Part shown: positions 1 to 64,000 of the stretch, in pieces
How positions within the stretch are numbered: position 1 is the stretch's first letter
Layout of the letters: every line of letters starts with the position of its first letter
Source: Lysobacter antibioticus
Lineage (GTDB): Bacteria; Pseudomonadota; Gammaproteobacteria; Xanthomonadales; Xanthomonadaceae
Length of the DNA stretch: 64,000 nt
Direction: 5' to 3'
Assembly (NCBI RefSeq): GCF_000731095.1
Contig: NZ_JMTZ01000043.1
Span: 1 to 64,000, forward strand
Position numbers and translations under genes: made by a program
The notes under the pieces: model-generated
Database searches by the model: none
What the model saw: only the letters and a program-made list of their open reading frames with translations
Told to the model about the DNA's origin: nothing

Positions 1-3
1 ATG

Positions 4-30
4 AAAAACGGCGCGCATCCCTGCGCGCCG
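4..30 (-). terminator. Intrinsic terminator of the DUF2339-DUF3999 operon
   Basis: A perfect 9-bp stem (9-17 with 22-30) with a TCCC loop is followed on the minus strand by a run of five T (complement of A4-A8). It lies about 165 bp downstream of the DUF3999 stop codon, the first such structure after that operon. Confidence 0.6.
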
Positions 31-69
31 CCCTCCGGGTCTTCTATGGCCTTCGCGAGTGCAGCACTG

Positions 70-134
70 CGCACAGCAACAGCAACCGCAACCGCAAAAA
101 ACTAAAGCCACAGCCACAGCCACATAAAACTAAG
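70..134. repeat. Imperfect hexamer microsatellite (CAACAG/CAACCG, then GCCACA)
   Basis: Two short hexanucleotide runs follow each other: CAGCAACAGCAACCGCAACCGC, then AGCCACAGCCACAGCCACA. They lie between the terminator and the DUF3999 stop codon and are non-coding. Similar hexamer runs occur at 10203-10256 and 28369-28398, so the class recurs in this genome. No function is visible. Confidence 0.6.
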
Positions 135-195
135 TCATAGGCGTAGCGAATGCGGCGCTGGAGCTAAAGGCAAAGCAACGCTACCGCGCGAACCC

Positions 196-1584
196 TTAAT
201 CCACCGGCTTCGAACTGCGCAACAAACTGAAAGCAAAGCCCGCCACGATCAACGCCCCGGCTATCAACACCGCCCACAGCAGCCACGAGCGCCAGTCGCG
301 CTTCGGTTCCGGCGGCACCAGGGCGGCGGGGCCGGCCAGGGCCGCGGGTCCGCCGAGGCTGGCTTCGGCCGGTTGCCAGTCTTTACCGCGGGTCTGACGC
401 AAGGCTTCGATCAGATGCGCGAGCGGCGAGTCGGCCCGGGCAGTGCGGGCGCTGCCGGCGACCAGGGTGTACGGCGGTGCGCCCTGGGCCAGGAACACCG
501 CGACTTCGGGGCGATAGCCCAGGCGCAGCACCGGTTCGCCGGGCACCGCGGCGTTCGCACGCAAGCGCCAGTGGCGATCGCGCACGGTCGCGGCGAGCTG
601 GCGCGCGGCGGAGCGGTCGCCCTCGCCCTGGCCGGCGACGCGGAACGCCATCCACGGGCCGGCCTGCGGGTGCCAGCCCTGCTCGCTGTCGTCGCGGCTG
701 TCGAGGCGCCATTCCAAGGCATGGTTGCCCGGCAGGGCAACGTCGATCTGCTGAATCGGAAAGCGCCCGTCGAGTTCGTATTCGAACGCGACGCTGCCAT
801 CCTTCTGTTCGAGGCGACGGCCTTTCAGCTCGCGCCATTGCAGCGGCGCGGCGGCGGCGTTACCGGCCAGTTCGGCCTTGACCGCGCTGATCTGCGCGGC
901 GGCCTTGGGGTCTTGCGGGGTCAGGCGCAAATAACGCGCTTGCTCGCCGACGCTGTCGAAGACGATGCGCCGTTGCAGCAGGCGTTGGCCGCCGCGTTGC
1001 AGGTCGACCAGACGGCCGCTGCTGCTCAGGCTGCGCCATTGATCGAGATCGTCGCTGGCCTCGACGCTGTAGGCCGCATCGAGCGCGGCGCCCGGCGCCC
1101 ATTCCAGTTCGAGCGCGAGGATCGGCCGGCGCAAGCGGCTGGCGTCGATCAACAAGGCGGTCTGCGGCAAGCGCGTGGTGTCGCTGGCGGTGCTGCGCGC
1201 TTCGACGCGGCGCAGGCGGCCGTCGGTCTCGACTTCGCTGATCAACTCCCAACCCTGGGTCGCCGAGTCCGACGGCGAGGCCGGCAAGGCGAACCACGGC
1301 AAGGCCACGCGCTGCGGCGCACGCGCCAGGGGCTGTTCGGGCGCGAACACCGAGGCCGGCACCGGCGTGCCGCTGCCGTCGAGCACCTCGACGTCGCGCA
1401 GCTGCGGGCTCTGCGCCTGCCGATAGACGTTCTCGTCGAGCACGACGCGATAAGCACCGCCGTCGTCGCGGCTGAGGTTCAAGGGCCATTGCCGCGCGTA
1501 GTCCTCGCGCGGGCCGGCCCAGGCCAACAACGGCACCGCGACAAGCAACCAGGCGCTGCGGCGGAACCCGGAGATCGTGCTCAT
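196..1584 (-). CDS. DUF3999 family membrane-anchored protein
   Basis: 462 residues. The N-terminus is a Sec signal peptide (hydrophobic LLVAVPLLAWA, cleavage near AWAGP). A long beta-rich periplasmic region follows, and a single C-terminal membrane helix (SWLLWAVLIAGALIVAGFAF) ends in a short basic tail. This layout and length match the DUF3999 family, whose function is unknown. The gene starts 10 bp after the stop codon of the DUF2339 membrane protein, so the two are almost certainly cotranscribed, a pairing seen in other proteobacteria. A role at the cell envelope is inferred from topology only. No catalytic motif is visible. Confidence 0.85.
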   Translation of the reverse strand: MSTISGFRRSAWLLVAVPLLAWAGPREDYARQWPLNLSRDDGGAYRVVLDENVYRQAQSPQLRDVEVLDGSGTPVPASVFAPEQPLARAPQRVALPWFALPASPSDSATQGWELISEVETDGRLRRVEARSTASDTTRLPQTALLIDASRLRRPILALELEWAPGAALDAAYSVEASDDLDQWRSLSSSGRLVDLQRGGQRLLQRRIVFDSVGEQARYLRLTPQDPKAAAQISAVKAELAGNAAAAPLQWRELKGRRLEQKDGSVAFEYELDGRFPIQQIDVALPGNHALEWRLDSRDDSEQGWHPQAGPWMAFRVAGQGEGDRSAARQLAATVRDRHWRLRANAAVPGEPVLRLGYRPEVAVFLAQGAPPYTLVAGSARTARADSPLAHLIEALRQTRGKDWQPAEASLGGPAALAGPAALVPPEPKRDWRSWLLWAVLIAGALIVAGFAFSLLRSSKPVD

Positions 1585-1594
1585 GAAATCGCGC

Positions 1595-4378
1595 TCATGC
1601 CTGGGCCTCGTGAGTGCTGCGGTCGGGGCGGTCGGGGCGGGTATCGTCGTACGGCGGCGCCGGCGCGCCGGGCGGCGCCGGGGCGAAATAGCCGACCAGG
1701 GTGCACAGCAGGCCGTAGGCGATGAACGAAGCGATGCCGAGCAAGTTGCCGAGATGGCCGCGATCGACCAGTACCAACTTGGCCAGCACCACCGCCATCA
1801 GCACCGCGCCGGCCAGCCACAGGCCGCGCTGGCCGCGGCGCGAACCGGCGATCCAGCCGGCCACGCCGAGCACGCTCCAGACCACGGTCAGGCTGGTCTG
1901 CACCAGGCTGGTCGAGAACATCGACGACGACCACGCCACTCCGCCCCAGTAGTGCGCGCTGCGCAGCACTTCGACCGTGATCAGGACGAAACCGGCGGCG
2001 GCGAGCAAGGGCACGCGGCGGCGCTGCAGTTCAGCGCCGACCAGCGGCGACGCCAGCCACGCGCCGAACACCGTCAACACCGCCCACTGCATCAGGCCGA
2101 GCGGGTTGACCAGGGGCAGCCACATCAGCGGATGCGGATTGGCCGGGGTCGCGAGGGTGAAGCCGATCGCCAGCGCCAGCACGATCGCGAACGAGGCCAT
2201 CAGCGGCGCTCGCCAAGCGGCGAAGCGTTGCGGCAAGGGCTGTGCGACCACGCCCGGGCGCCACAGGATCGCCGCGGCCATGACCAGCATCGGCAGCAAC
2301 AAGGCCGCGACGGTCCAGCCGGTGCCGAGCGCGGGAATGCCGTTGCGCTCCCACAAGGTCGACACGCGCAGCAGGGTCATGCCGATCGCCAGCGCCCAGG
2401 CCCACCACCAGCCCGAATGGCCCAGGCCGAGTTCGCCGCCGGCGCGTTCGCGCAGGCCGCTCAGGTTGCGCCAACCGAGCACGGCATACAGCGCCCAGGC
2501 CAGCCAACCGAATCCGGCCAGCGGGTAGTCGTGCTGTTCGGTCTGCAGGAACAGCAACGGCAGCACCGACAACAATGCGAATACCGCAGTCAGCGACAAG
2601 GCTTTCCAGGCGTGGCGACGGAACACTTCGGCGGCGATGCAACCGCTGGCGGCGGTCAGCATCAACACCGCATCGGCGCTGTGGCGGTCGGCGACGAAGT
2701 CGGCGATCTCGCTGCCGGCCGCACCGAGCCACCAGGCCAGGCCCCACAGGTAATACGGCAAGGCCGGCACCGGGCTGTCGCTGCGGCGATGGCTCCAGGC
2801 ACTGGCGAAACCGGCGATGGCGATCAGCAGGGCGCCGGCGAAACTGGCGTTGAGCACCGGCACTTCGGCATCCCAGACCGCGTCGCTGGCGCCGATGACG
2901 AAGGCAAATGCAGCGGCGCCCTGCAGCAGGAAGCCGACCAACTGCGGCAAGCGGCGTTGCTGGCGCAGGCCCAGCCAGACCATCGCCGCGCCTTCGAGCG
3001 CGAACACGCAGGCGGTGGCCTCGGCGGCGAGCGCGAGCGGAATGGCCAGGGTGGCGAAACCCGCGGCGAGCAAGGCATACGGCGTCGACAGGGCGAGGAA
3101 GCGTTCGTCGCGACGCAGCCACCAGGCCAGCGCCGCGTACAACACGCCCAAGCCCAGCGCGCAGAACGCCAGCGGCATGCGCTCGCCTTCGAGCAAACCG
3201 GCCTGCAGCGAGAACGCGACCAGCGGCGTGCCGAACACCAGGCAGCCGTCGATGAGGTCGCGACGCCCGGCCGGACGCTTGCGCGCATACAGCACCGGGA
3301 TCAACAGATAGAAGGCGAAGAACAGCAGCAGGAAGGGTTCGGTGGTCGAGAAGTGCTCGGGGCGGTACTTGAGCACGCCCCACAAGGTGCCGATGCCCCA
3401 GGTGAAGACGAAGCCGAGCAGGTTGAGCACGCGCCACGGTCGCCACCAGGCGATGGCGAAGATGCCGGCATTGAGCACGGCGTAGTAACCGAACAGCGCG
3501 ACGTGGTTGCCGGAACCGGTCGACAGCCAGATCGGCGCGAGGAAGCCGGCGAGGATCGCGAACACCGCCAGCGCCATCGCGTTCTGCTTCACCGCCAGCA
3601 CGCCGGCGCCGGCCACCAGCACCACGCTGAGCGCGAACGCCGCGCCGGCCGGCATCAGCTGGTACAGCTTGAACGCCGCGAACACCACCAACAGCAGCAC
3701 GCCGATGGCGCCGCCCTGCAGGCTCAGGGCGAAGCTGCGCTTGCGTTCGCGCTGGCGCCAACCGAACACCAGCCCGGCCATCGCCGCCAGGGCGACGCCG
3801 GCCAGGCGCAGTTCGATCGGCAGGTGCAGCCAGCCCTGGTCGGTCGCGTACTTCAACAACGCGGCGACGCCGGCGAACAACACCAGCATGCCGACCTTGA
3901 CCGGCACGTTGCCTTCGGTGAACCAGCGCCGCAGCCAGCGCGCGGCGACGGTGAACACGTCCGGCGGCGGCGGTGCGGCGGGTGCGCGCGCGGCTGCGGG
4001 CGCGACGCGCGCGGCGACCGGGCGGGCGACGACGGCGTCTTGCGGTATCGGCGGCGGCACGCTCGCGGTCGGCGGCGGCGAGACCGGCGGAACGGTATGC
4101 GGTGGCGCGGTCGTGGGAGGAGCGGCCGCGGGAACGACGGGCCGCGGCGGACGGACCGCCTGCGCCGGCGGCGGCGCTTCGCGCGCGATCCGCTCGGCCA
4201 GGGTCTCGTCCTCGCGGCGGCCGGATCTCGCAGCGCTCAACGACTCGGCTTGCTGCGCCACGCGACGCTCGAGCTCGGACACGCGCGACTTCAATCCGGC
4301 GACTTGCACCAGCGCCACCACGAGCAGGATCGGCACCAGCAACAACCCCAGTGCCACTAAAACGATCAGTGCTTCCAT
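1595..4378 (-). CDS. DUF2339 polytopic membrane protein
   Basis: 927 residues from ATG 4378; a GTG directly upstream at 4381 is an alternative start. The N-terminal helix (ALIVLVALGLLLVPILLVVAL) is followed by a short coiled coil (SRVSELERRVAQQAESL) and a Pro/Ala-rich linker at about residues 65-140. About 25 consecutive hydrophobic helices fill the rest. This order (anchor, coiled coil, Pro-rich linker, very many TM segments) is typical of DUF2339 proteins, which have no established biochemical role. It is the upstream member of a two-gene operon with the DUF3999 gene. Confidence 0.88.
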   Translation of the reverse strand: MEALIVLVALGLLLVPILLVVALVQVAGLKSRVSELERRVAQQAESLSAARSGRREDETLAERIAREAPPPAQAVRPPRPVVPAAAPPTTAPPHTVPPVSPPPTASVPPPIPQDAVVARPVAARVAPAAARAPAAPPPPDVFTVAARWLRRWFTEGNVPVKVGMLVLFAGVAALLKYATDQGWLHLPIELRLAGVALAAMAGLVFGWRQRERKRSFALSLQGGAIGVLLLVVFAAFKLYQLMPAGAAFALSVVLVAGAGVLAVKQNAMALAVFAILAGFLAPIWLSTGSGNHVALFGYYAVLNAGIFAIAWWRPWRVLNLLGFVFTWGIGTLWGVLKYRPEHFSTTEPFLLLFFAFYLLIPVLYARKRPAGRRDLIDGCLVFGTPLVAFSLQAGLLEGERMPLAFCALGLGVLYAALAWWLRRDERFLALSTPYALLAAGFATLAIPLALAAEATACVFALEGAAMVWLGLRQQRRLPQLVGFLLQGAAAFAFVIGASDAVWDAEVPVLNASFAGALLIAIAGFASAWSHRRSDSPVPALPYYLWGLAWWLGAAGSEIADFVADRHSADAVLMLTAASGCIAAEVFRRHAWKALSLTAVFALLSVLPLLFLQTEQHDYPLAGFGWLAWALYAVLGWRNLSGLRERAGGELGLGHSGWWWAWALAIGMTLLRVSTLWERNGIPALGTGWTVAALLLPMLVMAAAILWRPGVVAQPLPQRFAAWRAPLMASFAIVLALAIGFTLATPANPHPLMWLPLVNPLGLMQWAVLTVFGAWLASPLVGAELQRRRVPLLAAAGFVLITVEVLRSAHYWGGVAWSSSMFSTSLVQTSLTVVWSVLGVAGWIAGSRRGQRGLWLAGAVLMAVVLAKLVLVDRGHLGNLLGIASFIAYGLLCTLVGYFAPAPPGAPAPPYDDTRPDRPDRSTHEAQA

Positions 4379-4493
4379 CACCCGTCCCTGTTCCGTGCAT
4401 CGTGCGCTTGGTCACGAACGTTACACCAAGCCGCAAGCCTTGAAGGACAAGGCTTCACGCATTCTATACACAGCTTGTTCACCACATATCGCG

Positions 4494-4522
4494 TTGACGG
4501 AATCGATAAACCACACTATGTT
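4494..4522 (+). promoter_or_regulatory. Sigma70-type promoter of nrdA
   Basis: A -35 box TTGACG (4494-4499) is separated by 17 bp from a -10 box TATGTT (4517-4522). Transcription would start near 4529, at the 5' edge of the cobalamin riboswitch. The match to TTGACA/TATAAT is 5/6 and 4/6. Prediction by eye. Confidence 0.6.
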
Positions 4523-4526
4523 GTGC
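4511..4526 (+). promoter_or_regulatory. Probable NrdR box over the nrdA -10 region
   Basis: The 16-mer CCACACTATGTTGTGC matches the NrdR-box consensus acaCwAtATaTwgtgt at 12 of 16 positions and covers the -10 element, where NrdR represses. A weaker partner (8/16) begins at 4481 (ACCACATATCGCGTTG), 30 bp upstream and over the -35. NrdR boxes normally occur as pairs about 31-32 bp apart. The first box is convincing, the second is not. Confidence 0.5.
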
Positions 4527-4725
4527 CCGTCGGTGCCGATCGCGAGATTGGCTCAATAGGGAAGCCGGTAAGGACGCAGCCAGCGCGGCGTCCAAAGCCG
4601 GCGCTGCCCCGCAGCGGTATGGGAAACGAACGCTACCAAGCACTGGACGCGCCTCGCGTCTGGGAAGCGGTAGCCAGTAGGAGACGCGAGTCGTCGTGTC
4701 CCGAGCCCGAAGACCTGCCGACAGC
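4525..4725 (+). ncRNA. Cobalamin (B12) riboswitch upstream of nrdA
   Basis: The conserved blocks of the cobalamin aptamer are readable in order: AATAGGGAAGCCGGT (4554-4568), GCTGCCCCGCAGCGGTATGG (4602-4621), GGGAAGCGG...CCAGTAG (about 4662-4680) and the B12 box AGCCCGAAGACCTGCC (4704-4719). About 310 nt of GC-rich leader separate the aptamer from the nrdA ATG, with no poly-U tract. Control by start-site occlusion or Rho is therefore more likely than intrinsic termination. Known logic: adenosylcobalamin binding shuts off the B12-independent enzyme. Confidence 0.95.
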
Positions 4726-5035
4726 CGCGCGTTGCACACCGCGCGGTACCGGCCCAGGAGTCTTCGGGGGAAGACGGCCGGTGTCGCAGCACGATGGCTC
4801 CGCCGTCGTGCTCGTTCCGTTGCGGCGCCGCCACGCGCGCCGACGCGGGATGCGCCCGTCTCGGGCCGCGCGACACCTCGCCTGCAAGCTCCCGAGTTCC
4901 GCGCCCGCGGGGGCACGGCCGTGCCATCGACGACGCCGCTGCGCGGCCGGTCGTCGCTGGCGCGTCCGCGTTCTCCGCGCGTCGCCCTTCGCGGGAAGGT
5001 CGGCGACCCGTGCACCCACGCCCCGGAGTTACGCC

Positions 5036-7507
5036 ATGACCACGCTCGCACCCGAATCGTCCGCCGCCTCCCCCGCCGCCGACACTGCCGCCAAACCCGC
5101 CCGCGACCCGCAAGCCGATACCGGCTTCGCGCTGACCCCGCCCGCGGCCAACCTGACCATGAGCGTGACCAAGCGCAACGGCCGCCGCGAGCCGGTCGAC
5201 CTGAACAAGATCGTGCGCGCGGTGACCCGCAGCGGCGAGAACCTGTACGCCGTCGACCCGATGCGCGTGGCCACCCGCACCATCTCCGGCCTGTACGACG
5301 GCGCGACCACACGCGAGCTCGACGAACTGTCGATCCGCACCGCCGCCCTGCTGACCGCCGAAGAACCCGAATACGGCCGCCTCGCCGCGCGCCTGCTCGC
5401 CGGCGTGATCGAGAAGGAAGTCGCCGGCATCGAGATCCATGCGTTCTCGCAGTCGGTCCAGCGCGGCTTCGACCTGGGCCTGATCAACCAGCGCCTGCTC
5501 GACTTCGTCCAGGCCAATGCGCGCAAGCTCAACGACGCGATCGACCGCAACCTCGACGCCAAGTTCGACTACTTCGGCCTGCGCACCCTGTACGACCGCT
5601 ACCTGCTGCGCCATCCGACCGCGCGCACCGTCATCGAGACCCCGCAGCAATTCTTCCTGCGCATCGCCTGCGCGCTGAGCGAAGACGTCGGCGACGCACT
5701 CGCCCTGTACCGGCGCATGGCCCAGCTCGACTACATCCCGAGCTCGCCGACCCTGTTCAACGCCGGCACCACCCACGAGCAGTTGTCGAGCTGCTTCCTG
5801 CTCGATTCGCCCGACGACTCGCTGGAAGCGATCTACAAGCGCTACATGGACGTGGCCAAGCTCAGCAAGTTCAGCGGCGGCATCGGCCTGAGCTACACCC
5901 GCATCCGTTCGCGCGGTTCGCTGATCCGCTCGACCAACGGCCTCAGCAACGGCATCGTGCCGTGGCTCAAGACCCTCGACGCCTCGGTCGCCGCGGTCAA
6001 CCAGGGCGGCAAGCGCAAGGGCGCGGCCTGCGTCTACCTGGAGCCGTGGCACGCCGACGTCGAGGAGTTTCTCGAACTGCGCGATAACACCGGCGACGAA
6101 GCGCGCCGCACCCACAACCTCAACCTCGCCAACTGGATTCCCGACGAATTCATGCGCCGCGTCGAGGCCGACGCCGACTGGTCGCTGTTCGATCCGTCCA
6201 AGGTGCCGCAGCTGACCGACCTGTGGGGCGAAGCCTTCGACCGCGCCTATCACGCCGCCGAAGCGGCCGGCCTGGCGACCAAGAAGGTCAAGGCGCGCGA
6301 CATCTACGGCCGGATGATGCGCACCCTGGCGCAGACCGGCAACGGCTGGATGAACTTCAAGGACAAGTCCAACCGCGCCTCCAACCAGACCCTGCGCGAC
6401 GGCAACGTCATCCACCTGTCGAACCTGTGCACCGAAATCCTCGAGGTCACCTCGCAGGACGAGACTGCGGTGTGCAACCTGGGCTCGATCAACCTCTCGC
6501 ACCACGTCGAGATGTACGAGGATGGCAAGGGCGCGTTCGATTTCGACAAACTCGCCGAGACTGTGCGCCTGGCCGTGCGCCAGCTCGACCGCGTGATCGA
6601 CCTGAACTTCTACCCGATCGAGACCGCGCGCCGCGCCAACCTCAAGTGGCGCCCGGTCGGCCTGGGCTCGATGGGCCTGCAGGACGTGTTCTTCAAGCTG
6701 CGCCTGCCGTTCGACTCCGAACCCGCGCGCAAGCTCGCCCAGGAAATCGCCGAGGCGATCTACTTCCACGCCCTGTCGGCGTCGAACGAGCTGGCGATGG
6801 AACACGGCAAGCACCCGTCCTTCGCCGACACCCGCGCTTCGGTCGGCGAACTGCAGTTCGAGGCCTGGGGCGTGACCCCGTCGCAGCCCGAGCGTTGGGA
6901 CGCGCTGCGCAAGCGCATCGCAGAGCACGGCCTGCGCAACTCGCTGCTGATCGCGATCGCGCCGACCGCGACCATCGCCTCGATCGCCGGCTGCTACGAG
7001 TGCATCGAGCCGCAGGTGTCGAACCTGTTCAAGCGCGAGACCTTGTCGGGCGACTTCCTGGTCGTCAACAAGTACCTGGTCGAAGAGCTCAAGAAGCTCG
7101 GCCAGTGGACCGCGGAGATGCGCGACCGCATCAAGATGGCCGAAGGTTCGATCCAGTCGGTGACCGAAGTGCCGGACGCCCTGCGCCAGGTCTATCGCAC
7201 CGCCTGGGAACTGCCGATGCGCTCGCTGATCGACATGGCCGCCGAGCGCGGCGCCTATATCGACCAGAGCCAATCGCTCAACCTGTTCATCGAAAGCCCG
7301 AACATCGGCCAGCTCAGCTCGATGTACATGTACGCCTGGAAGAAGGGCCTGAAGACGACGTATTACCTGCGTTCGCGTCCGGCCACCAAGATCGCCAAGA
7401 CCACGGTCAGCGCACCGGCGGTCAGCGCACCGAAGCCGGAATACACCACGGATGAGGCGATCGCCTGTTCGCTGGAGAACCCGGAATCTTGCGAGGCTTG
7501 CCAGTGA
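5036..7507 (+). CDS. nrdA: Ribonucleoside-diphosphate reductase, alpha (large) subunit, class Ia
   Basis: 823 residues from ATG 5036. It reduces NDPs to dNDPs together with NrdB. An N-terminal ATP-cone begins at about residue 42 (MSVTKRNGRREPVDLNKI), implying allosteric activity control. The catalytic 10-stranded barrel carries the redox Cys in QLSSCFLLDSPDDS (about residue 252), the NLCTEILEVTS active-site segment (about 465), and the C-terminal shuttle pair CEAC at residues 819-822. The open frame extends 5' through the riboswitch, but those codons are leader RNA, and the riboswitch forces the start at or near 5036. nrdB lies downstream but is separated by an antisense four-helix-bundle gene. 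Confidence 0.97.
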   Translation: MTTLAPESSAASPAADTAAKPARDPQADTGFALTPPAANLTMSVTKRNGRREPVDLNKIVRAVTRSGENLYAVDPMRVATRTISGLYDGATTRELDELSIRTAALLTAEEPEYGRLAARLLAGVIEKEVAGIEIHAFSQSVQRGFDLGLINQRLLDFVQANARKLNDAIDRNLDAKFDYFGLRTLYDRYLLRHPTARTVIETPQQFFLRIACALSEDVGDALALYRRMAQLDYIPSSPTLFNAGTTHEQLSSCFLLDSPDDSLEAIYKRYMDVAKLSKFSGGIGLSYTRIRSRGSLIRSTNGLSNGIVPWLKTLDASVAAVNQGGKRKGAACVYLEPWHADVEEFLELRDNTGDEARRTHNLNLANWIPDEFMRRVEADADWSLFDPSKVPQLTDLWGEAFDRAYHAAEAAGLATKKVKARDIYGRMMRTLAQTGNGWMNFKDKSNRASNQTLRDGNVIHLSNLCTEILEVTSQDETAVCNLGSINLSHHVEMYEDGKGAFDFDKLAETVRLAVRQLDRVIDLNFYPIETARRANLKWRPVGLGSMGLQDVFFKLRLPFDSEPARKLAQEIAEAIYFHALSASNELAMEHGKHPSFADTRASVGELQFEAWGVTPSQPERWDALRKRIAEHGLRNSLLIAIAPTATIASIAGCYECIEPQVSNLFKRETLSGDFLVVNKYLVEELKKLGQWTAEMRDRIKMAEGSIQSVTEVPDALRQVYRTAWELPMRSLIDMAAERGAYIDQSQSLNLFIESPNIGQLSSMYMYAWKKGLKTTYYLRSRPATKIAKTTVSAPAVSAPKPEYTTDEAIACSLENPESCEACQ

Positions 7508-7521
7508 GGCAGGAATGAGTT

Positions 7522-7541
7522 GAGAGGAGTGAGGAGTGAGT
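7522..7541 (+). repeat. Left inverted repeat flanking the four-helix-bundle gene
   Basis: GAGAGGAGTGAGGAGTGAGT (7522-7541) is an 18/20 match to the reverse complement of 7990-8009. The two copies enclose the antisense four-helix-bundle gene and the first nrdB codons. The left copy ends on the gene's stop codon. Confidence 0.75.
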
Positions 7542-7903
7542 CAAGGCGGTTTCAGTGACCTTGAGGCTCTTCGCAGGACGGTAAGCATTCGGCTGGTCTC
7601 GTCGATAAGACGTTTTATTTCGACGAGATCGGCCGGGAACAGCCAGCCCACCCGCTCGCAGATCAATACTTGGGTGTGAAGCTCCGATAGCGAACCATGT
7701 GCGATGGCCAAGAATTGCGCCTTCTCCTTCTTAGACTCCCGCGTCCAGCCTTCCGCGATATTGCTAGGTACCGACACGGCAGACCGGGTCAGTTGCAACC
7801 GAATTCCATATCGCTCCATCGCGGGGAGCTGCGTCGAAACGATGCAAACCTGTTCCGCCAGCCTCATGGACTTGTCCCAAATCGTAGTTACTTGGTAGTG
7901 CAT
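7541..7903 (-). CDS. Four-helix bundle protein (23S rRNA intervening-sequence protein family)
   Basis: 120 residues from ATG 7903, which has GGGAG 7 nt upstream; a GTG at 7918 would add five residues. Family hallmarks are the opening IWDKSMRLAEQVC, the central LTRSAVSVPSNIAEGWTRESKKEKAQFLAIAHGSLSEL and the C-terminal helix ending RMLTVLRRA. Proteins of this small, all-helical family were first seen in insertions within 23S rRNA genes and are scattered singly through many genomes. Their role is unknown. The gene runs antisense between nrdA and nrdB and is bounded by inverted repeats, which suggests it arrived as a small mobile or repeat-borne unit. Confidence 0.9.
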   Translation of the reverse strand: MHYQVTTIWDKSMRLAEQVCIVSTQLPAMERYGIRLQLTRSAVSVPSNIAEGWTRESKKEKAQFLAIAHGSLSELHTQVLICERVGWLFPADLVEIKRLIDETSRMLTVLRRASRSLKPP

Positions 7904-7966
7904 CGGCTGCTCCCTCACAACAGAGGTTGACTCATCCGCCGCACACCTAAAATCGGAAAACCCCTT

Positions 7967-9019
7967 ATGTCCATGTCAGCGACTTCCCCACTCACTCCTC
8001 GCTCCTCTGCACTCGAAACCAAGCTCCTCGATCCCGGTTTCGATCTCACCCTGCGGCCGATGCGCTATCCGCACTTCTACGAGATGTACCGCGATGCGAT
8101 CCGCAACACCTGGACCGTCGAGGAAGTCGATTTCTCCCAGGACGTCAACGATCTCAAGCACAAGTTCGGCCCGGCCGAGCGGCATTTGATCGAACGCCTG
8201 GTCGCGTTCTTCGCCACCGGCGACAGCATCGTCTCCAACAACCTGGTGCTGAACCTGTACCAGCACATCAACGCGCCGGAAGCGCGCATGTACCTGTCGC
8301 GGCAGTTGTACGAGGAAGCGCTGCACGTGCAGTTCTACCTGACCCTGCTCGACACCTACCTGCCCGATCCGAACGAGCGCGCCAAGGCCTTCGATGCGGT
8401 CGAGAACATCCCCTCGATCCGCGCCAAGGCCGAGTTCTGCTTCCGCTGGATCGACTCGATCCAGGGCCTGCGGCGCATCGAAACCCGCGATCAGCGCCGC
8501 CAGTTCCTGCTCAACCTGATCTGCTTCGCCGGCTGCATCGAAGGCCTGTTCTTCTTCGCCGCCTTCGCCTATGTCTATTACCTGCGTTCGCGCGGCCTGC
8601 TCAACGGCCTGGCCTCGGGCACCAACTGGGTGTTCCGCGACGAGAGCTGCCACATGGCGTTCGCGTTCGAAGTCATCCGCACCGCGCGAGAGGAAGAACC
8701 CGACCTGTTCGACGCCGACCTGCGCGCGCAGGTGGTGAAGATGTTCGAGGAGGCGGTCGAATGCGAATACCAGTTCGCCCGCGACGTGCTGTCCGGCGGC
8801 GTGGTCGGCCTGTCGCTGAAGGACATGCGCCAATACCTGGAATATTGCGCCGACCAGCGCATGGCCCAGCTCGGCATGCCCAAGCATTTCGGCTCGACCA
8901 ACCCCTTCGCCTTCATGGACCTGCAGGACGTGCAGGAAGTGACCAACTTCTTCGAGCGCCGCGTCTCGGCCTACCAGGTCGGCGTGCAGGGCGAAGTCGC
9001 CTTCGACGAAGCGTTTTAA
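7967..9019 (+). CDS. nrdB: Ribonucleoside-diphosphate reductase, beta (radical) subunit, class Ia
   Basis: 350 residues from ATG 7967; ATG 7973 is equally possible. It houses the diiron centre and tyrosyl radical that NrdA needs. The ligand motif EALHVQFY gives E117, H120 and the radical tyrosine Y124 in the expected E..H...Y spacing, so this is a tyrosyl-radical enzyme rather than the Phe-type class Ic. The second ligand helix is in RDESCHMAFAFEV (about residue 224). The C-terminus ends in an acidic/hydrophobic tail (EVAFDEAF) of the kind that docks on NrdA. Codons 8-15 are formed by the right inverted repeat, so the extreme N-terminus is not ancestral sequence. Confidence 0.97.
   Translation: MSMSATSPLTPRSSALETKLLDPGFDLTLRPMRYPHFYEMYRDAIRNTWTVEEVDFSQDVNDLKHKFGPAERHLIERLVAFFATGDSIVSNNLVLNLYQHINAPEARMYLSRQLYEEALHVQFYLTLLDTYLPDPNERAKAFDAVENIPSIRAKAEFCFRWIDSIQGLRRIETRDQRRQFLLNLICFAGCIEGLFFFAAFAYVYYLRSRGLLNGLASGTNWVFRDESCHMAFAFEVIRTAREEEPDLFDADLRAQVVKMFEEAVECEYQFARDVLSGGVVGLSLKDMRQYLEYCADQRMAQLGMPKHFGSTNPFAFMDLQDVQEVTNFFERRVSAYQVGVQGEVAFDEAF
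7990..8009 (-). repeat. Right inverted repeat, inside the 5' end of nrdB
   Basis: The reverse complement, CAGAGGAGCGAGGAGTGAGT, matches the left copy at 7522-7541 at 18 of 20 positions. It lies in the first codons of nrdB (residues about 8-15, PLTPRSSA). Confidence 0.75.
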
Positions 9020-9040
9020 AGCAGAAGCGAGAAATTGGGA

Positions 9041-9126
9041 GAGAGGAGTGAGTAGAGCGGCTCCGGCCCTTGACTCGCTCCTCGCTCCTCCAACTCACTC
9101 CTCACTCCTCGAAGCTCACTGCTCAA
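9041..9126. repeat. Third cluster of the GAGGAGTGAG repeat, between nrdB and the thioesterase
   Basis: A forward copy GAGAGGAGTGAGT (9041-9053) is followed by inverted copies ACTCGCTCCTCGCTCCTC (9073-9090) and ACTCACTCCTCACTCCTC (9093-9110). This is the same family as the repeats bounding the four-helix-bundle gene. No gene lies between these copies. The thioesterase frame is open across part of the cluster, but its conserved sequence starts after it. Confidence 0.7.
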
Positions 9127-9498
9127 ATGATCGAAGCGCGCATGACCGAGATCGTCTTCCCCGACCACACCAACCACCTGGGCACGCTGTTCGGCGGCCA
9201 GGCGCTGGCATGGATGGACAAGGCCGCCTTCATCGCCGCCTCGCGCTACGCCCGTCGCACGGTGGTCACCGCGCGTTCGGAGCAGATCGACTTCCATACC
9301 GCCGTGCCGAAGGGCGCGTTGGTCGAGCTGATCGCGCGCGTGGTCGAGACCGGCCGCACCTCGATCCAGGTCGAGGTCGAGATGCACAAAGAAGATCTGC
9401 TTTCGGGTGAATCGCAGTTGGCCACCCGCGGCCGCTTCACCATGATCGCGCTCGACAGCGACGGCAAGCCCACGCCGGTACCGCCGCTCGCGCGCTGA
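9127..9498 (+). CDS. Acyl-CoA thioesterase, YciA/hotdog family
   Basis: 123 residues. Single hotdog domain with the family motif NHLGTLFGGQALAWMDKAAFIAASRYAR (residues about 13-40), in which the catalytic Asp sits in AWMDK. A second conserved block is SEQIDFHTAVPKGALVELIARV. The length suits the YciA/4HBT acyl-CoA hydrolases, which release CoA from short- to medium-chain acyl-CoAs in the cytoplasm. The frame is open back to 9070, but that extension is encoded by simple repeats, so ATG 9127 is chosen. It is separated from nrdB by about 100 bp of repeats, so cotranscription is possible but not shown. Confidence 0.88.
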   Translation: MIEARMTEIVFPDHTNHLGTLFGGQALAWMDKAAFIAASRYARRTVVTARSEQIDFHTAVPKGALVELIARVVETGRTSIQVEVEMHKEDLLSGESQLATRGRFTMIALDSDGKPTPVPPLAR

Positions 9499-9516
9499 GG
9501 CGCGCGGCCAGGACGT

Positions 9517-10266
9517 TCAGGGCGCCGTGCCGGGCGTCTCCGGCTCAGGCACGATCGTGCCCGTGCAGGCGCCGCTGGGCTGCTCGCACAACACCAGCGC
9601 GCGATACGACAAGCCGGCCCAACTGCGGAGCAGGTGCATCCCCAATCGCGGTTTCTGCTGCAGCGACCAATACAAGGGCTGCGAGGTCTCGATGTAGCGC
9701 GAGCGATCTGCACCATCGACGGCCGCGCCATCAGCGGCCGCGCCCTCCGGCTCGAAGCGGAAGCTCACCGTGACGCTCGGGCCGCCGTTCTTGCTCCAAT
9801 GCTGCTGCCAATGCAGGTTGACGGTCTTGCCGACCACCCACTCCTCGCGTCCCCAACGCGCGTTGTAGCGGTCCACCGACCAACCCAGCGCCATCCACAT
9901 CGCCACCAGCAGCATCAACAAAGGCCCCGCCGCCAGCACGCGCCAGGGCCGCAGACTCGGCCAACGCCCCAGGCGATAAGCGCCGCCGGCCAGGCCGACG
10001 ATCAGCAACAGGTTCCACGCCCGCCACAAGCCGCTGGGCTCCACCGCGACCGGCCCGCCCCCATCGACCAGGTTCACCATCGTCATGATCAGGGCGACCA
10101 TAGCCGCGACCCCGATCGCGATCACGGTCATGACCTTCCATTCGGCCATCGTCACCGGGAAATCCTCGCTGACCGGATCCTTCGTGGCCGCGGCTGCTTC
10201 TTGCTTCGGCTTCGGCTTCGGCTTCGGTTTCGGTTTCGGTTTCGGTTTCGCTTCCTGCTTCGACAT
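9517..10266 (-). CDS. Membrane protein with Lys-Pro repeat N-terminus, function unknown
   Basis: 249 residues from ATG 10266 (MSKQEAKPKPK). The N-terminus carries about eight consecutive KP dipeptides and is followed by three hydrophobic helices (VMTVIAIGVAAMVALIMTMV, LWRAWNLLLIVGLAGGAYRL, RVLAAGPLLMLLVAMWMALGW). A C-terminal, probably periplasmic, domain contains an SVTVSFRFEPEG strand and two Cys in LVLCEQPSGACTGT. I do not recognise the family. Positively charged KP tails often act as extended spacers. The gene is convergent with the thioesterase (18 bp between stops). Confidence 0.7.
   Translation of the reverse strand: MSKQEAKPKPKPKPKPKPKPKQEAAAATKDPVSEDFPVTMAEWKVMTVIAIGVAAMVALIMTMVNLVDGGGPVAVEPSGLWRAWNLLLIVGLAGGAYRLGRWPSLRPWRVLAAGPLLMLLVAMWMALGWSVDRYNARWGREEWVVGKTVNLHWQQHWSKNGGPSVTVSFRFEPEGAAADGAAVDGADRSRYIETSQPLYWSLQQKPRLGMHLLRSWAGLSYRALVLCEQPSGACTGTIVPEPETPGTAP
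10203..10256 (-). repeat. In-frame hexamer tandem repeat coding (KP)n
   Basis: A run of CTTCGG/TTTCGG units (plus-strand view) encodes about eight Lys-Pro dipeptides at the N-terminus of the 9517-10266 protein. As a six-base unit it can change copy number without breaking the frame. Confidence 0.8.
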
Positions 10267-10394
10267 CTGCGCTCCATCGCCGCAAGCCGCGGCCGACATC
10301 AGCCTTACCCGGCGCGCGCCCGGAAGCAAGTTGCGGATATTTCGCCGGCACGGCGCTGCCTAGACTCGTGGCTCTCCCTCGATGGAATCACGAC

Positions 10395-11441
10395 ATGCGC
10401 CTGGACGATTACCGCACCCTGGGCCGCTCCGGCCTGCGCGTCAGCCCGCTCTGCCTCGGCACGATGACCTTCGGCAACGACTGGGGCTGGGGCAGCGACG
10501 CCGACGAAGCGCGCTGCGTGTTCGACGCCTACCTCGAACGCGGCGGCAACTTCATCGACACCGCCAACCTCTACACCGGCGGCAGTTCGGAAAGCCTGAT
10601 CGGCGAATTCGCCCGCGGTCGCCGCGATGCGCTGGTGATCGCGACCAAGTTTTCGCTGTGCATGAACCCCGGCGACCCCAATGCCGGCGGCAACCACCGC
10701 AAGAACCTGCGTCAGTCGGTCGAAGCCAGTCTGCGCCGGCTCGGCAGCGACTACATCGACCTGTTGTATCTGCACGCCTGGGATGCGACCACGCCGGCCG
10801 AGGAAGTGATGCGCGGCTTCGACGATCTGGTCCGCGCCGGCAAGGTCTTGTATGCGGGCGTGTCGGACCTTCCGGCCTGGCAGGCCGCGCGCATGCAGAC
10901 CCTGGCCGAACTGCGCGGTTGGTCGCCGCTGATCGCCTTGCAGACCGAGTACAGCCTGGCCCAGCGCGACAGCGAGCGCGAACTGCTGCCGATGGCGGCC
11001 GAACTCGGGCTCGGCGTCACCGCCTGGTCGCCGCTGGCCTCGGGCGTATTGACCGGCAAGTACACGCAGGCCGACCTCGATGCCGGCAGCGCCGAAGGCC
11101 GCCGCGCGGTGGCGATCGGCAACGGCGCCCTGACCGAACGCGCCCTCGTCATCGCCGAGACGGTCAAGGCGGTCGCGGCCGAACTCGAACGGCCGCCGGC
11201 GCAGATCGCCCTGGCCTGGTTGCTGCGCCGGCCCGGCGCGGTGGCGCCGGTGATCGGCGCACGCACCCTGGCGCAGTTGCAGGAGAACCTCGGCGCGCTC
11301 GACATCGAATTCGACGAGGCGCAACAGCGTCGGCTCGACGACGCCAGCGCGATCCAGTTCGGCTTCCCGCACGATTTCCTCGCTCTGCCCGGCATCCGCC
11401 AGGTGATGTTCGGCGGCGCGCGGATCGAACGCCGCTGGTGA
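10395..11441 (+). CDS. Aldo/keto reductase
   Basis: 348 residues from ATG 10395 (MRLDDYRTLGRSGLRVSPLCLGTMTFG). NAD(P)H-dependent carbonyl reductase with a TIM-barrel fold. Visible active-site elements are FIDTANLYTGGSSE (catalytic Asp and Tyr, about residues 54-67), the Lys in ALVIATKFSL, and the His in LLYLHAWD. A C-terminal cofactor segment is APVIGARTLAQLQENLGALD. The closest general type is the YajO/Tas-like group; the substrate cannot be assigned. The gene stands alone, divergent from the KP-repeat protein gene, with about 130 bp between them. Confidence 0.93.
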   Translation: MRLDDYRTLGRSGLRVSPLCLGTMTFGNDWGWGSDADEARCVFDAYLERGGNFIDTANLYTGGSSESLIGEFARGRRDALVIATKFSLCMNPGDPNAGGNHRKNLRQSVEASLRRLGSDYIDLLYLHAWDATTPAEEVMRGFDDLVRAGKVLYAGVSDLPAWQAARMQTLAELRGWSPLIALQTEYSLAQRDSERELLPMAAELGLGVTAWSPLASGVLTGKYTQADLDAGSAEGRRAVAIGNGALTERALVIAETVKAVAAELERPPAQIALAWLLRRPGAVAPVIGARTLAQLQENLGALDIEFDEAQQRRLDDASAIQFGFPHDFLALPGIRQVMFGGARIERRW

Positions 11442-11480
11442 GCGCCCGGCGGGGTCGAGCTCGCGCGGCGCGCACGACGG

Positions 11481-12605
11481 CTATTCGGCGCTCTTGTTGG
11501 AACGCTTCTTCGACGCGCCCGCCGTGGCCGGCGCGTCGGCATCGGCGCCTGCATCGTCCGGCAGCGGCAGGCGCCGCAGGTCGCGGGCGTACAGATCGGC
11601 CGGGCTGTCGGAGGGGCAGGTCTCGTCCGGGAAGCCGAACTGTTCCTGCAAGGCTTTTGCGCATTCCGGCATGGAGGCGAAGTTTTTGCCGGTGGCCATG
11701 CACTGCGCGTCGAAATCGCGGCGGAAGGCTTCGCGGCGGCGGACGAAGTCCTCGCCGCACTTGCGGGTCAGACGGATGCGGTCGAGGTCGTCCTGGGCGG
11801 CGTTGGTGCCGTCGAGGCCGAACTGCTTGAGCTCGTCCACCGTCAACACGCGCAGATCGCGGTTGGCGATCGTCATCATCAGGTCGGCGACGCCGGTGGC
11901 GACGCCGTTGCGTTCCAGATAATCGCGCACCTGCTGGTTGATCGCCTTGAGTTCGCGGCTGAGTTCGGCGCGCGAGGTCGCGGTCGAGCGGTCGCGCATC
12001 AGCCGGTGGATGCCGACCTTGCCTTCGATCGAGCGGGTGTCGCCGGCGGCCAGCACCAAGACGCAGGCGCTGTGGCAGACCGAATCCTCGCGCACCCAGA
12101 TCGCCCAGCCCGATTCGGCGATCGAGTCGCCGGCGCGGATCGCTTCCTCGACGTGGCCGCCGCTGGAGTCGATGTCGAGGATGCGGGTCTGGATTTCCAT
12201 GCGCGTGGCCATGGCGGCGACGCGCTGCACCAGCGCGGTGAAGCCGGCGCCGATCTTGCCCTGGTAATGCAGGCGCACCACGCCGCTGGCCTGGCACGGC
12301 GACAAGGCGTCGACCAGGCTGAAGAAGTCCAGCGCGGTCAGCGGTTTTCCGTCGCCGAAACGCGGGTAGTCGTATTCGCAGCTGATCTTGGCCACGCCGC
12401 CGTCGAGCTTGGCCGGCGGCCAGTAGGTGCCTTGCAGGATGTCGGTCTCGCTCGACGCGTCCGCGGCGGCGACCTTGGGCGACTCGTTCTGGCTGCCCAT
12501 GGTGACCGGCTCGGACCGGGCCGGCGGCGGCGCGGCGGAATCCCTCCCGCAAGCCGCCAGTCCGAGCAGGCACAAGGTCAGCGCAAACGTCCTTCTGAAA
12601 AGCAT
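11481..12605 (-). CDS. COG3904-like periplasmic lipoprotein with a ClpP/crotonase-type domain
   Basis: 374 residues from ATG 12605. The N-terminus is a lipoprotein signal (FALTLCLLGLAAC; lipobox LAAC, Cys about 19). The central domain has DIDSSGGHVEEAIRAGDSIAESG followed by DSVCHSACVLVLAAG. This is the ClpP-fold pattern, with a GG oxyanion-hole loop and a putative nucleophile in HSAC, as in the COG3904 'predicted periplasmic protein' group. KVGIHR supplies a possible His. A C-terminal helical region with three Cys follows (KCGED, QCMATG, ECAKAL). Peptidase activity is inferred, and the substrate is unknown. Confidence 0.72.
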   Translation of the reverse strand: MLFRRTFALTLCLLGLAACGRDSAAPPPARSEPVTMGSQNESPKVAAADASSETDILQGTYWPPAKLDGGVAKISCEYDYPRFGDGKPLTALDFFSLVDALSPCQASGVVRLHYQGKIGAGFTALVQRVAAMATRMEIQTRILDIDSSGGHVEEAIRAGDSIAESGWAIWVREDSVCHSACVLVLAAGDTRSIEGKVGIHRLMRDRSTATSRAELSRELKAINQQVRDYLERNGVATGVADLMMTIANRDLRVLTVDELKQFGLDGTNAAQDDLDRIRLTRKCGEDFVRRREAFRRDFDAQCMATGKNFASMPECAKALQEQFGFPDETCPSDSPADLYARDLRRLPLPDDAGADADAPATAGASKKRSNKSAE

Positions 12606-12855
12606 GTTCCACCCATCGGAGTCGGGATCGCGCGGGCCGTCCTGGACCCGCGCCGCGCATCGTCGCCACAGCACGAACGTTAGCCCCAGGGCCCGCCAAG
12701 CTCAACGGCAGGAGGTCATGGCGTTCGCGCCCGTCAGCGTGCCGACATCATCGTCGGCGGCGCATGAACGGCAGCCGGGGAAACCCCGGCCGCGGCGCCG
12801 TCGCCGGCTGCGGCCACAAATCGCAAACCGGGTCCACGCATCGCGATCGCGGCGA

Positions 12856-12884
12856 TTGACTTCGCCGGTCGCGCTGCGTAGCTT
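12856..12884 (+). promoter_or_regulatory. metE: Candidate promoter of metE
   Basis: TTGACT (12856-12861), a 17-bp spacer and TAGCTT (12879-12884) predict transcription starting near 12891, just upstream of the leader hairpin and riboswitch. The -10 is weak (3/6). Confidence 0.4.
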
Positions 12885-12900
12885 GGCGGCGTGATGGTGA

Positions 12901-12928
12901 ACATCGCTTCATGCAGATGAAGCGATGT
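12901..12928 (+). other. Perfect 12-bp hairpin at the 5' end of the metE leader
   Basis: ACATCGCTTCAT pairs perfectly with ATGAAGCGATGT across a GCAG loop. It lies between the predicted transcription start and the cobalamin aptamer and is not part of the conserved aptamer core. As RNA it would be a stable stem; as DNA it is a palindrome that could bind a regulator. Confidence 0.6.
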
Positions 12929-12934
12929 GACAAA

Positions 12935-13116
12935 TCGCCACCGGTTCGCACCGGCGGCGGTTAGAGGGAATCCGGTGCGGACGCCACGTCCAATTCCGGA
13001 GCTGCCCCGCAGCGGTATAGGGAACGAACTTCGTCAGGCACTGGGAGCGATCCCGGGAAGCGACGGACAGTAGGAGGCGCCTCGTGCTCCATGCCCCAAG
13101 CCCGAAGACCTGCCAT
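12935..13116 (+). ncRNA. Cobalamin (B12) riboswitch upstream of metE
   Basis: Aptamer blocks appear in order: TTAGAGGGAATCCGGTG (12961-12977), GCTGCCCCGCAGCGGTATAG (13001-13020), CGGGAAGCGACGGACAGTAG (about 13053-13072) and the B12 box AAGCCCGAAGACCTGCC (13098-13114). A 220-nt GC-rich segment without a T-run follows up to the metE start. Expected logic: B12 represses metE so that B12-dependent MetH is used instead. Confidence 0.95.
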
Positions 13117-13336
13117 GACCGGAAGGCTCGCCTTCCGTCCGACTCCGGCCCGCAAGGCGTCGGCGCTGCGTCCGGGCCCGTCCCGGCGCGGGCCGCGTCG
13201 TGCGCGCCGGTTCGCCCGCGGGGGCGAAGGTCGACACCAAGGGTTGTGGCGAAGCCGGGCGCGCGAGCGTCGGGCCGGCGCAGCCGTGGTCTCCTTCGTT
13301 GCCCTGCGCCATGCCCACGCATCGCAGGTAATCATC

Positions 13337-15619
13337 ATGATCAGCGTCACCCATCTCGGCTTCCCGCGCATAGGCGCGCGGCGCGAGCTCAAGCTGGCCC
13401 TCGAATCGTTCTGGAAAGGCGACACGCCGGCCCAGGCGCTGCACGACACCGCCCACGGCCTGCGCGAACGCCATTGGCAACTGGCGCGGCAGGCCGGCGC
13501 CGACGTCGTGCCGTGCAACGATTTCTCCCTCTACGACCACGTCCTCGATACCGCCGTTCTGTTCGACGCGGTCCCCGCGCCGTACCGCGAGGTCTACGAC
13601 GAAAACCCGCTGACCGGCTACTTCGCCCTCGCCCGCGGCCTGCAGGACGGCCGTCGCGACCTGCACGCGCTCGAGATGACCAAGTGGTTCGACACCAACT
13701 ACCACTATCTGGTGCCACAGTTCGAGCGCGACCAACGCTTCGTCCTGCGCGGCGACAAGCCGCTGGCGGAACTGGCCCAGGCGCGCGAGCTCGGCATCCA
13801 GGCGCGACCGGTGCTGCTCGGCCCGGTGTCCTTCCTCAAGCTCGGCAAGCGCAGCGACGGCGGCGACCCGCGCGAGCTGCTCGATGCCCTGCTGCCGGCC
13901 TATGCCGAACTGCTCGGCAAGCTCAAGGCGGCGGGCGCCGACTGGGTCCAGCTCGATGAGCCGGCCCTGGTGCTCGACCTCGACGACGACGATCGCGACG
14001 CCTATCGCCGCGCTTATGCGGCCCTGGCCGAAGCCGACGCGCCGCAACGCTTGCTGACGACTTACTTCGGCGGCCTCGGCGACAACGCAGCCCTCGCCGC
14101 CCGCCTGCCGGTGCAAGGCCTGCACGTCGACCTGGTGCGCGCGCCGCAGCAGTTGGAAAGCGTGCTGCCGCTGTTGCCGGACGACCGCGTCCTCAGCCTC
14201 GGCGTGGTCGACGGCCGCAACATCTGGCGCGCCGATCTCGACGCCGCGCTGAGCCTGGCCCGCCGCGCCGGCGATCGCGCGCAATGGCTGGCGCCGTCGT
14301 GCTCGCTGTTGCACGTGCCGACCGACCTGGAACTGGAACGCAAGCTGCCCGCACCGCTGCGTCACTGGATGGCCTATGCGCGGCAGAAGATCGAGGAACT
14401 GCGCCTGCTCGCCGATGCCCTCACCGGCAGCGCCGACGCCAACCGCGACCTCGCCACCGCCGCCAGCGCGCGCGCTGCGCGCCTGGCCTCGCCGTTGCTG
14501 CGCAATGCCGAGGTGCGCAAGCGCCTGGCCGCGGTCGAACCGGCGATGACCCGGCGCGCCTCGCCCTACCCGCAACGCGCGAAGGTGCAGGCGCAGCGCC
14601 TCGGCCTGCCGCTGTTCCCGACCACCACCATCGGCTCGTTCCCGCAGACCGCCGAAGTGCGGCGCGCGCGCGCCGAGCACAAGGCCGGCAAGATCGACGA
14701 CGCGGCCTACCGGACCTTCCTGGAGAACGAGACCAAGCTGTGCCTGCGCGAGCAGGAAGCGCTGGGCATCGACGTGCTGGTGCACGGCGAGTTCGAACGC
14801 AACGACATGGTCGAGTACTTCGGCGAGCAGCTCGACGGTTTCGCCTTCACCGCCCACGGCTGGGTGCAGAGCTACGGCTCGCGTTGCGTCAAGCCGCCGG
14901 TGCTGTTCGGCGACGTGGTCCGGCCGCAGGCGATGACCGTCGACTGGACCCGTTACGCGCAGGCGCAAACCCAGCGGCCGGTCAAAGGCATGCTGACCGG
15001 ACCGGTGACGATCCTGCAGTGGTCCTTCGTCCGCGACGACCAACCGCGCGCCGACAGTTGCCGCCAGATCGCCCTGGCCCTGCGCCAGGAAGTGCTGGAC
15101 CTGGAAGCGGCCGGCATCGCCATCGTCCAGATCGACGAACCGGCCCTGCGCGAAGGCCTGCCGCTGCGCCGCGCCGACTGGCCGGCCTACCTGGCCTGGG
15201 CCGGGGAAAGCTTCCGCCTCGCCGCCAGCGGCGTCGGCGACGCGACCCAGATCCACACACACATGTGCTACGCCGAGTTCAACGACATCATCGAGGCGGT
15301 GGCCGCGCTCGACGCCGACGTGATCTCGATCGAGACCTCACGTTCGCGCATGGAGCTGCTGGACGCATTCGTACGTTATCGCTATCCGAACGGCATCGGC
15401 CCGGGCGTCTACGACATCCACTCGCCGCGCGTGCCCAGCGAGACCGAGATGCGCGACTTGCTCGACAAGGCGCTCGACGTGCTCGACCCGGCGCAGTTGT
15501 GGGTCAACCCGGACTGCGGTCTGAAGACCCGCGGTTGGCCGGAAGTGCGCTCGGCCCTGCGGGCGATGGTGCAGTCGGCGCGCGGCCTGCGCGAGCAGGT
15601 CGCCGCCGAAGTCGACTGA
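13337..15619 (+). CDS. metE: Cobalamin-independent methionine synthase
   Basis: 760 residues from ATG 13337 (MISVTHLGFPRIGARRELK). It transfers the methyl group of 5-methyltetrahydropteroyltri-L-glutamate to homocysteine without B12. There are two homologous barrel domains. The N-terminal barrel begins with the family signature FPRIGARRELK. The catalytic C-terminal barrel starts around LFPTTTIGSFPQT, and its zinc ligands are visible as His and Cys in IHTHMCYAEF, a Glu in SIETSRS, and Cys in NPDCGLKTR. The length is standard for the family (about 750-770). The open frame extends upstream to 13091 across the riboswitch and is ignored. Regulation by the upstream cobalamin riboswitch is clear. 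Confidence 0.97.
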   Translation: MISVTHLGFPRIGARRELKLALESFWKGDTPAQALHDTAHGLRERHWQLARQAGADVVPCNDFSLYDHVLDTAVLFDAVPAPYREVYDENPLTGYFALARGLQDGRRDLHALEMTKWFDTNYHYLVPQFERDQRFVLRGDKPLAELAQARELGIQARPVLLGPVSFLKLGKRSDGGDPRELLDALLPAYAELLGKLKAAGADWVQLDEPALVLDLDDDDRDAYRRAYAALAEADAPQRLLTTYFGGLGDNAALAARLPVQGLHVDLVRAPQQLESVLPLLPDDRVLSLGVVDGRNIWRADLDAALSLARRAGDRAQWLAPSCSLLHVPTDLELERKLPAPLRHWMAYARQKIEELRLLADALTGSADANRDLATAASARAARLASPLLRNAEVRKRLAAVEPAMTRRASPYPQRAKVQAQRLGLPLFPTTTIGSFPQTAEVRRARAEHKAGKIDDAAYRTFLENETKLCLREQEALGIDVLVHGEFERNDMVEYFGEQLDGFAFTAHGWVQSYGSRCVKPPVLFGDVVRPQAMTVDWTRYAQAQTQRPVKGMLTGPVTILQWSFVRDDQPRADSCRQIALALRQEVLDLEAAGIAIVQIDEPALREGLPLRRADWPAYLAWAGESFRLAASGVGDATQIHTHMCYAEFNDIIEAVAALDADVISIETSRSRMELLDAFVRYRYPNGIGPGVYDIHSPRVPSETEMRDLLDKALDVLDPAQLWVNPDCGLKTRGWPEVRSALRAMVQSARGLREQVAAEVD

Positions 15620-15640
15620 GCATGGCCGACTGAACGGAAC

Positions 15641-15694
15641 CGTCGGCGGCGCGATCGCGCCGCCGACGATGCCCCTTCCGAACTACGGAAGGGG
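15641..15694. terminator. Double hairpin between convergent metE and the small-peptide gene
   Basis: A 12-bp perfect stem (15641-15652 with 15657-15668, GATC loop) is followed by a 9-bp stem (15672-15680 with 15686-15694, AACTA loop). Neither has a long T-run, but they fill the space between two converging genes and probably end transcription from both sides. Confidence 0.6.
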
Positions 15695-15702
15695 CGCTTG
15701 CC

Positions 15703-15849
15703 TTACATCACGTCGTAGGCCAGCACGTTCCACTGCTCCGGCTGGCCGGAGCTTTCCACCGAGCGCACGATCGCGCCGACGTCGGCGCCGGACACGCTGA
15801 ACGGTGCGACTTCGTAATCCAGATCCTGGATTTGCAGACTACCTTCCAT
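15703..15849 (-). CDS. 48-residue acidic peptide, putative modified-peptide precursor
   Basis: An ATG at 15849 preceded by AGGAG (8-nt spacing) opens a 48-residue frame, MEGSLQIQDLDYEVAPFSVS (1-20) to a C-terminus of WNVLAYDVM. It has eight acidic residues and one Arg, no Cys, and no membrane helix. It lies 63 bp downstream of, and on the same strand as, two proteins with a beta core and HEAT-type helices, and the strong SD argues that it is translated. I recognise no family. Size, acidity and context are compatible with a RiPP precursor or a small partner protein, but no leader motif, protease or exporter gene is adjacent. The function is a hypothesis. Confidence 0.6.
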   Translation of the reverse strand: MEGSLQIQDLDYEVAPFSVSGADVGAIVRSVESSGQPEQWNVLAYDVM

Positions 15850-15912
15850 AGAGTTGCTCCTGATTCGCCGGCCTGATGGCATCCCGCGGCGCGCCGGCGA
15901 CGCCGCGCAGAT

Positions 15913-16824
15913 TCATTGCAGCGTCTGCAGCACCTTGCTCGCATGGTCGCGGACCATCGCGCAATCGTCGGCGTACAGGCGCTCGAGCGCGCCGCGATAA
16001 GCGTCGCTATCCTCGCGCAGGCCGTCCAGGCACATCAGGCGCATGCGCGGCGGCAGCACCGTCGAGTCGACCACGTCGGCGAACAGCGGCGTGAGTTCGT
16101 CGCCGCCGACCAGCACCGCCATTTCCGCCAGCATCGACAAGCGGCTGTGGATGCTCGCCGAGGTGTAGCTGAGGATGCGCGCGCGCTCTTCCCCGAATTC
16201 CTGTTCGAACACGAAGTTGTACTGGCATTTGGCGATCTGGCTTTGATTGTTGAACAGCACGTTCAACGAGATCGACAACTCGTCCGGCGGCGCCTGCCGG
16301 TGCACGTCGCGGTGGGCGCGGTAGAGCATGATCTTGCCCTTGGGCAGGGTCGTGACCTCCGAATCCAGGATGCGCGCGCTGTCGCCGATGGCGCCGGTCA
16401 GTTCGCTCGGGTCGATCTCGGCGATGTGGGTGCGATAGCCCGAGCCGAAATAACCGACGGTGAGGAAATGGAAGTTGTGGTCGTGGGCGGTGTCGTACGA
16501 GTACGCGCGCTCCTCGTTCTTGCGCAGGGCGCCGGTCTGCTTCAGCGGCGACCACACGTTGGCGCGGATCATCACGTGCTTGCGCCGCGCGATCACGTAG
16601 CACTGCGGAGCGACGAACGGCGGCGGCTCGCCGTCGAGGATCGAGCGCAGCGACCGCGCCATGGTGCGCGCGACCAGGGCCGGGTCGTTGGCGTAGGCGG
16701 CGAGCACCGGCGCGGCTTCGGCGATGCTGTCCGGGTCGAGCGTATCGACCCGGCTGAAGATGAAATCGAACAGCTCTTCTTCGCTGGCCACCGTGGTCGC
16801 GGTGGCATTCAAGGTATAAGCCAT
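15913..16824 (-). CDS. Cupin-like/HEAT-type protein with a His-rich putative metal site
   Basis: 303 residues from ATG 16824 (SD GAGGAC). An N-terminal helical region of about 75 residues is followed by a beta-rich core. The core contains TAHDHNFHFLTVGYFGSGYRTHI (about residues 112-134) and LPKGKIMLYRAHRDVHRQ, a pair of His-bearing strands reminiscent of the two cupin motifs. C-terminal helices resemble HEAT repeats (LTPLFADVVDSTVLPPRMRLMCLDGLRED; CAMVRDHASKVLQTL). A metal-dependent, perhaps oxygenase-type, activity is inferred from the histidines only. The upstream neighbour has the same layout without these histidines. No named family is recognised. Confidence 0.65.
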   Translation of the reverse strand: MAYTLNATATTVASEEELFDFIFSRVDTLDPDSIAEAAPVLAAYANDPALVARTMARSLRSILDGEPPPFVAPQCYVIARRKHVMIRANVWSPLKQTGALRKNEERAYSYDTAHDHNFHFLTVGYFGSGYRTHIAEIDPSELTGAIGDSARILDSEVTTLPKGKIMLYRAHRDVHRQAPPDELSISLNVLFNNQSQIAKCQYNFVFEQEFGEERARILSYTSASIHSRLSMLAEMAVLVGGDELTPLFADVVDSTVLPPRMRLMCLDGLREDSDAYRGALERLYADDCAMVRDHASKVLQTLQ

Positions 16825-16842
16825 GGCGGTGTCCTCAAGCGG

Positions 16843-17706
16843 TCAGGCGGTCGGGGCCAGGGCGGCGAGCGAACGCGTCGCGGCCCGGCGGATGTCGTCG
16901 TGCTCGTCGTCGACGGCATCGTGCAAACGCTCCAGCGCGGCCTGCGGATCGACCTTGCCGAGCAGTTGAATGGCCGACCAGCGCACGAAATGGCGCGGGT
17001 GCCGGCTCAGTTCGAGCAAGGCCTGCGGCGCCTGCTCCGCGTCGATAGTGGCCAGGGTCTGGCCGATGCAGACCAGTTCGGAGTCGCTCAGGCGCGCGGA
17101 AATGCAGCTGTCGGCACGCAGCGTCTCGGGATCGAAGCGCCATTGCAGATCGACCGCGCTTTGCGAGAGCAACAACACCACGATGGTCGGTTGCCGAACG
17201 TCGACCTTGAACGCGGCATCGTCCACGCCCAGCGCCACGGCCTCGCCGTTGGCCAGTTCGATGCGGCGGTTGAGCTGCACGCTCTGCTCGCGTTCGAAGT
17301 AGGCGTTGCGGAAGCTCTCGCCGGTGGCGTAGGTGCTCAGCTCGATGGCGCCGGCGGCGACGCCGATGCAGGCGTACTGCGACAGGGTGAAGATGCCGCT
17401 GGACGAGCTGAAGTAGCGCGACAGGTGCAACGACCAGCCCTCGCCCGACATCAGGAACACGCCGTGCCGGCTCCACAGGCCGCCGCGGTTCCAGTTTTCC
17501 CACAACAACGCCTGTTCGCCGTCGCCGAGCAGATCGGACAGCTCCTGGCGCAAGCGCGCGGCGATGGCGCCCGATTGCAGCAGGGTCTGCAGGTCCGCCT
17601 GCATATCGACGATGCCGGCGATGCCGCGCTCGCCGACGCGCCGGTCGACGGCATGCTTGAAGCGCGCGAATCTGGAATCGGCTAAAGAGCGCGATTGTGC
17701 ATCCAT
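16843..17706 (-). CDS. HEAT-repeat protein, likely degenerate paralogue of its downstream neighbour
   Basis: 287 residues from ATG 17706 (SD AAGGAAGG). The layout parallels the 16824-15913 product: helical N-terminus (about 1-60), beta-rich core (HGVFLMSGEGWSLHLSRYF ... TIVVLLLSQSAVDLQWRF), then two clear HEAT-like helix pairs (ALLELSRHPRHFVRWSAIQLLG and DAVDDEHDDIRRAATRSLAALA). The core lacks the HxHxxxH cluster of the neighbour, so it is probably a non-catalytic partner or scaffold. It is the first gene of a three-gene unit (19-bp gap to the second gene). HEAT repeats usually mediate protein binding. Confidence 0.65.
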   Translation of the reverse strand: MDAQSRSLADSRFARFKHAVDRRVGERGIAGIVDMQADLQTLLQSGAIAARLRQELSDLLGDGEQALLWENWNRGGLWSRHGVFLMSGEGWSLHLSRYFSSSSGIFTLSQYACIGVAAGAIELSTYATGESFRNAYFEREQSVQLNRRIELANGEAVALGVDDAAFKVDVRQPTIVVLLLSQSAVDLQWRFDPETLRADSCISARLSDSELVCIGQTLATIDAEQAPQALLELSRHPRHFVRWSAIQLLGKVDPQAALERLHDAVDDEHDDIRRAATRSLAALAPTA

Positions 17707-18242
17707 GCATCCTTCCTTGAGTTGTGAGTTCGATCCAGCGAAACCTTCCGCGTCCTGCGGCCGCCGTCGCCCATCTATTCGGAAGGGCCACGGCCTGGCG
17801 ACGATCGCGCGTCGCGGAGGATCGTGGTCCAACCGCTCCCCGGACCACGTGTTGCGATCCTAGCGACAAGCCGTCGCAAACGCAGCGATGCACAGGGCGA
17901 CGCCGGTCACAACTCGATCGATGCGGCGGCCGCCGCGATCCAACGCGCCGTCGCTACGTAATTGCGCCTTCACTCCGGCCACCTAACGCCAGCAATCTAC
18001 GAACCCGTCCACCTCGCCCGCACCACGCAACCTCCGAATCAGCCCCCCTTTGCCAAAGGGGGGCAAGGGAGGATTTGCTTTGCCGTTAGAACGCAGCCAT
18101 ACACGCCAAAGATCAGGACGCCGCTGAATCAGAAGGACTCCAGCCCTCGTCGCTACGACATGCCCCCATCGCCTCCACAAACCCCGCGCAACAAAAAAGC
18201 CCCGCAATCGCGGGGCTTTTCGTCGATCGGGAAAACCGCCTC
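17707..18242. other. Intergenic region with a REP-like palindrome
   Basis: No credible gene. It contains the upstream region of the cupin/HEAT cassette and, at 18043-18063, a perfect hairpin CCCCCCTTT-GCC-AAAGGGGGG. This resembles dispersed extragenic palindromes in related genomes. The gap terminator lies at its right end. I could not place a convincing promoter for the cassette. Confidence 0.5.
18193..18220. terminator. Bidirectional intrinsic terminator downstream of gap
   Basis: An 8-bp stem AGCCCCGC/GCGGGGCT (18198-18205, 18210-18217) with an AATC loop is flanked by A-rich sequence on the left and T-rich sequence on the right. It gives a T-run on either strand and sits 25 bp after the gap stop codon. 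Confidence 0.85.
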
Positions 18243-19548
<1,306 letters not shown>

Positions 19549-20172
19549 ATGAATCAGCGACTGATCGGCGGCGTCCTCGCCGCCACCCTGGCTTGCGCGG
19601 CCCAGCCCGCCCTTGCCCAGCAGACCGGCAACTTCACCCTGGGTATCGGCGCTCACCAGGTCAATCCGAAGTCCGACAACGGCAGCGTGCTAGGCGGAGC
19701 GGCCGAGCTGGAAATCGGCGACAACGTCCAGCCCACGATCACCTTCGAGTACTTCATCCGCGACAACCTCGGCATCGAGGTGCTGGCGGCCACGCCGTTC
19801 AAGCACGACATCGATATCAAGGGCGTCGGCAAGGTCGGCACGACCAAGCACCTGCCGCCGACGTTCTCGCTGCAGTACCACTGGAACAGCCGCGGCGTGG
19901 TCTCGCCCTTCGTCGGCCTGGGCGTCAACTACACGACCTTCTTCAGCGAGAAGACCACCGGCGCATTGCGCGGCACCCGCCTCAAGCTCGACGACTCGGT
20001 CGGCGTGGCGGCCCATGTCGGCGTCGACTTCATCCTGACCGAGCGCAGCTCGATCCGCGTGGATGCGCGCTGGATGGACATCCAGACCGACGTCGAGCTG
20101 AACGACCAGAAGATCGGCAAGGCCACCATCGACCCGACCGTGTTCGGTCTGGCCTACGTGATGAAGTTCTAA
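19549..20172 (+). CDS. OmpW family outer-membrane beta-barrel protein
   Basis: 207 residues from ATG 19549 (SD AAGGA). Signal peptide of about 23 residues (LIGGVLAATLACAAQPALA|QQ), then an eight-stranded barrel pattern. The OmpW hallmarks visible are the opening NFTLGIGAHQVNPKSDNG, TITFEYFIRDNLGIEVLAATPFKHDI, LPPTFSLQYHW and SPFVGLGVNYTTFF, and the protein ends in the aromatic C-terminal residue expected for BAM insertion (YVMKF). OmpW proteins form narrow hydrophobic channels. Monocistronic by context. Confidence 0.92.
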   Translation: MNQRLIGGVLAATLACAAQPALAQQTGNFTLGIGAHQVNPKSDNGSVLGGAAELEIGDNVQPTITFEYFIRDNLGIEVLAATPFKHDIDIKGVGKVGTTKHLPPTFSLQYHWNSRGVVSPFVGLGVNYTTFFSEKTTGALRGTRLKLDDSVGVAAHVGVDFILTERSSIRVDARWMDIQTDVELNDQKIGKATIDPTVFGLAYVMKF

Positions 20173-20371
20173 GCGGACGATCCGCATCGGCGATCGCGGC
20201 GGGCCGCGATCGCCTCACGGCCGATCCTGCGATTGTTGCCACACTCGTGCGGCACGGCCATCCGCCAAGCGAATGCGGACCGCACCGCCGTTTGCGCGTC
20301 CCGGTTTCGGCCGACCGCGCCGCCAGGTTCGGACAGCGGAGTCGGTGCGCGGCTCCGGTAAAGTGGACGAC

Positions 20372-21217
20372 ATGACCTCCATCCGTGCGCGTTCCTTCTC
20401 CAAATCGCTGCGCCGCTATTCGGCGCTGCTGCTTCTGCTGCCGCTCAACAGTCTGGCCTGGGGTCCGCAGGGGCATCGCCTCGTCGCGGCGCTGGCCTGG
20501 GACGATCTGCGTCCGAACGTACGCGCCGAAATCGCCAAGATGCTCAAAGGCGAAGCCGACCCGTCCCTGCCCGGCATCGCCAATTGGGCCGACGACCTGC
20601 GCAGCAGCAACCCCACACTCGGCAAAGAAAGCGCCAAGTGGCACTACGTCAACCTCGCCGAGGACGACTGCCATTACGACGCCGCGCGCCATTGCCCCAA
20701 GGGCAACTGTGTGGTCGAGGCGATCCGCACCCAGACCGCGATCCTCGCCGACCGCAGCCAGTCCCAAGACAAACGCCTGCAGGCCCTGAAGTTCGTGGTC
20801 CATTTCGTCGGCGACGTGCACCAGCCGCTGCACGCCGGCTTCGGCCGCGACAAGGGCGGCAACGATTACCAGTTGCAGATTCCCGGCGAGCCGGAACCCG
20901 TCGACGGCTACGGCACCAACCTGCACTCGCTGTGGGACAGCAAGATGCTGTCGATGAGCAAGCGCGACTACACGGCTTATCTCAAGTACCTGCGGCAGAC
21001 CCCGGCGCCGGCCGCGACCGCTCTCGGCCTGCCGCCGGCCTCGCCCGCCTGGGCCGAGGCCTCGTGCCGGATCGTGCTGCAGCCGGGTTTCTATCCCGAC
21101 GGCCACATACTCGAACCGGCCTATGTGGAAACCTGGCGCCCGGTGGCGGAAACTCAGCTGCGGCTCGGCGGCGCGCACCTGGCCGGCGTCCTCAACGCCG
21201 CGCTCGCGCATCGCTGA
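20372..21217 (+). CDS. S1/P1-type zinc-dependent nuclease
   Basis: 281 residues from ATG 20372. The signal peptide (LLLLLPLNSLA) is predicted to leave Trp as the first mature residue (WGPQGHR), which is the hallmark of S1/P1 nucleases because the N-terminal Trp ligates zinc. Further zinc ligands are in WADDLRS, WHYVNL, and HFVGDVHQPLHAGFGRDKGGND (HxxxDxHxPxH). Two Cys in DDCHYDAARHCPKGNC may form disulfides. Expected to be a secreted or periplasmic single-strand nuclease/3'-nucleotidase. Stands alone. Confidence 0.93.
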   Translation: MTSIRARSFSKSLRRYSALLLLLPLNSLAWGPQGHRLVAALAWDDLRPNVRAEIAKMLKGEADPSLPGIANWADDLRSSNPTLGKESAKWHYVNLAEDDCHYDAARHCPKGNCVVEAIRTQTAILADRSQSQDKRLQALKFVVHFVGDVHQPLHAGFGRDKGGNDYQLQIPGEPEPVDGYGTNLHSLWDSKMLSMSKRDYTAYLKYLRQTPAPAATALGLPPASPAWAEASCRIVLQPGFYPDGHILEPAYVETWRPVAETQLRLGGAHLAGVLNAALAHR

Positions 21218-21303
21218 GCGCACCGGCCGCCTGCCGGCCTGATCGACGGGCGGCCCGCCCCTGCCGCGTCCATCGGGCGGGATCGCCGCCAGGAGCTTTT
21301 CGT

Positions 21304-22191
21304 ATGTCGCCGCAGGTTATGTCGCCGCAGGTCGTGCCGTTCCATCATCGCGAAACCGGGACCTGGTCGTATCTGGTCGCCGACCCGGCGACGCGTGCGG
21401 CGGCCATCGTCGACCCGGTGCTCGACTACGACGCACGCTCGGGCCGCACCGGCCTGGGCAGCGCGCAAGCCCTGCTCGACGAAGCCGCGCGCCTGGGGCT
21501 GCGCATCGACTGGCTGCTCGAAACCCATGCCCATGCCGATCACCTCAGCGCGGCCCACGCCCTGCGCGAGGCCATCGCCGCTGGCGGCGCGACGCCGCCG
21601 CGGATCGCGATCGGCCGCGGCATCGGCGAGGTCCGGCGTGTGTTCGCGCCGCTGTTCGGCCTGGCCGAGACCGAGGCGGTCCCGGCCTTCGACCATCTGT
21701 TCGCCGACGACGAAGGTTTCGCCATCGGCGATCTGCAGGCGCGGGCCATCCCGGTGCCAGGCCACACCCGCGACAGCCTCGCCTATCTGATCGGCGACGC
21801 CTTGTTCACCGGCGACACGCTGTTCCTGCCCGACAGCGGCACCGCGCGCTGCGACTTCCCCGGCGGCAGCGCGGCGATGCTGTATCGGTCGATACAAACG
21901 CTGTACCGGCTGCCCGACGCCACCCGCGTCTTCGTCTGCCACGACTACGGCAAGCCCGAACGCGAGCCGGCCTGCGAAACCACGCTCGGCGAACAGAAGC
22001 GCAGCAACATCCACGTGCGCGCCGACACCGGCGAGGCCGAGTTCGTCGCCTTGCGCGAGCAGCGCGACGCCGGGCTGCAGATGCCGGCGCTGATCCTGCC
22101 GGCGCTGCAGGTCAATCTGCGCGCCGGCGCCCTGCCCGAGCCCGAGGCCAACGGCGTGCGTTACCTGAAACTGCCGCTCGACCGGTTCTGA
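21304..22191 (+). CDS. MBL-fold hydrolase, persulfide dioxygenase (ETHE1)-like
   Basis: 295 residues from ATG 21304 (MSPQVMSPQVVPF); an internal ATG at 21319 is an alternative. The metallo-beta-lactamase signature THAHADH is intact (LETHAHADHLSAA, about residue 78), followed by VPGHTRDS and LFTGDTLFLPDSGTARCDFPGG. The last segment, with VFVCHDYG, is characteristic of the ETHE1/persulfide dioxygenase-like group that oxidises glutathione persulfide using one iron. No rhodanese domain is fused. Not in an operon with a recognisable sulfur gene. Confidence 0.87.
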   Translation: MSPQVMSPQVVPFHHRETGTWSYLVADPATRAAAIVDPVLDYDARSGRTGLGSAQALLDEAARLGLRIDWLLETHAHADHLSAAHALREAIAAGGATPPRIAIGRGIGEVRRVFAPLFGLAETEAVPAFDHLFADDEGFAIGDLQARAIPVPGHTRDSLAYLIGDALFTGDTLFLPDSGTARCDFPGGSAAMLYRSIQTLYRLPDATRVFVCHDYGKPEREPACETTLGEQKRSNIHVRADTGEAEFVALREQRDAGLQMPALILPALQVNLRAGALPEPEANGVRYLKLPLDRF

Positions 22192-22248
22192 GGCGACTCA
22201 ACCGGCTTCGCGCTACTCTCGTCCTGACTCACACTCGACAGGTCCGCA

Positions 22249-23043
22249 ATGAACCCGATCCGCCGCCGCTGGCTGGGCGCCTTGTGCACGCTCGCCGCGG
22301 TTTTCGCGGCCGCTTCGGCGCACGCCGCGCCGAAGCCCGAGACTGCACCGATCACGGTGTTCGCCGCCGCCAGCCTCAAGGAATCGCTCGACGAAGCCGC
22401 GGCCGCGTACACCCGGGCCAGCGGGCAATCGGTGCGGGTGTCCTACGCCGCCAGTTCCGCCCTCGCCCGCCAGATCGAACAGGGCGCGCCGGCCGACGTC
22501 TTCCTCTCGGCCGACCGGGACTGGATGGACTACCTGCAGCAACGCAAGCTCATCGACGCCGGCAGCCGCCGCAATCTGCTCGGCAACCGCCTGGTGCTGA
22601 TCGCGGCGAAGGCCAGTAGCGCCCAACGGGTCGCGCTCAAGCCCGGCGTCGACCTGCGCCCCCTGCTCGGCGACGGCCGCATCGCCCTGGCCCTGACCGG
22701 CAGCGTGCCGGCCGGCAAGTACGCACGCGCGGCGTTCACCTCGCTCGGCGTCTGGACCGCGCTGCAACCCAAGGTCGCCGAGGCCGAGAACGTGCGCGCC
22801 GCGCTGATGCTGGTCGCGCGTGGCGAGGCCCCGCTCGGCGTGGTCTACGCCAGCGACGCCCGCGCCGAACCGAAGGTGCGCGTGTTGGCGACCTTCCCGG
22901 CCGACAGCCATCCGCCGATCGTGTACCCGGTCGCCCGCGTGAGCGGCAGCCGGCAGCCGCGTGCGGCGGTGTTCGCGCAGTGGCTGAAGAGCCCGGCCGC
23001 GGCGGCCATCTTCCGCCGCCACGGTTTCGCGACCCTGGACTGA
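22249..23043 (+). CDS. modA: Molybdate ABC transporter, periplasmic binding protein
   Basis: 264 residues. Signal peptide (WLGALCTLAAVFAAASAHA), then the ModA core: ITVFAAASLKESLDEAAAAY (oxyanion-binding Ser at about residue 41), VSYAASSALARQIEQGAPADVFLSAD, and the C-terminal GVVYASDARAEPKVRVLATFP. It captures molybdate or tungstate and delivers it to ModB. First gene of a compact modABC operon (10 bp to modB). No ModE gene or Moco-type riboswitch is visible in the 57 bp upstream. Confidence 0.95.
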   Translation: MNPIRRRWLGALCTLAAVFAAASAHAAPKPETAPITVFAAASLKESLDEAAAAYTRASGQSVRVSYAASSALARQIEQGAPADVFLSADRDWMDYLQQRKLIDAGSRRNLLGNRLVLIAAKASSAQRVALKPGVDLRPLLGDGRIALALTGSVPAGKYARAAFTSLGVWTALQPKVAEAENVRAALMLVARGEAPLGVVYASDARAEPKVRVLATFPADSHPPIVYPVARVSGSRQPRAAVFAQWLKSPAAAAIFRRHGFATLD

Positions 23044-23053
23044 CCGCGCGACG

Positions 23054-23746
23054 ATGTTCGACTTCAGCCCGGCCGAACTGACCGCGATCGCGCTCAGCCT
23101 CAAGGTCGCCACGGTCGCGACCCTGGGCAGTCTGCCGCTCGGCATCGCGATGGGCTGGCTGCTGGCGCGCACCCGTTTCCCCGGCAAGCTGTTGTTCGAC
23201 ACCTTGCTGTACCTGCCGCTGGTGTTGCCGCCGGTGGTCACCGGCTACGCCTTGTTGATCCTGTTCGGCACCCAAGGCGCGGTCGGGCGTTTCCTGTCGG
23301 ACTACTTCCACTTCAGCTTCGCCTTCCGCTGGACCGGCGCCGCCCTGGCCAGCGCGATCATGGGGTTTCCGTTGATGGTGCGGGCGATCCGCCTGTCGAT
23401 CGAAGCGGTCGACCGCCGCCTCGAACAGGCCGCCTCGACCCTCGGCGCGAACCGCTGGCGGGTGTTCTTCGGCGTGACCCTGCCGCTGGCCTGGCCCGGG
23501 CTGGTCGCCGGCGCGGTGCTGTCGTTCGCCAAGGCGCTCGGCGAGTTCGGCGCCACCATCACCTTCGTGTCCAACATCCCCGGCGAAACCCAGACCCTGT
23601 CGTCGGCGATCTACGGGCTGATGCAGGTGCCCGACGGCGAGTCCGGCGTGCTGCGGCTGGCCCTGGTCGCGGTGGCGATTTCGTTCGCCGCGGTGTTCGC
23701 CTCGGAGTGGCTGGTGCAACGGCAGCGACGCGAGACCCACCGATGA
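23054..23746 (+). CDS. modB: Molybdate ABC transporter, permease
   Basis: 230 residues with about five membrane helices. The inner-membrane component-type signature is present in EQAASTLGANRWRVFFGVTLPLAWPGLVAGAVLSFAKALGEFGATI (EAAxxxGA...G...P), which contacts the ATPase. The length is typical for ModB. The stop codon overlaps the modC start (ATGA at 23743-23746). Confidence 0.95.
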   Translation: MFDFSPAELTAIALSLKVATVATLGSLPLGIAMGWLLARTRFPGKLLFDTLLYLPLVLPPVVTGYALLILFGTQGAVGRFLSDYFHFSFAFRWTGAALASAIMGFPLMVRAIRLSIEAVDRRLEQAASTLGANRWRVFFGVTLPLAWPGLVAGAVLSFAKALGEFGATITFVSNIPGETQTLSSAIYGLMQVPDGESGVLRLALVAVAISFAAVFASEWLVQRQRRETHR

Positions 23747-24423
23747 CCGAGACCAAGCCGGATCGCGACCGTAGCGTGGGCGATCCGCCCATGGACGACC
23801 TCCATGTCCTCGATTTCAGCCTGCGCCGCGGCAGCTTCGAACGCAGCGTGAGCATTCGCAGCCGCCATCGGGTGATCGCCCTGGTCGGCGAATCCGGCGC
23901 CGGCAAGACCTCGCTGCTGTATGCGGTGGCCGGGCTGCTGCGGCCGCAACGCGGCCGCATCGAGATCGCCGGCCGCTGCCTGTTCGACAGCGAACGCGGC
24001 ATCGACGTACCGGTGCATCGCCGCCGCATCGGCTACGTGTTTCAGGATGCGCGCCTGTTTCCGCACCTCAACGTGCGCCGCAACCTGCTGTACGGCCTGC
24101 ACGGCGAAGCGCGGCACTCGCCGCGCTTCGCCTTCGAGGCCATCGTCGACTTGCTCGGCATCGCGCCCTTGCTCGAGCGCGATACCGCCGGCCTGTCCGG
24201 CGGCGAAAGCCAGCGCGTCGCCCTGGGGCGCGCGCTCTTGTCCCAGCCGCACATCCTGTTGCTGGACGAGCCGCTTTCGATGCTGGACATGAACCGCCGC
24301 GACGAACTGTTGCCTTATCTGCAGCGGGTACGCGACGAGATCGCGTTGCCGATGATCTACGTCAGTCACTATCCCGAGGAAGTACGACGCATCGCCGACG
24401 AGGTGCACACTGTCGGTGCCTGA
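23743..24423 (+). CDS. modC: Molybdate ABC transporter, ATP-binding protein lacking a TOBE domain
   Basis: 226 residues from ATG 23743, overlapping the modB stop by 4 bp. ATPase motifs are complete: Walker A GESGAGKTS (about residues 45-53), signature LSGGESQRVALGRALLSQP, Walker B ILLLDEPLSMLD, and the H-loop YVSHYPEE. Full-length ModC proteins run to about 350 residues and end in a molybdate-binding TOBE domain. This one stops right after the ATPase domain (VHTVGA). Transport should still work, but TOBE-mediated feedback would be absent. Confidence 0.92.
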   Translation: MTETKPDRDRSVGDPPMDDLHVLDFSLRRGSFERSVSIRSRHRVIALVGESGAGKTSLLYAVAGLLRPQRGRIEIAGRCLFDSERGIDVPVHRRRIGYVFQDARLFPHLNVRRNLLYGLHGEARHSPRFAFEAIVDLLGIAPLLERDTAGLSGGESQRVALGRALLSQPHILLLDEPLSMLDMNRRDELLPYLQRVRDEIALPMIYVSHYPEEVRRIADEVHTVGA

Positions 24424-24489
24424 GCGCGTCGGTTGCGCAAGCCTGGCGCGCAGCGTTCGGAGGAATGCTTCGAATCGACGGCGATGCCG

Positions 24490-25674
24490 TCAGCGCTTGA
24501 CGTCGACCGGAACGAAGGTGACCGACCGCCCCTGGAACACCGGCTTCATGCCCGAACTGCCGGCGACGAGCTCCAGGGCACTGCGCGCCGGTATGCGATC
24601 GACCTGCAGGCTGACGCCCTTGCCGCTGTCGTCGAGCACCTGCGGATTGGTCAGGATCAGGCCGGCCTGGGTGGCGATGCGACCGGCGACTTCGCGCGGC
24701 ATTTCATCCGTCGCCGCGAGGGAGACCATCGGTTCGCCGGGCACCGAGTGCAAATAGACCGATTCGGTCTTCGGCGCGTCGGCGGGTTGGCCGGCCCATA
24801 CGCCGAAACCGGTGGCAGAGGCGACCAGGGCGAGCACAACTACGCCGATTGCGACCCGCTTCGGCGCAGGCAAAGGTTGCTTGAGCATGAGAATTCTCTC
24901 CTTCAAAGGATGGGCTTGCGCCCAGTGGCATGCCAACGGCGAAGGGTTCGCCGCCAGCAGGGTTTTCAACATCGCTTCGCCGTAGGTACGCCGCGAGCGG
25001 GGATGCCGGGCGAGCACGCGCAGATCGCAGGCCAGCTCCTGGTCGTGGCGGAAACGGCGCACGGCGTAATGCAGCAGGGGGTTGAACCAATAAACGCAAC
25101 GCAACAGAACGACGAAGGCATTGACGTGCAGATCGCCGCGCCGGATGTGGCTGCGTTCGTGGGTGCGGATCAAGGCCTGCTGTTCGATCGAGTAGCGCGT
25201 GTCGAAATCGCGCTGCACCACGATGCGCGGCCGCAACAGGCCGAGCGCCGCCGGCAACCCGAGGATCGCTTCGGCTTGATAGAGGCCGTCCTCGCGGCGC
25301 GCGACGCGGCCAAGCCCGCGTTGGAAACGCCGTTGCTGGCCTAAGGTCGCTACGGCCATGACGATGGCGCCTGCAAGCCAGACGGCGAGCAGCCAAGGCA
25401 TCGGGTCGAAATCGGACGACGCGGCCGCCTGCATCGACGGCGGCGGGATCGGTGCGGCGCTTGCGCCGGCGACCACCGCAGGCAATCTGTGCCCTGCCCT
25501 CGGCAGCAACACCGCGATCATCAGCAGCGGCACCAGTGCCCAGGCGGCATAGCCGATCGCGGCACCGAAAGCGCGGCGCAGCGGCAGGCGCGCGGCCAAC
25601 ACGAACAACACCGCCAGACTCGTCGCCACCGTGGTTTCGATCAGCCAGGTCGTCCATTCCGTACCCATGATCAT
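24490..25674 (-). CDS. BlaR1/MecR1-type M56 membrane metallopeptidase
   Basis: 394 residues from ATG 25674 (GGAGAG 7 nt upstream). Three membrane helices precede a gluzincin motif THERSHIRRGD (HExxH at about residues 171-175), followed by FVVLLRCVYWFNPLLHYAVRRFRHDQELACD, which supplies the third zinc-ligand Glu. A further helix (VAIGVVVLALVASATGFGVWA) leads to a periplasmic C-terminal domain (about 130 residues). That domain does not look like the penicillin-binding sensor of classical BlaR1, so the signal is unknown. It lies 78 bp downstream of a BlaI-type repressor gene on the same strand. Expected role: signal-triggered cleavage of the repressor. Confidence 0.87.
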   Translation of the reverse strand: MIMGTEWTTWLIETTVATSLAVLFVLAARLPLRRAFGAAIGYAAWALVPLLMIAVLLPRAGHRLPAVVAGASAAPIPPPSMQAAASSDFDPMPWLLAVWLAGAIVMAVATLGQQRRFQRGLGRVARREDGLYQAEAILGLPAALGLLRPRIVVQRDFDTRYSIEQQALIRTHERSHIRRGDLHVNAFVVLLRCVYWFNPLLHYAVRRFRHDQELACDLRVLARHPRSRRTYGEAMLKTLLAANPSPLACHWAQAHPLKERILMLKQPLPAPKRVAIGVVVLALVASATGFGVWAGQPADAPKTESVYLHSVPGEPMVSLAATDEMPREVAGRIATQAGLILTNPQVLDDSGKGVSLQVDRIPARSALELVAGSSGMKPVFQGRSVTFVPVDVKR

Positions 25675-25752
25675 GAGTCGCTCTCCAAACCGCCGGGGAT
25701 TGCCGTTGCGTTCACGGCGCCGCATCTTGATGCGACACGCCTGCCAGCGACG

Positions 25753-26124
25753 TCAGTGCGCGTCATCGTCGAGCTCGTCGAGCAATTTGCGCAGATCGGC
25801 GATGTCCTTGCGGCTGAGCTTGCGCTGCTCGCTGAAGTGCGCGACTAGGGGCGCGACGCGGCCGTCGAACAAACGGTCCAGCAGGCTGCGGCTCTCGCCC
25901 ATCACCCAGTCCTCGCGCTTGAGCACCGGCGCGTACAGATAACGGCGGCCGTCCTTGTCGGCGCGCACGGCCCCCTTGTTCAACAGCCGGTTGAGCAGGG
26001 TCTTGATCGTCGCTTCCTGCCAGTGCTGACTGTCGGCGAGCGCGGCGATGACCTCTTCGGCCGACTGCGGGTGGCGGCGCCACAACACGTCCATGACGAG
26101 AGATTCGGCTTCGCTGATCTGCAT
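25753..26124 (-). CDS. BlaI/MecI/CopY family transcriptional repressor
   Basis: 123 residues. The winged-helix N-terminus is characteristic: ISEAESLVMDVLWRRHPQSAEEVIAAL, then HWQEATIKTLLNRLLNKGAVRADKDGRRYLYAPVL. The C-terminal dimerisation helices contain LFDGRVAPLVAHFSEQRKLSRKDIADLRKLLDEL, which includes the region normally cut by BlaR1 partners. Upstream are two BlaI-type operator dyads that overlap a TTGACA promoter, so autoregulation of this gene and the peptidase gene is strongly suggested. Confidence 0.93.
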   Translation of the reverse strand: MQISEAESLVMDVLWRRHPQSAEEVIAALADSQHWQEATIKTLLNRLLNKGAVRADKDGRRYLYAPVLKREDWVMGESRSLLDRLFDGRVAPLVAHFSEQRKLSRKDIADLRKLLDELDDDAH

Positions 26125-26125
26125 C

Positions 26126-26140
26126 GTTTACATCCGTAGT
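26126..26140. promoter_or_regulatory. BlaI-type operator, proximal
   Basis: GTTTACATCCGTAGT contains the dyad TTACA-N2-CGTAG, close to the BlaI/MecI half-site pattern TTACA-N2-TGTAR. It lies 2 bp upstream of the repressor ATG and around the predicted transcription start. Confidence 0.6.
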
Positions 26141-26148
26141 TTTTATTT

Positions 26149-26176
26149 AGATTACGCCTGTAAACGATGCTGTCAA
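26149..26176 (-). promoter_or_regulatory. Promoter of the blaI/blaR1-like operon
   Basis: On the minus strand a perfect TTGACA -35 box (complement of 26171-26176) is followed after 16 bp by TAATCT (complement of 26149-26154). The start would be near 26142, giving a very short leader. Both operator dyads lie within or next to this promoter. Confidence 0.55.
26152..26166. promoter_or_regulatory. BlaI-type operator, distal
   Basis: On the minus strand the site reads GTTTACAGGCGTAAT (dyad TTACA-N2-CGTAA), an inverted copy of the proximal site. It occupies the -35/-10 spacer. The two sites together form a perfect 12-bp outer inverted repeat, GCATCGTTTACA (26121-26132) and TGTAAACGATGC (26159-26170). 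Confidence 0.6.
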
Positions 26177-26208
26177 GCCCGCCCTCGGCGGAATGCGATA
26201 CTGCTCGC

Positions 26209-28296
26209 ATGACCGCTCCCGCCCGCTTCGATTCCCTCGACGACGCCGTCGCTTTCCTCTACGAACGGCTGCCCGGCCCACTGCATGTCGGTGCCCCGCT
26301 CGGCCTGGGCAAGCCGCATCGGCTGCTCAATGCGCTGTACGCCCGGGCCGAACGCGAAACCGCGCGTCCGCTGCATCTGTACACGGCGCTGTCGCTGGAT
26401 CCGCCAGGAGCCGGCAAGGGTTTGGAGGGGCGTTTCGTCGGTCCGTTCGCGCAGCGCCATTTCGGCGACGACTTCCCGCGCCTGCGCTATGTGCAGGCGC
26501 TCAAGCGCAACACCCTGCCGGCGCATATCGAGATCGAAGAGTTCTATCTGCAATCGGGCGCGCTGCTCAACGCCGTCGCCGCCCAGCGCCGTTACGCCAG
26601 CCTCAACTACACCCACGTCGCACGCGCTCTGGCCGACCGCGGCGTCAATGCCATCGTGCAGAAGGTCGCGGCCGAGCCCGGCGGCGATCGCCTGTCCTTG
26701 TCGTGCAACACCGACCTGACCTGCGATGCGGTCGACGCGATCGTCGCCCGCGGCCTGCCGCGGCCGGTGCTGATCGCCGAAGTCGATCCGCAACTGCCCT
26801 GGCTCGGCGGCAGCGCCGCCGTCGACCCCGGCTTTTTCGACGCAGTGGTGACTCCGCCGGGTCCGCATCCGAAACTGTTCGGGCTGCCCCGGCAACCGGT
26901 CGCCGACGCCGACTACGCGATCGGCTTCTACGCCAGCACCCTGGTGCGCGACGGCGGCACCCTGCAGATCGGCATCGGCACCCTGGCCGATGCGCTGTGC
27001 CATGCGCTGGCGCTGCGGCATACCGACAATGCGGCGTACTTGCGGGTGGTGAAGGCGTTGGGGGTCGAAGTGGACGAAGCGGGTGCGCCGGTTGGGCGAA
27101 CCGCTTTCAGCGCCAATGACCTGAGCTTGGGGCGTAACGCGATGGCGCCGGTTGCGCCGGTTGGACAACCTGCTTCTAGTGCCAATGACCTGAGCTTGGG
27201 GCGTAACGCGATGGCGCCAGTTGCGCCGCTTGGACCATTTAGCACTGGGCTTTTTGGCTGTTCCGAGATGATCAACGAAGGGTTTCGGCGTCTCGTCGAA
27301 GTCGGCGTGATCAAGCGCAAGGTCGTCGACGACCTGGAGCTCATGCGCCGGCTCGACGACGGCAGCGCAAGCCCCGCAGACGATGCGCGGCTCGAAGACG
27401 AAGGCGAATTCCTGCAGGGCGGCTTCTATCTGGGCTCGCCGGACTTCTACCAGTGGCTGCGCACCTTGTCGGACGAGCAACGGCGCGGCATCGGCATGCG
27501 CCGGATCAGCGAGGTCAACGAACTCTACGGCGGCAACGAGACACTCGAACGCCTACAACGCCGCGATGCGCGTTTCTTCAACAGCTGCATGATGGCGACC
27601 GCGCTCGGTGCGGCAGTCTCGGACACGCTCGACGACGGCCGTGTCGTGTCCGGCGTGGGCGGCCAATACAACTTCGTCGCCATGGCGCATGCGTTGCCGA
27701 ACGCGCGCTCGGTGTTGATGCTGCGCTCGACCCGCGAAAGCGCCGGCACGGTGCGCTCCAACGTGGTCTGGAACTACGCCCAGGCCACCATTCCGCGCCA
27801 TCTGCGCGACGTCTACATCACCGAATACGGCATCGCCCACCTGCGCGGCAAGACCGACGAGGACTGCATCGAGGCGATGTGCGCGATCGCCGACACGCGC
27901 TTCGCCGGCGCCCTGCGCGAAGCTGCACGCGCCTCCGGCAAGCTGGCGCCGGGCGCGGCGCAGCCGGCGTCGAGCGCACGCGGCGGCGCCAACACCCCGG
28001 AACGTTTGCGCGACCTGCTCGCCCCGTTCCGCGCCGACGGCACCCTGCCCGACTATCCGCTCGGCAGCGACTTCACCGAAGTCGAACAACGCCTCGTCAA
28101 GGCGCTAGGCCTGTTGAAGGCCAGTACGACCACGCGCGCGGGCACCGCCCGCACCGTGCTGCGGGCCTTGTTCTCCCGGCCCGGCCACGACCGCGAGGCC
28201 ATGCAACGGATGGACCTGGTACGACCGGCCGGCCTCGGCGACAAGCTGCAGGCGCGACTGCTGTCGTGGGCGCTGGCACAAGACGGGCAAGGCTGA
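26209..28296 (+). CDS. Acetyl-CoA hydrolase/transferase family protein with an in-frame repeat insert
   Basis: 695 residues from ATG 26209. The N-terminal CoA-transferase-like half includes LGLGKPHRLLNALYARAE and SLSCNTDLTCDAVDAIV. The C-terminal AcetylCoA_hyd_C region includes GIGTLADAL, STGLFGCSEMINEGFRRLVEVGVIKRK, VSGVGGQYNFVAMAHAL and YITEYGIAHLRGKTDEDCIEAM. Such enzymes move or hydrolyse CoA between short acyl groups; the substrate is not predictable. At about residues 292-343 two copies of SANDLSLGRNAMAPVAP(V/L)G interrupt the conserved region, encoded by a 69-bp direct repeat. The gene is divergent from the BlaI-type repressor gene, so its promoter shares that region and could be co-controlled. 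Confidence 0.88.
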   Translation: MTAPARFDSLDDAVAFLYERLPGPLHVGAPLGLGKPHRLLNALYARAERETARPLHLYTALSLDPPGAGKGLEGRFVGPFAQRHFGDDFPRLRYVQALKRNTLPAHIEIEEFYLQSGALLNAVAAQRRYASLNYTHVARALADRGVNAIVQKVAAEPGGDRLSLSCNTDLTCDAVDAIVARGLPRPVLIAEVDPQLPWLGGSAAVDPGFFDAVVTPPGPHPKLFGLPRQPVADADYAIGFYASTLVRDGGTLQIGIGTLADALCHALALRHTDNAAYLRVVKALGVEVDEAGAPVGRTAFSANDLSLGRNAMAPVAPVGQPASSANDLSLGRNAMAPVAPLGPFSTGLFGCSEMINEGFRRLVEVGVIKRKVVDDLELMRRLDDGSASPADDARLEDEGEFLQGGFYLGSPDFYQWLRTLSDEQRRGIGMRRISEVNELYGGNETLERLQRRDARFFNSCMMATALGAAVSDTLDDGRVVSGVGGQYNFVAMAHALPNARSVLMLRSTRESAGTVRSNVVWNYAQATIPRHLRDVYITEYGIAHLRGKTDEDCIEAMCAIADTRFAGALREAARASGKLAPGAAQPASSARGGANTPERLRDLLAPFRADGTLPDYPLGSDFTEVEQRLVKALGLLKASTTTRAGTARTVLRALFSRPGHDREAMQRMDLVRPAGLGDKLQARLLSWALAQDGQG
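27082..27240 (+). repeat. 69-bp direct repeat inside the acetyl-CoA hydrolase gene
   Basis: The unit AGYGCCAATGACCTGAGCTT (start of each copy) begins at 27109 and again at 27178, a 69-bp period. A partial copy of the flanking GGTGCGCCGGTTGG segment lies just before. The period is a multiple of three and both copies are in frame. Confidence 0.85.
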
Positions 28297-28366
28297 GCTC
28301 GCTTATTCAGGCCTAGTGTCCAGCGTAGACCAATCGAGGCGCTGCGGGCCGCAAGTCCATCCAGAT

Positions 28367-28398
<32 letters not shown>

Positions 28399-28473
28399 TT
28401 GATGAGCTTGGCGCAGGATCGAATTTGCGAGAACACCCAGAGACCCGGAGGGCGCCGCACAGGACGTGCGGCG

Positions 28474-28507
28474 TTTTTCGATAAGACAGGGATGTCTTAT
28501 CGAAAAA
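28474..28507. repeat. Perfect 15-bp hairpin
   Basis: TTTTTCGATAAGACA and its exact complement flank a GGGA loop. With A/T-rich arms it could act as a terminator on either strand for the upstream acetyl-CoA hydrolase gene, or it may be a dispersed palindromic repeat. Confidence 0.7.
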
Positions 28508-28683
28508 TCCCGGCGCGCGCACCGACCTCGCAGGGGAGCTTCGTCAAGGAGAGCCCTTTTCTTTGGTTATCTTTCTTTTGGGCTTAGCAAAAGAAAGTAA
28601 CCCGGCCGCGTCAGCGGACGGAAGCCTTGCTGTGGCTGTTGCTTCATAGCTCTGCGGCAAGAAGCGCCGCAACCGCCAGCGGC

Positions 28684-28818
28684 GCGGTCGCGGCTTGCGC
28701 CGCTCCTACCCCGGCGAAAGCACGCCGCGTCGATGAATGACATCGGCTTTGGGGCCTCTGCGCGTCCCGCGGTCGCGGCTCATGACCGAAGGAAATCCAG
28801 TAGGACGCCGCTCCTACA
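28684..28818. repeat. REP-like elements
   Basis: GCGGCTTGCGCCGCTCCTAC-type sequence at 28684-28709 and a second GCCGCTCCTAC copy at 28808-28818. This is the same type of palindrome-rich extragenic repeat common in pseudomonads and xanthomonads. Confidence 0.5.
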
Positions 28819-28863
28819 GGAGAAGGATTCGCAAGGCTCCGCTCTTCAAGCAAGAGCCGACCC

Positions 28864-29694
28864 TCAGTAGGCCCCCTGCGTCTCGCCCGCGGGCGCCCGC
28901 TTACGCGCCGATACGCGAGCGAACAGCCGATACCCGAGGCGGATGCCCGGTTTCTCGACGAAGCGATAGGTCAACCACGCGGCCGGAATCGCCAGCGCCA
29001 AACTGATCGCCGCACAGCCGGCATACGCCGCTCCCGGCGGAAGGTGCTCGTGCGACCGTGCGAACACGCCATACAAGAGCGACACCACAAACGGATGCAC
29101 GAGATAAAGCGAGTAGCTGATCGTACCCAGGAAACAGGTCGCACGATTCACCAGCAGCCGATTATTTGCCAGCAACAGGCCGAGCAGCATCGCGCCGTAG
29201 AACACGGCGCTCTGGTTCCAACCGCTCAACCCAGGCACCGGCGGCAGCATCCGATAGAACAATAAGGCGTTGCCGATCACGCCGACCAACAACAGAGCAA
29301 CGCCGAGCGGTCGGCGAATGCGCACGGGCTTGTCGCGCAGGCATAACCAGAGCTGAAACAGGACGCAGCCCCAGGCCAATACCAGCCAATGCGTCAAAGC
29401 CAGCAGCAAGGGCGCGATGCGGAACCACCGGTTCAGATAAAAACTGCGCAAGGCCACGCCCGATGCGGCATGGCGCGGCCAGGTCAGGGACAACGAAAAC
29501 GCACTCATGACGAAGAACAGGGCGACACGGGTGACCGCCCATCGACGAACGGCAGGAGCGCCGCTGGCACGGCGAGATCGGGATCGGCCATCGCCATGAC
29601 GTGATAGATCACCACATACAAGGCGGCCAGTCCGCAGCGCATCCAACTGGGGCAAGCGGGACTGCAGCGGCTCGGTGTCGAGGTCTTGTGCCAT
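28864..29694 (-). pseudogene. Acyltransferase 3 (OafA/YrhL-type), frame-disrupted and shortened
   Basis: The frame from 29694 is open for 276 codons, but homology changes frame twice. It opens as RLPQLDALR, and the expected continuation GLAALYVVIYHVMAMADPDLAVPAALLPFVDG is in another frame (about 29630-29530). It then returns to the first frame at VALFFVMSAFSLSLTWPR. Two compensating indels therefore replace about 35-40 residues, including the conserved His of the first helix (YHV), which is important in this family. The remainder (RSFYLNRWFRIAPLLL, SYSLYLVHPFVVSLLYG) is normal, but the total is short against about 350-400. Membrane O-acyltransferase ancestry is clear; the present product is probably inactive, unless the indels are assembly errors. 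Confidence 0.72.
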
Positions 29695-29881
29695 GCCATG
29701 TCATGGCCTCGGCAGCTAAGGAAGGACTCGGTCGCCGGCGCGATCCGCCGGAGGGCGTCATCCGGCTCGGTTCCGGATCGGCCCTGAGCCTCGTCATGGG
29801 TTGGTGCGACCGCCGGAGCGTCGTCGCACCTTGCCTTGCAGGCCCACGCCGCCGAGCGGCGGCGCGGCCTGCCGGGACCGG

Positions 29882-31882
29882 TCAGGCCAGGTTCTTGACC
29901 GCCGACACCACGCGCTCGACGGTGAAGCCGAAGTGCGGGAACAGGGCCTCGGCCGGGGCCGAGGCACCGAAGCCGTCGATGCCGATCACGTCGCCGTCCA
30001 GGCCGACATACTTGCGCCAGAAGCCGGTGACGCCGGCCTCGATCGCAACGCGCTTGCGCACCGCATTGGGCAGCACCGACTCGCGGTACTCGAAGGGCTG
30101 GCGGTCGAACACGTCGCTCGACGGCATCGACACCACGCGTACCTTGAGGCCTTCGGCGCTAAGCACGTCGGCAGCCTGGGTGGCGAGGCCGACTTCGGAA
30201 CCGGTCGCGATCAGGATCGCGTCCGGGGTGCCTTCGCTGTCGCGCAGCACGTAGCCGCCGAGCGCGATCTGCTTGACCTGCTCGTCGTTGCGCGGCTGAT
30301 GCATCAGGTTCTGACGCGAGAAGATCAGGCAGCTCGGGCCGTCCTTGCGCTCGATCGCCGCACGCCACGACACCGCCGACTCGACCGCGTCGCAGGGACG
30401 CCAGACGTCGTTGTCGGGGATGTAGCGCAGCGACGCCAGGTGCTCGACCGGCTGGTGGGTCGGGCCGTCTTCGCCGAGACCGATCGAATCGTGGGTGTAG
30501 ACGTGGATCGCGTGCGCGCCCATCAGCGCGCTCATGCGCACGGCGTTGCGGGCGTAGTCGCTGAACACCAGGAAGGTGGCGTCGTAGGGGATGAAACCGC
30601 CGTGCAACTGCAGACCGTTGCTGATCGCGGTCATCGCGAACTCGCGCACGCCGTAATAGATGTAGTTGGCGTTGGGGTCGTCGGTCGCGACCGACTTGCT
30701 GCCCTTCCACAGGGTCAGGTTGGAATGCGCCAGGTCGGCGGAACCGCCGATCAGTTCCGGCAGCAGCGGCGCGAAAGTCTCGATCGCCATCTGCGAAGCC
30801 TTGCGCGAGGCGATGGTCGGGCCGTCGGCCTGCAGCTTGGCGATGTAGGCGTTGGCCTGGGCGAGGAAGTCGTCGGGCAGCTCGCCGTGCGAACGGCGGG
30901 TCAGCTCGGCGGCCTCGTCGGGATAACGCGCGGCATAGGCGTCGAACAGACGGTTCCACTGGTCCTCGCGGACCAGGCCGGTGCTGCGCGAACGCCAGCC
31001 GTCGTAGATGCTTTCGGGAATCTCGAAGTCGCCGTACGGCCATTCCAGCGCGGCGCGGGTCGCGGCAATCTCGTCCTTGCCCAGCGGCGCGCCGTGCGAG
31101 GATTCCTTGCCGGCCTTGGCCGGCGAGCCGAAGCCGATGGTGGTGCGGCAGCAGATCAAGGTGGGCTTGTCGTCGTGCTTGAGCGCGGTGTCGATGGCGG
31201 TCTTGATCTCGACCGCGTCGTGACCGTTGACGTTGCGGATCACGCGCCAGCCGTAGGCCTCGAAGCGGGCCGGGGTGTCGTCGGTGAACCAGCCGTCGGT
31301 GTTGCCGTCGATGGAGATCTTGTTGTCGTCCCAGAACGCGACCAGCTTACCCAGGCCCCAGGTGCCGGCGAGCGAGGCGGCTTCGTGCGAGATGCCTTCC
31401 ATCAGGCAGCCGTCGCCCATGAACACCCAGGTGCGGTGATCGACGATGCTCAGCTCGGGGCGGTTGAAACGCTGCGCGAGCAGCTTCTCGCCGAGCGCCA
31501 TGCCGACCGCGTTGGCCAGGCCCTGGCCGAGCGGGCCGGTGGTGGTCTCCACGCCCGGGGTCATGAAGTTTTCCGGGTGGCCCGGGGTCTTGGACTCGAG
31601 CTGGCGGAAGCGCTTGAGGTCTTCGATCGACAGGTCGTAGCCGGACAGGTGCAGCAGTGCGTACTGCAGCATCGAACCGTGACCATTGGACAAGATGAAG
31701 CGGTCGCGGTTGAACCACTTCGGATTGTTCGGGTTGTGGGTCAGGTAGTCGTTCCAGAGCACCTCGGCGATGTCGGCCATGCCCATCGGCATGCCCGGAT
31801 GACCGGAGTTGGCGGCCTGCACCGCGTCGATGGCGAGGAAACGAATGGCGTTGGCAAGGTCGCGGCGGCTGTGCGTCGTCAT
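29882..31882 (-). CDS. tkt: Transketolase
   Basis: 666 residues from ATG 31882 ([21 protein letters not shown]); ATG 31894 would add four. The thiamine-diphosphate enzyme of the pentose phosphate pathway. TPP-binding motif [38 protein letters not shown], substrate His in [10 protein letters not shown], pyrimidine domain [23 protein letters not shown], and a C-terminal regulatory-type domain ending VVSAVKNLA. The length equals the family norm. No operon partner is adjacent. Confidence 0.97.
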
Positions 31883-32141
31883 GGGAGTCTGCATGCTGGG
31901 GGCTTGGAAGCCGCTCCCGACGGGACCGGCGAAGAGCCGCCATTGTCCCATCCCGGCGCCGCCGTGTCGCCCCGAACCACTGGCCGAAAGCCGCACGCCG
32001 GGCTTGCAAATGCGCGGAAAACCGCGCTGGGCCTGCTCTGAGGGCAGGATCGGCACGCTCGCCACAAGCGATCGGTGCGCTAGGCCACGAAGCCCGCAGG
32101 GCCGATCGTGCCGACGGTCGCGCAAGCCCTTGCGCAAACGA

Positions 32142-32166
32142 AAAACCCGCCGTTCAGGCGGGTTTT
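32142..32166. terminator. Intrinsic terminator downstream of the symporter gene
   Basis: A 10-bp stem AAAACCCGCC/GGCGGGTTTT with a GTTCA loop, T-rich on both strands, 20 bp past the symporter stop codon. Confidence 0.85.
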
Positions 32167-32186
32167 CGTGCGCTCGGGCAGCGGCC

Positions 32187-33566
32187 TCAGTCCGCCAGGC
32201 TTTCGGCCGGCGGATCGGCGACGCCGCGCGACACCATCGCCGCGATGGCGATGTCGCCGGTGACGTTGAGCGTGGTCCGGCACATGTCGAGGAAGTGATT
32301 GACGCCGAGGATCAGGCCGATACCCTCGGCCGGCACGCCGACCATGGCGCAGATCATCGCCACCACCGGCAGCGAGCCCGAGGGCACGCCGGCGGTACCG
32401 ATGCCGCCCAGGATGCATACCAGCATCACCATCACCTGCTGGCCCAGGCTCAGGTCGACGCCGAAGAACTGGGCCAGGAAGATCACCGTGACGCCTTCGA
32501 ACAAGGCGGTGCCGTTCTGGTTGGCGGTCGCGCCGACGGTCAACACGAAGCGCGACACCCGACGCGGCAAGTGCAGCTCGTCTTCGGCCACGCGCAACGC
32601 AGTCGGCAGGGTGGCGTTGCTCGACGCGGTCGAGAATGCCAGCACCATCGCTTCCTGTACGCCCTTGAAGAACTCCATCGGCGAGCGGCCGCCGATGAAC
32701 TTCAGGGCCAGCGAATAGACCACGAACAGATGGATGGCGAGCGCAGCGACCACCACCGCGACGTACTTGGCGAGCTTGAACAACAGGTCCCAGCCGAACG
32801 CCGAAGCCAGGTTGAACATGAAACAGAACACCGCGTACGGCGCCAGCTTGATGACCAGGCCGATCAGGGTCATGGAGATGTCGAACAGGCCCTGGATGCC
32901 TTCGCGCAGAGTGTCCACGGCCTTGGAGCGGGTCAGCACCATGCCCACGCCGATCATCAGGGCGAAGAACATCACCGCGAGGATGGCGTCGTCGGCGGCG
33001 GCCTGGATGACGTTGCTGGGCACGATCGAGACCAGCATCTGAATGCCCTTGGGCGCATTGGCGCTGCCCTGGACGATGCTCTGCGCGCGCTCGGCGTTCT
33101 CGCTCATCAACAACTGCGCCTGGGCCGGGTCGACGCCGGCGCCGGGCTGAAACAGGTTGACCATGACCAGGCCGAGGATCACCGCCAGCGCCGACATCAG
33201 TACGGTCAGGCCGAGCGTGCGCCAACCCACACGGCCGAACGAACGGATGTCGCCCATCTCGCTCACGCCCATGACCAGCGCCGAGAACAGCAGCGGGATC
33301 ACCAACATGAAGATCAGGCGCAGGAAGATTTCGCCGGCCGGGCCGGTGACGGTTTCGGTGAGCAGCTTGAGCAGCGGGCGGCACTGCCAGGCGATGTCGG
33401 CGCCGGCCGTGGTGGCCGGACAGACCTGGCCGGCCAGTTGCGCGTAGGTGACGCTGCCGATGCCGGCGGCGTAGACGATCAGGCCGAGGACGAGGCCCGC
33501 GAGGAAGCCGATCGCCATCTTCCAATGCAACGGCAGCGGCTTGCGCGCGTTAAGGTTTTCGCTCAT
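32187..33566 (-). CDS. Dicarboxylate/amino acid:cation symporter (DAACS family)
   Basis: 459 residues from ATG 33566 ([16 protein letters not shown]). Eight membrane helices and two re-entrant loops. Substrate and Na+ sites are visible as [14 protein letters not shown] (serine-rich HP1 loop), [17 protein letters not shown] (unwound TM7), [14 protein letters not shown] (HP2) and [25 protein letters not shown] (TM8). Related to GltP/GltT/DctA; glutamate versus C4-dicarboxylate cannot be resolved. Stands alone with its own terminator. Confidence 0.93.
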
Positions 33567-33720
33567 GAATCCGGCCTGGCCCAAACAGCGGGCAGGATAC
33601 ACCAGGGGCTTGCGGCGGCCTCGCTGCGTCGCAGCCATACCGGCCGAGGCCGGCGGAGCACGCGTCGGCGGGCGGAGCGGCGATCGCGGCGCCCGCTCAG
33701 GGCGCCGGCCGGCTTAGGAG

Positions 33721-33777
33721 GGCTCGTTCGAGCATGGCTCGCTCGAACATGCCTCGCTCAAGCAGGGCTCGCTCAGG
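33721..33777. repeat. 15-bp tandem repeat overlapping the batD stop codon
   Basis: Units GGCTCGTTCGAGCAT, GGCTCGCTCGAACAT and GCCTCGCTCAAGCAG, plus a 12-bp partial, follow head to tail. The last unit contains the batD stop (complement of TCA 33773-33775). Confidence 0.8.
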
Positions 33778-35491
33778 ACGGCTTGCGCGGGGGATACAGC
33801 GGCGGCAACGGTGACGCTGCCGTCTGCTCCGCCTCGTGCCACGACGGCCCCTGGGCGAAGGCCTGACGCAGTTGCGCACGCGCGGCGACGCCGTCGCCCC
33901 CGCCCCAGCGCGCGCGGCGCAGGGCCTGTACCGCCTCGCGCTGGGCCGGATCGGCCAGGCGCTCGACCAGTTCGTCGTCGTCGGCCGCCGGCGGATGCGC
34001 CAGCGAACGCAGCACGGTCGCGATGTGGTCGAAATCGGCCAGATCGATCATCTGGCGCAAAGCCGGCACGTTGACCGGCACGCGTTTCACCGCAACGCTG
34101 GCCTCCGCAGTGGCCTCGGCGCCCGGTTTCGGCAGCAAGCTGGCCGGATGGCTGCGCAGATGCAAGGCCCAGACCAAGGTCGCCAACCACAGCGCCGCGA
34201 ACAGCAGCGCCGCCAAGGCCCAAGCGCTGGAGATGCCGCCCGCGGGCGCGGCGCCGACAGCCGCTCCCGCCGCACCGGCCGGCAAGGCATCGGCGAGGGT
34301 CGTGGCCGCCCCTGCGGCACCCGCAGCCGCAGGAGCCGCGGCGGCCGCACCGCCCGCCGCCGCGATCGTCCACGACAGCGGCGGCAGCGCGCTGCTGCGC
34401 GGCTTGCCGGTGGCGACGTCCCACCACTCCATGCGCAGGCCGTCGAGCCGGGTCGGGCCGGTGCGCGAGGGCACCAGCGAGAACTTGCGCGTCAGCTTCA
34501 CCCGAGGGCGGCCGTCGGCGAAACCGTCGTCGGCCTGGACCGGCTCGGGAAACACTTGCACGCCGTCGATCGGCGGCAGTTCCAGCCCGGGCAACTGCGC
34601 CGCGTTGGCGCCGTCGACCGTCGCCTCGACCACCAGGGTCGCCGCGCTGCCGACTCGCAGTTCCTGCGGCGTGGAGCGATAACGCAGGTTCAGGTCGTGC
34701 AAGGGCAGCCACGGCTGCGGCGCGTCGGCCGGCAGCGCCTGCACGTTCAGATTGCGCGGCCGGGCGCGCGCGCGCAGTTCGTCGCCGCTGCCGCCCATGA
34801 TCTGGTCGATGAAGCTCGGCGCGCTGCGCCCCTCGAACAGCGCCGCCGGCACGCTGAGCGCGCCGCTGCGTTCGGGCACCAGCAGGAAACGCCGTTCGAC
34901 CACGGTGTAGCGGCGTCCGGCGATATCGCGGCTGTACTGCGCGTCGTCGCCGACCCGCATCAACGACGCGCCCTCCGGCACCGGCTGGTCGATCTTGCCG
35001 GCCAGCAAGGGCACCGCCGCGTACAGGCGCACCACCCAGCCCACTGCCTGTTGCACGTAGGGGCTGAGGTCGTCGGCCTCGCTCTCGATGAAGACGTCGC
35101 CGCCCGCGCCCTGCGGCGCGCTGGCCGGTTCGCCCAGCACTTCCAACTCCAGGGGCTGGGTGCGCTCGCTGCCGACTTGCAGCGCCGCAATCGCGATGCG
35201 GCCGCTGCGGCGCGGCTGCAGCAGCACCGAGAATTGGCTGCGCACGGCCAGGCCGTTCTTGCCCGGCACCATCTCGCTGTTGCTGCGGCTGGCGCTCAAC
35301 ACGAAATCGCTGCGCAGCGGAGCGAAGTCGGGACTGTTGCCGAGCGAGCCGGTGGTCTCGACGTTCAAGGTCACCGTTTCGCCGGCATTGATGCGCTCGC
35401 GGTCGAGCCAGGCGCGCGTTTGCGCGAACGCGCCCGTGCTGAGCGTCGCCAGCAACAACCACAACCCAAGTTGGCCCATCCATCGCGACAT
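33773..35491 (-). CDS. batD: BatD-like periplasmic/membrane protein (oxygen tolerance)
   Basis: 572 residues from ATG 35491. Signal peptide (LGLWLLLATLSTGAFA|QT), then tandem beta-sandwich domains of the BatD type (RAWLDRERINAGETVTLNVETTG; AAVPLLAGKIDQPVPEGASL; LRYRSTPQELRVGSAATLVVEA). An Ala/Gly-rich linker leads to one membrane helix (AWALAALLFAALWLATLVWAL) and a cytoplasmic tail. Last gene of the MoxR/Bat operon, 5 bp after the BatB/C-like gene. Bat proteins are linked to aerotolerance or envelope stress in Bacteroides, but their molecular role is unsettled. Confidence 0.87.
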   Translation of the reverse strand: MSRWMGQLGLWLLLATLSTGAFAQTRAWLDRERINAGETVTLNVETTGSLGNSPDFAPLRSDFVLSASRSNSEMVPGKNGLAVRSQFSVLLQPRRSGRIAIAALQVGSERTQPLELEVLGEPASAPQGAGGDVFIESEADDLSPYVQQAVGWVVRLYAAVPLLAGKIDQPVPEGASLMRVGDDAQYSRDIAGRRYTVVERRFLLVPERSGALSVPAALFEGRSAPSFIDQIMGGSGDELRARARPRNLNVQALPADAPQPWLPLHDLNLRYRSTPQELRVGSAATLVVEATVDGANAAQLPGLELPPIDGVQVFPEPVQADDGFADGRPRVKLTRKFSLVPSRTGPTRLDGLRMEWWDVATGKPRSSALPPLSWTIAAAGGAAAAAPAAAGAAGAATTLADALPAGAAGAAVGAAPAGGISSAWALAALLFAALWLATLVWALHLRSHPASLLPKPGAEATAEASVAVKRVPVNVPALRQMIDLADFDHIATVLRSLAHPPAADDDELVERLADPAQREAVQALRRARWGGGDGVAARAQLRQAFAQGPSWHEAEQTAASPLPPLYPPRKPS

Positions 35492-35496
35492 CGGTT

Positions 35497-37284
35497 TCAA
35501 TCCCCTCGCAGCGCTTCCATCTGGCGCCGCTCGTATTCGATCTTGAACTTCTCGCGCAGCAGGCCGCCCGGATCGTCGGGGACGCGCTTGAGCCAGGCTT
35601 CGTTGGCGAGCCGGCGTTCGCGCTCGGCCGGTGTTTCCTGCCCGGGCTTGCGCCCGGCGGCGGGCTGTTGCGCAGGGTCCTTGCCCTGGCGCGCGAGTTC
35701 GCGTTGCATGCGTTCGCGCTGGGCCGCATCGGCCTTGCGCTGGGCTTCGCGGTCGGACGGCTTGGATTCGCCACCGGGCTTCGGCTGGGATTGGGCGGGG
35801 TCGCCGGAGTCCTGCGAGGGCTTGGGCGGCACGGGCTTCGGCGACGCCGGCGACTGCTGCGGTTGCCCGCCCTGCTGCCCCCCCTTCTGCGAATCCTGGC
35901 CTTGGCTGTCGTTCTGGCCGTTCTTGCCGTCTTGCGATTTCGAGTTTTTGCCGTCGCCGCCGCCCTTCGGCGGCGGCGGGCGCTTCATCGCCGCTGCGAC
36001 TGCGCGCTTGTTGGCCAGGGCGTCGGCCATGTCGGGCTGCAGCTTGAGCGCGCGATCGTAGGCCGCGATGGCGTCCGGATAACGCCCCTGGCGCGCCAGC
36101 GCGTTGCCGAGGTTGTACTGCGCATCGGCGCCTTGCGCGCGCTGATAGAGCTCGCCGGCACGCTCGAACTCGCCCTTGCGATAGGCCTGGGTGCCTTCGC
36201 GCATGCGTTCGTGCGCGGCCTGGTCCGGGCGCTGCCACAGGCCCTGCGCTTGCGCCGGCTGCATCGCCGGCCAGCACAGGCAGACCAGCACGACCGAGGC
36301 CACGCCGCTGCGACGGCGGAACGCGAACAAGGCCAGCAGCATCAACAGCGGCAACAGCCAATAGCCGTTGTCTTCGCGGGCCAGGCTCTTCTCGCCGCGC
36401 GCGCTGCCGGCCTCGGTCACCTCCGGCGCCAGCAACCGCAGCGTCTGCAAGTCTTCATCGCCGCGGCCGATGCTCGCGTAACGACCCTCGCCGTCGGCGG
36501 CGAGTGCGCGCAGCGAATCGGCATCCAGCTTGACGTTGACGATGCTGCCGTCGGGACGCTGGAACGGGGTCGCGGTTTCGCCGCCCAGGCCCAGTACCGA
36601 GACGCGATAACCGCGATCGGCGGCCTGCGCCGCGGCGCGGCGCGCGGCCGCGTCGGCACGGTCGGTCATCAACACGATTTCGCCACGTTCGAAACCGGCC
36701 TGGGCGAGCAGGCGCGCGGACCATTCGACGGCACGGTCGCTACGCTGGCCGTCGCCCGGCATGACATCGGGCGACAGCGCATCCAGGAACACCGCGACGT
36801 TGCGCGCGTCGTCGGTCAGCGGTGCCACCGTATAGGCATCGTCGGCGTATACGACCAAGCCGACCTGTCCGCCATCGCGCAGCTTCAACAGAGTCGCGAG
36901 CTTGGCTCGCGCCTGCGCCAGCCGCGTCGGCGGCAGGTCGCCGGCCAGGGTCCGGCTCGACAGGTCCAGCGCGATCACCAAGGGCGTGCTGCCCTGCCAC
37001 AAGGGCTGCTCGCTCTGGCGCCAGCTCGGCCCGCTCAGGGCCAGCACCGCCAGCGCATAGGCGAACAACGCCGTCGCCGCGGCGAAACGCGAACGACGGC
37101 CGTCGCGGCCGTCGAGCAGATGCGGCAGCAGATGCGGATCGACCGCGCTGCGCCACACGCTGCTGCGATTGCGGCGACGGCGCCACACCCACGCCAACAA
37201 CGGCAGCGCCAGCAAGGCCCACAGCCAATGCGGACGCAAGAACTGCAAGGGCGCCAGATTCTGCAGCCACAGCGACGGGTTCAT
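35497..37284 (-). CDS. Fused BatB-BatC: VWA domain protein with C-terminal TPR
   Basis: 595 residues from ATG 37284, overlapping the upstream BatA-like gene by ATGA. Two N-terminal helices, then a VWA domain (VIALDLSSRTLAGD...IVLMTDRAD), a membrane helix (YWLLPLLMLLALFAF), then a TPR pair (AQYNLGNALARQGRYPDAIAAYDRALKLQPDMADALANKRAV) and a long Gln/Lys/Pro-rich low-complexity tail. In other bacteria BatB and BatC are separate; here they are one polypeptide. The MIDAS motif reads DLSSR rather than DxSxS, so metal binding may be impaired. Confidence 0.86.
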   Translation of the reverse strand: MNPSLWLQNLAPLQFLRPHWLWALLALPLLAWVWRRRRNRSSVWRSAVDPHLLPHLLDGRDGRRSRFAAATALFAYALAVLALSGPSWRQSEQPLWQGSTPLVIALDLSSRTLAGDLPPTRLAQARAKLATLLKLRDGGQVGLVVYADDAYTVAPLTDDARNVAVFLDALSPDVMPGDGQRSDRAVEWSARLLAQAGFERGEIVLMTDRADAAARRAAAQAADRGYRVSVLGLGGETATPFQRPDGSIVNVKLDADSLRALAADGEGRYASIGRGDEDLQTLRLLAPEVTEAGSARGEKSLAREDNGYWLLPLLMLLALFAFRRRSGVASVVLVCLCWPAMQPAQAQGLWQRPDQAAHERMREGTQAYRKGEFERAGELYQRAQGADAQYNLGNALARQGRYPDAIAAYDRALKLQPDMADALANKRAVAAAMKRPPPPKGGGDGKNSKSQDGKNGQNDSQGQDSQKGGQQGGQPQQSPASPKPVPPKPSQDSGDPAQSQPKPGGESKPSDREAQRKADAAQRERMQRELARQGKDPAQQPAAGRKPGQETPAERERRLANEAWLKRVPDDPGGLLREKFKIEYERRQMEALRGD

Positions 37285-38282
37285 GCCAGCCTCCGTCGCG
37301 GCCACGCGAAGGCCAACAGGGCCAGGGCGAACGCGGCCGCCAACGGCCAGACATAGCGTTCGATGCGTGGCCGCACCGCTTTGCCGGGGCGCTGCACCGG
37401 TTCGATGCGGTCGATCTCGGCGTAGATGCCGGCCAACTCGGCGGTGTCGCGGGCGCGGAAGAAACGCCCGCCGGTGGTCTGGGCGATGGCGCGCAACGAG
37501 GTTTCGTCGAGCGGATCGCCGCCCGGCACCGCGATCTTGAAACCGAACAGAGACAAGGAACCGTCGCCGCCGAAGGCGATGGTGTGGATGCGCACTTGAT
37601 GATCGCGCGCGAGCTCGGCGGCCTTGTTCGGATCGAGCGCACCGGCGGTATTGACGCCGTCGGTCAGCAGGATCAGTACGCGCTGGCCGGAAGGCTGCTC
37701 GCGCAGACGCTTGACCGCCAGGCCGACCGCGTCGCCGATCGCGGTTTCCTGCCCGGCCAGGCCGACCACACTGTCCTTGAGCTGGTCGCGCACGGTGTCG
37801 CGGTCCAGGGTCAAAGGCGTAAGCACGTAAGCTTGGCGACCGAACACGATCAGGCCGATGCGATCGCCGACGCGGCGATCGAGAAAGTCGGCGAGTACCG
37901 CCTTGGCGGCGGTGAGGCGGTCCACCGGCGCATCGTTCAGGGCCATGTCCGGCTCACTCATGCTGCCCGACAGGTCGAGGGCGAGCATCATGTCGCGACC
38001 GGCCTGCGGCGGCTGCACCGCTTCGCCGAGCTGCTGCGGGCGCGCCGCGGCGATGCACAACAAGGCCCAGGCCAGCCACAGCAGCCAACCCGCACTGCCG
38101 CCGCGCAGGCTGCGTCCGCCGACGGCGGCGATCGCATCCAGGCGCTCGCCGAACGGCACCTTGAGTGCGGCCGAAGCATCGCGCGCGGCCGGCAACAGCC
38201 AACGCGCAAACAAAGGCAACGGCAAGGCCAACAGCCACCAGGGCCAGGCGAACAACTCGCGCCAATCGCTGAGCAAGGACAT
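37281..38282 (-). CDS. batA: BatA-like VWA domain membrane protein
   Basis: 333 residues from ATG 38282, sharing a base with the upstream stop (TGATG). Membrane helices at both ends (WPWWLLALPLPLFARWLLPA; YVWPLAAAFALALLAFAWP) enclose a VWA domain with an intact MIDAS (LALDLSGSMSEPD), TDGVNTAG, and IGDAVGLAVKRL. Such proteins display a metal-dependent adhesion domain on the periplasmic side. A partner of BatB/C and of the MoxR ATPase encoded in the same operon. Confidence 0.88.
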   Translation of the reverse strand: MSLLSDWRELFAWPWWLLALPLPLFARWLLPAARDASAALKVPFGERLDAIAAVGGRSLRGGSAGWLLWLAWALLCIAAARPQQLGEAVQPPQAGRDMMLALDLSGSMSEPDMALNDAPVDRLTAAKAVLADFLDRRVGDRIGLIVFGRQAYVLTPLTLDRDTVRDQLKDSVVGLAGQETAIGDAVGLAVKRLREQPSGQRVLILLTDGVNTAGALDPNKAAELARDHQVRIHTIAFGGDGSLSLFGFKIAVPGGDPLDETSLRAIAQTTGGRFFRARDTAELAGIYAEIDRIEPVQRPGKAVRPRIERYVWPLAAAFALALLAFAWPRRRLA

Positions 38283-38734
38283 CAACGCGCCCCCATCCAG
38301 CGCAGGAAGCGTCGCCTGGCGAGTTCGCGCAAGGCCGCGACCTGGGCCGCATCGGCCTCGCGCCGATAGCCGCCGTCGAGCAACAGGCGCCCGGGGCCGT
38401 CGACGAAGTCGCTGCGCTTGCTGCCGCGATCGAGGAACTCCAGCCACTGCTCGCCCTGCAGGCGATCGGCCTCGCGATCGTGGCGACGCGCGGCGCGACG
38501 CAACAGCTCCGACATCGCCGCGACTTCGGCCGCTGGCGTGGCGACGGCTTCGAGTGCCTGATCGAAGACCCGCGCGATGTCGCGCCGCCGCCGTTGCCGG
38601 CGACGCTGCCAGAGATATACCGACAGCGCGACGATCGCGACCACGGCGATCAGCATCCACCAGCCCGGCGCCAGCGGCCACAGGGACGGCGCATCCGGTT
38701 GGTGGACATCGCGCAGCGGCAAGGTCGCATCCAT
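38282..38734 (-). CDS. DUF4381 membrane protein
   Basis: 150 residues. LPLRDVHQPDAPSLWPLAPGWWMLIAVVAIVALSVYLW places one membrane helix near residue 30. A basic stretch (RRRQRRRR) and a cytoplasmic helical domain with YRREADAAQVAALRELARRRFLRW follow. This is the small DUF4381 protein regularly found between DUF58 and VWA genes in MoxR operons. It is coupled to both neighbours by overlapping start/stop codons. Confidence 0.85.
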   Translation of the reverse strand: MDATLPLRDVHQPDAPSLWPLAPGWWMLIAVVAIVALSVYLWQRRRQRRRRDIARVFDQALEAVATPAAEVAAMSELLRRAARRHDREADRLQGEQWLEFLDRGSKRSDFVDGPGRLLLDGGYRREADAAQVAALRELARRRFLRWMGAR

Positions 38735-39630
38735 CACGCCACCAACGGCCGCGAACGGCCCAACAGCGGCAACCACGATTCGCTCGGCGCCTCGGTCGAC
38801 AAGGCCTGCACGCGCACGCCGCGCGCCGGCAGTTTCTCCAGCGCGACCTGTACCGGCGCGACGAACTGATCGTGCCAACGCTTGCGTTGCGCATCGATGC
38901 CGAGATCGAGTTCGACCCGCTGGCCATCGCGGCTGAACGGCAACGCCGTCTGCGGCGGCTCGGTTTCGATCGGATCGGTCAGCAGCAGCACGATCACTTC
39001 ATGATGTTGGGCGAGCACCGGCCAGCGGCGCTGCGGCAAGGCCGCGATGCTGGCCGGGTCGGCGAGGACGATCAAGCGCGAACCCGGCCGCAACAAGCGC
39101 GCGGCGTGATCGAGCGCGACCTCGAGGCCGGCATCGTCGGCCGGCGGCTGCGCATACCAGCGCACCATCGCATCGAGCACGCGCAAGGCGCCGCGCGGGC
39201 CCGAAGCCGGCGTCACCGGCGGTTCGCGCAGACTGCCGCGCAGCGCGGCGATGCGGTCGCCGTCGCGCGCCGCGGCCCAGGCCGCGACCGCACCCGCGCG
39301 CGCCGCCTGCACCGACTTGAAGCGTACGCGGGTACCGAAATACAGCGAAGGCGCGGTGTCGGCGACGATCAAGGTCAAGCGCTCGCGCTCGGCCTGGAAC
39401 AATTTGGTATGCGCGCGGCCGGTACGCGCGGTCAGGCGCCAATCGATATGACGTGCATCGTCGCCGTGCGAATACTCTCGCGACTCCGCATATTCCATGC
39501 CGCGCCCGCGCAACGGCGACAAGGCCTGCCCGCTGACGCCGTGACGGCCCAGGCGCGCGCTGCGGCGCCCGCTGACCGCCGCGCGCAGCGCGACCAGTTC
39601 CGCCAGCCCCGGAACGATGCCTTCGCTCAT
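38734..39630 (-). CDS. DUF58 domain protein
   Basis: 298 residues. Carries the DUF58 signature REYSHGDDARHIDWRLTARTGRAHTKLFQAERE (about residues 51-83), then a VWA-like alpha/beta region. Strictly associated with MoxR ATPases. The stop overlaps the DUF4381 start, and it follows the MoxR gene by 67 bp. Function unknown beyond this association. Confidence 0.9.
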   Translation of the reverse strand: MSEGIVPGLAELVALRAAVSGRRSARLGRHGVSGQALSPLRGRGMEYAESREYSHGDDARHIDWRLTARTGRAHTKLFQAERERLTLIVADTAPSLYFGTRVRFKSVQAARAGAVAAWAAARDGDRIAALRGSLREPPVTPASGPRGALRVLDAMVRWYAQPPADDAGLEVALDHAARLLRPGSRLIVLADPASIAALPQRRWPVLAQHHEVIVLLLTDPIETEPPQTALPFSRDGQRVELDLGIDAQRKRWHDQFVAPVQVALEKLPARGVRVQALSTEAPSESWLPLLGRSRPLVA

Positions 39631-39697
39631 CGGCCCATTCCGCTTGCGCGCATGTCGCCGTTACGAATCCCGGATCCCGATTCGCGCATCGCGGCGC

Positions 39698-40726
<1,029 letters not shown>

Positions 40727-40994
40727 CCGGTATCCAATGACGATCGAAGGCGAGATCAGGCCGATTTTGACCGAAGTTCGCCATCGGGGTTCAAAAAGCG
40801 CGATTAAGGGTTCGAAACCGCAGCAGCCGCGAACGCGGTTTGGCCGCGTCGAATCCACGCGATGTACGACGCAAGTGCTTGATTGCCGCCGTTTAAAGCC
40901 GGCTGCGGCGATCCTCGCGCGACGGTTCGAAGGCGACCGCGGCCGGGTTGCGGTCCCGACCGTCATTCAGCTTGTGCGAACCGCGAGCAGAAAT
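40727..40994. other. Intergenic region upstream of the MoxR operon
   Basis: No gene. It should contain the MoxR operon promoter, but no clear -35/-10 pair was found. The pil operon terminator closes its right side. Confidence 0.4.
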
Positions 40995-41022
40995 GCAAAG
41001 AGGGCCCGAAGGCCCTCTTTGC
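40995..41022. terminator. Terminator of the pilMNOPQ operon
   Basis: A 12-bp perfect stem GCAAAGAGGGCC/GGCCCTCTTTGC with a CGAA loop, 52 bp past the pilQ stop codon. The CTTT arm gives a short T-run in the minus-strand transcript. Confidence 0.8.
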
Positions 41023-41074
41023 GATGCGACTGATCTGTCCGCCCGTCCTCGGGTCGGACGCTCGACGCCGTGGA

Positions 41075-43168
41075 TCAGCGCTGGGTCACCTTCATCACCT
41101 TGGGGGTGACGAAGATCAGCAGCTCGGCCTTTTCCTTGCTGCGGCTCTTCTTCTTGAACAGATTGCCGAGGAAGGGAATGTCGGCCAGGAACGGCACCTT
41201 GGACAGGTCGGTGCGATCGCGGAACTCGTAGACGCCGCCGATCACGACGGTCTGACCGTCTTCGACCAGCACCGCGGTGTTGATGTTGCGCTTGTTGATC
41301 TGCGGCACCTGACCGATCGAGGTATCGACGAAGCCCTCGATCTCGTCCTTCTTCACGTTCATGTTGAGGAAGACGCGACCGTCGTTGGTGATGGTCGGGT
41401 TGACCTTCATCTCCATCAGCACGTCCTTGAACTGGACGTTCGGGATCGGGATGCTGTTGCCGCCCTGCTGCGGCGAGATCGTCACGTAGCCGACTTCCTG
41501 GCCCTGGCTGATCACCGCTTCGCGCTGGTTGCTGGTGACCACACGCGGGTTGGAAACCACTTCGCCGCGACCTTCGGTCTGCATCGCGCTGAACTCCATG
41601 TCCAGGTTGACCCACTTGCCGAGGATCGTGAAGGCGAGCGCACCGGCCGGATTGGCGATGCCAACATTGCTGTTGAGGCTGGCCGGGAAAAGGAAGGCCG
41701 GGTTGGTCAGGGTCTGCAGCAACGAACGGGCCTGGTTGAACAGCGCGGTGGCGCCGGCGGCATCGCCGCGGGCCTGTGCGTCGTTACCGTCGCGGGTCAG
41801 TGCCGCGGCCTTGCCTTCGATCAAGCTGTTTTGGGCTGCGGTGTTGCGGTAGTTGTTGATGCTCTCCAGCGTACCGCTGGTGATCACGTCGCCCTTCTGG
41901 CCGGAGACGCCGAAACGCGCGCCGAGGTCGCGGGCGAAGCTTTCGGTGGCGATGACGATGCGGGCCTCGATCAGGACCTGGTCGACCGGACGGTCGATGA
42001 CCCGGATCAGTTCCTTCATCTGCACGACTTTCTTCGGAATGTCGCTGATCATCAAGGTATTGGTGCGCTCGTCGGCGACGAGGCGGCCGCGCGGCGAGAG
42101 GAAACCGTTCTCCTGCGTGCCGCCGCTTTCCCCGCCACCACTGCCGCCGCCACTGCCGCCGATGCCCTTGGCCTCGGTCAACGCCTTATAAATCTGCGCG
42201 GCGTTGTGGTAGTTGATCTGGATGTATTCGGTGGTCAGGTCGACGCGGTTATCGAGAGCGATGCGCGCGTCTTCGCGGTCCTGCTCGTACTTGGCGACCT
42301 CGGCCTGCGGAGCGACCCACACCACGTTGCCGCTGCGGCGCTTGTCCAGGCCCTTGGCCTGCAGGACGATGTCGAGCGCCTGGTCCCACGGCACATTGAC
42401 CAGGCGCAGGGTGACGTTACCCTGCACGGTATCGGCTGCGACGATGTTGAGGTTGGACTCTTCGGCGACCAACTGCAGCACGGTGCGTACCGGCACGTCC
42501 TGGAAGTTGAAGGTCACCGGACGACCGGAGTAGGAACGAACCACGCCGGGCTGAGTGGAGCCCGTGGTGCTGCCCGCTGCGCTCGCCGCCGACTTGGCGC
42601 CGGCCGCACCGACCGCGCGATTGCCCACCGCCGCCGTGCGCGGCACGACCTCGACGATATATTCGCGACCGGTCTGGTAGGCCATGGTGTCGTAGGCGCC
42701 GCTGGTGTTGAGCACCAACTGGGTCCCGGTGCCGCTGGTGCGCGCTTCGACGCGCTGTACCGGCGTGGCAAAATCGCTGACGTTGAGCGGACGCTGCAAC
42801 GAAGCGGGGAGTTGCGCATTGCCGACGTTGACCAGGACTTCGGAGCCCTGGTTACGCAGGTCCGGCAGTGCACCGTCGCCGTTGAAACGCACGATCAGCT
42901 TGCCGGAGCCGCCGTCGCCGCGCTTGAAGTCGATGTTGGCCACCGAGATCGTGCCCGGCAATTGCTTGCTCGGGTCGTTGCTCGGCGTCGGCGCGACCTG
43001 CACCGTGGGCGCCTGGACAGCGGGTGCCGTGGTCGCAGCCGCAGGCGGCGCCGCGTGGACGGCGCTGATGCCAGCCAGCAGGCCGACGACGAGTCCGGCC
43101 ATGCGCGGACCGGAAGCCATGGGGCGTCGAGCCGACGGCATGGATTTGGCGTTGAGTACGATCATCAT
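41075..43168 (-). CDS. pilQ: Type IV pilus secretin
   Basis: 697 residues. Signal peptide (MAGLVVGLLAGISAVHA). Two AMIN domains in the N-terminal third (ISVANIDFKRGDGGSGKLIVRFNG) are followed by an STN/N0 domain (PVTFNFQDVPVRTVLQLVAEESNLNIV), the N1 domain, and the C-terminal secretin ring ending SKVPFLADIPFLGNLFKKKSRSKEKAELLIFVTPKVM. Forms the outer-membrane gate through which pili extrude. A glycine/serine-rich loop (GGSGGGSGGGESGG) sits between N1 and the ring. Last gene of the operon, 12 bp after pilP. Confidence 0.97.
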   Translation of the reverse strand: MMIVLNAKSMPSARRPMASGPRMAGLVVGLLAGISAVHAAPPAAATTAPAVQAPTVQVAPTPSNDPSKQLPGTISVANIDFKRGDGGSGKLIVRFNGDGALPDLRNQGSEVLVNVGNAQLPASLQRPLNVSDFATPVQRVEARTSGTGTQLVLNTSGAYDTMAYQTGREYIVEVVPRTAAVGNRAVGAAGAKSAASAAGSTTGSTQPGVVRSYSGRPVTFNFQDVPVRTVLQLVAEESNLNIVAADTVQGNVTLRLVNVPWDQALDIVLQAKGLDKRRSGNVVWVAPQAEVAKYEQDREDARIALDNRVDLTTEYIQINYHNAAQIYKALTEAKGIGGSGGGSGGGESGGTQENGFLSPRGRLVADERTNTLMISDIPKKVVQMKELIRVIDRPVDQVLIEARIVIATESFARDLGARFGVSGQKGDVITSGTLESINNYRNTAAQNSLIEGKAAALTRDGNDAQARGDAAGATALFNQARSLLQTLTNPAFLFPASLNSNVGIANPAGALAFTILGKWVNLDMEFSAMQTEGRGEVVSNPRVVTSNQREAVISQGQEVGYVTISPQQGGNSIPIPNVQFKDVLMEMKVNPTITNDGRVFLNMNVKKDEIEGFVDTSIGQVPQINKRNINTAVLVEDGQTVVIGGVYEFRDRTDLSKVPFLADIPFLGNLFKKKSRSKEKAELLIFVTPKVMKVTQR

Positions 43169-43180
43169 GCTATCCCCTAA

Positions 43181-43732
43181 TCATTGATCTTCGAGCGCCA
43201 CGGAAGCTGGACGTTCCAGCCAACCGCCTGCGCCGTCCGGCACCAGTTCCACCAAGTCGATGCGCTCCTCAGTCACGGCGGTCACACGACCGTCGTTCTG
43301 CCCCATGTACGCACCGGGTCGAACACGATAAGTCACTTTGTCGGGCGCCATCACCAGCGCCACCGTACCGCTACCGCGGCCGAGCGTGCCGACCATGTCC
43401 AGAGCGTCGAGCGGAAACTGTTCGAGCAACTGCTTGCGCCGCACCTTGTCCGGACGCAGGCCGGAGCCGTCGTCCTCGTCGGTGAAGGCGGTGCTGAACG
43501 GATCGCGCAGGTCCTGCGCGGCGTATTCGAAGGTCTCGAACTGCTGCATGACCGGCAACGGATCCAGCGGCGGCGCGGGCTTGGCCTTGACCTCGGCCAC
43601 CCACTTCTCGAGGTTGGGCGCGTCGCCCGGCGTACTCGAGATGCTGCGGAAGCAGCCGCTGACGAGCAGCGCCATAGCGACGGCGCACAGGGCACCGACG
43701 AAAGAACGATTGAGAACGAAGTGCGTACGCAT
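43181..43732 (-). CDS. pilP: Type IV pilus inner-membrane lipoprotein
   Basis: 183 residues from ATG 43732. Lipobox LLVSGC, then KWVAEVKAKPAPPLDPLPVMQQFETFEYAAQDLRDPFS, which is the extended PilP region that binds PilN/PilO, then the compact beta domain (LDMVGTLGRGSGTVALVMAPDKVTYRVRPGAYMGQNDGRV) that contacts PilQ. The start lies one base after the pilO stop codon. Confidence 0.95.
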   Translation of the reverse strand: MRTHFVLNRSFVGALCAVAMALLVSGCFRSISSTPGDAPNLEKWVAEVKAKPAPPLDPLPVMQQFETFEYAAQDLRDPFSTAFTDEDDGSGLRPDKVRRKQLLEQFPLDALDMVGTLGRGSGTVALVMAPDKVTYRVRPGAYMGQNDGRVTAVTEERIDLVELVPDGAGGWLERPASVALEDQ

Positions 43733-43733
43733 C

Positions 43734-44444
43734 TCAGCCCTCCTCCTTCTTGTCATTGGCCTTGCCGTCCTTGCCGCTTGCTGCGGCCGCGCCGTCGGCC
43801 GGCGGATTCTGCGCAGCCATCTCTTCTTCATCCAGATAGCGATAGGTCTTGACCGTACCGGCCAGTTCCAGCGGGCTGTTCGGCGTGATGCCGCCGACCG
43901 CGTCCTTACTGTTTTTACCCTTGGGCTTCAGCGAGATGTCGTGCATGGTCATGATGACCACGCGCGGCAGCGAGGCCACACCACTGACGAAGGCGCCGAA
44001 CTGATGGTAGGTGCCCACCATGCGCAAGGCGATCGGCTTTTCGGCGTAGAACTCCTTCGGAACTTCGGCGCCGGGCTGGAACAACTCGTTGGAGATGCCG
44101 GTAGCGAGCGCGGTCTGCGAGATGTCGACGATCAGGTCGGGCATTTCGGTCTTGCTCGGCAGCTGGCGCAGCATCTGCTGGAGCTGCTGCTCCATCTGCA
44201 CGAGCTGCTGCTTGAGCGGCTCCAGATTGGCGGCCCGGCCCTGCTTGGTCTCGAAGGTGGTGCGAAGATCGCTCTCTTTACGCTCCAGACCCTCAAGTTC
44301 TTCGCGCTTGTCACTGACGAACAGCCACCAGGCCAGGCCGATGATCACTACGCCGACGAGGGCGCAGAAAATGATCTGGGCCTTTCGCGGCCAACCGCCG
44401 ATGTTGTTGATGTCGAGGTTCTTCATAGAAGCCTTTCTGCTCAC
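43734..44444 (-). CDS. pilO: Type IV pilus alignment protein
   Basis: 236 residues from GTG 44444, which overlaps the pilN stop as GTGA. ATG 44426 (MKNLDINN, with AAAGG upstream) is an alternative start. One membrane helix (IIFCALVGVVIIGLAWWLFV), then a coiled coil (ERKESDLRTTFETKQGRAANLEPLKQQLVQMEQQLQQM) and a ferredoxin-like periplasmic domain. Pairs with PilN in the inner-membrane alignment complex. Confidence 0.95.
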   Translation of the reverse strand: MSRKASMKNLDINNIGGWPRKAQIIFCALVGVVIIGLAWWLFVSDKREELEGLERKESDLRTTFETKQGRAANLEPLKQQLVQMEQQLQQMLRQLPSKTEMPDLIVDISQTALATGISNELFQPGAEVPKEFYAEKPIALRMVGTYHQFGAFVSGVASLPRVVIMTMHDISLKPKGKNSKDAVGGITPNSPLELAGTVKTYRYLDEEEMAAQNPPADGAAAASGKDGKANDKKEEG

Positions 44445-45234
44445 GACGCGGCTCCTGTCTTGGTGGGCGCCGACGCGGGCTTGGCCGGCGCGGCAGCAGG
44501 CGTAGCGGCTTCAGCAGCCGGCTTGGCCGGCGCGGCGGCCGGTTGCGCGGCACCGGCAGGCGCGGCGGCAGGCGGCGTAGCTGCAGCGGCAGGCGCGGCA
44601 CCCGCTGGCGCCGTTCCGGCGGTCGCATCGGTAGCCTCGGCCGTAGCGACCGGCGCATCCGGAATGCCGTCGCCGTCCTCGTCCTTGGGCGCGTTCGGAT
44701 TAGCGAGCGTGACCTGGAGCTTGAACTCGTACGGCAGCCCCTTCTCGTTGCCCTTGGCTTCGATGATGGTCAGGTCGGGCTTGGTCATCCAGCCGGAGGT
44801 TTCCAGCGTGCGCATATAGGTACTGACGCGCGCATTGGACTGGGCCCGGCCTTCGAGCGTCAGAATTTCCGCATCCTGCTTGATCGCGGTGAGCACGGCG
44901 CCATCGGGGATGGTGCGCACCAGCGAATCGAACAGATGGACCATCTGCGAACGGTTGGACTGCAGCTTTTCGATCACTTCCTTGCGGGCGAGCAGCTTGG
45001 CCTTCTTCTTGTCGAGCTCTTCGATCTCGGTGATCTTCTTGTCGACCTCGACGATCTGCGCATCGAGGAAGGCATTACGCTTGCGTTGACCGCTGATTTC
45101 GCTGCTGTAGTAGAAAACGATCAGCACCGAAAGCGCGACGGCGACCAGGGCCGACAGGCCGAGGATGGCGCCGAATTCCTTCTGTCGAGCCTTGCGCCGT
45201 TCGGCGCGCCACGGGAGCAGGTTGATGCGTGCCA

Positions 45235-45235
<1 letters not shown>
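44441..45235 (-). CDS. pilN: Type IV pilus alignment protein with an unusual C-terminal tail
   Basis: 264 residues. The extreme N-terminus MARINLLPWR is the conserved PilM-binding peptide, followed by a basic cluster, one membrane helix (LGLSALVAVALSVLIVFYYSS) and a coiled coil. After the normal PilN fold (ending about residue 183) comes DEDGDGIPDAP, a thrombospondin-type-3-like DxDGDGxxD calcium motif, and then an Ala/Pro tail of about 70 residues. Typical PilN proteins (about 180-220) lack this tail. Overlaps pilM by TGATG. Confidence 0.94.
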
Positions 45236-46344
<1,109 letters not shown>

Positions 46345-46345
46345 T

Positions 46346-46374
46346 TAGATAACGGACTTTTCACAGGCTGGCAA
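46346..46374 (-). promoter_or_regulatory. pilM: Candidate pilM promoter
   Basis: Minus-strand TTGCCA (complement of 46369-46374), 17 bp, then TATCTA (complement of 46346-46351). The -35 box is one arm of an inverted repeat TGGCAA (46369-46374) / TTGCCA (46390-46395), which might be a regulator site. Confidence 0.45.
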
Positions 46375-46697
46375 CCACTTCTTTCACGATTGCCAACCCA
46401 GTCGTGCTTTTTTGACCCGCAACGTCACGTGACCCCCACCGTCAGTCTGTCGACTGCGTGCAAGACGGCGCAACACCACGGGCCCTCCCCAGCCCGACTA
46501 CCCGTCATCCCGTTCCGTGCCGATTGCCCCCAATCGCCCCCATCGCGGCCGCCCTGCGGCGCGTGGTCGCGCCACCACCCTACTCGCCCGGGCGGGTTCC
46601 GTCGCCCACCGCCGGTCGGCTGGCGCCGGAACCGGGGCCGCCATCCGCGCTCCTCTATACTTGCCCGTCACGACCACCGACTCCGGAATCCGATTCG
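46375..46697. other. Remaining pilM-ponA intergenic region
   Basis: No gene. The second arm of the TGGCAA/TTGCCA inverted repeat is at 46390-46395. A TTGACC at 46412-46417 could be part of a ponA promoter, but no -10 was found at the right distance. Confidence 0.35.
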
Positions 46698-49286
46698 ATG
46701 TCCCGTATTCGCCGTTGGCTGCGTTGGGCGCTCTATGCGTTCATCGGCGCAGTCCTGCTGGGCGCCATCGCGCTCGGCACCCTGTACTACCTGATCGTCC
46801 CCAAGCTTCCCGACGTCGAGACCCTGCGCACGGTCGAGCTGCAGGAGCCTATGTACGTCTATGCCCGCGACGGCCGCCTGATGGCGCTGTTCGGCGAGAC
46901 CCGGCGCTACCCGATCGCCATCGAGGACGTGCCCGAGCGGCTCAAGCAGGCGTTCATCGCGATCGAGGACGCCCGCTTCTACAAGCACCACGGCATCGAC
47001 TACAAGGGCATCGGCCGGGCGATCTGGCTGCTGGCGACCACCGACGACAAGCGCGTCCCGGGCGGCTCGACCATCACCCAGCAGGTCGCGCGCCAGTTCT
47101 TCCTGAGCTCGGAATACAGCTACAAGCGCAAGCTCGGCGAGATGCTGCTGGCCATGCGCATGGAGCGCGAGCTCAGCAAGGACGAGATCTTCGAGCTGTA
47201 CTTGAACAAGAGCTTCTTCGGCAACCGCGCCTACGGCGTCGGCGCCGCCGCCGAGTTCTACTACGGCAAGAAGATGAGCGAGCTCTCGCTCGACGAGATG
47301 GCCTCGCTGGCCGGCATCCCGAAGTTCCCGTCCAGCGGCAACCCGCTCAGCAATCCCGACCGCGCCAAGCTGCGCCGCGACTACATCCTCGACCGCATGG
47401 CCGAGCAGCGCTTCATCAGCGCCGACGAAGCCGCGCAGGCCAAGGCCGTGCCGATGCACGCCAGCCCGCACGAGCGCCCGGTCGAGGTCTACGCGCCCTA
47501 CGTGGCCGAGATGGTGCGCCAGGAAATGATCGCCCGCTACGGCGCCGAGGCGCTGACCAAGGGCTATCACGTCACCACCACCATCGACCCGACTTTGCAG
47601 GTCGCCGCCGACAAGGCCGTGCGCGACGGGCTGTCGGTCTACGACCGCCGCCATGGCTGGCACGGGGTCGAGCAGCACTTCGATCTCGCCGCGGGCGAGG
47701 ACGCCGCGACCGCGCGCCAGCGCCTGCGCGGCATCCCGGCCCAGGCCAATCTATTGCCGGCGGTCGTGCTCGGCAGCAGCGGCGGCCAGGCCAACGTCGT
47801 GCTCGGCGACGGCACCGAGCTGACCCTCACCGAGAAGCAGGGCTTCGGCGGCCGCAGCCCCGGCAGCCTGGTCAAGCGTGGCGACGTGGTGCGCATCCAG
47901 CGCACCGAGACCGTGACCGAACCGGTAGTCGCTCCGGCCGCTCAAACCGGCACCGCGGCGGCCGCACCGGTCGTACCGGCCGCGCCGGCCAAGCCGCCGG
48001 TGGTGAGCTACCGCCTCGACCAACTGCCGCAGGCGCAGGCCGCGCTGGTGTCGCTGGAGCCGAGCAACGGCGCCTTGCGCGCGCTCTCCGGTGGCTACAG
48101 CTTCGCTGGCGCCAAGTTCAACCGCGCCACCCAGGCGCGCCGCCAGCCCGGCTCGAGCTTCAAGCCGTTCGTGTATGCGGCGGCATTCGAGCGCGGCTAC
48201 AACCCGGCCTCGATCGTCCTCGACGCCCCGGTGGTGTTCAAGGACCGCCGCGGCCACCTGTGGCGCCCGCAGAACGACGGCGGCAATTTCGCCGGCCCGA
48301 TGCGCGTGCGCGAAGCGATGGTGCAGTCGCGCAACCTGGTCTCGGTGCGCCTGCTCGACGCCATGGGTGTCGACTTCGCCCGCAAGTACATCAGCCACTT
48401 CGGCTTCGACCCGGAGCAGTTGCCGCCCAACCTGTCGATGTCGCTCGGCACCGCCTCGCTGACGCCGCTGTCGGTCGCACGAGGCTATTCGGTGTTCGCC
48501 AACGGCGGTTTCCGCATCACCCCGTGGTTCATCGACGAGGTCAAGGATCGCGCCGGCGCCGTGGTGTTCAAGGAAAAGCCGGCCACCGCCTGCCCCGAAT
48601 GCGGCGGCCGCGGCGGCACCTCGGTCGCGGTACCGGTCAGCACGGTCGTCGACGGTTTCGACCTGGGTCCCGCCGGCGGCACCGGCGACACGGCCAAGCC
48701 CGACCCGAAGAAGCCCGATCCGAAGGCCAAGAAGGCCGAGGACAAGCCGGCCGCGCCGAAGAAGGAGCTGACTGCGGCCGAGAAGGCGAGCATGAACCTG
48801 GCGCCGCGCGCGATCGACGACCGCATCGCCTACCAGATCGTTTCGATGCTGCGCGACGTGGTCAAGCGCGGCACCGGCACCGCGGCCAAGGTGCTCGGCC
48901 GCGAAGACGTCGGCGGCAAGACCGGTTCGACCAACGACCACCGCGACGCCTGGTTCTCCGGCTTCGGCGGCCCTTACGTCACCACGGTCTGGGTCGGCCG
49001 CGACAACTACAAGTCGCTGGGTTACCGCGAATACGGCGGTAAGGCCGCCCTGCCGATCTGGATCGACTACATGCGGGTGGCGCTGAAGGATCAGCCGCTC
49101 GCCGTCAACGAACCGCCGCAGGGCATGGTCAAGGTCTCCGTCGCCGGCAACGGCGCACTGATTCCCGACGGCGCCGGCGGCGTGATCGAGTGGGTCAAGG
49201 CCGAAGACCTCGAGCGCATGCAAACCTATACCGATTACGGCAACGAAGAATCGGCGCCGTCGGAAGAGTCCTACGACATCTTCTGA
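46698..49286 (+). CDS. mrcA: Penicillin-binding protein 1A (bifunctional glycosyltransferase/transpeptidase)
   Basis: 862 residues from ATG 46698. One N-terminal membrane helix; GT51 domain with catalytic [12 protein letters not shown] and [12 protein letters not shown]; an OB-like insert (about residues 320-410); transpeptidase domain with nucleophile SSFKPF, QSRNL and KTGST. Between the SxxK and KTG motifs lies an 80-90 residue insert. It contains CPECGGRGG and a Lys/Pro-rich stretch ([24 protein letters not shown] split by repeats). It makes septal/lateral peptidoglycan. Single gene, ended by a strong hairpin. Confidence 0.96.
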
Positions 49287-49313
49287 TCGCCTGTCCCAGG
49301 CAAGGCCCCGGCC

Positions 49314-49343
49314 AAGGCCGCACGCAGCGCGTGCGGCCTTTTC
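49314..49343 (+). terminator. Intrinsic terminator of the PBP1A gene
   Basis: A 12-bp perfect stem AAGGCCGCACGC/GCGTGCGGCCTT with an AGC loop followed by TTCT, 28 bp after the stop codon. Confidence 0.8.
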
Positions 49344-49567
49344 TTTGCGCCATCGCGCGGCTCGGATCGTCCGCGCCTGGCCTGGCGTCTTGCCCGGTCG
49401 CGTTTGCCAGGTCGTATCTTGCTGAATCAGGCGCCTCGCACCCTGCCGCGGCGACGGCGGGCCGCATGGACATTGCCCTGACCGACGAACGTGCTAGGTT
49501 TGGTCATGCCAGCCCTACCCGGCCGCGGCGAGCGCCCTCGCCGTGACGTGCCAGCCCGGAGGTCGAG

Positions 49568-50221
49568 ATGCACCAGGCCCGACAGCACGCACATCAGCAT
49601 GCGCAGACCCGCATTCGCGAACGTCGCCATCGCCTCGCCCACGAAGCGGCCCGCCTGATCGCCGAGAGCGGCATCCGCGACTACCACCAGGCCAAGCTCA
49701 AGGCCGCCGAACGCCTGGGCATCTTCGACGACGCTTCGCTGCCGCGTAACCGCGAGATCGAGGACGCCTTGCGCGAGTACCAGCGCCTGTTCCAACGCGA
49801 CAACCTCAACGGCCTGCGCCAACGCCGCGAGGCTGCGCTGCGCGCGCTCGAGTTCTTCGCCGAATTCGAGCCGCGCCTGGTCGGACCGGTGCTGGACGGC
49901 ACCGCCGACGCACGCAGCCCGGTCGCCCTGCACCTGTACAGCGACGATCCCGAAGCCGTGTCGATGTTCCTGGATCACCATCTGATCCCGGCCGAAGCCC
50001 GCGAACGCCGCCTGCGCCTGGACCGCGAACGCAGCGAAGACTTCCCGGTGTGGATGTTCGGTGCCGAGGACCTGACCTTCGACTTGACCGTGCTGCCGCT
50101 CGACGTGCTGCGCCAGGCGCCGTTGTCGAACGTCGACGAGAAACCGATGAAACGCGCCTCGGCGGCGCAATTGCGGCAGTTGCTGGCCGACGAGGAAATT
50201 TCCGAGTTCGAGCGAGGATAA
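49568..50221 (+). CDS. Conserved protein with remote nucleotidyltransferase-like features, function unknown
   Basis: 217 residues from ATG 49568 (SD GGAG). A helical N-terminus (RERRHRLAHEAARLIAESGIRDYHQAKLKAAERLG) is followed by a small alpha/beta domain with LVGPVLDGTADARSPVALHLYSDDPEAVSMFLDHH. The GPVLDGTA...SPVALHLYSDD segment resembles the GSxxxG...S.(D)x(D) core of minimal nucleotidyltransferases, but the acidic pair is not where catalysis would need it. No signal peptide. I do not recognise a named family with confidence. Confidence 0.7.
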   Translation: MHQARQHAHQHAQTRIRERRHRLAHEAARLIAESGIRDYHQAKLKAAERLGIFDDASLPRNREIEDALREYQRLFQRDNLNGLRQRREAALRALEFFAEFEPRLVGPVLDGTADARSPVALHLYSDDPEAVSMFLDHHLIPAEARERRLRLDRERSEDFPVWMFGAEDLTFDLTVLPLDVLRQAPLSNVDEKPMKRASAAQLRQLLADEEISEFERG

Positions 50222-50534
50222 CGCGCCGTAGCGCGGCTGCCGTTGCGGGCAGAACCCTCCGGCTCGCCTCGGCCCACAGAACGCCCGACCCGGCGGCCCG
50301 GTCATCGCCGCGCGCCTGAACGCCCTCGCGACGCTACCTAGCCGTCATCCCCGCGAAGGCGGGGATCCGGAGACTTCAGAGCCACGTCGCGACCGAGCCC
50401 CAGGGGCCACGCCTTCGCGGGATAGCGGCACGAGATGAGCCAAGCGCCATGCGGCCGTGTGCGCATCAAACGAATACGATCCAACGAATACGAAACCGTA
50501 TCAGCCCGACAAAACCGTTCGAAGGACCGAACCC
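50222..50534. other. Intergenic region with a REP-like hairpin
   Basis: No gene. ATCCCCGC-GAAG-GCGGGGAT (50347-50366) is a perfect 8-bp hairpin of the widespread 'GTCATCCCCGCGAAGGCGGG' type. A partial CGCCTTCGCGGGAT copy sits at 50411-50424. AACGAATACGA occurs twice near 50469-50491. Confidence 0.55.
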
Positions 50535-51491
50535 ATGCGAGACCACCCCCGACGCGGCCCCGCAGCGATGCAAGTCATCGCGTCCGGCATTCGCCTGCTC
50601 TTCGGCGGATTGATCCTGTCGGCCGTGTCGTTCGTCGCAGCAGCGACGCCGCCGGCGCAACGCACCGCATCGAACACAAGCACACCGACCGAACCGAACA
50701 CCGTCGCCGGTTTGGTCGCCCGCTTGCGTACGCAGGCCGCGGCATCGCAATCCAGCCCCGCCGTGCGCGCCGACTACGACGCCCTGCGCGCCGCCCAGAG
50801 CTTGAGTGCCGCACAACTGCCCTACGCCGACTACGCCTATCTGCGCCTGCTGTTCGAAGCCACTCGCGACGGCGGTTACTGGAACCTGCATTGGGCGATC
50901 ACCGATCGCGAACCCAATTCGGACGCGATCTGGGCCCAATGGCGCGCCCGGCGCAGCGCGACCCCGACCGGCATCACCGCCACCGCCGAATGCGACGAGC
51001 TGTCCGCGCTGTACGCCTTCCTCGCCCGCCGCGGTGGCGTGCGCAATGTCGGCCTGTTCTGGCCGACGGCGAACCACACCGTCGCGGTCTGGCGCATTCC
51101 CACGACGCCAGGCGAAACCCGCATCGTGGTTCCGACCACGCAGATTTTCCTGAGCCAGTACGACAGCTTCGGCACCCGCGGCTTCGACCCGTGGAAGCAG
51201 GCGACAATCTACGAATACGGCCGTCGCGACATCGTCGACGATGCGCGCCTGCCGCAAGCGCTGATCGGCTTCTTTCTGGCCCAGAACGACAAATACGTCC
51301 GCGCCTCCGGCCTGAGCCTGCAGCGCATGCGGCAACTGCGCGACGGCGTGCTCGACGGCAGCCTCAGTGCCGACCAGGCCATGCGCCAGGCGCAAGCGCA
51401 ACGCGAACGCATCGCGCCCGGCGCCGCCGACGACCGCAGCGCATATGCGCATTTCATCCGCGACCTGCAAGCGGCCGCAAAGACTCCATAG
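50535..51491 (+). CDS. Exported protein with transglutaminase-like Cys-His pattern
   Basis: 318 residues from ATG 50535 (GAAGGA upstream); ATG 50568 would start directly at the signal peptide. Signal helix IRLLFGGLILSAVSFVAAA, Thr/Pro-rich linker, then a globular region. TATAECDELSALYAFLARRGGVRNVGLFWPTANHTVAVW has a Cys at the start of a helix and a His in a following strand, as in transglutaminase/cysteine-protease cores. The third residue (Asp) is not obvious. Activity is inference; a secreted papain-like fold is plausible. The next gene, also exported, begins 79 bp downstream. Confidence 0.6.
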   Translation: MRDHPRRGPAAMQVIASGIRLLFGGLILSAVSFVAAATPPAQRTASNTSTPTEPNTVAGLVARLRTQAAASQSSPAVRADYDALRAAQSLSAAQLPYADYAYLRLLFEATRDGGYWNLHWAITDREPNSDAIWAQWRARRSATPTGITATAECDELSALYAFLARRGGVRNVGLFWPTANHTVAVWRIPTTPGETRIVVPTTQIFLSQYDSFGTRGFDPWKQATIYEYGRRDIVDDARLPQALIGFFLAQNDKYVRASGLSLQRMRQLRDGVLDGSLSADQAMRQAQAQRERIAPGAADDRSAYAHFIRDLQAAAKTP

Positions 51492-51569
51492 CGACGACCG
51501 CCGGCCCCACCCCGCCGCTGCCGTAACGCGTATAAATCCGCATCGATCCTTAGCAGGAAGCGCCCTACC

Positions 51570-52580
51570 ATGACCCATCGCCTCGGCCGTCCGTGCTTGT
51601 CTGCCATGGCGGTCGCGCTGTGTTCGCTGGGCGTGGTATCGGCCGCATTCGCGCAACAGCCTCCCGCTGCCGGCGCGCGTCAACTGCAACTCGAAGCGCG
51701 CCTGCAAGCCGAGCCTTATCGCTGGGAGCTGGCCGACGGAACCGTCCTCGTCCAAGGCCTGGCCGACGACTCCGCGCGAGTGACAGTGACCGAGCAGGCC
51801 GGCCAGGAGCACTACGCTCTGGAAATGCTCTGGGGCCGGTTCCCGGTCAAGGTCGCCGCCGCCTGTTGGCTGCTGCCGCCGGCGCGGTTCGAGGCCTGCG
51901 CCGAAATCGGGCGGCGCGAGGACACCCGGGCGCAGAAAGAACAGAGCGCCGAAGAGGAACGCAAGGAACGCGAACGCAAGCGCCGGTTGGCCGCGCGCAC
52001 GGCCTGGATACGCCCGGCGATGAGCCCGAAGCGCGTCGTCTCGATCCTCACCAAGGCGATGCGCGACCAGCAGGCGTGGATGCGCACGCCCGCCGCGCGC
52101 CTGGTCGCCGACAACTTCGCCTGCGATGCCGGCAATGCGGGGCTTCCGAAAATCACCGCCGCTGCGCGGGAAAAATACGCCCAGGCCCGTAGCATCGGTG
52201 CGTACGCCGCCGAGGGCGAGCCCTTGCTGATCGAAGCCGCCGAGTTGGGCAACTGGCGCGCGGTCGCGACCCTGTTCAACGTGGCGATGCATGGCGAAGA
52301 CTGGGAATCGGCCCAGCCATTGGTCGCCTGGCTGCTGCAACGCGGCGCGCCGGCCGGCTACAACAAGCTCGCCGAGCTGCACGGCACCATCGCCAGCTAC
52401 GAAGACGGCCAAGCCTCGTCCACCGAGCGGGATCTGGCCAGGGCGCTGCGTTGGCGCGCCGCGCAAGCCGGCGACCCAGGCGCGCAACGCGATATGGCCG
52501 ACTATTTCGAGGAACGCGATCCGCAACTGTCCGAGCGGCTGACGCACTGCGCGCTGGAACGCTTTCCCGACCTCAAATAA
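51570..52580 (+). CDS. Exported protein with Sel1/TPR-like helical C-terminus
   Basis: 336 residues. Signal peptide (MAVALCSLGVVSAAFA|QQ), then a small beta domain (RWELADGTVLVQGLADDSARVTVTE) and a charged coiled coil (AEEERKERERKRRLAAR). C-terminal helical repeats with SEL1 character follow (LNEW-type EAAELGNWRAVATLFNVAMHGEDW; ALRWRAAQAGDPGAQRDMADYFEER). Function unknown; probably a periplasmic protein-interaction factor. Confidence 0.65.
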   Translation: MTHRLGRPCLSAMAVALCSLGVVSAAFAQQPPAAGARQLQLEARLQAEPYRWELADGTVLVQGLADDSARVTVTEQAGQEHYALEMLWGRFPVKVAAACWLLPPARFEACAEIGRREDTRAQKEQSAEEERKERERKRRLAARTAWIRPAMSPKRVVSILTKAMRDQQAWMRTPAARLVADNFACDAGNAGLPKITAAAREKYAQARSIGAYAAEGEPLLIEAAELGNWRAVATLFNVAMHGEDWESAQPLVAWLLQRGAPAGYNKLAELHGTIASYEDGQASSTERDLARALRWRAAQAGDPGAQRDMADYFEERDPQLSERLTHCALERFPDLK

Positions 52581-52731
52581 GCGTACGCCGCGCAACGCCC
52601 TCCGGACTCCACGGCAGCCCCTCGTCCGGCCGAGCCGAGGTTTCCGTGAAACTTGCCCGATGACGAACGAGACGCCGCCACGGACCAACGGCACAATGAC
52701 GATTCTTTACGCAGCCACCCAAGGAAGCATC

Positions 52732-53106
52732 ATGCGATTTCATGGAACTCTACTGCTGTGCCTGGCGACGCTTTCGTCGGCCGCCCTCGCCGCCGACAAA
52801 CCGGCGATCAGCCTGTCCAAGCTCTACCAAAGCTACGAAGAGGCCGGCCACAGCGCGCTGTCGATGCCCGAGTACGATCAGGCCGTACGCTTCACCGCGG
52901 TGGTGCTGGAACAGAGCACCTCGATGGCCGACACCTCGCTCACCTCCGCGACCGACGCCGACGGCGAGGTCGAATACGCGCGCCTGACCGGCGAGGACGG
53001 AAAGCTGGCCGCGTTGCCGCCCGGCACGGCCTTCACTGCCACCTGCACGGTCGGCTTCACGTCCGGCACCGAGTACCTGAATCTGACCGATTGCGTCATC
53101 GAGTAA
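52732..53106 (+). CDS. Small exported OB-fold (tRNA_anti-like type) protein
   Basis: 124 residues from ATG 52732 (AAGGAAGC upstream). Signal peptide (LLLCLATLSSAALA|AD), then a five-strand pattern: VRFTAVVLEQS, VEYARLTGEDGKLAALPPGTAFTATCTVGF, EYLNLTDCVIE. The 'xxGT.F.A.C.V.F......L.L.DC.I' ending matches the periplasmic OB-fold group often annotated tRNA_anti-like. The two Cys probably form a disulfide. Ligand unknown. Confidence 0.6.
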   Translation: MRFHGTLLLCLATLSSAALAADKPAISLSKLYQSYEEAGHSALSMPEYDQAVRFTAVVLEQSTSMADTSLTSATDADGEVEYARLTGEDGKLAALPPGTAFTATCTVGFTSGTEYLNLTDCVIE

Positions 53107-53159
53107 GGCGCCGCGCCACAACGGCGCCGCCTCGGCGATGCCGTTGCCGAAGCGCAAAC

Positions 53160-53189
53160 GAAAACGCCCCGCCGAAGCGGGGCGTTTTC
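53160..53189. terminator. Bidirectional terminator between the OB-fold gene and gltA
   Basis: A 13-bp perfect stem GAAAACGCCCCGC/GCGGGGCGTTTTC with a CGAA loop sits between the two convergent genes and gives U-rich 3' arms on both strands. Confidence 0.88.
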
Positions 53190-53211
53190 GCATCCGGGAT
53201 GCGGACGCGGA

Positions 53212-54519
53212 TCAGCGCTGGTCGGCGCCGACGTAGTCGCGCGTCGCGTGACCGGTGTAGATCTGGCGCGGACGGCCGATCTTGTTCTCGGGGTCGTTCT
53301 GCTGTTCCAGCCAGTGCGAGACCCAGCCGGCGGTGCGCGCGATCGCGAACATGACCGTGAACATCTCGACCGGAATGCCGAGCGCCTTGTAGATGATGCC
53401 CGAGTAGAAATCGACGTTCGGGTAGAGCTTGCGCTGGACGAAGTACTCGTCCTTGAGCGCGGCTTCTTCGAGCTTCATCGCCACTTCGAGCAGCGGATCG
53501 TTGACGCCGAGCTCGCCGAGCACGTCGTGGGTCATCTTGCGGACCAGCGCGGCGCGCGGATCGTAGTTCTTGTAGACGCGGTGGCCGAAGCCCATCAGGC
53601 GGAAGCCCGACTCCTTGTCCTTGGCCTTGTCGATCGCACCCTTGACGTTCTCGGGGCGGCCGATCTCGTTGAGCATCTTGAGCACGGCCTCGTTGGCGCC
53701 GCCGTGCGCCGGTCCCCACAACGCGGCGACGCCGGAAGCGACGCTGACGTAGGGGTTGGCGCCGGTCGAACCGACCAGGCGCACGGTCGAGGTCGACGCG
53801 TTCTGCTCGTGATCGGCGTGCAGGATGAACAGCAGGTCCATCGCCTTGGCGGCGACCGGGTTGAGCTCCAGCGGCTCGCTCGGCACTTCGAACAGCATGT
53901 GCAGGAAGCGCGTGGTGTAGTCGAGGCTGTTCTTCGGATAGCGGATCGGCCAGCCGATCGAATAACGATGGCAGGCGGCGGCGATCGTCGGCACCTTGGC
54001 GATCAGGCGGATCGCGGCCAGGCGGCGCTGTTCCGGATCTTCCAGGTCGAGTTCGTTGTGGTAGAAGCTCGCCATCGAGCCGAGCATGCCGACCAGCATC
54101 GCCATCGGATGGGCGTCGTGGCGGAAGCCGTACAGGAAGGTACGAAACGCTTCGTGCATCATCGTGTGATGCGTGACTTCGTGCTCGAACTTGCTGAACT
54201 CGCCGGCGGTCGGCAGTTCGCCGTTCATCAGCAGATAGGCGACTTCGAGGAAGTTCGACTTCTCGGCGAGCTGTTCGATCGGGTAGCCGCGGTACAGCAG
54301 CACGCCCTCATCGCCGTCGATGTAGGTGATCGCCGACTTGCAGCTGGCGGTCGCGGTGAAGCCGGGGTCGTAGGTGAACATCCCGGTTTCTTTCGGCAGC
54401 TTGGCGATGTCGACGCAGGAAGCGCCCAACACCGGGTGCTGCACCGGCAAGATCACGCTCTTGTCGCCGGCGGTCAGGGTGACCTGATCGAGGCCAGCTT
54501 TTTTGGAATCATCGGACAC
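53212..54519 (-). CDS. gltA: Citrate synthase
   Basis: 435 residues from GTG 54519 (GAGGAG 6 nt upstream). A longer ATG start at 54582 lacks conserved sequence. Condenses acetyl-CoA and oxaloacetate. Type-II hexameric citrate synthase motifs are present: the N-terminal beta domain ([14 protein letters not shown]), [47 protein letters not shown] with a catalytic His, [16 protein letters not shown], and [14 protein letters not shown]. Promoter candidate at 54600-54627. Confidence 0.96.
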
Positions 54520-54599
54520 GAAACACTCCTCAATCTGCCTGCCGCAGGGAAGGCCGCGGCAGGAGGGGGACGGGGGTCGCATTTGAACTGCGATGCTGA

Positions 54600-54627
54600 A
54601 TTATCGCACAACGCTTCTTGAGCCCAA
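54600..54627 (-). promoter_or_regulatory. gltA: Candidate gltA promoter
   Basis: Minus strand: TTGGGC (complement of 54622-54627), 16 bp, GATAAT (complement of 54600-54605), placing the start about 75 nt upstream of the GTG. Confidence 0.4.
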
Positions 54628-54927
54628 GCTCGGACTTTGGTCGGGAGGGGCGCATGGCGGCCACGCAGCGTTTCATCGCCGAGGCCGGTTTTCGGCCCTG
54701 AGGCAGGCCCCGGAAGGCCTCGCGCCGGCGCACGCGGGCGGGCTTGTCGCGGCTTGGCGGAAAGCCTGTCGCGAGGCGGTCGCCGGCTCGAACCAGCGCG
54801 CGACGAAGGTGTCCCGGGGCGGGACGAGCACCGCGGCCCGGCAGCTGCTAAACACCGCCAGGACGCGGCAGCGCGAACCGTCGCGGTTGCACCGTCGTTC
54901 ACCGGAACCTATGACGACGCAAACGCA
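54628..54927. other. Non-coding stretch between gltA and rpmE2
   Basis: No gene could be supported on either strand. Frames here are open only because of high GC. No repeat or further signal was recognised. Confidence 0.4.
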
Positions 54928-54953
54928 AACGGCCGCCCTTTCGGGCAGCCGTT
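54928..54953 (-). terminator. Probable terminator of rpmE2
   Basis: A 10-bp stem with one C/A mismatch (54928-54938 with 54943-54953, TTTC loop), 25 bp past the rpmE2 stop. The minus-strand 3' side reads TTTGCGTTTGCG. Confidence 0.55.
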
Positions 54954-54977
54954 GTGCGCACAGCGATTGCGACGCGA

Positions 54978-55220
54978 TTACTTCTGCGCGTAACGCTTGC
55001 GGAACTTGTCGACGCGACCGCTGGTGTCCATGATCTTGTGCTTGCCCGTATAGAACGGGTGCGACGCCGACGAGATGTCGACCTTGATCAGCGGATACTC
55101 GGTGCCGTCGAGCTTGATCGTTTCCTTGCTCGACAGGGTCGAACGGGTCAGGATCTGGAAGTCGGTGGTGACGTCCTGGAACACGACGTTACGGTATTCG
55201 GGATGGATGCCTGCCTTCAT
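54978..55220 (-). CDS. rpmE2: 50S ribosomal protein L31, type B (zinc-independent)
   Basis: 80 residues. Starts [28 protein letters not shown] and contains [37 protein letters not shown]. The CxxC zinc ligands of the A-type are absent and the length is that of type B. Type B paralogues are usually induced by zinc limitation through Zur; I saw no clear Zur box here. A promoter is visible at 55255-55284. Confidence 0.96.
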
Positions 55221-55254
55221 GGCACTCAACCTTAGGTATGCGGGAAAGTCGGGC

Positions 55255-55284
55255 AGTATAGCGGCCGGATTGGGGGGCGTGCAA
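55255..55284 (-). promoter_or_regulatory. rpmE2: Promoter of rpmE2
   Basis: Minus strand: TTGCAC (complement of 55279-55284), 18 bp, TATACT (complement of 55255-55260; 5/6 match). The start would be about 30 nt upstream of the ATG. Confidence 0.6.
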
Positions 55285-55544
55285 GTCCATTTGGCCGGAA
55301 AAACCAATCGGCGGCGGCGAGGCTGAATGAGGCGGGGGGGGGCTGGACCTACCCTGCTTCCTGCCTGATTCGGCGGCACCTGGCCGGCGATCGCGGGCGA
55401 GGCTTGGGGCGTCGCCCGCTGGTGGCCCCTGCTTCCCGGCTTGCGCCGGGCTGGGGCGGTGGAGATGAGCTTTCGCGTTCCTCCTCCGCTGGTTACGACG
55501 CCCGGGAGATGACCTTCCGCGCTCCTGCTGCTTTCGCCGTACGC
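55285..55544. other. Intergenic, nothing recognised
   Basis: Between the rpmE2 promoter and the stop of the nucleoside hydrolase gene. No gene, hairpin with T-run, or repeat was recognised. Confidence 0.4.
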
Positions 55545-56495
55545 CTACTCTCCTCTGCGAGGGTGTGCGGCCAGTGCCTTCTGAATCAGGGTTTCGAAGC
55601 GCTGGTGATCATATTTCATGAGAATCGCGACTTTGTCGGGGCGGCCTTCCTGGCGACGCCAGTCGACCACGGTCGCGCCGCGGCTGTGGGTGCCTTCAAG
55701 TTCGATCGAGACCGGCCGCGATTGCACGTCCTGGGCGCCGTCGGGTTCGAGCGCGAACGCCATCGCCAGGGCGTCGGCGGCATGCCAATGATCGCCGCGA
55801 CGGTCGATCGACCACATCCGCGTCTTCTCGGAAATGCGCTCGTAGAACTTGCCGCGCGCCGAATCGGTCTGGAACCAGGTGAGCACGCGTTCGTGATGCA
55901 GGCCGTGGGCAATCACCGCCTCCCAGTCGGCCAGGTCGATGTGTTCGAAGGCTTCGAACACGATGTGCGCGGCTTCCGGATCGAAGTAGATGTTGAACTC
56001 CGCCGCCGGGGTAATGTTGCCCTGGCAGGTCACCGCGCCGCCCATCACCACCAGGCGCGCGATGCGCTGCGGCAGGGTCGGATCGAGCTTGAGCGCCAGC
56101 GCGACGTTGGTCAGCGGCCCCAACGCCACCAGCAACAGCTTGCCGGCGTGTTCGTGCGACAGGCGGATGATCGCGAGCGCGGCGTGTTCGGCTTCGACCT
56201 GGCGCTGGGCGGCTTCGTAGCCGACGTCGCCGAAACCGTCCTGGCCGTGCACATAGCCCGCGTCCGGCGAGGGATGCAGCAAGGGCGCATCGGCGCCGGC
56301 GAACACCGGCACGTCGACGCCGGCCACTTCGCACAACTTGAGCGCGTTGGCGACGGTGTGCTTGAGGCCGACGTTGCCGGCGGCGATGGTCAGCCCGACC
56401 AGTTCGTGGCGCGGATCGTTGAACGCCATCAGCAGCGCCAGCGCGTCGTCCACGCCGGGGTCGGTATCGATAAGCAGGGGAATGCGATCAGTCAT
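55545..56495 (-). CDS. Inosine-uridine preferring nucleoside hydrolase family
   Basis: 316 residues from ATG 56495, overlapping the DUF4166 stop (ATGA). The calcium-site signature LLIDTDPGVDDALALLMAF is at residues 7-25. Further conserved segments are GNVGLKHTVANALKL, KLLLVALGPLTNVALAL, VVMGGAVTCQGNITPAAEFNIYFDPEAA and the C-terminal DHWHAADALAMAFALEP (His/Asp). Cleaves the N-glycosidic bond of nucleosides for salvage; base preference unknown. Confidence 0.94.
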   Translation of the reverse strand: MTDRIPLLIDTDPGVDDALALLMAFNDPRHELVGLTIAAGNVGLKHTVANALKLCEVAGVDVPVFAGADAPLLHPSPDAGYVHGQDGFGDVGYEAAQRQVEAEHAALAIIRLSHEHAGKLLLVALGPLTNVALALKLDPTLPQRIARLVVMGGAVTCQGNITPAAEFNIYFDPEAAHIVFEAFEHIDLADWEAVIAHGLHHERVLTWFQTDSARGKFYERISEKTRMWSIDRRGDHWHAADALAMAFALEPDGAQDVQSRPVSIELEGTHSRGATVVDWRRQEGRPDKVAILMKYDHQRFETLIQKALAAHPRRGE

Positions 56496-57088
56496 GAAGC
56501 CACTCGTTCGTCGGTAACGGCCGCGTCGGCCGGGACAGCGTGCAGCGCGCCTTCGTAGCGCAACAGCTCGCCGAAGGGAAACAGGGAGAAAGCGACGGCG
56601 AAGCGGTAATGCTCGCCGTCTTCGATGCGCTTGTAGGCATCGGTGCGGGGAAACAGGAACAGCGGCAGCGGCACGCCGCGCACTTCGACGCCGCGCAAAC
56701 GCCAGCGCCAGCCGCCGTCCTCGAGTTCGACACCGAGTTTCATCCGCGCCGGGCCGGTGCTTTCCAGCCAATGGCCATCGGGATAACGGCCGACCGGACG
56801 GAACACCGAGATCAGTTCGCTGCCGTCGTCGAAACGGCGTCGCCACTGCATGGCCTGCGCGTCATGGACGATGTCGACCCGGAAGCCGCGGCGTGCGCGA
56901 TCGATCGGAATGCCGAGGCGTCGGGCGAGACGGCGGCCGATGTACCCGGCCGGACCGGTTCCGGTGGAAAGAGCGACCTGCCCGCCCAGGGTCCCGCCGC
57001 TGCGATGCAGCGCCTGCAGCAAGGGGTGCAGCCGGTCGAAAGCCGGGCCGAACCATTGCGTGGCCGCGTTTTGAAGGGCTCCCGGCAT
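56492..57088 (-). CDS. DUF4166 domain protein
   Basis: 198 residues from ATG 57088 (MPGALQNAATQWFGPAFDRLHPLLQALH); GTG 57118 would add ten residues. Conserved DUF4166 pattern: LHRSGGTLGGQVALSTGTGPAGYIGRRLARRLGIP, W.R.F..G.....FRPVGRYPDGHWLESTGPARMKLGVELEDGGWRWRLRGVEVRGVPLP. Often adjacent to, or fused with, saccharopine dehydrogenase-like genes elsewhere; here it is coupled to a nucleoside hydrolase. Function unknown. Confidence 0.85.
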   Translation of the reverse strand: MPGALQNAATQWFGPAFDRLHPLLQALHRSGGTLGGQVALSTGTGPAGYIGRRLARRLGIPIDRARRGFRVDIVHDAQAMQWRRRFDDGSELISVFRPVGRYPDGHWLESTGPARMKLGVELEDGGWRWRLRGVEVRGVPLPLFLFPRTDAYKRIEDGEHYRFAVAFSLFPFGELLRYEGALHAVPADAAVTDERVAS

Positions 57089-57227
57089 CCGGGTGGGGCG
57101 CTCCAGCTGGCGGGACACTATGCCATTGTTTGCCGTCGCGGGGAGTGTTCGATTGTGCCCGGCTTGCGGTCTTGGCGATGGCGCTCAGGCGCCGCCGCGA
57201 CAGCCCTCGACGATCAGGCCGAGGCGA

Positions 57228-59345
57228 TCAGGCCGAAGCGTATCTCGCCGCACCGCCGACCCAGCGCGAGACGATGCGTTCGGCCAGCTCCGGCGAGGTC
57301 TTCAGCAGGCGCTCGCCCAATTCCTGCACCAGCGGCAGCAGGTCGGCATCGCGGGCCAGATCGGCGACGCGGAAGCCGGCCAGGCCGGTCTGGCGGGTGC
57401 CGAGCAGTTCGCCGGGGCCGCGCAGTTCCAGATCCTTCTCGGCGATCACGAAACCGTCGTGGGTCTTGCGCATGGTGTCCAGGCGCTGCCGCGCCAGACC
57501 CGACAGCGGCGAGCGATACAGCAGCACGCAGCTCGACGCGGCGCTGCCGCGACCGACGCGTCCGCGCAGCTGATGCAACTGGGCCAGGCCGAGGCGCTCG
57601 GCGTTTTCGATGATCATCAACGAAGCGTTGGGCACGTCGACGCCGACTTCGATCACCGTGGTCGCCACCAGCAGGTCGAGTTCGCCCTCCTTGAACGCGC
57701 GCATCGTTTCCTGCTTTTCCTTGGCCTTCATGCGCCCGTGCACGAGGCCCACGCGCAAGGGCGCGAGCTGCTGCGACAGTTCCTCGAACGTGGTCTGCGC
57801 GGCCTGGGCGATCACCTCGTCGGAATCGTCGATCAGGGTGCAGACCCAGTACGCCTGCCGGCCTTCGGCGCAGGCGGTGCGGATGCGCTGCACCAGTTCC
57901 GGCCGGCGCTCTTCGCCGAGTGCGACGGTCTGCACCGGCGTGCGCCCGGGCGGCAGTTCGTCGATCGCCGAAACGTCGAGATCGGCGTAGGCGGTCATCG
58001 CCAGGGTGCGCGGGATCGGGGTCGCGGTCATCACCAACTGGTGCGGCACGATCGCATCGTCGCCGACCGCGCCGCCGGCGCCTTTGTCCCTCAAGGCCAG
58101 GCGCTGGTGGACGCCGAAGCGGTGCTGCTCGTCGACGATCGCCAGGGCCAGGTCGCGGAACGCCACGCCTTCCTGCATCAGCGCATGGGTGCCGACCACC
58201 ACCTGCGCTTCGCCGTTGGCCACCTGTTCGAGCACCGCCTTGCGTGCGCGGCCGGTGACCTTGCCGGCCAGCCAGGCCACGCGCACGCCCAAGGGTTCGA
58301 GCCAGCGGCGCAGATTATTGAGGTGCTGCTCGGCCAACAATTCGGTCGGCGCCATCAGCGCGGCCTGGCGGCCGTGCTGCACGGCCAGCATCGCCGCGAG
58401 CGCGGCGACCACGGTCTTGCCGCTGCCGACGTCGCCCTGGACCAGGCGCAGCATCGGCGAGGGTTTGGCCAGGTCGGCGCGGATCTCGTCGAACACCCGC
58501 CGCTGCGCGCCGGTGAGTTTGAACGGCAACGCCTTGCGCAGTTTCTCGGCCAGCGGCATCTGCTTGAGCGGGCGCGACTTGTGCGCCTGCTGGCTGATGC
58601 GCTGGCGGCGCAGGCTGAGGTGGTGGGCGAGCAATTCTTCGAGTGCGAGCCGGCGCTGCGCCGGGTGGCGGCCGGCGATCAAGGCGGCCACGTCGGCGTC
58701 GACCGCCGGCCGGTGCACGGTCAGCAGCGCTTCGCGCAAGGTCGGCAGTTGCAGGCGCTCGCGCAGCTCGCGCGGCAGCAGCTCCAGCGAAGCATCGTCG
58801 GGCAGGCGGTCGAGGGCATAGCCGATCAGCCGGCGCAAGGTCGCCGGGCCGATGCCTTCGATCGCCGGATAGACCGGGTCGAGCTGTTCGCCCAGCGCGA
58901 CCTCGCCCTCGTCGTCGAGCACGCGATAGCTGGGATGAACGATCTCGAGCCCATGCTGGCCCGGCTTCGGCGTGCCGTACAGGCGCACGCGCGCACCGAT
59001 GCGGAACTGCGCGACCTGGGCGGCGCGAAAATGGAAGAAGCGCAGCACCAGCACCGAGCGCGAATCGTCGCCGACCGCAACGCGCAGCATCGGCCGGTAA
59101 CGGAAGCCGCGGTCGACCGCCTCGACCCGGCCTTCGACCTGGGCGGCGACGCCGGGCTGGAGCAGCCGGATCGGGGTGATCTGGGTGCGGTCTTCGTATT
59201 GCCGCGGCAGTTGCAGCCAGAAATCCTGCAGCGTAGTCAGGCCGCGTGCGGCGAGCTTCTCGGCCACGCGCGGCCCCACCCCGGGCATCCGCGGCAACGG
59301 CTGTGTGTGGAGATCGACGGAGGGCCCGTCCTGACGGCTCGGCAT
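57228..59345 (-). CDS. recG: ATP-dependent DNA helicase RecG
   Basis: 705 residues. Remodels stalled forks and branched DNA. N-terminal wedge/OB domain begins PLPRMPGVGPRVAEKLAARGLTTLQDFW; Walker A VQGDVGSGKTVVAALAAML (about residues 301-319); DExH motif IVDEQHRFGVHQR; motif III MTATPIPRTLAMTAYADLDVSAIDELPPGRTPVQT; motif VI QLRGRVGRGSAASSC. C-terminal TRG segment ELRGPGELLGTRQTGLAGFRVADL. The length is normal. Confidence 0.97.
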   Translation of the reverse strand: MPSRQDGPSVDLHTQPLPRMPGVGPRVAEKLAARGLTTLQDFWLQLPRQYEDRTQITPIRLLQPGVAAQVEGRVEAVDRGFRYRPMLRVAVGDDSRSVLVLRFFHFRAAQVAQFRIGARVRLYGTPKPGQHGLEIVHPSYRVLDDEGEVALGEQLDPVYPAIEGIGPATLRRLIGYALDRLPDDASLELLPRELRERLQLPTLREALLTVHRPAVDADVAALIAGRHPAQRRLALEELLAHHLSLRRQRISQQAHKSRPLKQMPLAEKLRKALPFKLTGAQRRVFDEIRADLAKPSPMLRLVQGDVGSGKTVVAALAAMLAVQHGRQAALMAPTELLAEQHLNNLRRWLEPLGVRVAWLAGKVTGRARKAVLEQVANGEAQVVVGTHALMQEGVAFRDLALAIVDEQHRFGVHQRLALRDKGAGGAVGDDAIVPHQLVMTATPIPRTLAMTAYADLDVSAIDELPPGRTPVQTVALGEERRPELVQRIRTACAEGRQAYWVCTLIDDSDEVIAQAAQTTFEELSQQLAPLRVGLVHGRMKAKEKQETMRAFKEGELDLLVATTVIEVGVDVPNASLMIIENAERLGLAQLHQLRGRVGRGSAASSCVLLYRSPLSGLARQRLDTMRKTHDGFVIAEKDLELRGPGELLGTRQTGLAGFRVADLARDADLLPLVQELGERLLKTSPELAERIVSRWVGGAARYASA

Positions 59346-59525
59346 CGCATAAGGATGCCGGGAACGGCGGCAAAGCTAAACCCCGGCGCGTCCCTGTGCC
59401 GGGTCTTAAGCGTGAACCCCGACGCATCGCGACGGCGAACGAAACCGCTGCCGCCGTCGAGGCTGGATTCTGCCGTGATCCCGCCGAAGCGGGAGCGACG
59501 GAACAACGAAACGACCGGCCCGGCC

Positions 59526-61949
59526 TCAGAACCTCGCGCTGAACTCCACGCCGTAGCTGCGCGGTTCGCTGACCCGCGCGCCGACCGTGCCGAGCACGTT
59601 CTTGCCGTAGGTGCCGAGCGCGTTGATGTACTGATTGTCGAACAGATTATTGCCGTAGGCGGCCAGACCCCAGCGCCCCTGCGGCGAGGTCCAGCCCACG
59701 CGCAGGTCGGTGCGGTTCTGCGCCTCGCCGAGGTTCAAGGCGGGGCTGACGCCGCAGCGGTTCTGCGCCTGCGACTCTTCGCTGCAACGGACCTTGCCGC
59801 GATAGGCGTGACGCAGGGAGAAGCGCAGGTCGCCGTGCTCGCCGAGGTTCCAGACGTAATGCGCGCCGCCGGCCATCGACCAGTACGGCAGACCGGTGGG
59901 ATCGCCGCTGGCGTCGATACCGTCGGAGGTCACGTAGTTCTTGTAGGTCGAATCGATGAAACCGGCGTTGAAGTCGAGGCCGAAGTTGTCGGTGGCCTGC
60001 CAGCGCAGATCCAGATCGAGGCCGTAAGCTTCCAGGTCCGAGGTATCGACGACGAAACGCGGAATGTCGGTGCTGCTGTCCAGCCGCACCGCCTGGCGGT
60101 TGTCGTAGACGTAGTAATAGGCCGAGGCATTGAGCTGCACGCGCTGCTCGGGGAAGACCTGCTTGATGCCGGTCTCGAAGTTCCACACGTCCTCGTTCTC
60201 GAAACCGCTGCCGATCTGCAGCGAGTTGAAGCCGCCGGCCTTGTAGCCCTTGGCCAGCGAAGCGAACACCATGGTGTCGTCGCTGAAGTGGTAGTCGACG
60301 ACGAAACGCGGGCTGAAATCGCTCCAACTGTTCGAAGTGCGGTTGAGCACGCCCTTGTTGAGCATCGCCGGCGGGTCGATGAAGGCGACGTCGAACACGA
60401 AGGCCTCGCGCGGCAGGCCGACCATGTCGAAGAAGCCGAAGGCCTGCAATTGGTTCAAGGTCGCGTCGAGGGTCGGTGCGGTACGCGGCGTGTTCAACCA
60501 CGAGAACTTCTTCTCGTCGCGGGTGTAGCGCAGGCCGACGGTCAGGTTGAGCTTGTCGGTAGCGTGCCAGATCACGTCGCCGAACACCGCATAGGCCTTG
60601 GTATCGAGGGTGTTGTGGAAAGTCTCGTTCCAGCGGTGGCCGAGCAGGGTCAGGGGAATACCGTTGGCCTGCAGCAGGTCGTCGAAGAAACCGAACAGAC
60701 GCCCGTCCGGAGTCGGCGCCAGACCGAGGTTGCGCACGATGGTGTCGACCGAATCGGTCAGCGCATTGACCTCGCTGGTCTGCCGGGCCTTCTCGTCGAA
60801 ATAGCTGGCGCCGGCGATCCAGTCGAGCGTGTCGGTGCTGCCGCTGAACTTGAACTCCTGATAGAAGCTGCGGTTGCTCTCGGTGTTGGTCGAATCGACG
60901 TACAGATACTTGCGGTTGGTGCCGTCTTCTTCGACCCGGTTGACCGAGTCGTAGTCGCGCCACGAGGTGGTCGAGGTGAAGCCGCCCCAGTCGAAACCGT
61001 GGTCGACGATCAGGGTGACGCCGTCGAAACGCCGCGACTCTTCGTTGCCCTCGATGTCGACCGCCGTCGGGATCTTGCGCGGGTCGAGGTAAGCCGATTC
61101 GTCGACCGGCAGAGTCGGCAAGCCCGGCGCGGGCGGCAAGGCGACGATGCCGGTGGTGACCTGGCCGTTCTGGTCCAGGCTTTCGTGGTCCCAGCTCAGC
61201 AAGGCACTGGTGCGCTCGCCGAAGCGGATCTTGAAGGCCGCGCGCGTCGCCCAGTTGTTTTCCGGGCCGAGGTCTTCGCCGGTCACCGCGTCCTGAATCC
61301 AACCATCGGCGTGATTGACCAGGGCATTGAAGCGGAACGCCGAATGCTCGCCGGTCGGCAGGTTGAGCATGCCGTCGACGTATTGCTTGCCGTCGCTGCC
61401 CAAGCGCAAACGCGCCTTGACCTCGGTGGCGCTGAAGTCGGGCTTGCGGGTGATGATCGAGACCGCGCCGGCGGCGGTGTTGCGGCCGAACAGGGTGCCC
61501 TGCGGCCCCTTCAGCACTTCGATGCGCTCGACATCGGTGAACGGCAACAGCACGCCGCCGCCACGCCCGGCATACACACCGTCGACGTACACGCCGACGG
61601 CCGGATCGGTGCCGATGCCGAAGTCGTCGGTGCTGATGCCGCGCAACTGGAAGCCCGGCTGGGTCGGCTGCTGGCTGTCGACCACCAGGCCCGGCACGAA
61701 GCTGTCCAGGTCGCCCATGTCCTGCGCGGCGATGTCGTCGATGAGTTCGTCCGTCACCACCTGCAGCGCGATCGGCACGTCCTGCAGTTCCTGCTCGCGG
61801 CTCTGCGCGGTGACGGTGATCTTCTCCAGCTCCTTCGGCGCCGCCTCCTGGGCGTAGGCGACCGGCGCGGCCAGGGCGAAGGCGCCGCCGCAAAGCGCGG
61901 CGAGTGCGGCGGTGGTCGCGGTGACCAAACGGTGTTTGCGCAACGGCAT
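59526..61949 (-). CDS. TonB-dependent outer-membrane receptor
   Basis: 807 residues from ATG 61949 (AGGGGAG upstream). The open frame extends to 63047, but that is another gene's strand shadow. Signal peptide (TTAALAALCGGAFALAAPVAYA|QE), TonB box EKITVTA, plug domain (DVPIALQVVTDELI ... VYVDGVYAGRGGGVLLPFTDVERIEVLKGPQGTLFGRNTAAGAVSIIT), a 22-strand barrel and a C-terminal Phe (VEFSARF). It resembles the catecholate/steroid-type receptor subgroup, but the substrate is unknown. Follows a diheme lipoprotein and a beta-helix gene on the same strand (83-bp gap), so it probably shares their operon. Confidence 0.93.
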   Translation of the reverse strand: MPLRKHRLVTATTAALAALCGGAFALAAPVAYAQEAAPKELEKITVTAQSREQELQDVPIALQVVTDELIDDIAAQDMGDLDSFVPGLVVDSQQPTQPGFQLRGISTDDFGIGTDPAVGVYVDGVYAGRGGGVLLPFTDVERIEVLKGPQGTLFGRNTAAGAVSIITRKPDFSATEVKARLRLGSDGKQYVDGMLNLPTGEHSAFRFNALVNHADGWIQDAVTGEDLGPENNWATRAAFKIRFGERTSALLSWDHESLDQNGQVTTGIVALPPAPGLPTLPVDESAYLDPRKIPTAVDIEGNEESRRFDGVTLIVDHGFDWGGFTSTTSWRDYDSVNRVEEDGTNRKYLYVDSTNTESNRSFYQEFKFSGSTDTLDWIAGASYFDEKARQTSEVNALTDSVDTIVRNLGLAPTPDGRLFGFFDDLLQANGIPLTLLGHRWNETFHNTLDTKAYAVFGDVIWHATDKLNLTVGLRYTRDEKKFSWLNTPRTAPTLDATLNQLQAFGFFDMVGLPREAFVFDVAFIDPPAMLNKGVLNRTSNSWSDFSPRFVVDYHFSDDTMVFASLAKGYKAGGFNSLQIGSGFENEDVWNFETGIKQVFPEQRVQLNASAYYYVYDNRQAVRLDSSTDIPRFVVDTSDLEAYGLDLDLRWQATDNFGLDFNAGFIDSTYKNYVTSDGIDASGDPTGLPYWSMAGGAHYVWNLGEHGDLRFSLRHAYRGKVRCSEESQAQNRCGVSPALNLGEAQNRTDLRVGWTSPQGRWGLAAYGNNLFDNQYINALGTYGKNVLGTVGARVSEPRSYGVEFSARF

Positions 61950-62032
61950 CGGAAAGCTCCCCTCTCGTTCGTCGTAGACACGAACGCGCACGGCGGCGCG
62001 TTCCCCTCCCTGCCTTCCCCGACCCGCAGGTA

Positions 62033-63175
62033 TCAGCCGCACTGCCCCTGTTGCGCGGCGATCCAGTCGCGGATCAGTCTTACCCCTTCGGTGTGCACGA
62101 CACTGCGACCCAGCTCCGGCATCATCACCGAAGGATCGTCGCTGCGCATGCGATAGAGCAGGATCGATTGATCGGGTTTGCCCGGCACGATGTCGTGGCG
62201 GAAATCGCCGGTGCCCTTGCCGGCGGCGATCGGCAGCTTGCAGCGACCCAGCCGCATGGGCTCTTGGGTCGCCGCATCGAGCCACAGTCCCGAGGTGTTG
62301 CCCGGCCCTTTCGGGCTGTGGCAATGGCCGCAATTGATGTCTAGGTAGGCACGCGCACGCGCGTCCAGTCCCGCCTTGGCGTCGCGCCAGTTCGCATCGC
62401 GCGGCGCGGCAGCCGCGGTGGGCGCTCCGTGCAGATAGCCGGTGCGAGTCCAGCGCGCGATCTGATTGCTCAGCCCATCGTGGTAGGCGAAGTCGCGATT
62501 GAGATGGCGTGCCTTCGGCCCGATCGGCTGCAGCGCCTTGCTCTTCATGTCGACGCCGTGGCAGCCGGCGCATTGGTTCTGGTCCGGCACTTGGTATTCG
62601 GCCGCTTCGCGTTGGCCGTCGGCCGCGACCAGACTCAGCGAAATCAAGGCGCCGCTGCGCATCAACCTGGCCTCGGTCTGTTCGGCGTTCCAAACATAAG
62701 GCAAGGCAACCCAGCCGTCCTCGCGCCGTATCAACAGACGGGTCTCGATCAATCGAACCTGGTTCAAGGCCAGGCCGCCGCCGCGCAAGTCCGGGCCATC
62801 GTCGGCGCTGCGCAGCACCGCATCGCCGCCGGCCTGGCTGCGCGGGTAGTAGAAGGTCTTGCTGAAGATGGTTCCGACCGGGAAATCGAAGGCCTCGTCG
62901 GCCCGGTACTGCGCGGCCTGGCCCTTCGGCATCCATACCGTGCGCAGCTTGTGCGCGTAGTCGGAGAACAGCGGCGTGTTCAAGTCGTAGGGCACGACCC
63001 CGGCATTGAGCTTCAAGCGGCCGTCGGCGACGCGCAGCAGGTTCCATTCGGCCAGGGTCGGCGGCTGGCCGTCGGCGAAGAAATGCACCGGCGCCGGCGC
63101 CGACTCACGCGCGCATCCGGCCAGCAGCATCGACAGCCATACGGCAACGACCGAGCGCATCATCGTCCTGCGCAT
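62033..63175 (-). CDS. Diheme c-type cytochrome lipoprotein (SO2930/HNE_0200 family)
   Basis: 380 residues from ATG 63175. Lipobox LLAGC. Conserved NAGVVPYDLNTPLFSDYAHKLRTVWMPKGQAAQY and FPVGTIFSKTFYYP precede two heme-binding motifs, NQCAGCHGVD (about residue 200) and INCGHCHSPKG (about 280). A distal Met is likely in the C-terminal SDDPSVMMPELG segment. This family is consistently found beside the parallel beta-helix protein family seen at 63179, as here (3-bp gap). Probably a periplasm-facing electron carrier or oxidase-type partner; the biochemical role is undescribed to my knowledge. Confidence 0.88.
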   Translation of the reverse strand: MRRTMMRSVVAVWLSMLLAGCARESAPAPVHFFADGQPPTLAEWNLLRVADGRLKLNAGVVPYDLNTPLFSDYAHKLRTVWMPKGQAAQYRADEAFDFPVGTIFSKTFYYPRSQAGGDAVLRSADDGPDLRGGGLALNQVRLIETRLLIRREDGWVALPYVWNAEQTEARLMRSGALISLSLVAADGQREAAEYQVPDQNQCAGCHGVDMKSKALQPIGPKARHLNRDFAYHDGLSNQIARWTRTGYLHGAPTAAAAPRDANWRDAKAGLDARARAYLDINCGHCHSPKGPGNTSGLWLDAATQEPMRLGRCKLPIAAGKGTGDFRHDIVPGKPDQSILLYRMRSDDPSVMMPELGRSVVHTEGVRLIRDWIAAQQGQCG

Positions 63176-63178
63176 CAA

Positions 63179-64000
<822 letters not shown>

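Follow-up and report, generated by a model that had tools for sequence, protein, structure and literature searches.

The trio considered here lies on the minus strand of the window, which is the whole stretch of 64,000 nucleotides of Lysobacter DNA that was analysed. Gene1 (16843-17706, start ATG at 17706) encodes 287 amino acids, gene2 (15913-16824) encodes 303, and a third frame (15703-15849) encodes a precursor-like peptide of 48 residues. All three genes are small. An earlier interpretation made from the letters alone (the sequence-only reading) had reported these three frames, and all were found again in their places on the minus strand. The AGGAG ribosome-binding site claimed for the 48-codon frame is at 15857-15861 (minus), 7 nt ahead of the peptide ATG, and the product, described as very acidic, contains 8 acidic residues and 1 basic residue. 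The trio is flanked by a GAPDH gene (gap; 18243-19247, minus) and by a convergent metE (ending at 15619), both presumptive names given from the translations. Gene2 is present in 4 of 20 Lysobacter genomes; in all four gene1 follows gap, and each of the four loci has the peptide frame. Among the 16 genomes without gene2, metE lies at most 1.5 kb from gap in seven and did not appear in the stretch covered in the remaining nine. Because gap and metE are close together in seven genomes that have no gene2, and gene1 follows gap in the four that do, we regard the trio as an accessory element at the gap/metE site.

HHalign matched the family alignments of gene1 and gene2 (11 sequences each) over 264 columns (probability 95.2, E 2.9e-8), so that the two proteins are paralogues along almost their full length. 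The AlphaFold2 models computed for gene1 (mean pLDDT 82.8) and gene2 (mean pLDDT 89.4) both have a helical N-terminus, a beta core and a helical C-terminus, so that the common layout proposed earlier, with HEAT-like helices at the C-terminus, agrees with the profile comparison and with both models. In Pfam, HEAT_2 was the only family to pass the cut-off with gene1 (C-terminus, E 4.8e-10); it had no match in gene2, whose C-terminus is predicted to be helical and HEAT-like.

In the fold comparison, matches within 1 Z were counted as tied, and a family missing from the match lists was not taken as evidence against that family. The best match of gene1 was mercaptosuccinate dioxygenase 8vni (Z 14.3, rmsd 3.8, 170 aligned), with 4qma (Z 14.3) and 4tlf (Z 14.1) as further matches. 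Gene2 matched 8vni (Z 13.7, rmsd 3.6, 170 aligned), 4tlf (Z 12.6), rat and human CDO (about 12) and PCO5 (12.0), and Foldseek paired it with 6xb9 (E 3.3e-6). The matches cover about residues 9-223 of gene2 and 9-206 of gene1, the C-terminal helices falling outside. Both proteins are thus predicted to have the thiol-dioxygenase fold, which is that of CDO_I (PF05995). The predicted resemblance to thiol dioxygenases (CDO, 3-mercaptopropionate and mercaptosuccinate dioxygenases, ADO and plant PCO) includes the N-terminal helices, with Z values of 10-14 among the matches listed; because rows within 1 Z tie, the particular enzymes of this group were left unseparated.

Two motifs of gene2 suggest a metal site: HDHNFHF at residues 114-120 (16465-16485, minus), with H114 and H116 as putative first and second metal histidines, and DVHRQ at residues 173-177 (16294-16308, minus), with H175 as the putative third. 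D173, H175 and Q177 are invariant in the 11 rows of gene2 alignment A1. In the larger set described below, all 111 gene2 loci have H-x-H at the first motif (HDH.F.F in 106/111) and all 111 have D.H.Q at the second. Some H-x-H occurs within the central 160 residues of 15/107 gene1 frames, together with D.H.Q in 1/107. HDHNFHF and HRDVH, noted earlier as present in the second gene only, were both read in gene2 and are absent from gene1 of the window. Comparison of the host cysteine dioxygenase (HDHSGLW ... EYH ... SLHIY) with gene2 (HDHNFHF ... DVH ... SLNVL) suggests that the three iron ligands of thiol dioxygenases have counterparts in gene2, whereas the Ser-His-Tyr motif has none, its position being occupied by S186-L-N188-V-L190 (S-x-N-x-L). 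That motif is typical of small-molecule thiol dioxygenases, and ADO departs from it too, according to the cited part of PMC13194613. In gene2 the motifs HDH...DVH, ordered as in the family, make up a putative 3-His iron site, and gene1, which has the predicted thiol-dioxygenase fold and C-terminal HEAT repeats and no 3-His pattern, looks like its degenerate partner. The profile comparison, the two predicted structures and the fold comparison, the first two of which the sequence-only reading had named as ways to check it, yield paralogues sharing one predicted fold and support its view that, of two paralogues of a cupin-type metal protein, one is catalytic and the other degenerate.

On sequence grounds gene2 is not filed under CDO_I, because it falls short in two of its defining tests, the family profile and Ser-His-Tyr: PF05995 gave no row at E <= 1 for gene2. 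Gene2 had no row at E <= 1 with any Pfam family and nothing above cut-off in NCBIfam, and when its profile was run against PDB sequences the best E was 0.39. A known family for the pair was ruled out by these searches, neither protein having a family name, and HExxH, MNIO and JmjC enzymes were considered for gene2, which matches no Pfam family at E <= 1. Comparison of the gene2 profile with a profile of 15 genuine CDO members of the genus Lysobacter (15/20 recovered) was not significant (prob 0.3, E 0.2), and with gene1 nothing aligned to the latter profile. The printed alignment of this non-significant gene2-CDO comparison (prob 0.3) pairs HDH with HDH, DVH with EYH and SLN with SLH. Gene2 also differs from thiol dioxygenases in its added helical C-terminus and in its gene neighbours, which are a paralogue that lacks the histidine pattern and, in most cases, the gene of a small peptide.

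Gene2 was initially detected in 10 loci, which belong to Lysobacter, Silanimonas, Pseudoduganella, Nevskia, Sphingomonadaceae and Neokomagataea; in every one a gene1-like frame lies directly upstream. The larger set comprises 111 gene2 loci of 3.0-20.6 kb each, L001 and L002 having been dropped as duplicates of L045 and L046, and the gene2 matches of G1030, G1053, G1111, G1115 and G1126 left out; fourteen loci within L075-L098 have flanks of only 1.5 kb. The set is phylogenetically unbalanced, with 87/111 loci from family f213, which shares synteny with the named loci L008/L009 and is therefore probably Sphingomonadaceae. In 107/111 loci a frame of 180 aa or more ends where gene2 starts.

Small frames in the flanks of the pair were collected by rule (ATG start, 30-75 aa, SD-preceded). 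Such a frame was found beside the pair in 87/111 loci, as against 28/111 in antisense of the same windows and 23/90 in random windows elsewhere. A precursor profile made from 29 seed peptides and run on 10,840 small frames of the 111 loci gave 64 matches at E <= 0.01, one per locus (26 in seed loci and 38 in non-seed loci). All 64 are on the gene2 strand, 1,020-1,328 nt ahead of gene2 and so immediately upstream of gene1. Of the 249 genomes of f213, 87 have gene2, 72 the precursor and 69 both (Fisher p 2e-40); three (G964, G1166 and G1169) have a precursor match and no gene2, and in 18 genomes with gene2 no precursor matched at E <= 0.001. With a profile of five group-B-like peptides (see below), none of them from Lysobacter, the peptide of the window ranks first among its 392 small frames (E 0.0021, the next being 0.7). 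Spurious frames abound in GC-rich DNA, and the SD rule is satisfied in about a quarter of the control windows, as one would expect if the small gene were a chance frame beside an unrelated gene pair; at the family level this is refuted by conservation, position, co-occurrence and the controls, and we find it hardly credible. The downstream position of the small frame, as described in the sequence-only reading, holds for the window and for Lysobacter, Silanimonas, L047, L048 and L053, but in most relatives the peptide sits upstream of gene1.

The Nevskia loci are exceptional. The rule finds no frame beside the pair in three of the four, the lone frame in the fourth (L004) runs antisense to the gene next to it and resembles a chance frame, and the whole-genome precursor search gave nothing convincing (best E 0.13). 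Homologues without a small frame, which the earlier reading had named as evidence against itself, are thus not the rule (87/111 loci have one), but Nevskia has no credible precursor in 4/4 loci. Except in these, a short encoded precursor is conserved beside candidate modifying-enzyme genes, an arrangement that serves as a criterion for RiPPs.

Substitution counts in several pairs indicate purifying selection on the peptide: 21 synonymous and 7 nonsynonymous changes in L177/L178 (omega 0.08), 7 and 0 in L149/L152, and 16.8 and 9.2 in L121/L127. Other pairs with both types of change gave omega values of 0.18-0.24 or had saturated synonymous sites. The weakest pair was the sphingomonad-like L090/L119 (2.8 synonymous, 6.2 nonsynonymous, omega about 0.76), and the window peptide compared with that of L044 gave 8 and 13 changes, respectively (omega about 0.47), the C-terminus of the Lysobacter peptide varying between species. 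A lack of selection on the peptide would also have spoken against the earlier reading; selection is evident in pairs such as that with omega 0.08, but much less so in Lysobacter and in L090/L119. Taken together, profile, position, co-occurrence and substitution pattern agree on a conserved small frame beside the pair, for which the sequence-only reading had proposed a search of gene neighbourhoods.

The peptides have a leader-like N-terminus and a C-terminus that is usually rich in Ile/Val, this stretch being weak in the peptide of the window and of Lysobacter. Group A follows the pattern M-x-LPKIDL-SLPDLDT-TG-FGS ... DDRIVIIMVYLYE, has no Cys and keeps both ends. Group B is variable along its whole length, and V-(G/A)-G-x-x-C with a hydrophobic run behind it is frequent there; the motif occurs in L003, L046-L048, L050, L129, L130, L133, L141, L145 and L163. 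The Lysobacter peptide resembles group B (EVAPFSVS-ADVGAIV), minus the Cys. Three loci (L015, L050 and L053) hold two or three non-identical precursor copies, and in L050 and L053 the N-termini are, judged by eye, more alike than the C-termini. A Cys lies inside the peptide proper in 6/64 profile matches, the profile itself having been built on Cys-free seeds. The count made without the profile, on rule-based frames at the expected places (86 loci; some of the frames are chance), gave Cys in 20/92 and none in 72/92. Because most peptides have no Cys, a thiol is unlikely as the general target. The thiol-dioxygenase fold and the Cys of many group B peptides would suit a cysteine dioxygenase-like enzyme that turns this Cys into sulfinic acid, Cys-free peptides being divergent or decaying. 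We consider this very improbable, as the 72 Cys-free frames, the conservation of group A, which is Cys-free and the most conserved, and S-x-N-x-L in place of the Ser-His-Tyr of small-molecule thiol dioxygenases all speak against it.

Exporter queries gave a single match in the window, an ABC ATPase at 23.8-24.4 kb, and no exporter set beside the trio. We did not count this ATPase, which is 7 kb away from the trio, as an exporter: it sits with frames that look like modA and modB, and it is presumably the modC-like part of a molybdate uptake set. Elsewhere, fuller sets were found. In L050, Yip1 (E 6.4e-14), HlyD_D23, ABC_tran and MacB_PCD + FtsX are present with three precursors, gene1 and gene2, and there is a further ABC_tran with a weak ABC2_membrane match under its cut-off. 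L015, on an Alteromonas plasmid, has the same order (Yip1, E 9.6e-9; HlyD_D23; ABC_tran; MacB_PCD + FtsX; then two precursors), with ABC_tran + ABC2_membrane_3 after gene2. Silanimonas L046 is the closest relative outside the genus in the gene2 tree (support 0.998), from which sequences shorter than 200 aa or with stops were excluded. After its gene2 come the precursor, a membrane-like frame that matches nothing in Pfam, an ABC ATPase, Yip1 (by Pfam) and exporter-like frames that match, by tblastn, three proteins of L050 (HlyD adaptor, MacB ATPase, MacB permease). By similarity, L047-L049 have parts of the exporter set; in L048 the precursor is followed by a frame without Pfam match and then an ABC ATPase. 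L064 (f213) has a C39-peptidase ABC exporter and HlyD, and some relatives have ABC-2 type transporters near the trio. The lack of a transporter, held earlier against a classical RiPP, stands for the trio of the window but not for L015, L046, L050 and L064 and, in part, L047-L049.

Some exporter query matched within 9 kb in 13/111 loci, a count that includes some generic ATPases, comes from a set in which some loci have short flanks, and takes in L043-L045 through the ATPase about 7 kb off (the modC-like one in the window). No exporter match was found beside the pair in the Nevskia loci. The four parts seen in L015, L046 and L050 (Yip1, adaptor, ATPase and MacB-like permease) resemble YknWXYZ, which gives Bacillus protection from the peptide toxin SDP (PMC4887032, in the part cited); in the window, by contrast, the exporter queries find no such four-part set. 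This likeness, and the occurrence of Yip1 proteins in bacteriocin clusters (PMC11580447, in the part cited), would fit a secreted bacteriocin-like peptide, unmodified or just trimmed, in which case gene1 and gene2 would serve for immunity or sensing. We hold that to be quite improbable: immunity proteins have no need of a conserved 3-His pattern, and the exporter matches are limited to the 13 loci with the reservations given above.

The genomic setting in f213 is different. There, 73/87 loci lie near what we take to be housekeeping genes (ruvX, lysA and others), 45 of them with ruvX, and 58/64 loci with a profile match adjoin genes that presumably are ruvX, lysA, siroheme-synthase-like, thioesterase-like, lepB or AI-2E-permease-like. 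Only L064, L129 and L143 of the 87 loci match an exporter query, the latter two possibly through generic ATPases. The putative catalytic gene occurs in about a third of the f213 genomes (87/249), and its mostly housekeeping site, instead of a bacteriocin-type cluster, may hint at an internal signal or cofactor. The stable position, mostly without exporter matches, would also suit an unmodified peptide acting as a structural or regulatory partner of gene1-gene2 (such as the ligand of a sensor or a subunit that lends stability), with the cupin acting on a small molecule. Purifying selection on the whole peptide in this family, C-terminus included, fits such a role, and an acidic peptide makes a protein-protein contact plausible. 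However, the two or three diverged copies per locus with more similar N-termini (by eye), the markedly different C-termini at the same site, and the exporter and C39-peptidase neighbours in some loci are harder to reconcile with it, and we regard this role as rather unlikely.

The explanation that we favour, and think probable, is a RiPP-like system in which a two-subunit iron enzyme of thiol-dioxygenase fold oxidises the small peptide. The product of the small gene would be a precursor whose N-terminus is acidic and leader-like (L-x-I-x-D-L / ID-L-x-x-LPDL) and whose short core is usually rich in Ile/Val. Gene2 would be the catalyst, a cupin that, we infer, holds iron at its 3-His site and uses O2 to oxidise the core. 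Gene1, an inactive paralogue, would probably form a heterodimer with gene2, bind the leader and present the core, and the HEAT-like tails may join the two proteins or grip the peptide. Oxidation would be followed by cleavage and, in some hosts, export, the product being secreted where the cluster has an exporter; in Lysobacter and most Sphingomonadaceae-like loci the exporter, if any, would be encoded elsewhere. We favour the RiPP-like system because of the paralogy, the fold, the 3-His pattern, the frame upstream of gene2, the precursor profile, the co-occurrence, the selection, the multi-copy precursors and the exporter neighbours. ADO, a thiol dioxygenase acting on the N-terminal Cys of proteins (PMC13194613, in the part cited), is a precedent for the fold acting on polypeptides and was counted in its favour; like ADO and its relatives, gene2 has HDH and a later H in 3-His order. 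Counted against the RiPP-like system were the f213 loci at housekeeping sites with few exporter matches, which is unusual for a bacteriocin, Nevskia without a credible precursor, the window without an exporter, the Lysobacter omega of about 0.47 together with the variable C-terminus and weak Ile/Val stretch of that peptide, the omega of about 0.76 in L090/L119, the non-significant CDO profile comparison and the three precursor-only genomes. The paralogy, the fold and the conserved linkage of the peptide lend support to the earlier suggestion of a possible RiPP-type or small-protein modification system, and we treat the trio as a candidate RiPP locus.

More tentatively, as a possibility to which we would not yet commit ourselves, the trio may represent a new class of ribosomal peptides, in which a heterodimer of thiol-dioxygenase-fold/HEAT proteins, one catalytic and one inactive, oxidises non-thiol positions of the core through its 3-His iron centre, perhaps Ile/Val or backbone C-H. 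Enzymes of the cysteine-dioxygenase fold are not known from any RiPP route described so far, and among the matches listed from the open-licence full-text literature none reports one in its title or abstract opening. MNIO (DUF692) enzymes are TIM barrels with multinuclear iron. As in their RiPP clusters, the gene of a putative iron-type enzyme has next to it here the genes of a partner protein and of a short precursor (PMC12257519, in the part cited), but the fold is another one and gene1 and gene2 are both cupins, paralogous to each other. PbsQ / BpmG, a JmjC-type cupin RiPP hydroxylase of biphenomycin-like clusters, likewise has a cupin fold and acts on a ribosomal peptide, and so sets a precedent for RiPP hydroxylases of this fold. 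Unlike gene1/gene2, it is a JmjC relative amid other RiPP enzymes, and the cited part of PMC12257519 mentions neither a HEAT tail nor an inactive twin.

The trio is found again in distant bacteria, in some of them together with peptide exporters, and looks like an undescribed route to a chemically modified peptide. If so, it would provide a new enzyme scaffold for peptide modification and suggest that oxidation by 3-His iron cupins can extend to positions other than sulfur; the two unannotated families and the peptide would serve as a gene handle on proteobacterial genomes.

Phage origin was rejected, no relative having been found in viral_contigs (searched with gene2 alignment A1) or in phage records. 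So was a defence system, since the PADLOC matches of gene1 (best E 8.4e-6) were all partial and due to HEAT repeats, and gene2 and the peptide had none. Among the PLSDB plasmids, one relative was found at E <= 1e-5, in Alteromonas CP013927.

Gene2 matches, which represent the putative catalytic thiol-dioxygenase-fold protein, were found to be interrupted by an in-frame stop in three genomes (G953, G1097 and G1145) of f213, probably a Sphingomonadaceae group. By the rule used (a frame of at least 180 aa ending at the gene2 start), no adjacent frame of the type of gene1, the degenerate paralogue, was found in four loci, L063, L145, L151 and L153, the last of which stops at a contig edge. Because of these stop-spanning matches and loci without an adjacent gene1-type frame, some genomes may be losing the gene1-gene2-peptide system. 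A distance of about 40 kb separates gene2 from the precursor match in G1097. In G964, G1166 and G1169 a precursor was matched and gene2 was not found in the genome; these matches are either orphan peptides or their partners were missed.

The Xanthomonadaceae loci L052 (7010-11200) and L054 (2601-4248) constitute a distinct subtype. Their gene2 homologues, two of them in L052, are short and diverged, and the peptide carries a repeated motif (MPPQ...MLPPQ; STLFIFAA...STAFIFAA). Farther along are small frames that we take to resemble Nif11-type leaders.

In L055 (5673-6902) a putative JmjC-type cupin frame adjoins the gene1-gene2 pair, with a 50-aa antisense frame also beside it. A membrane-like 145-aa frame separates the precursor from gene1 in Pseudoduganella (L003, 4482-5133).

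On the plus strand of the window, positions 20273-22191 hold what are presumably an S1/P1-nuclease-like frame and then a metallo-beta-lactamase-fold frame resembling persulfide dioxygenase. At 22249-24423 (plus strand) there are three frames (similarity computed for the ATPase only) that, we assume, resemble modA, modB and modC of molybdate uptake.
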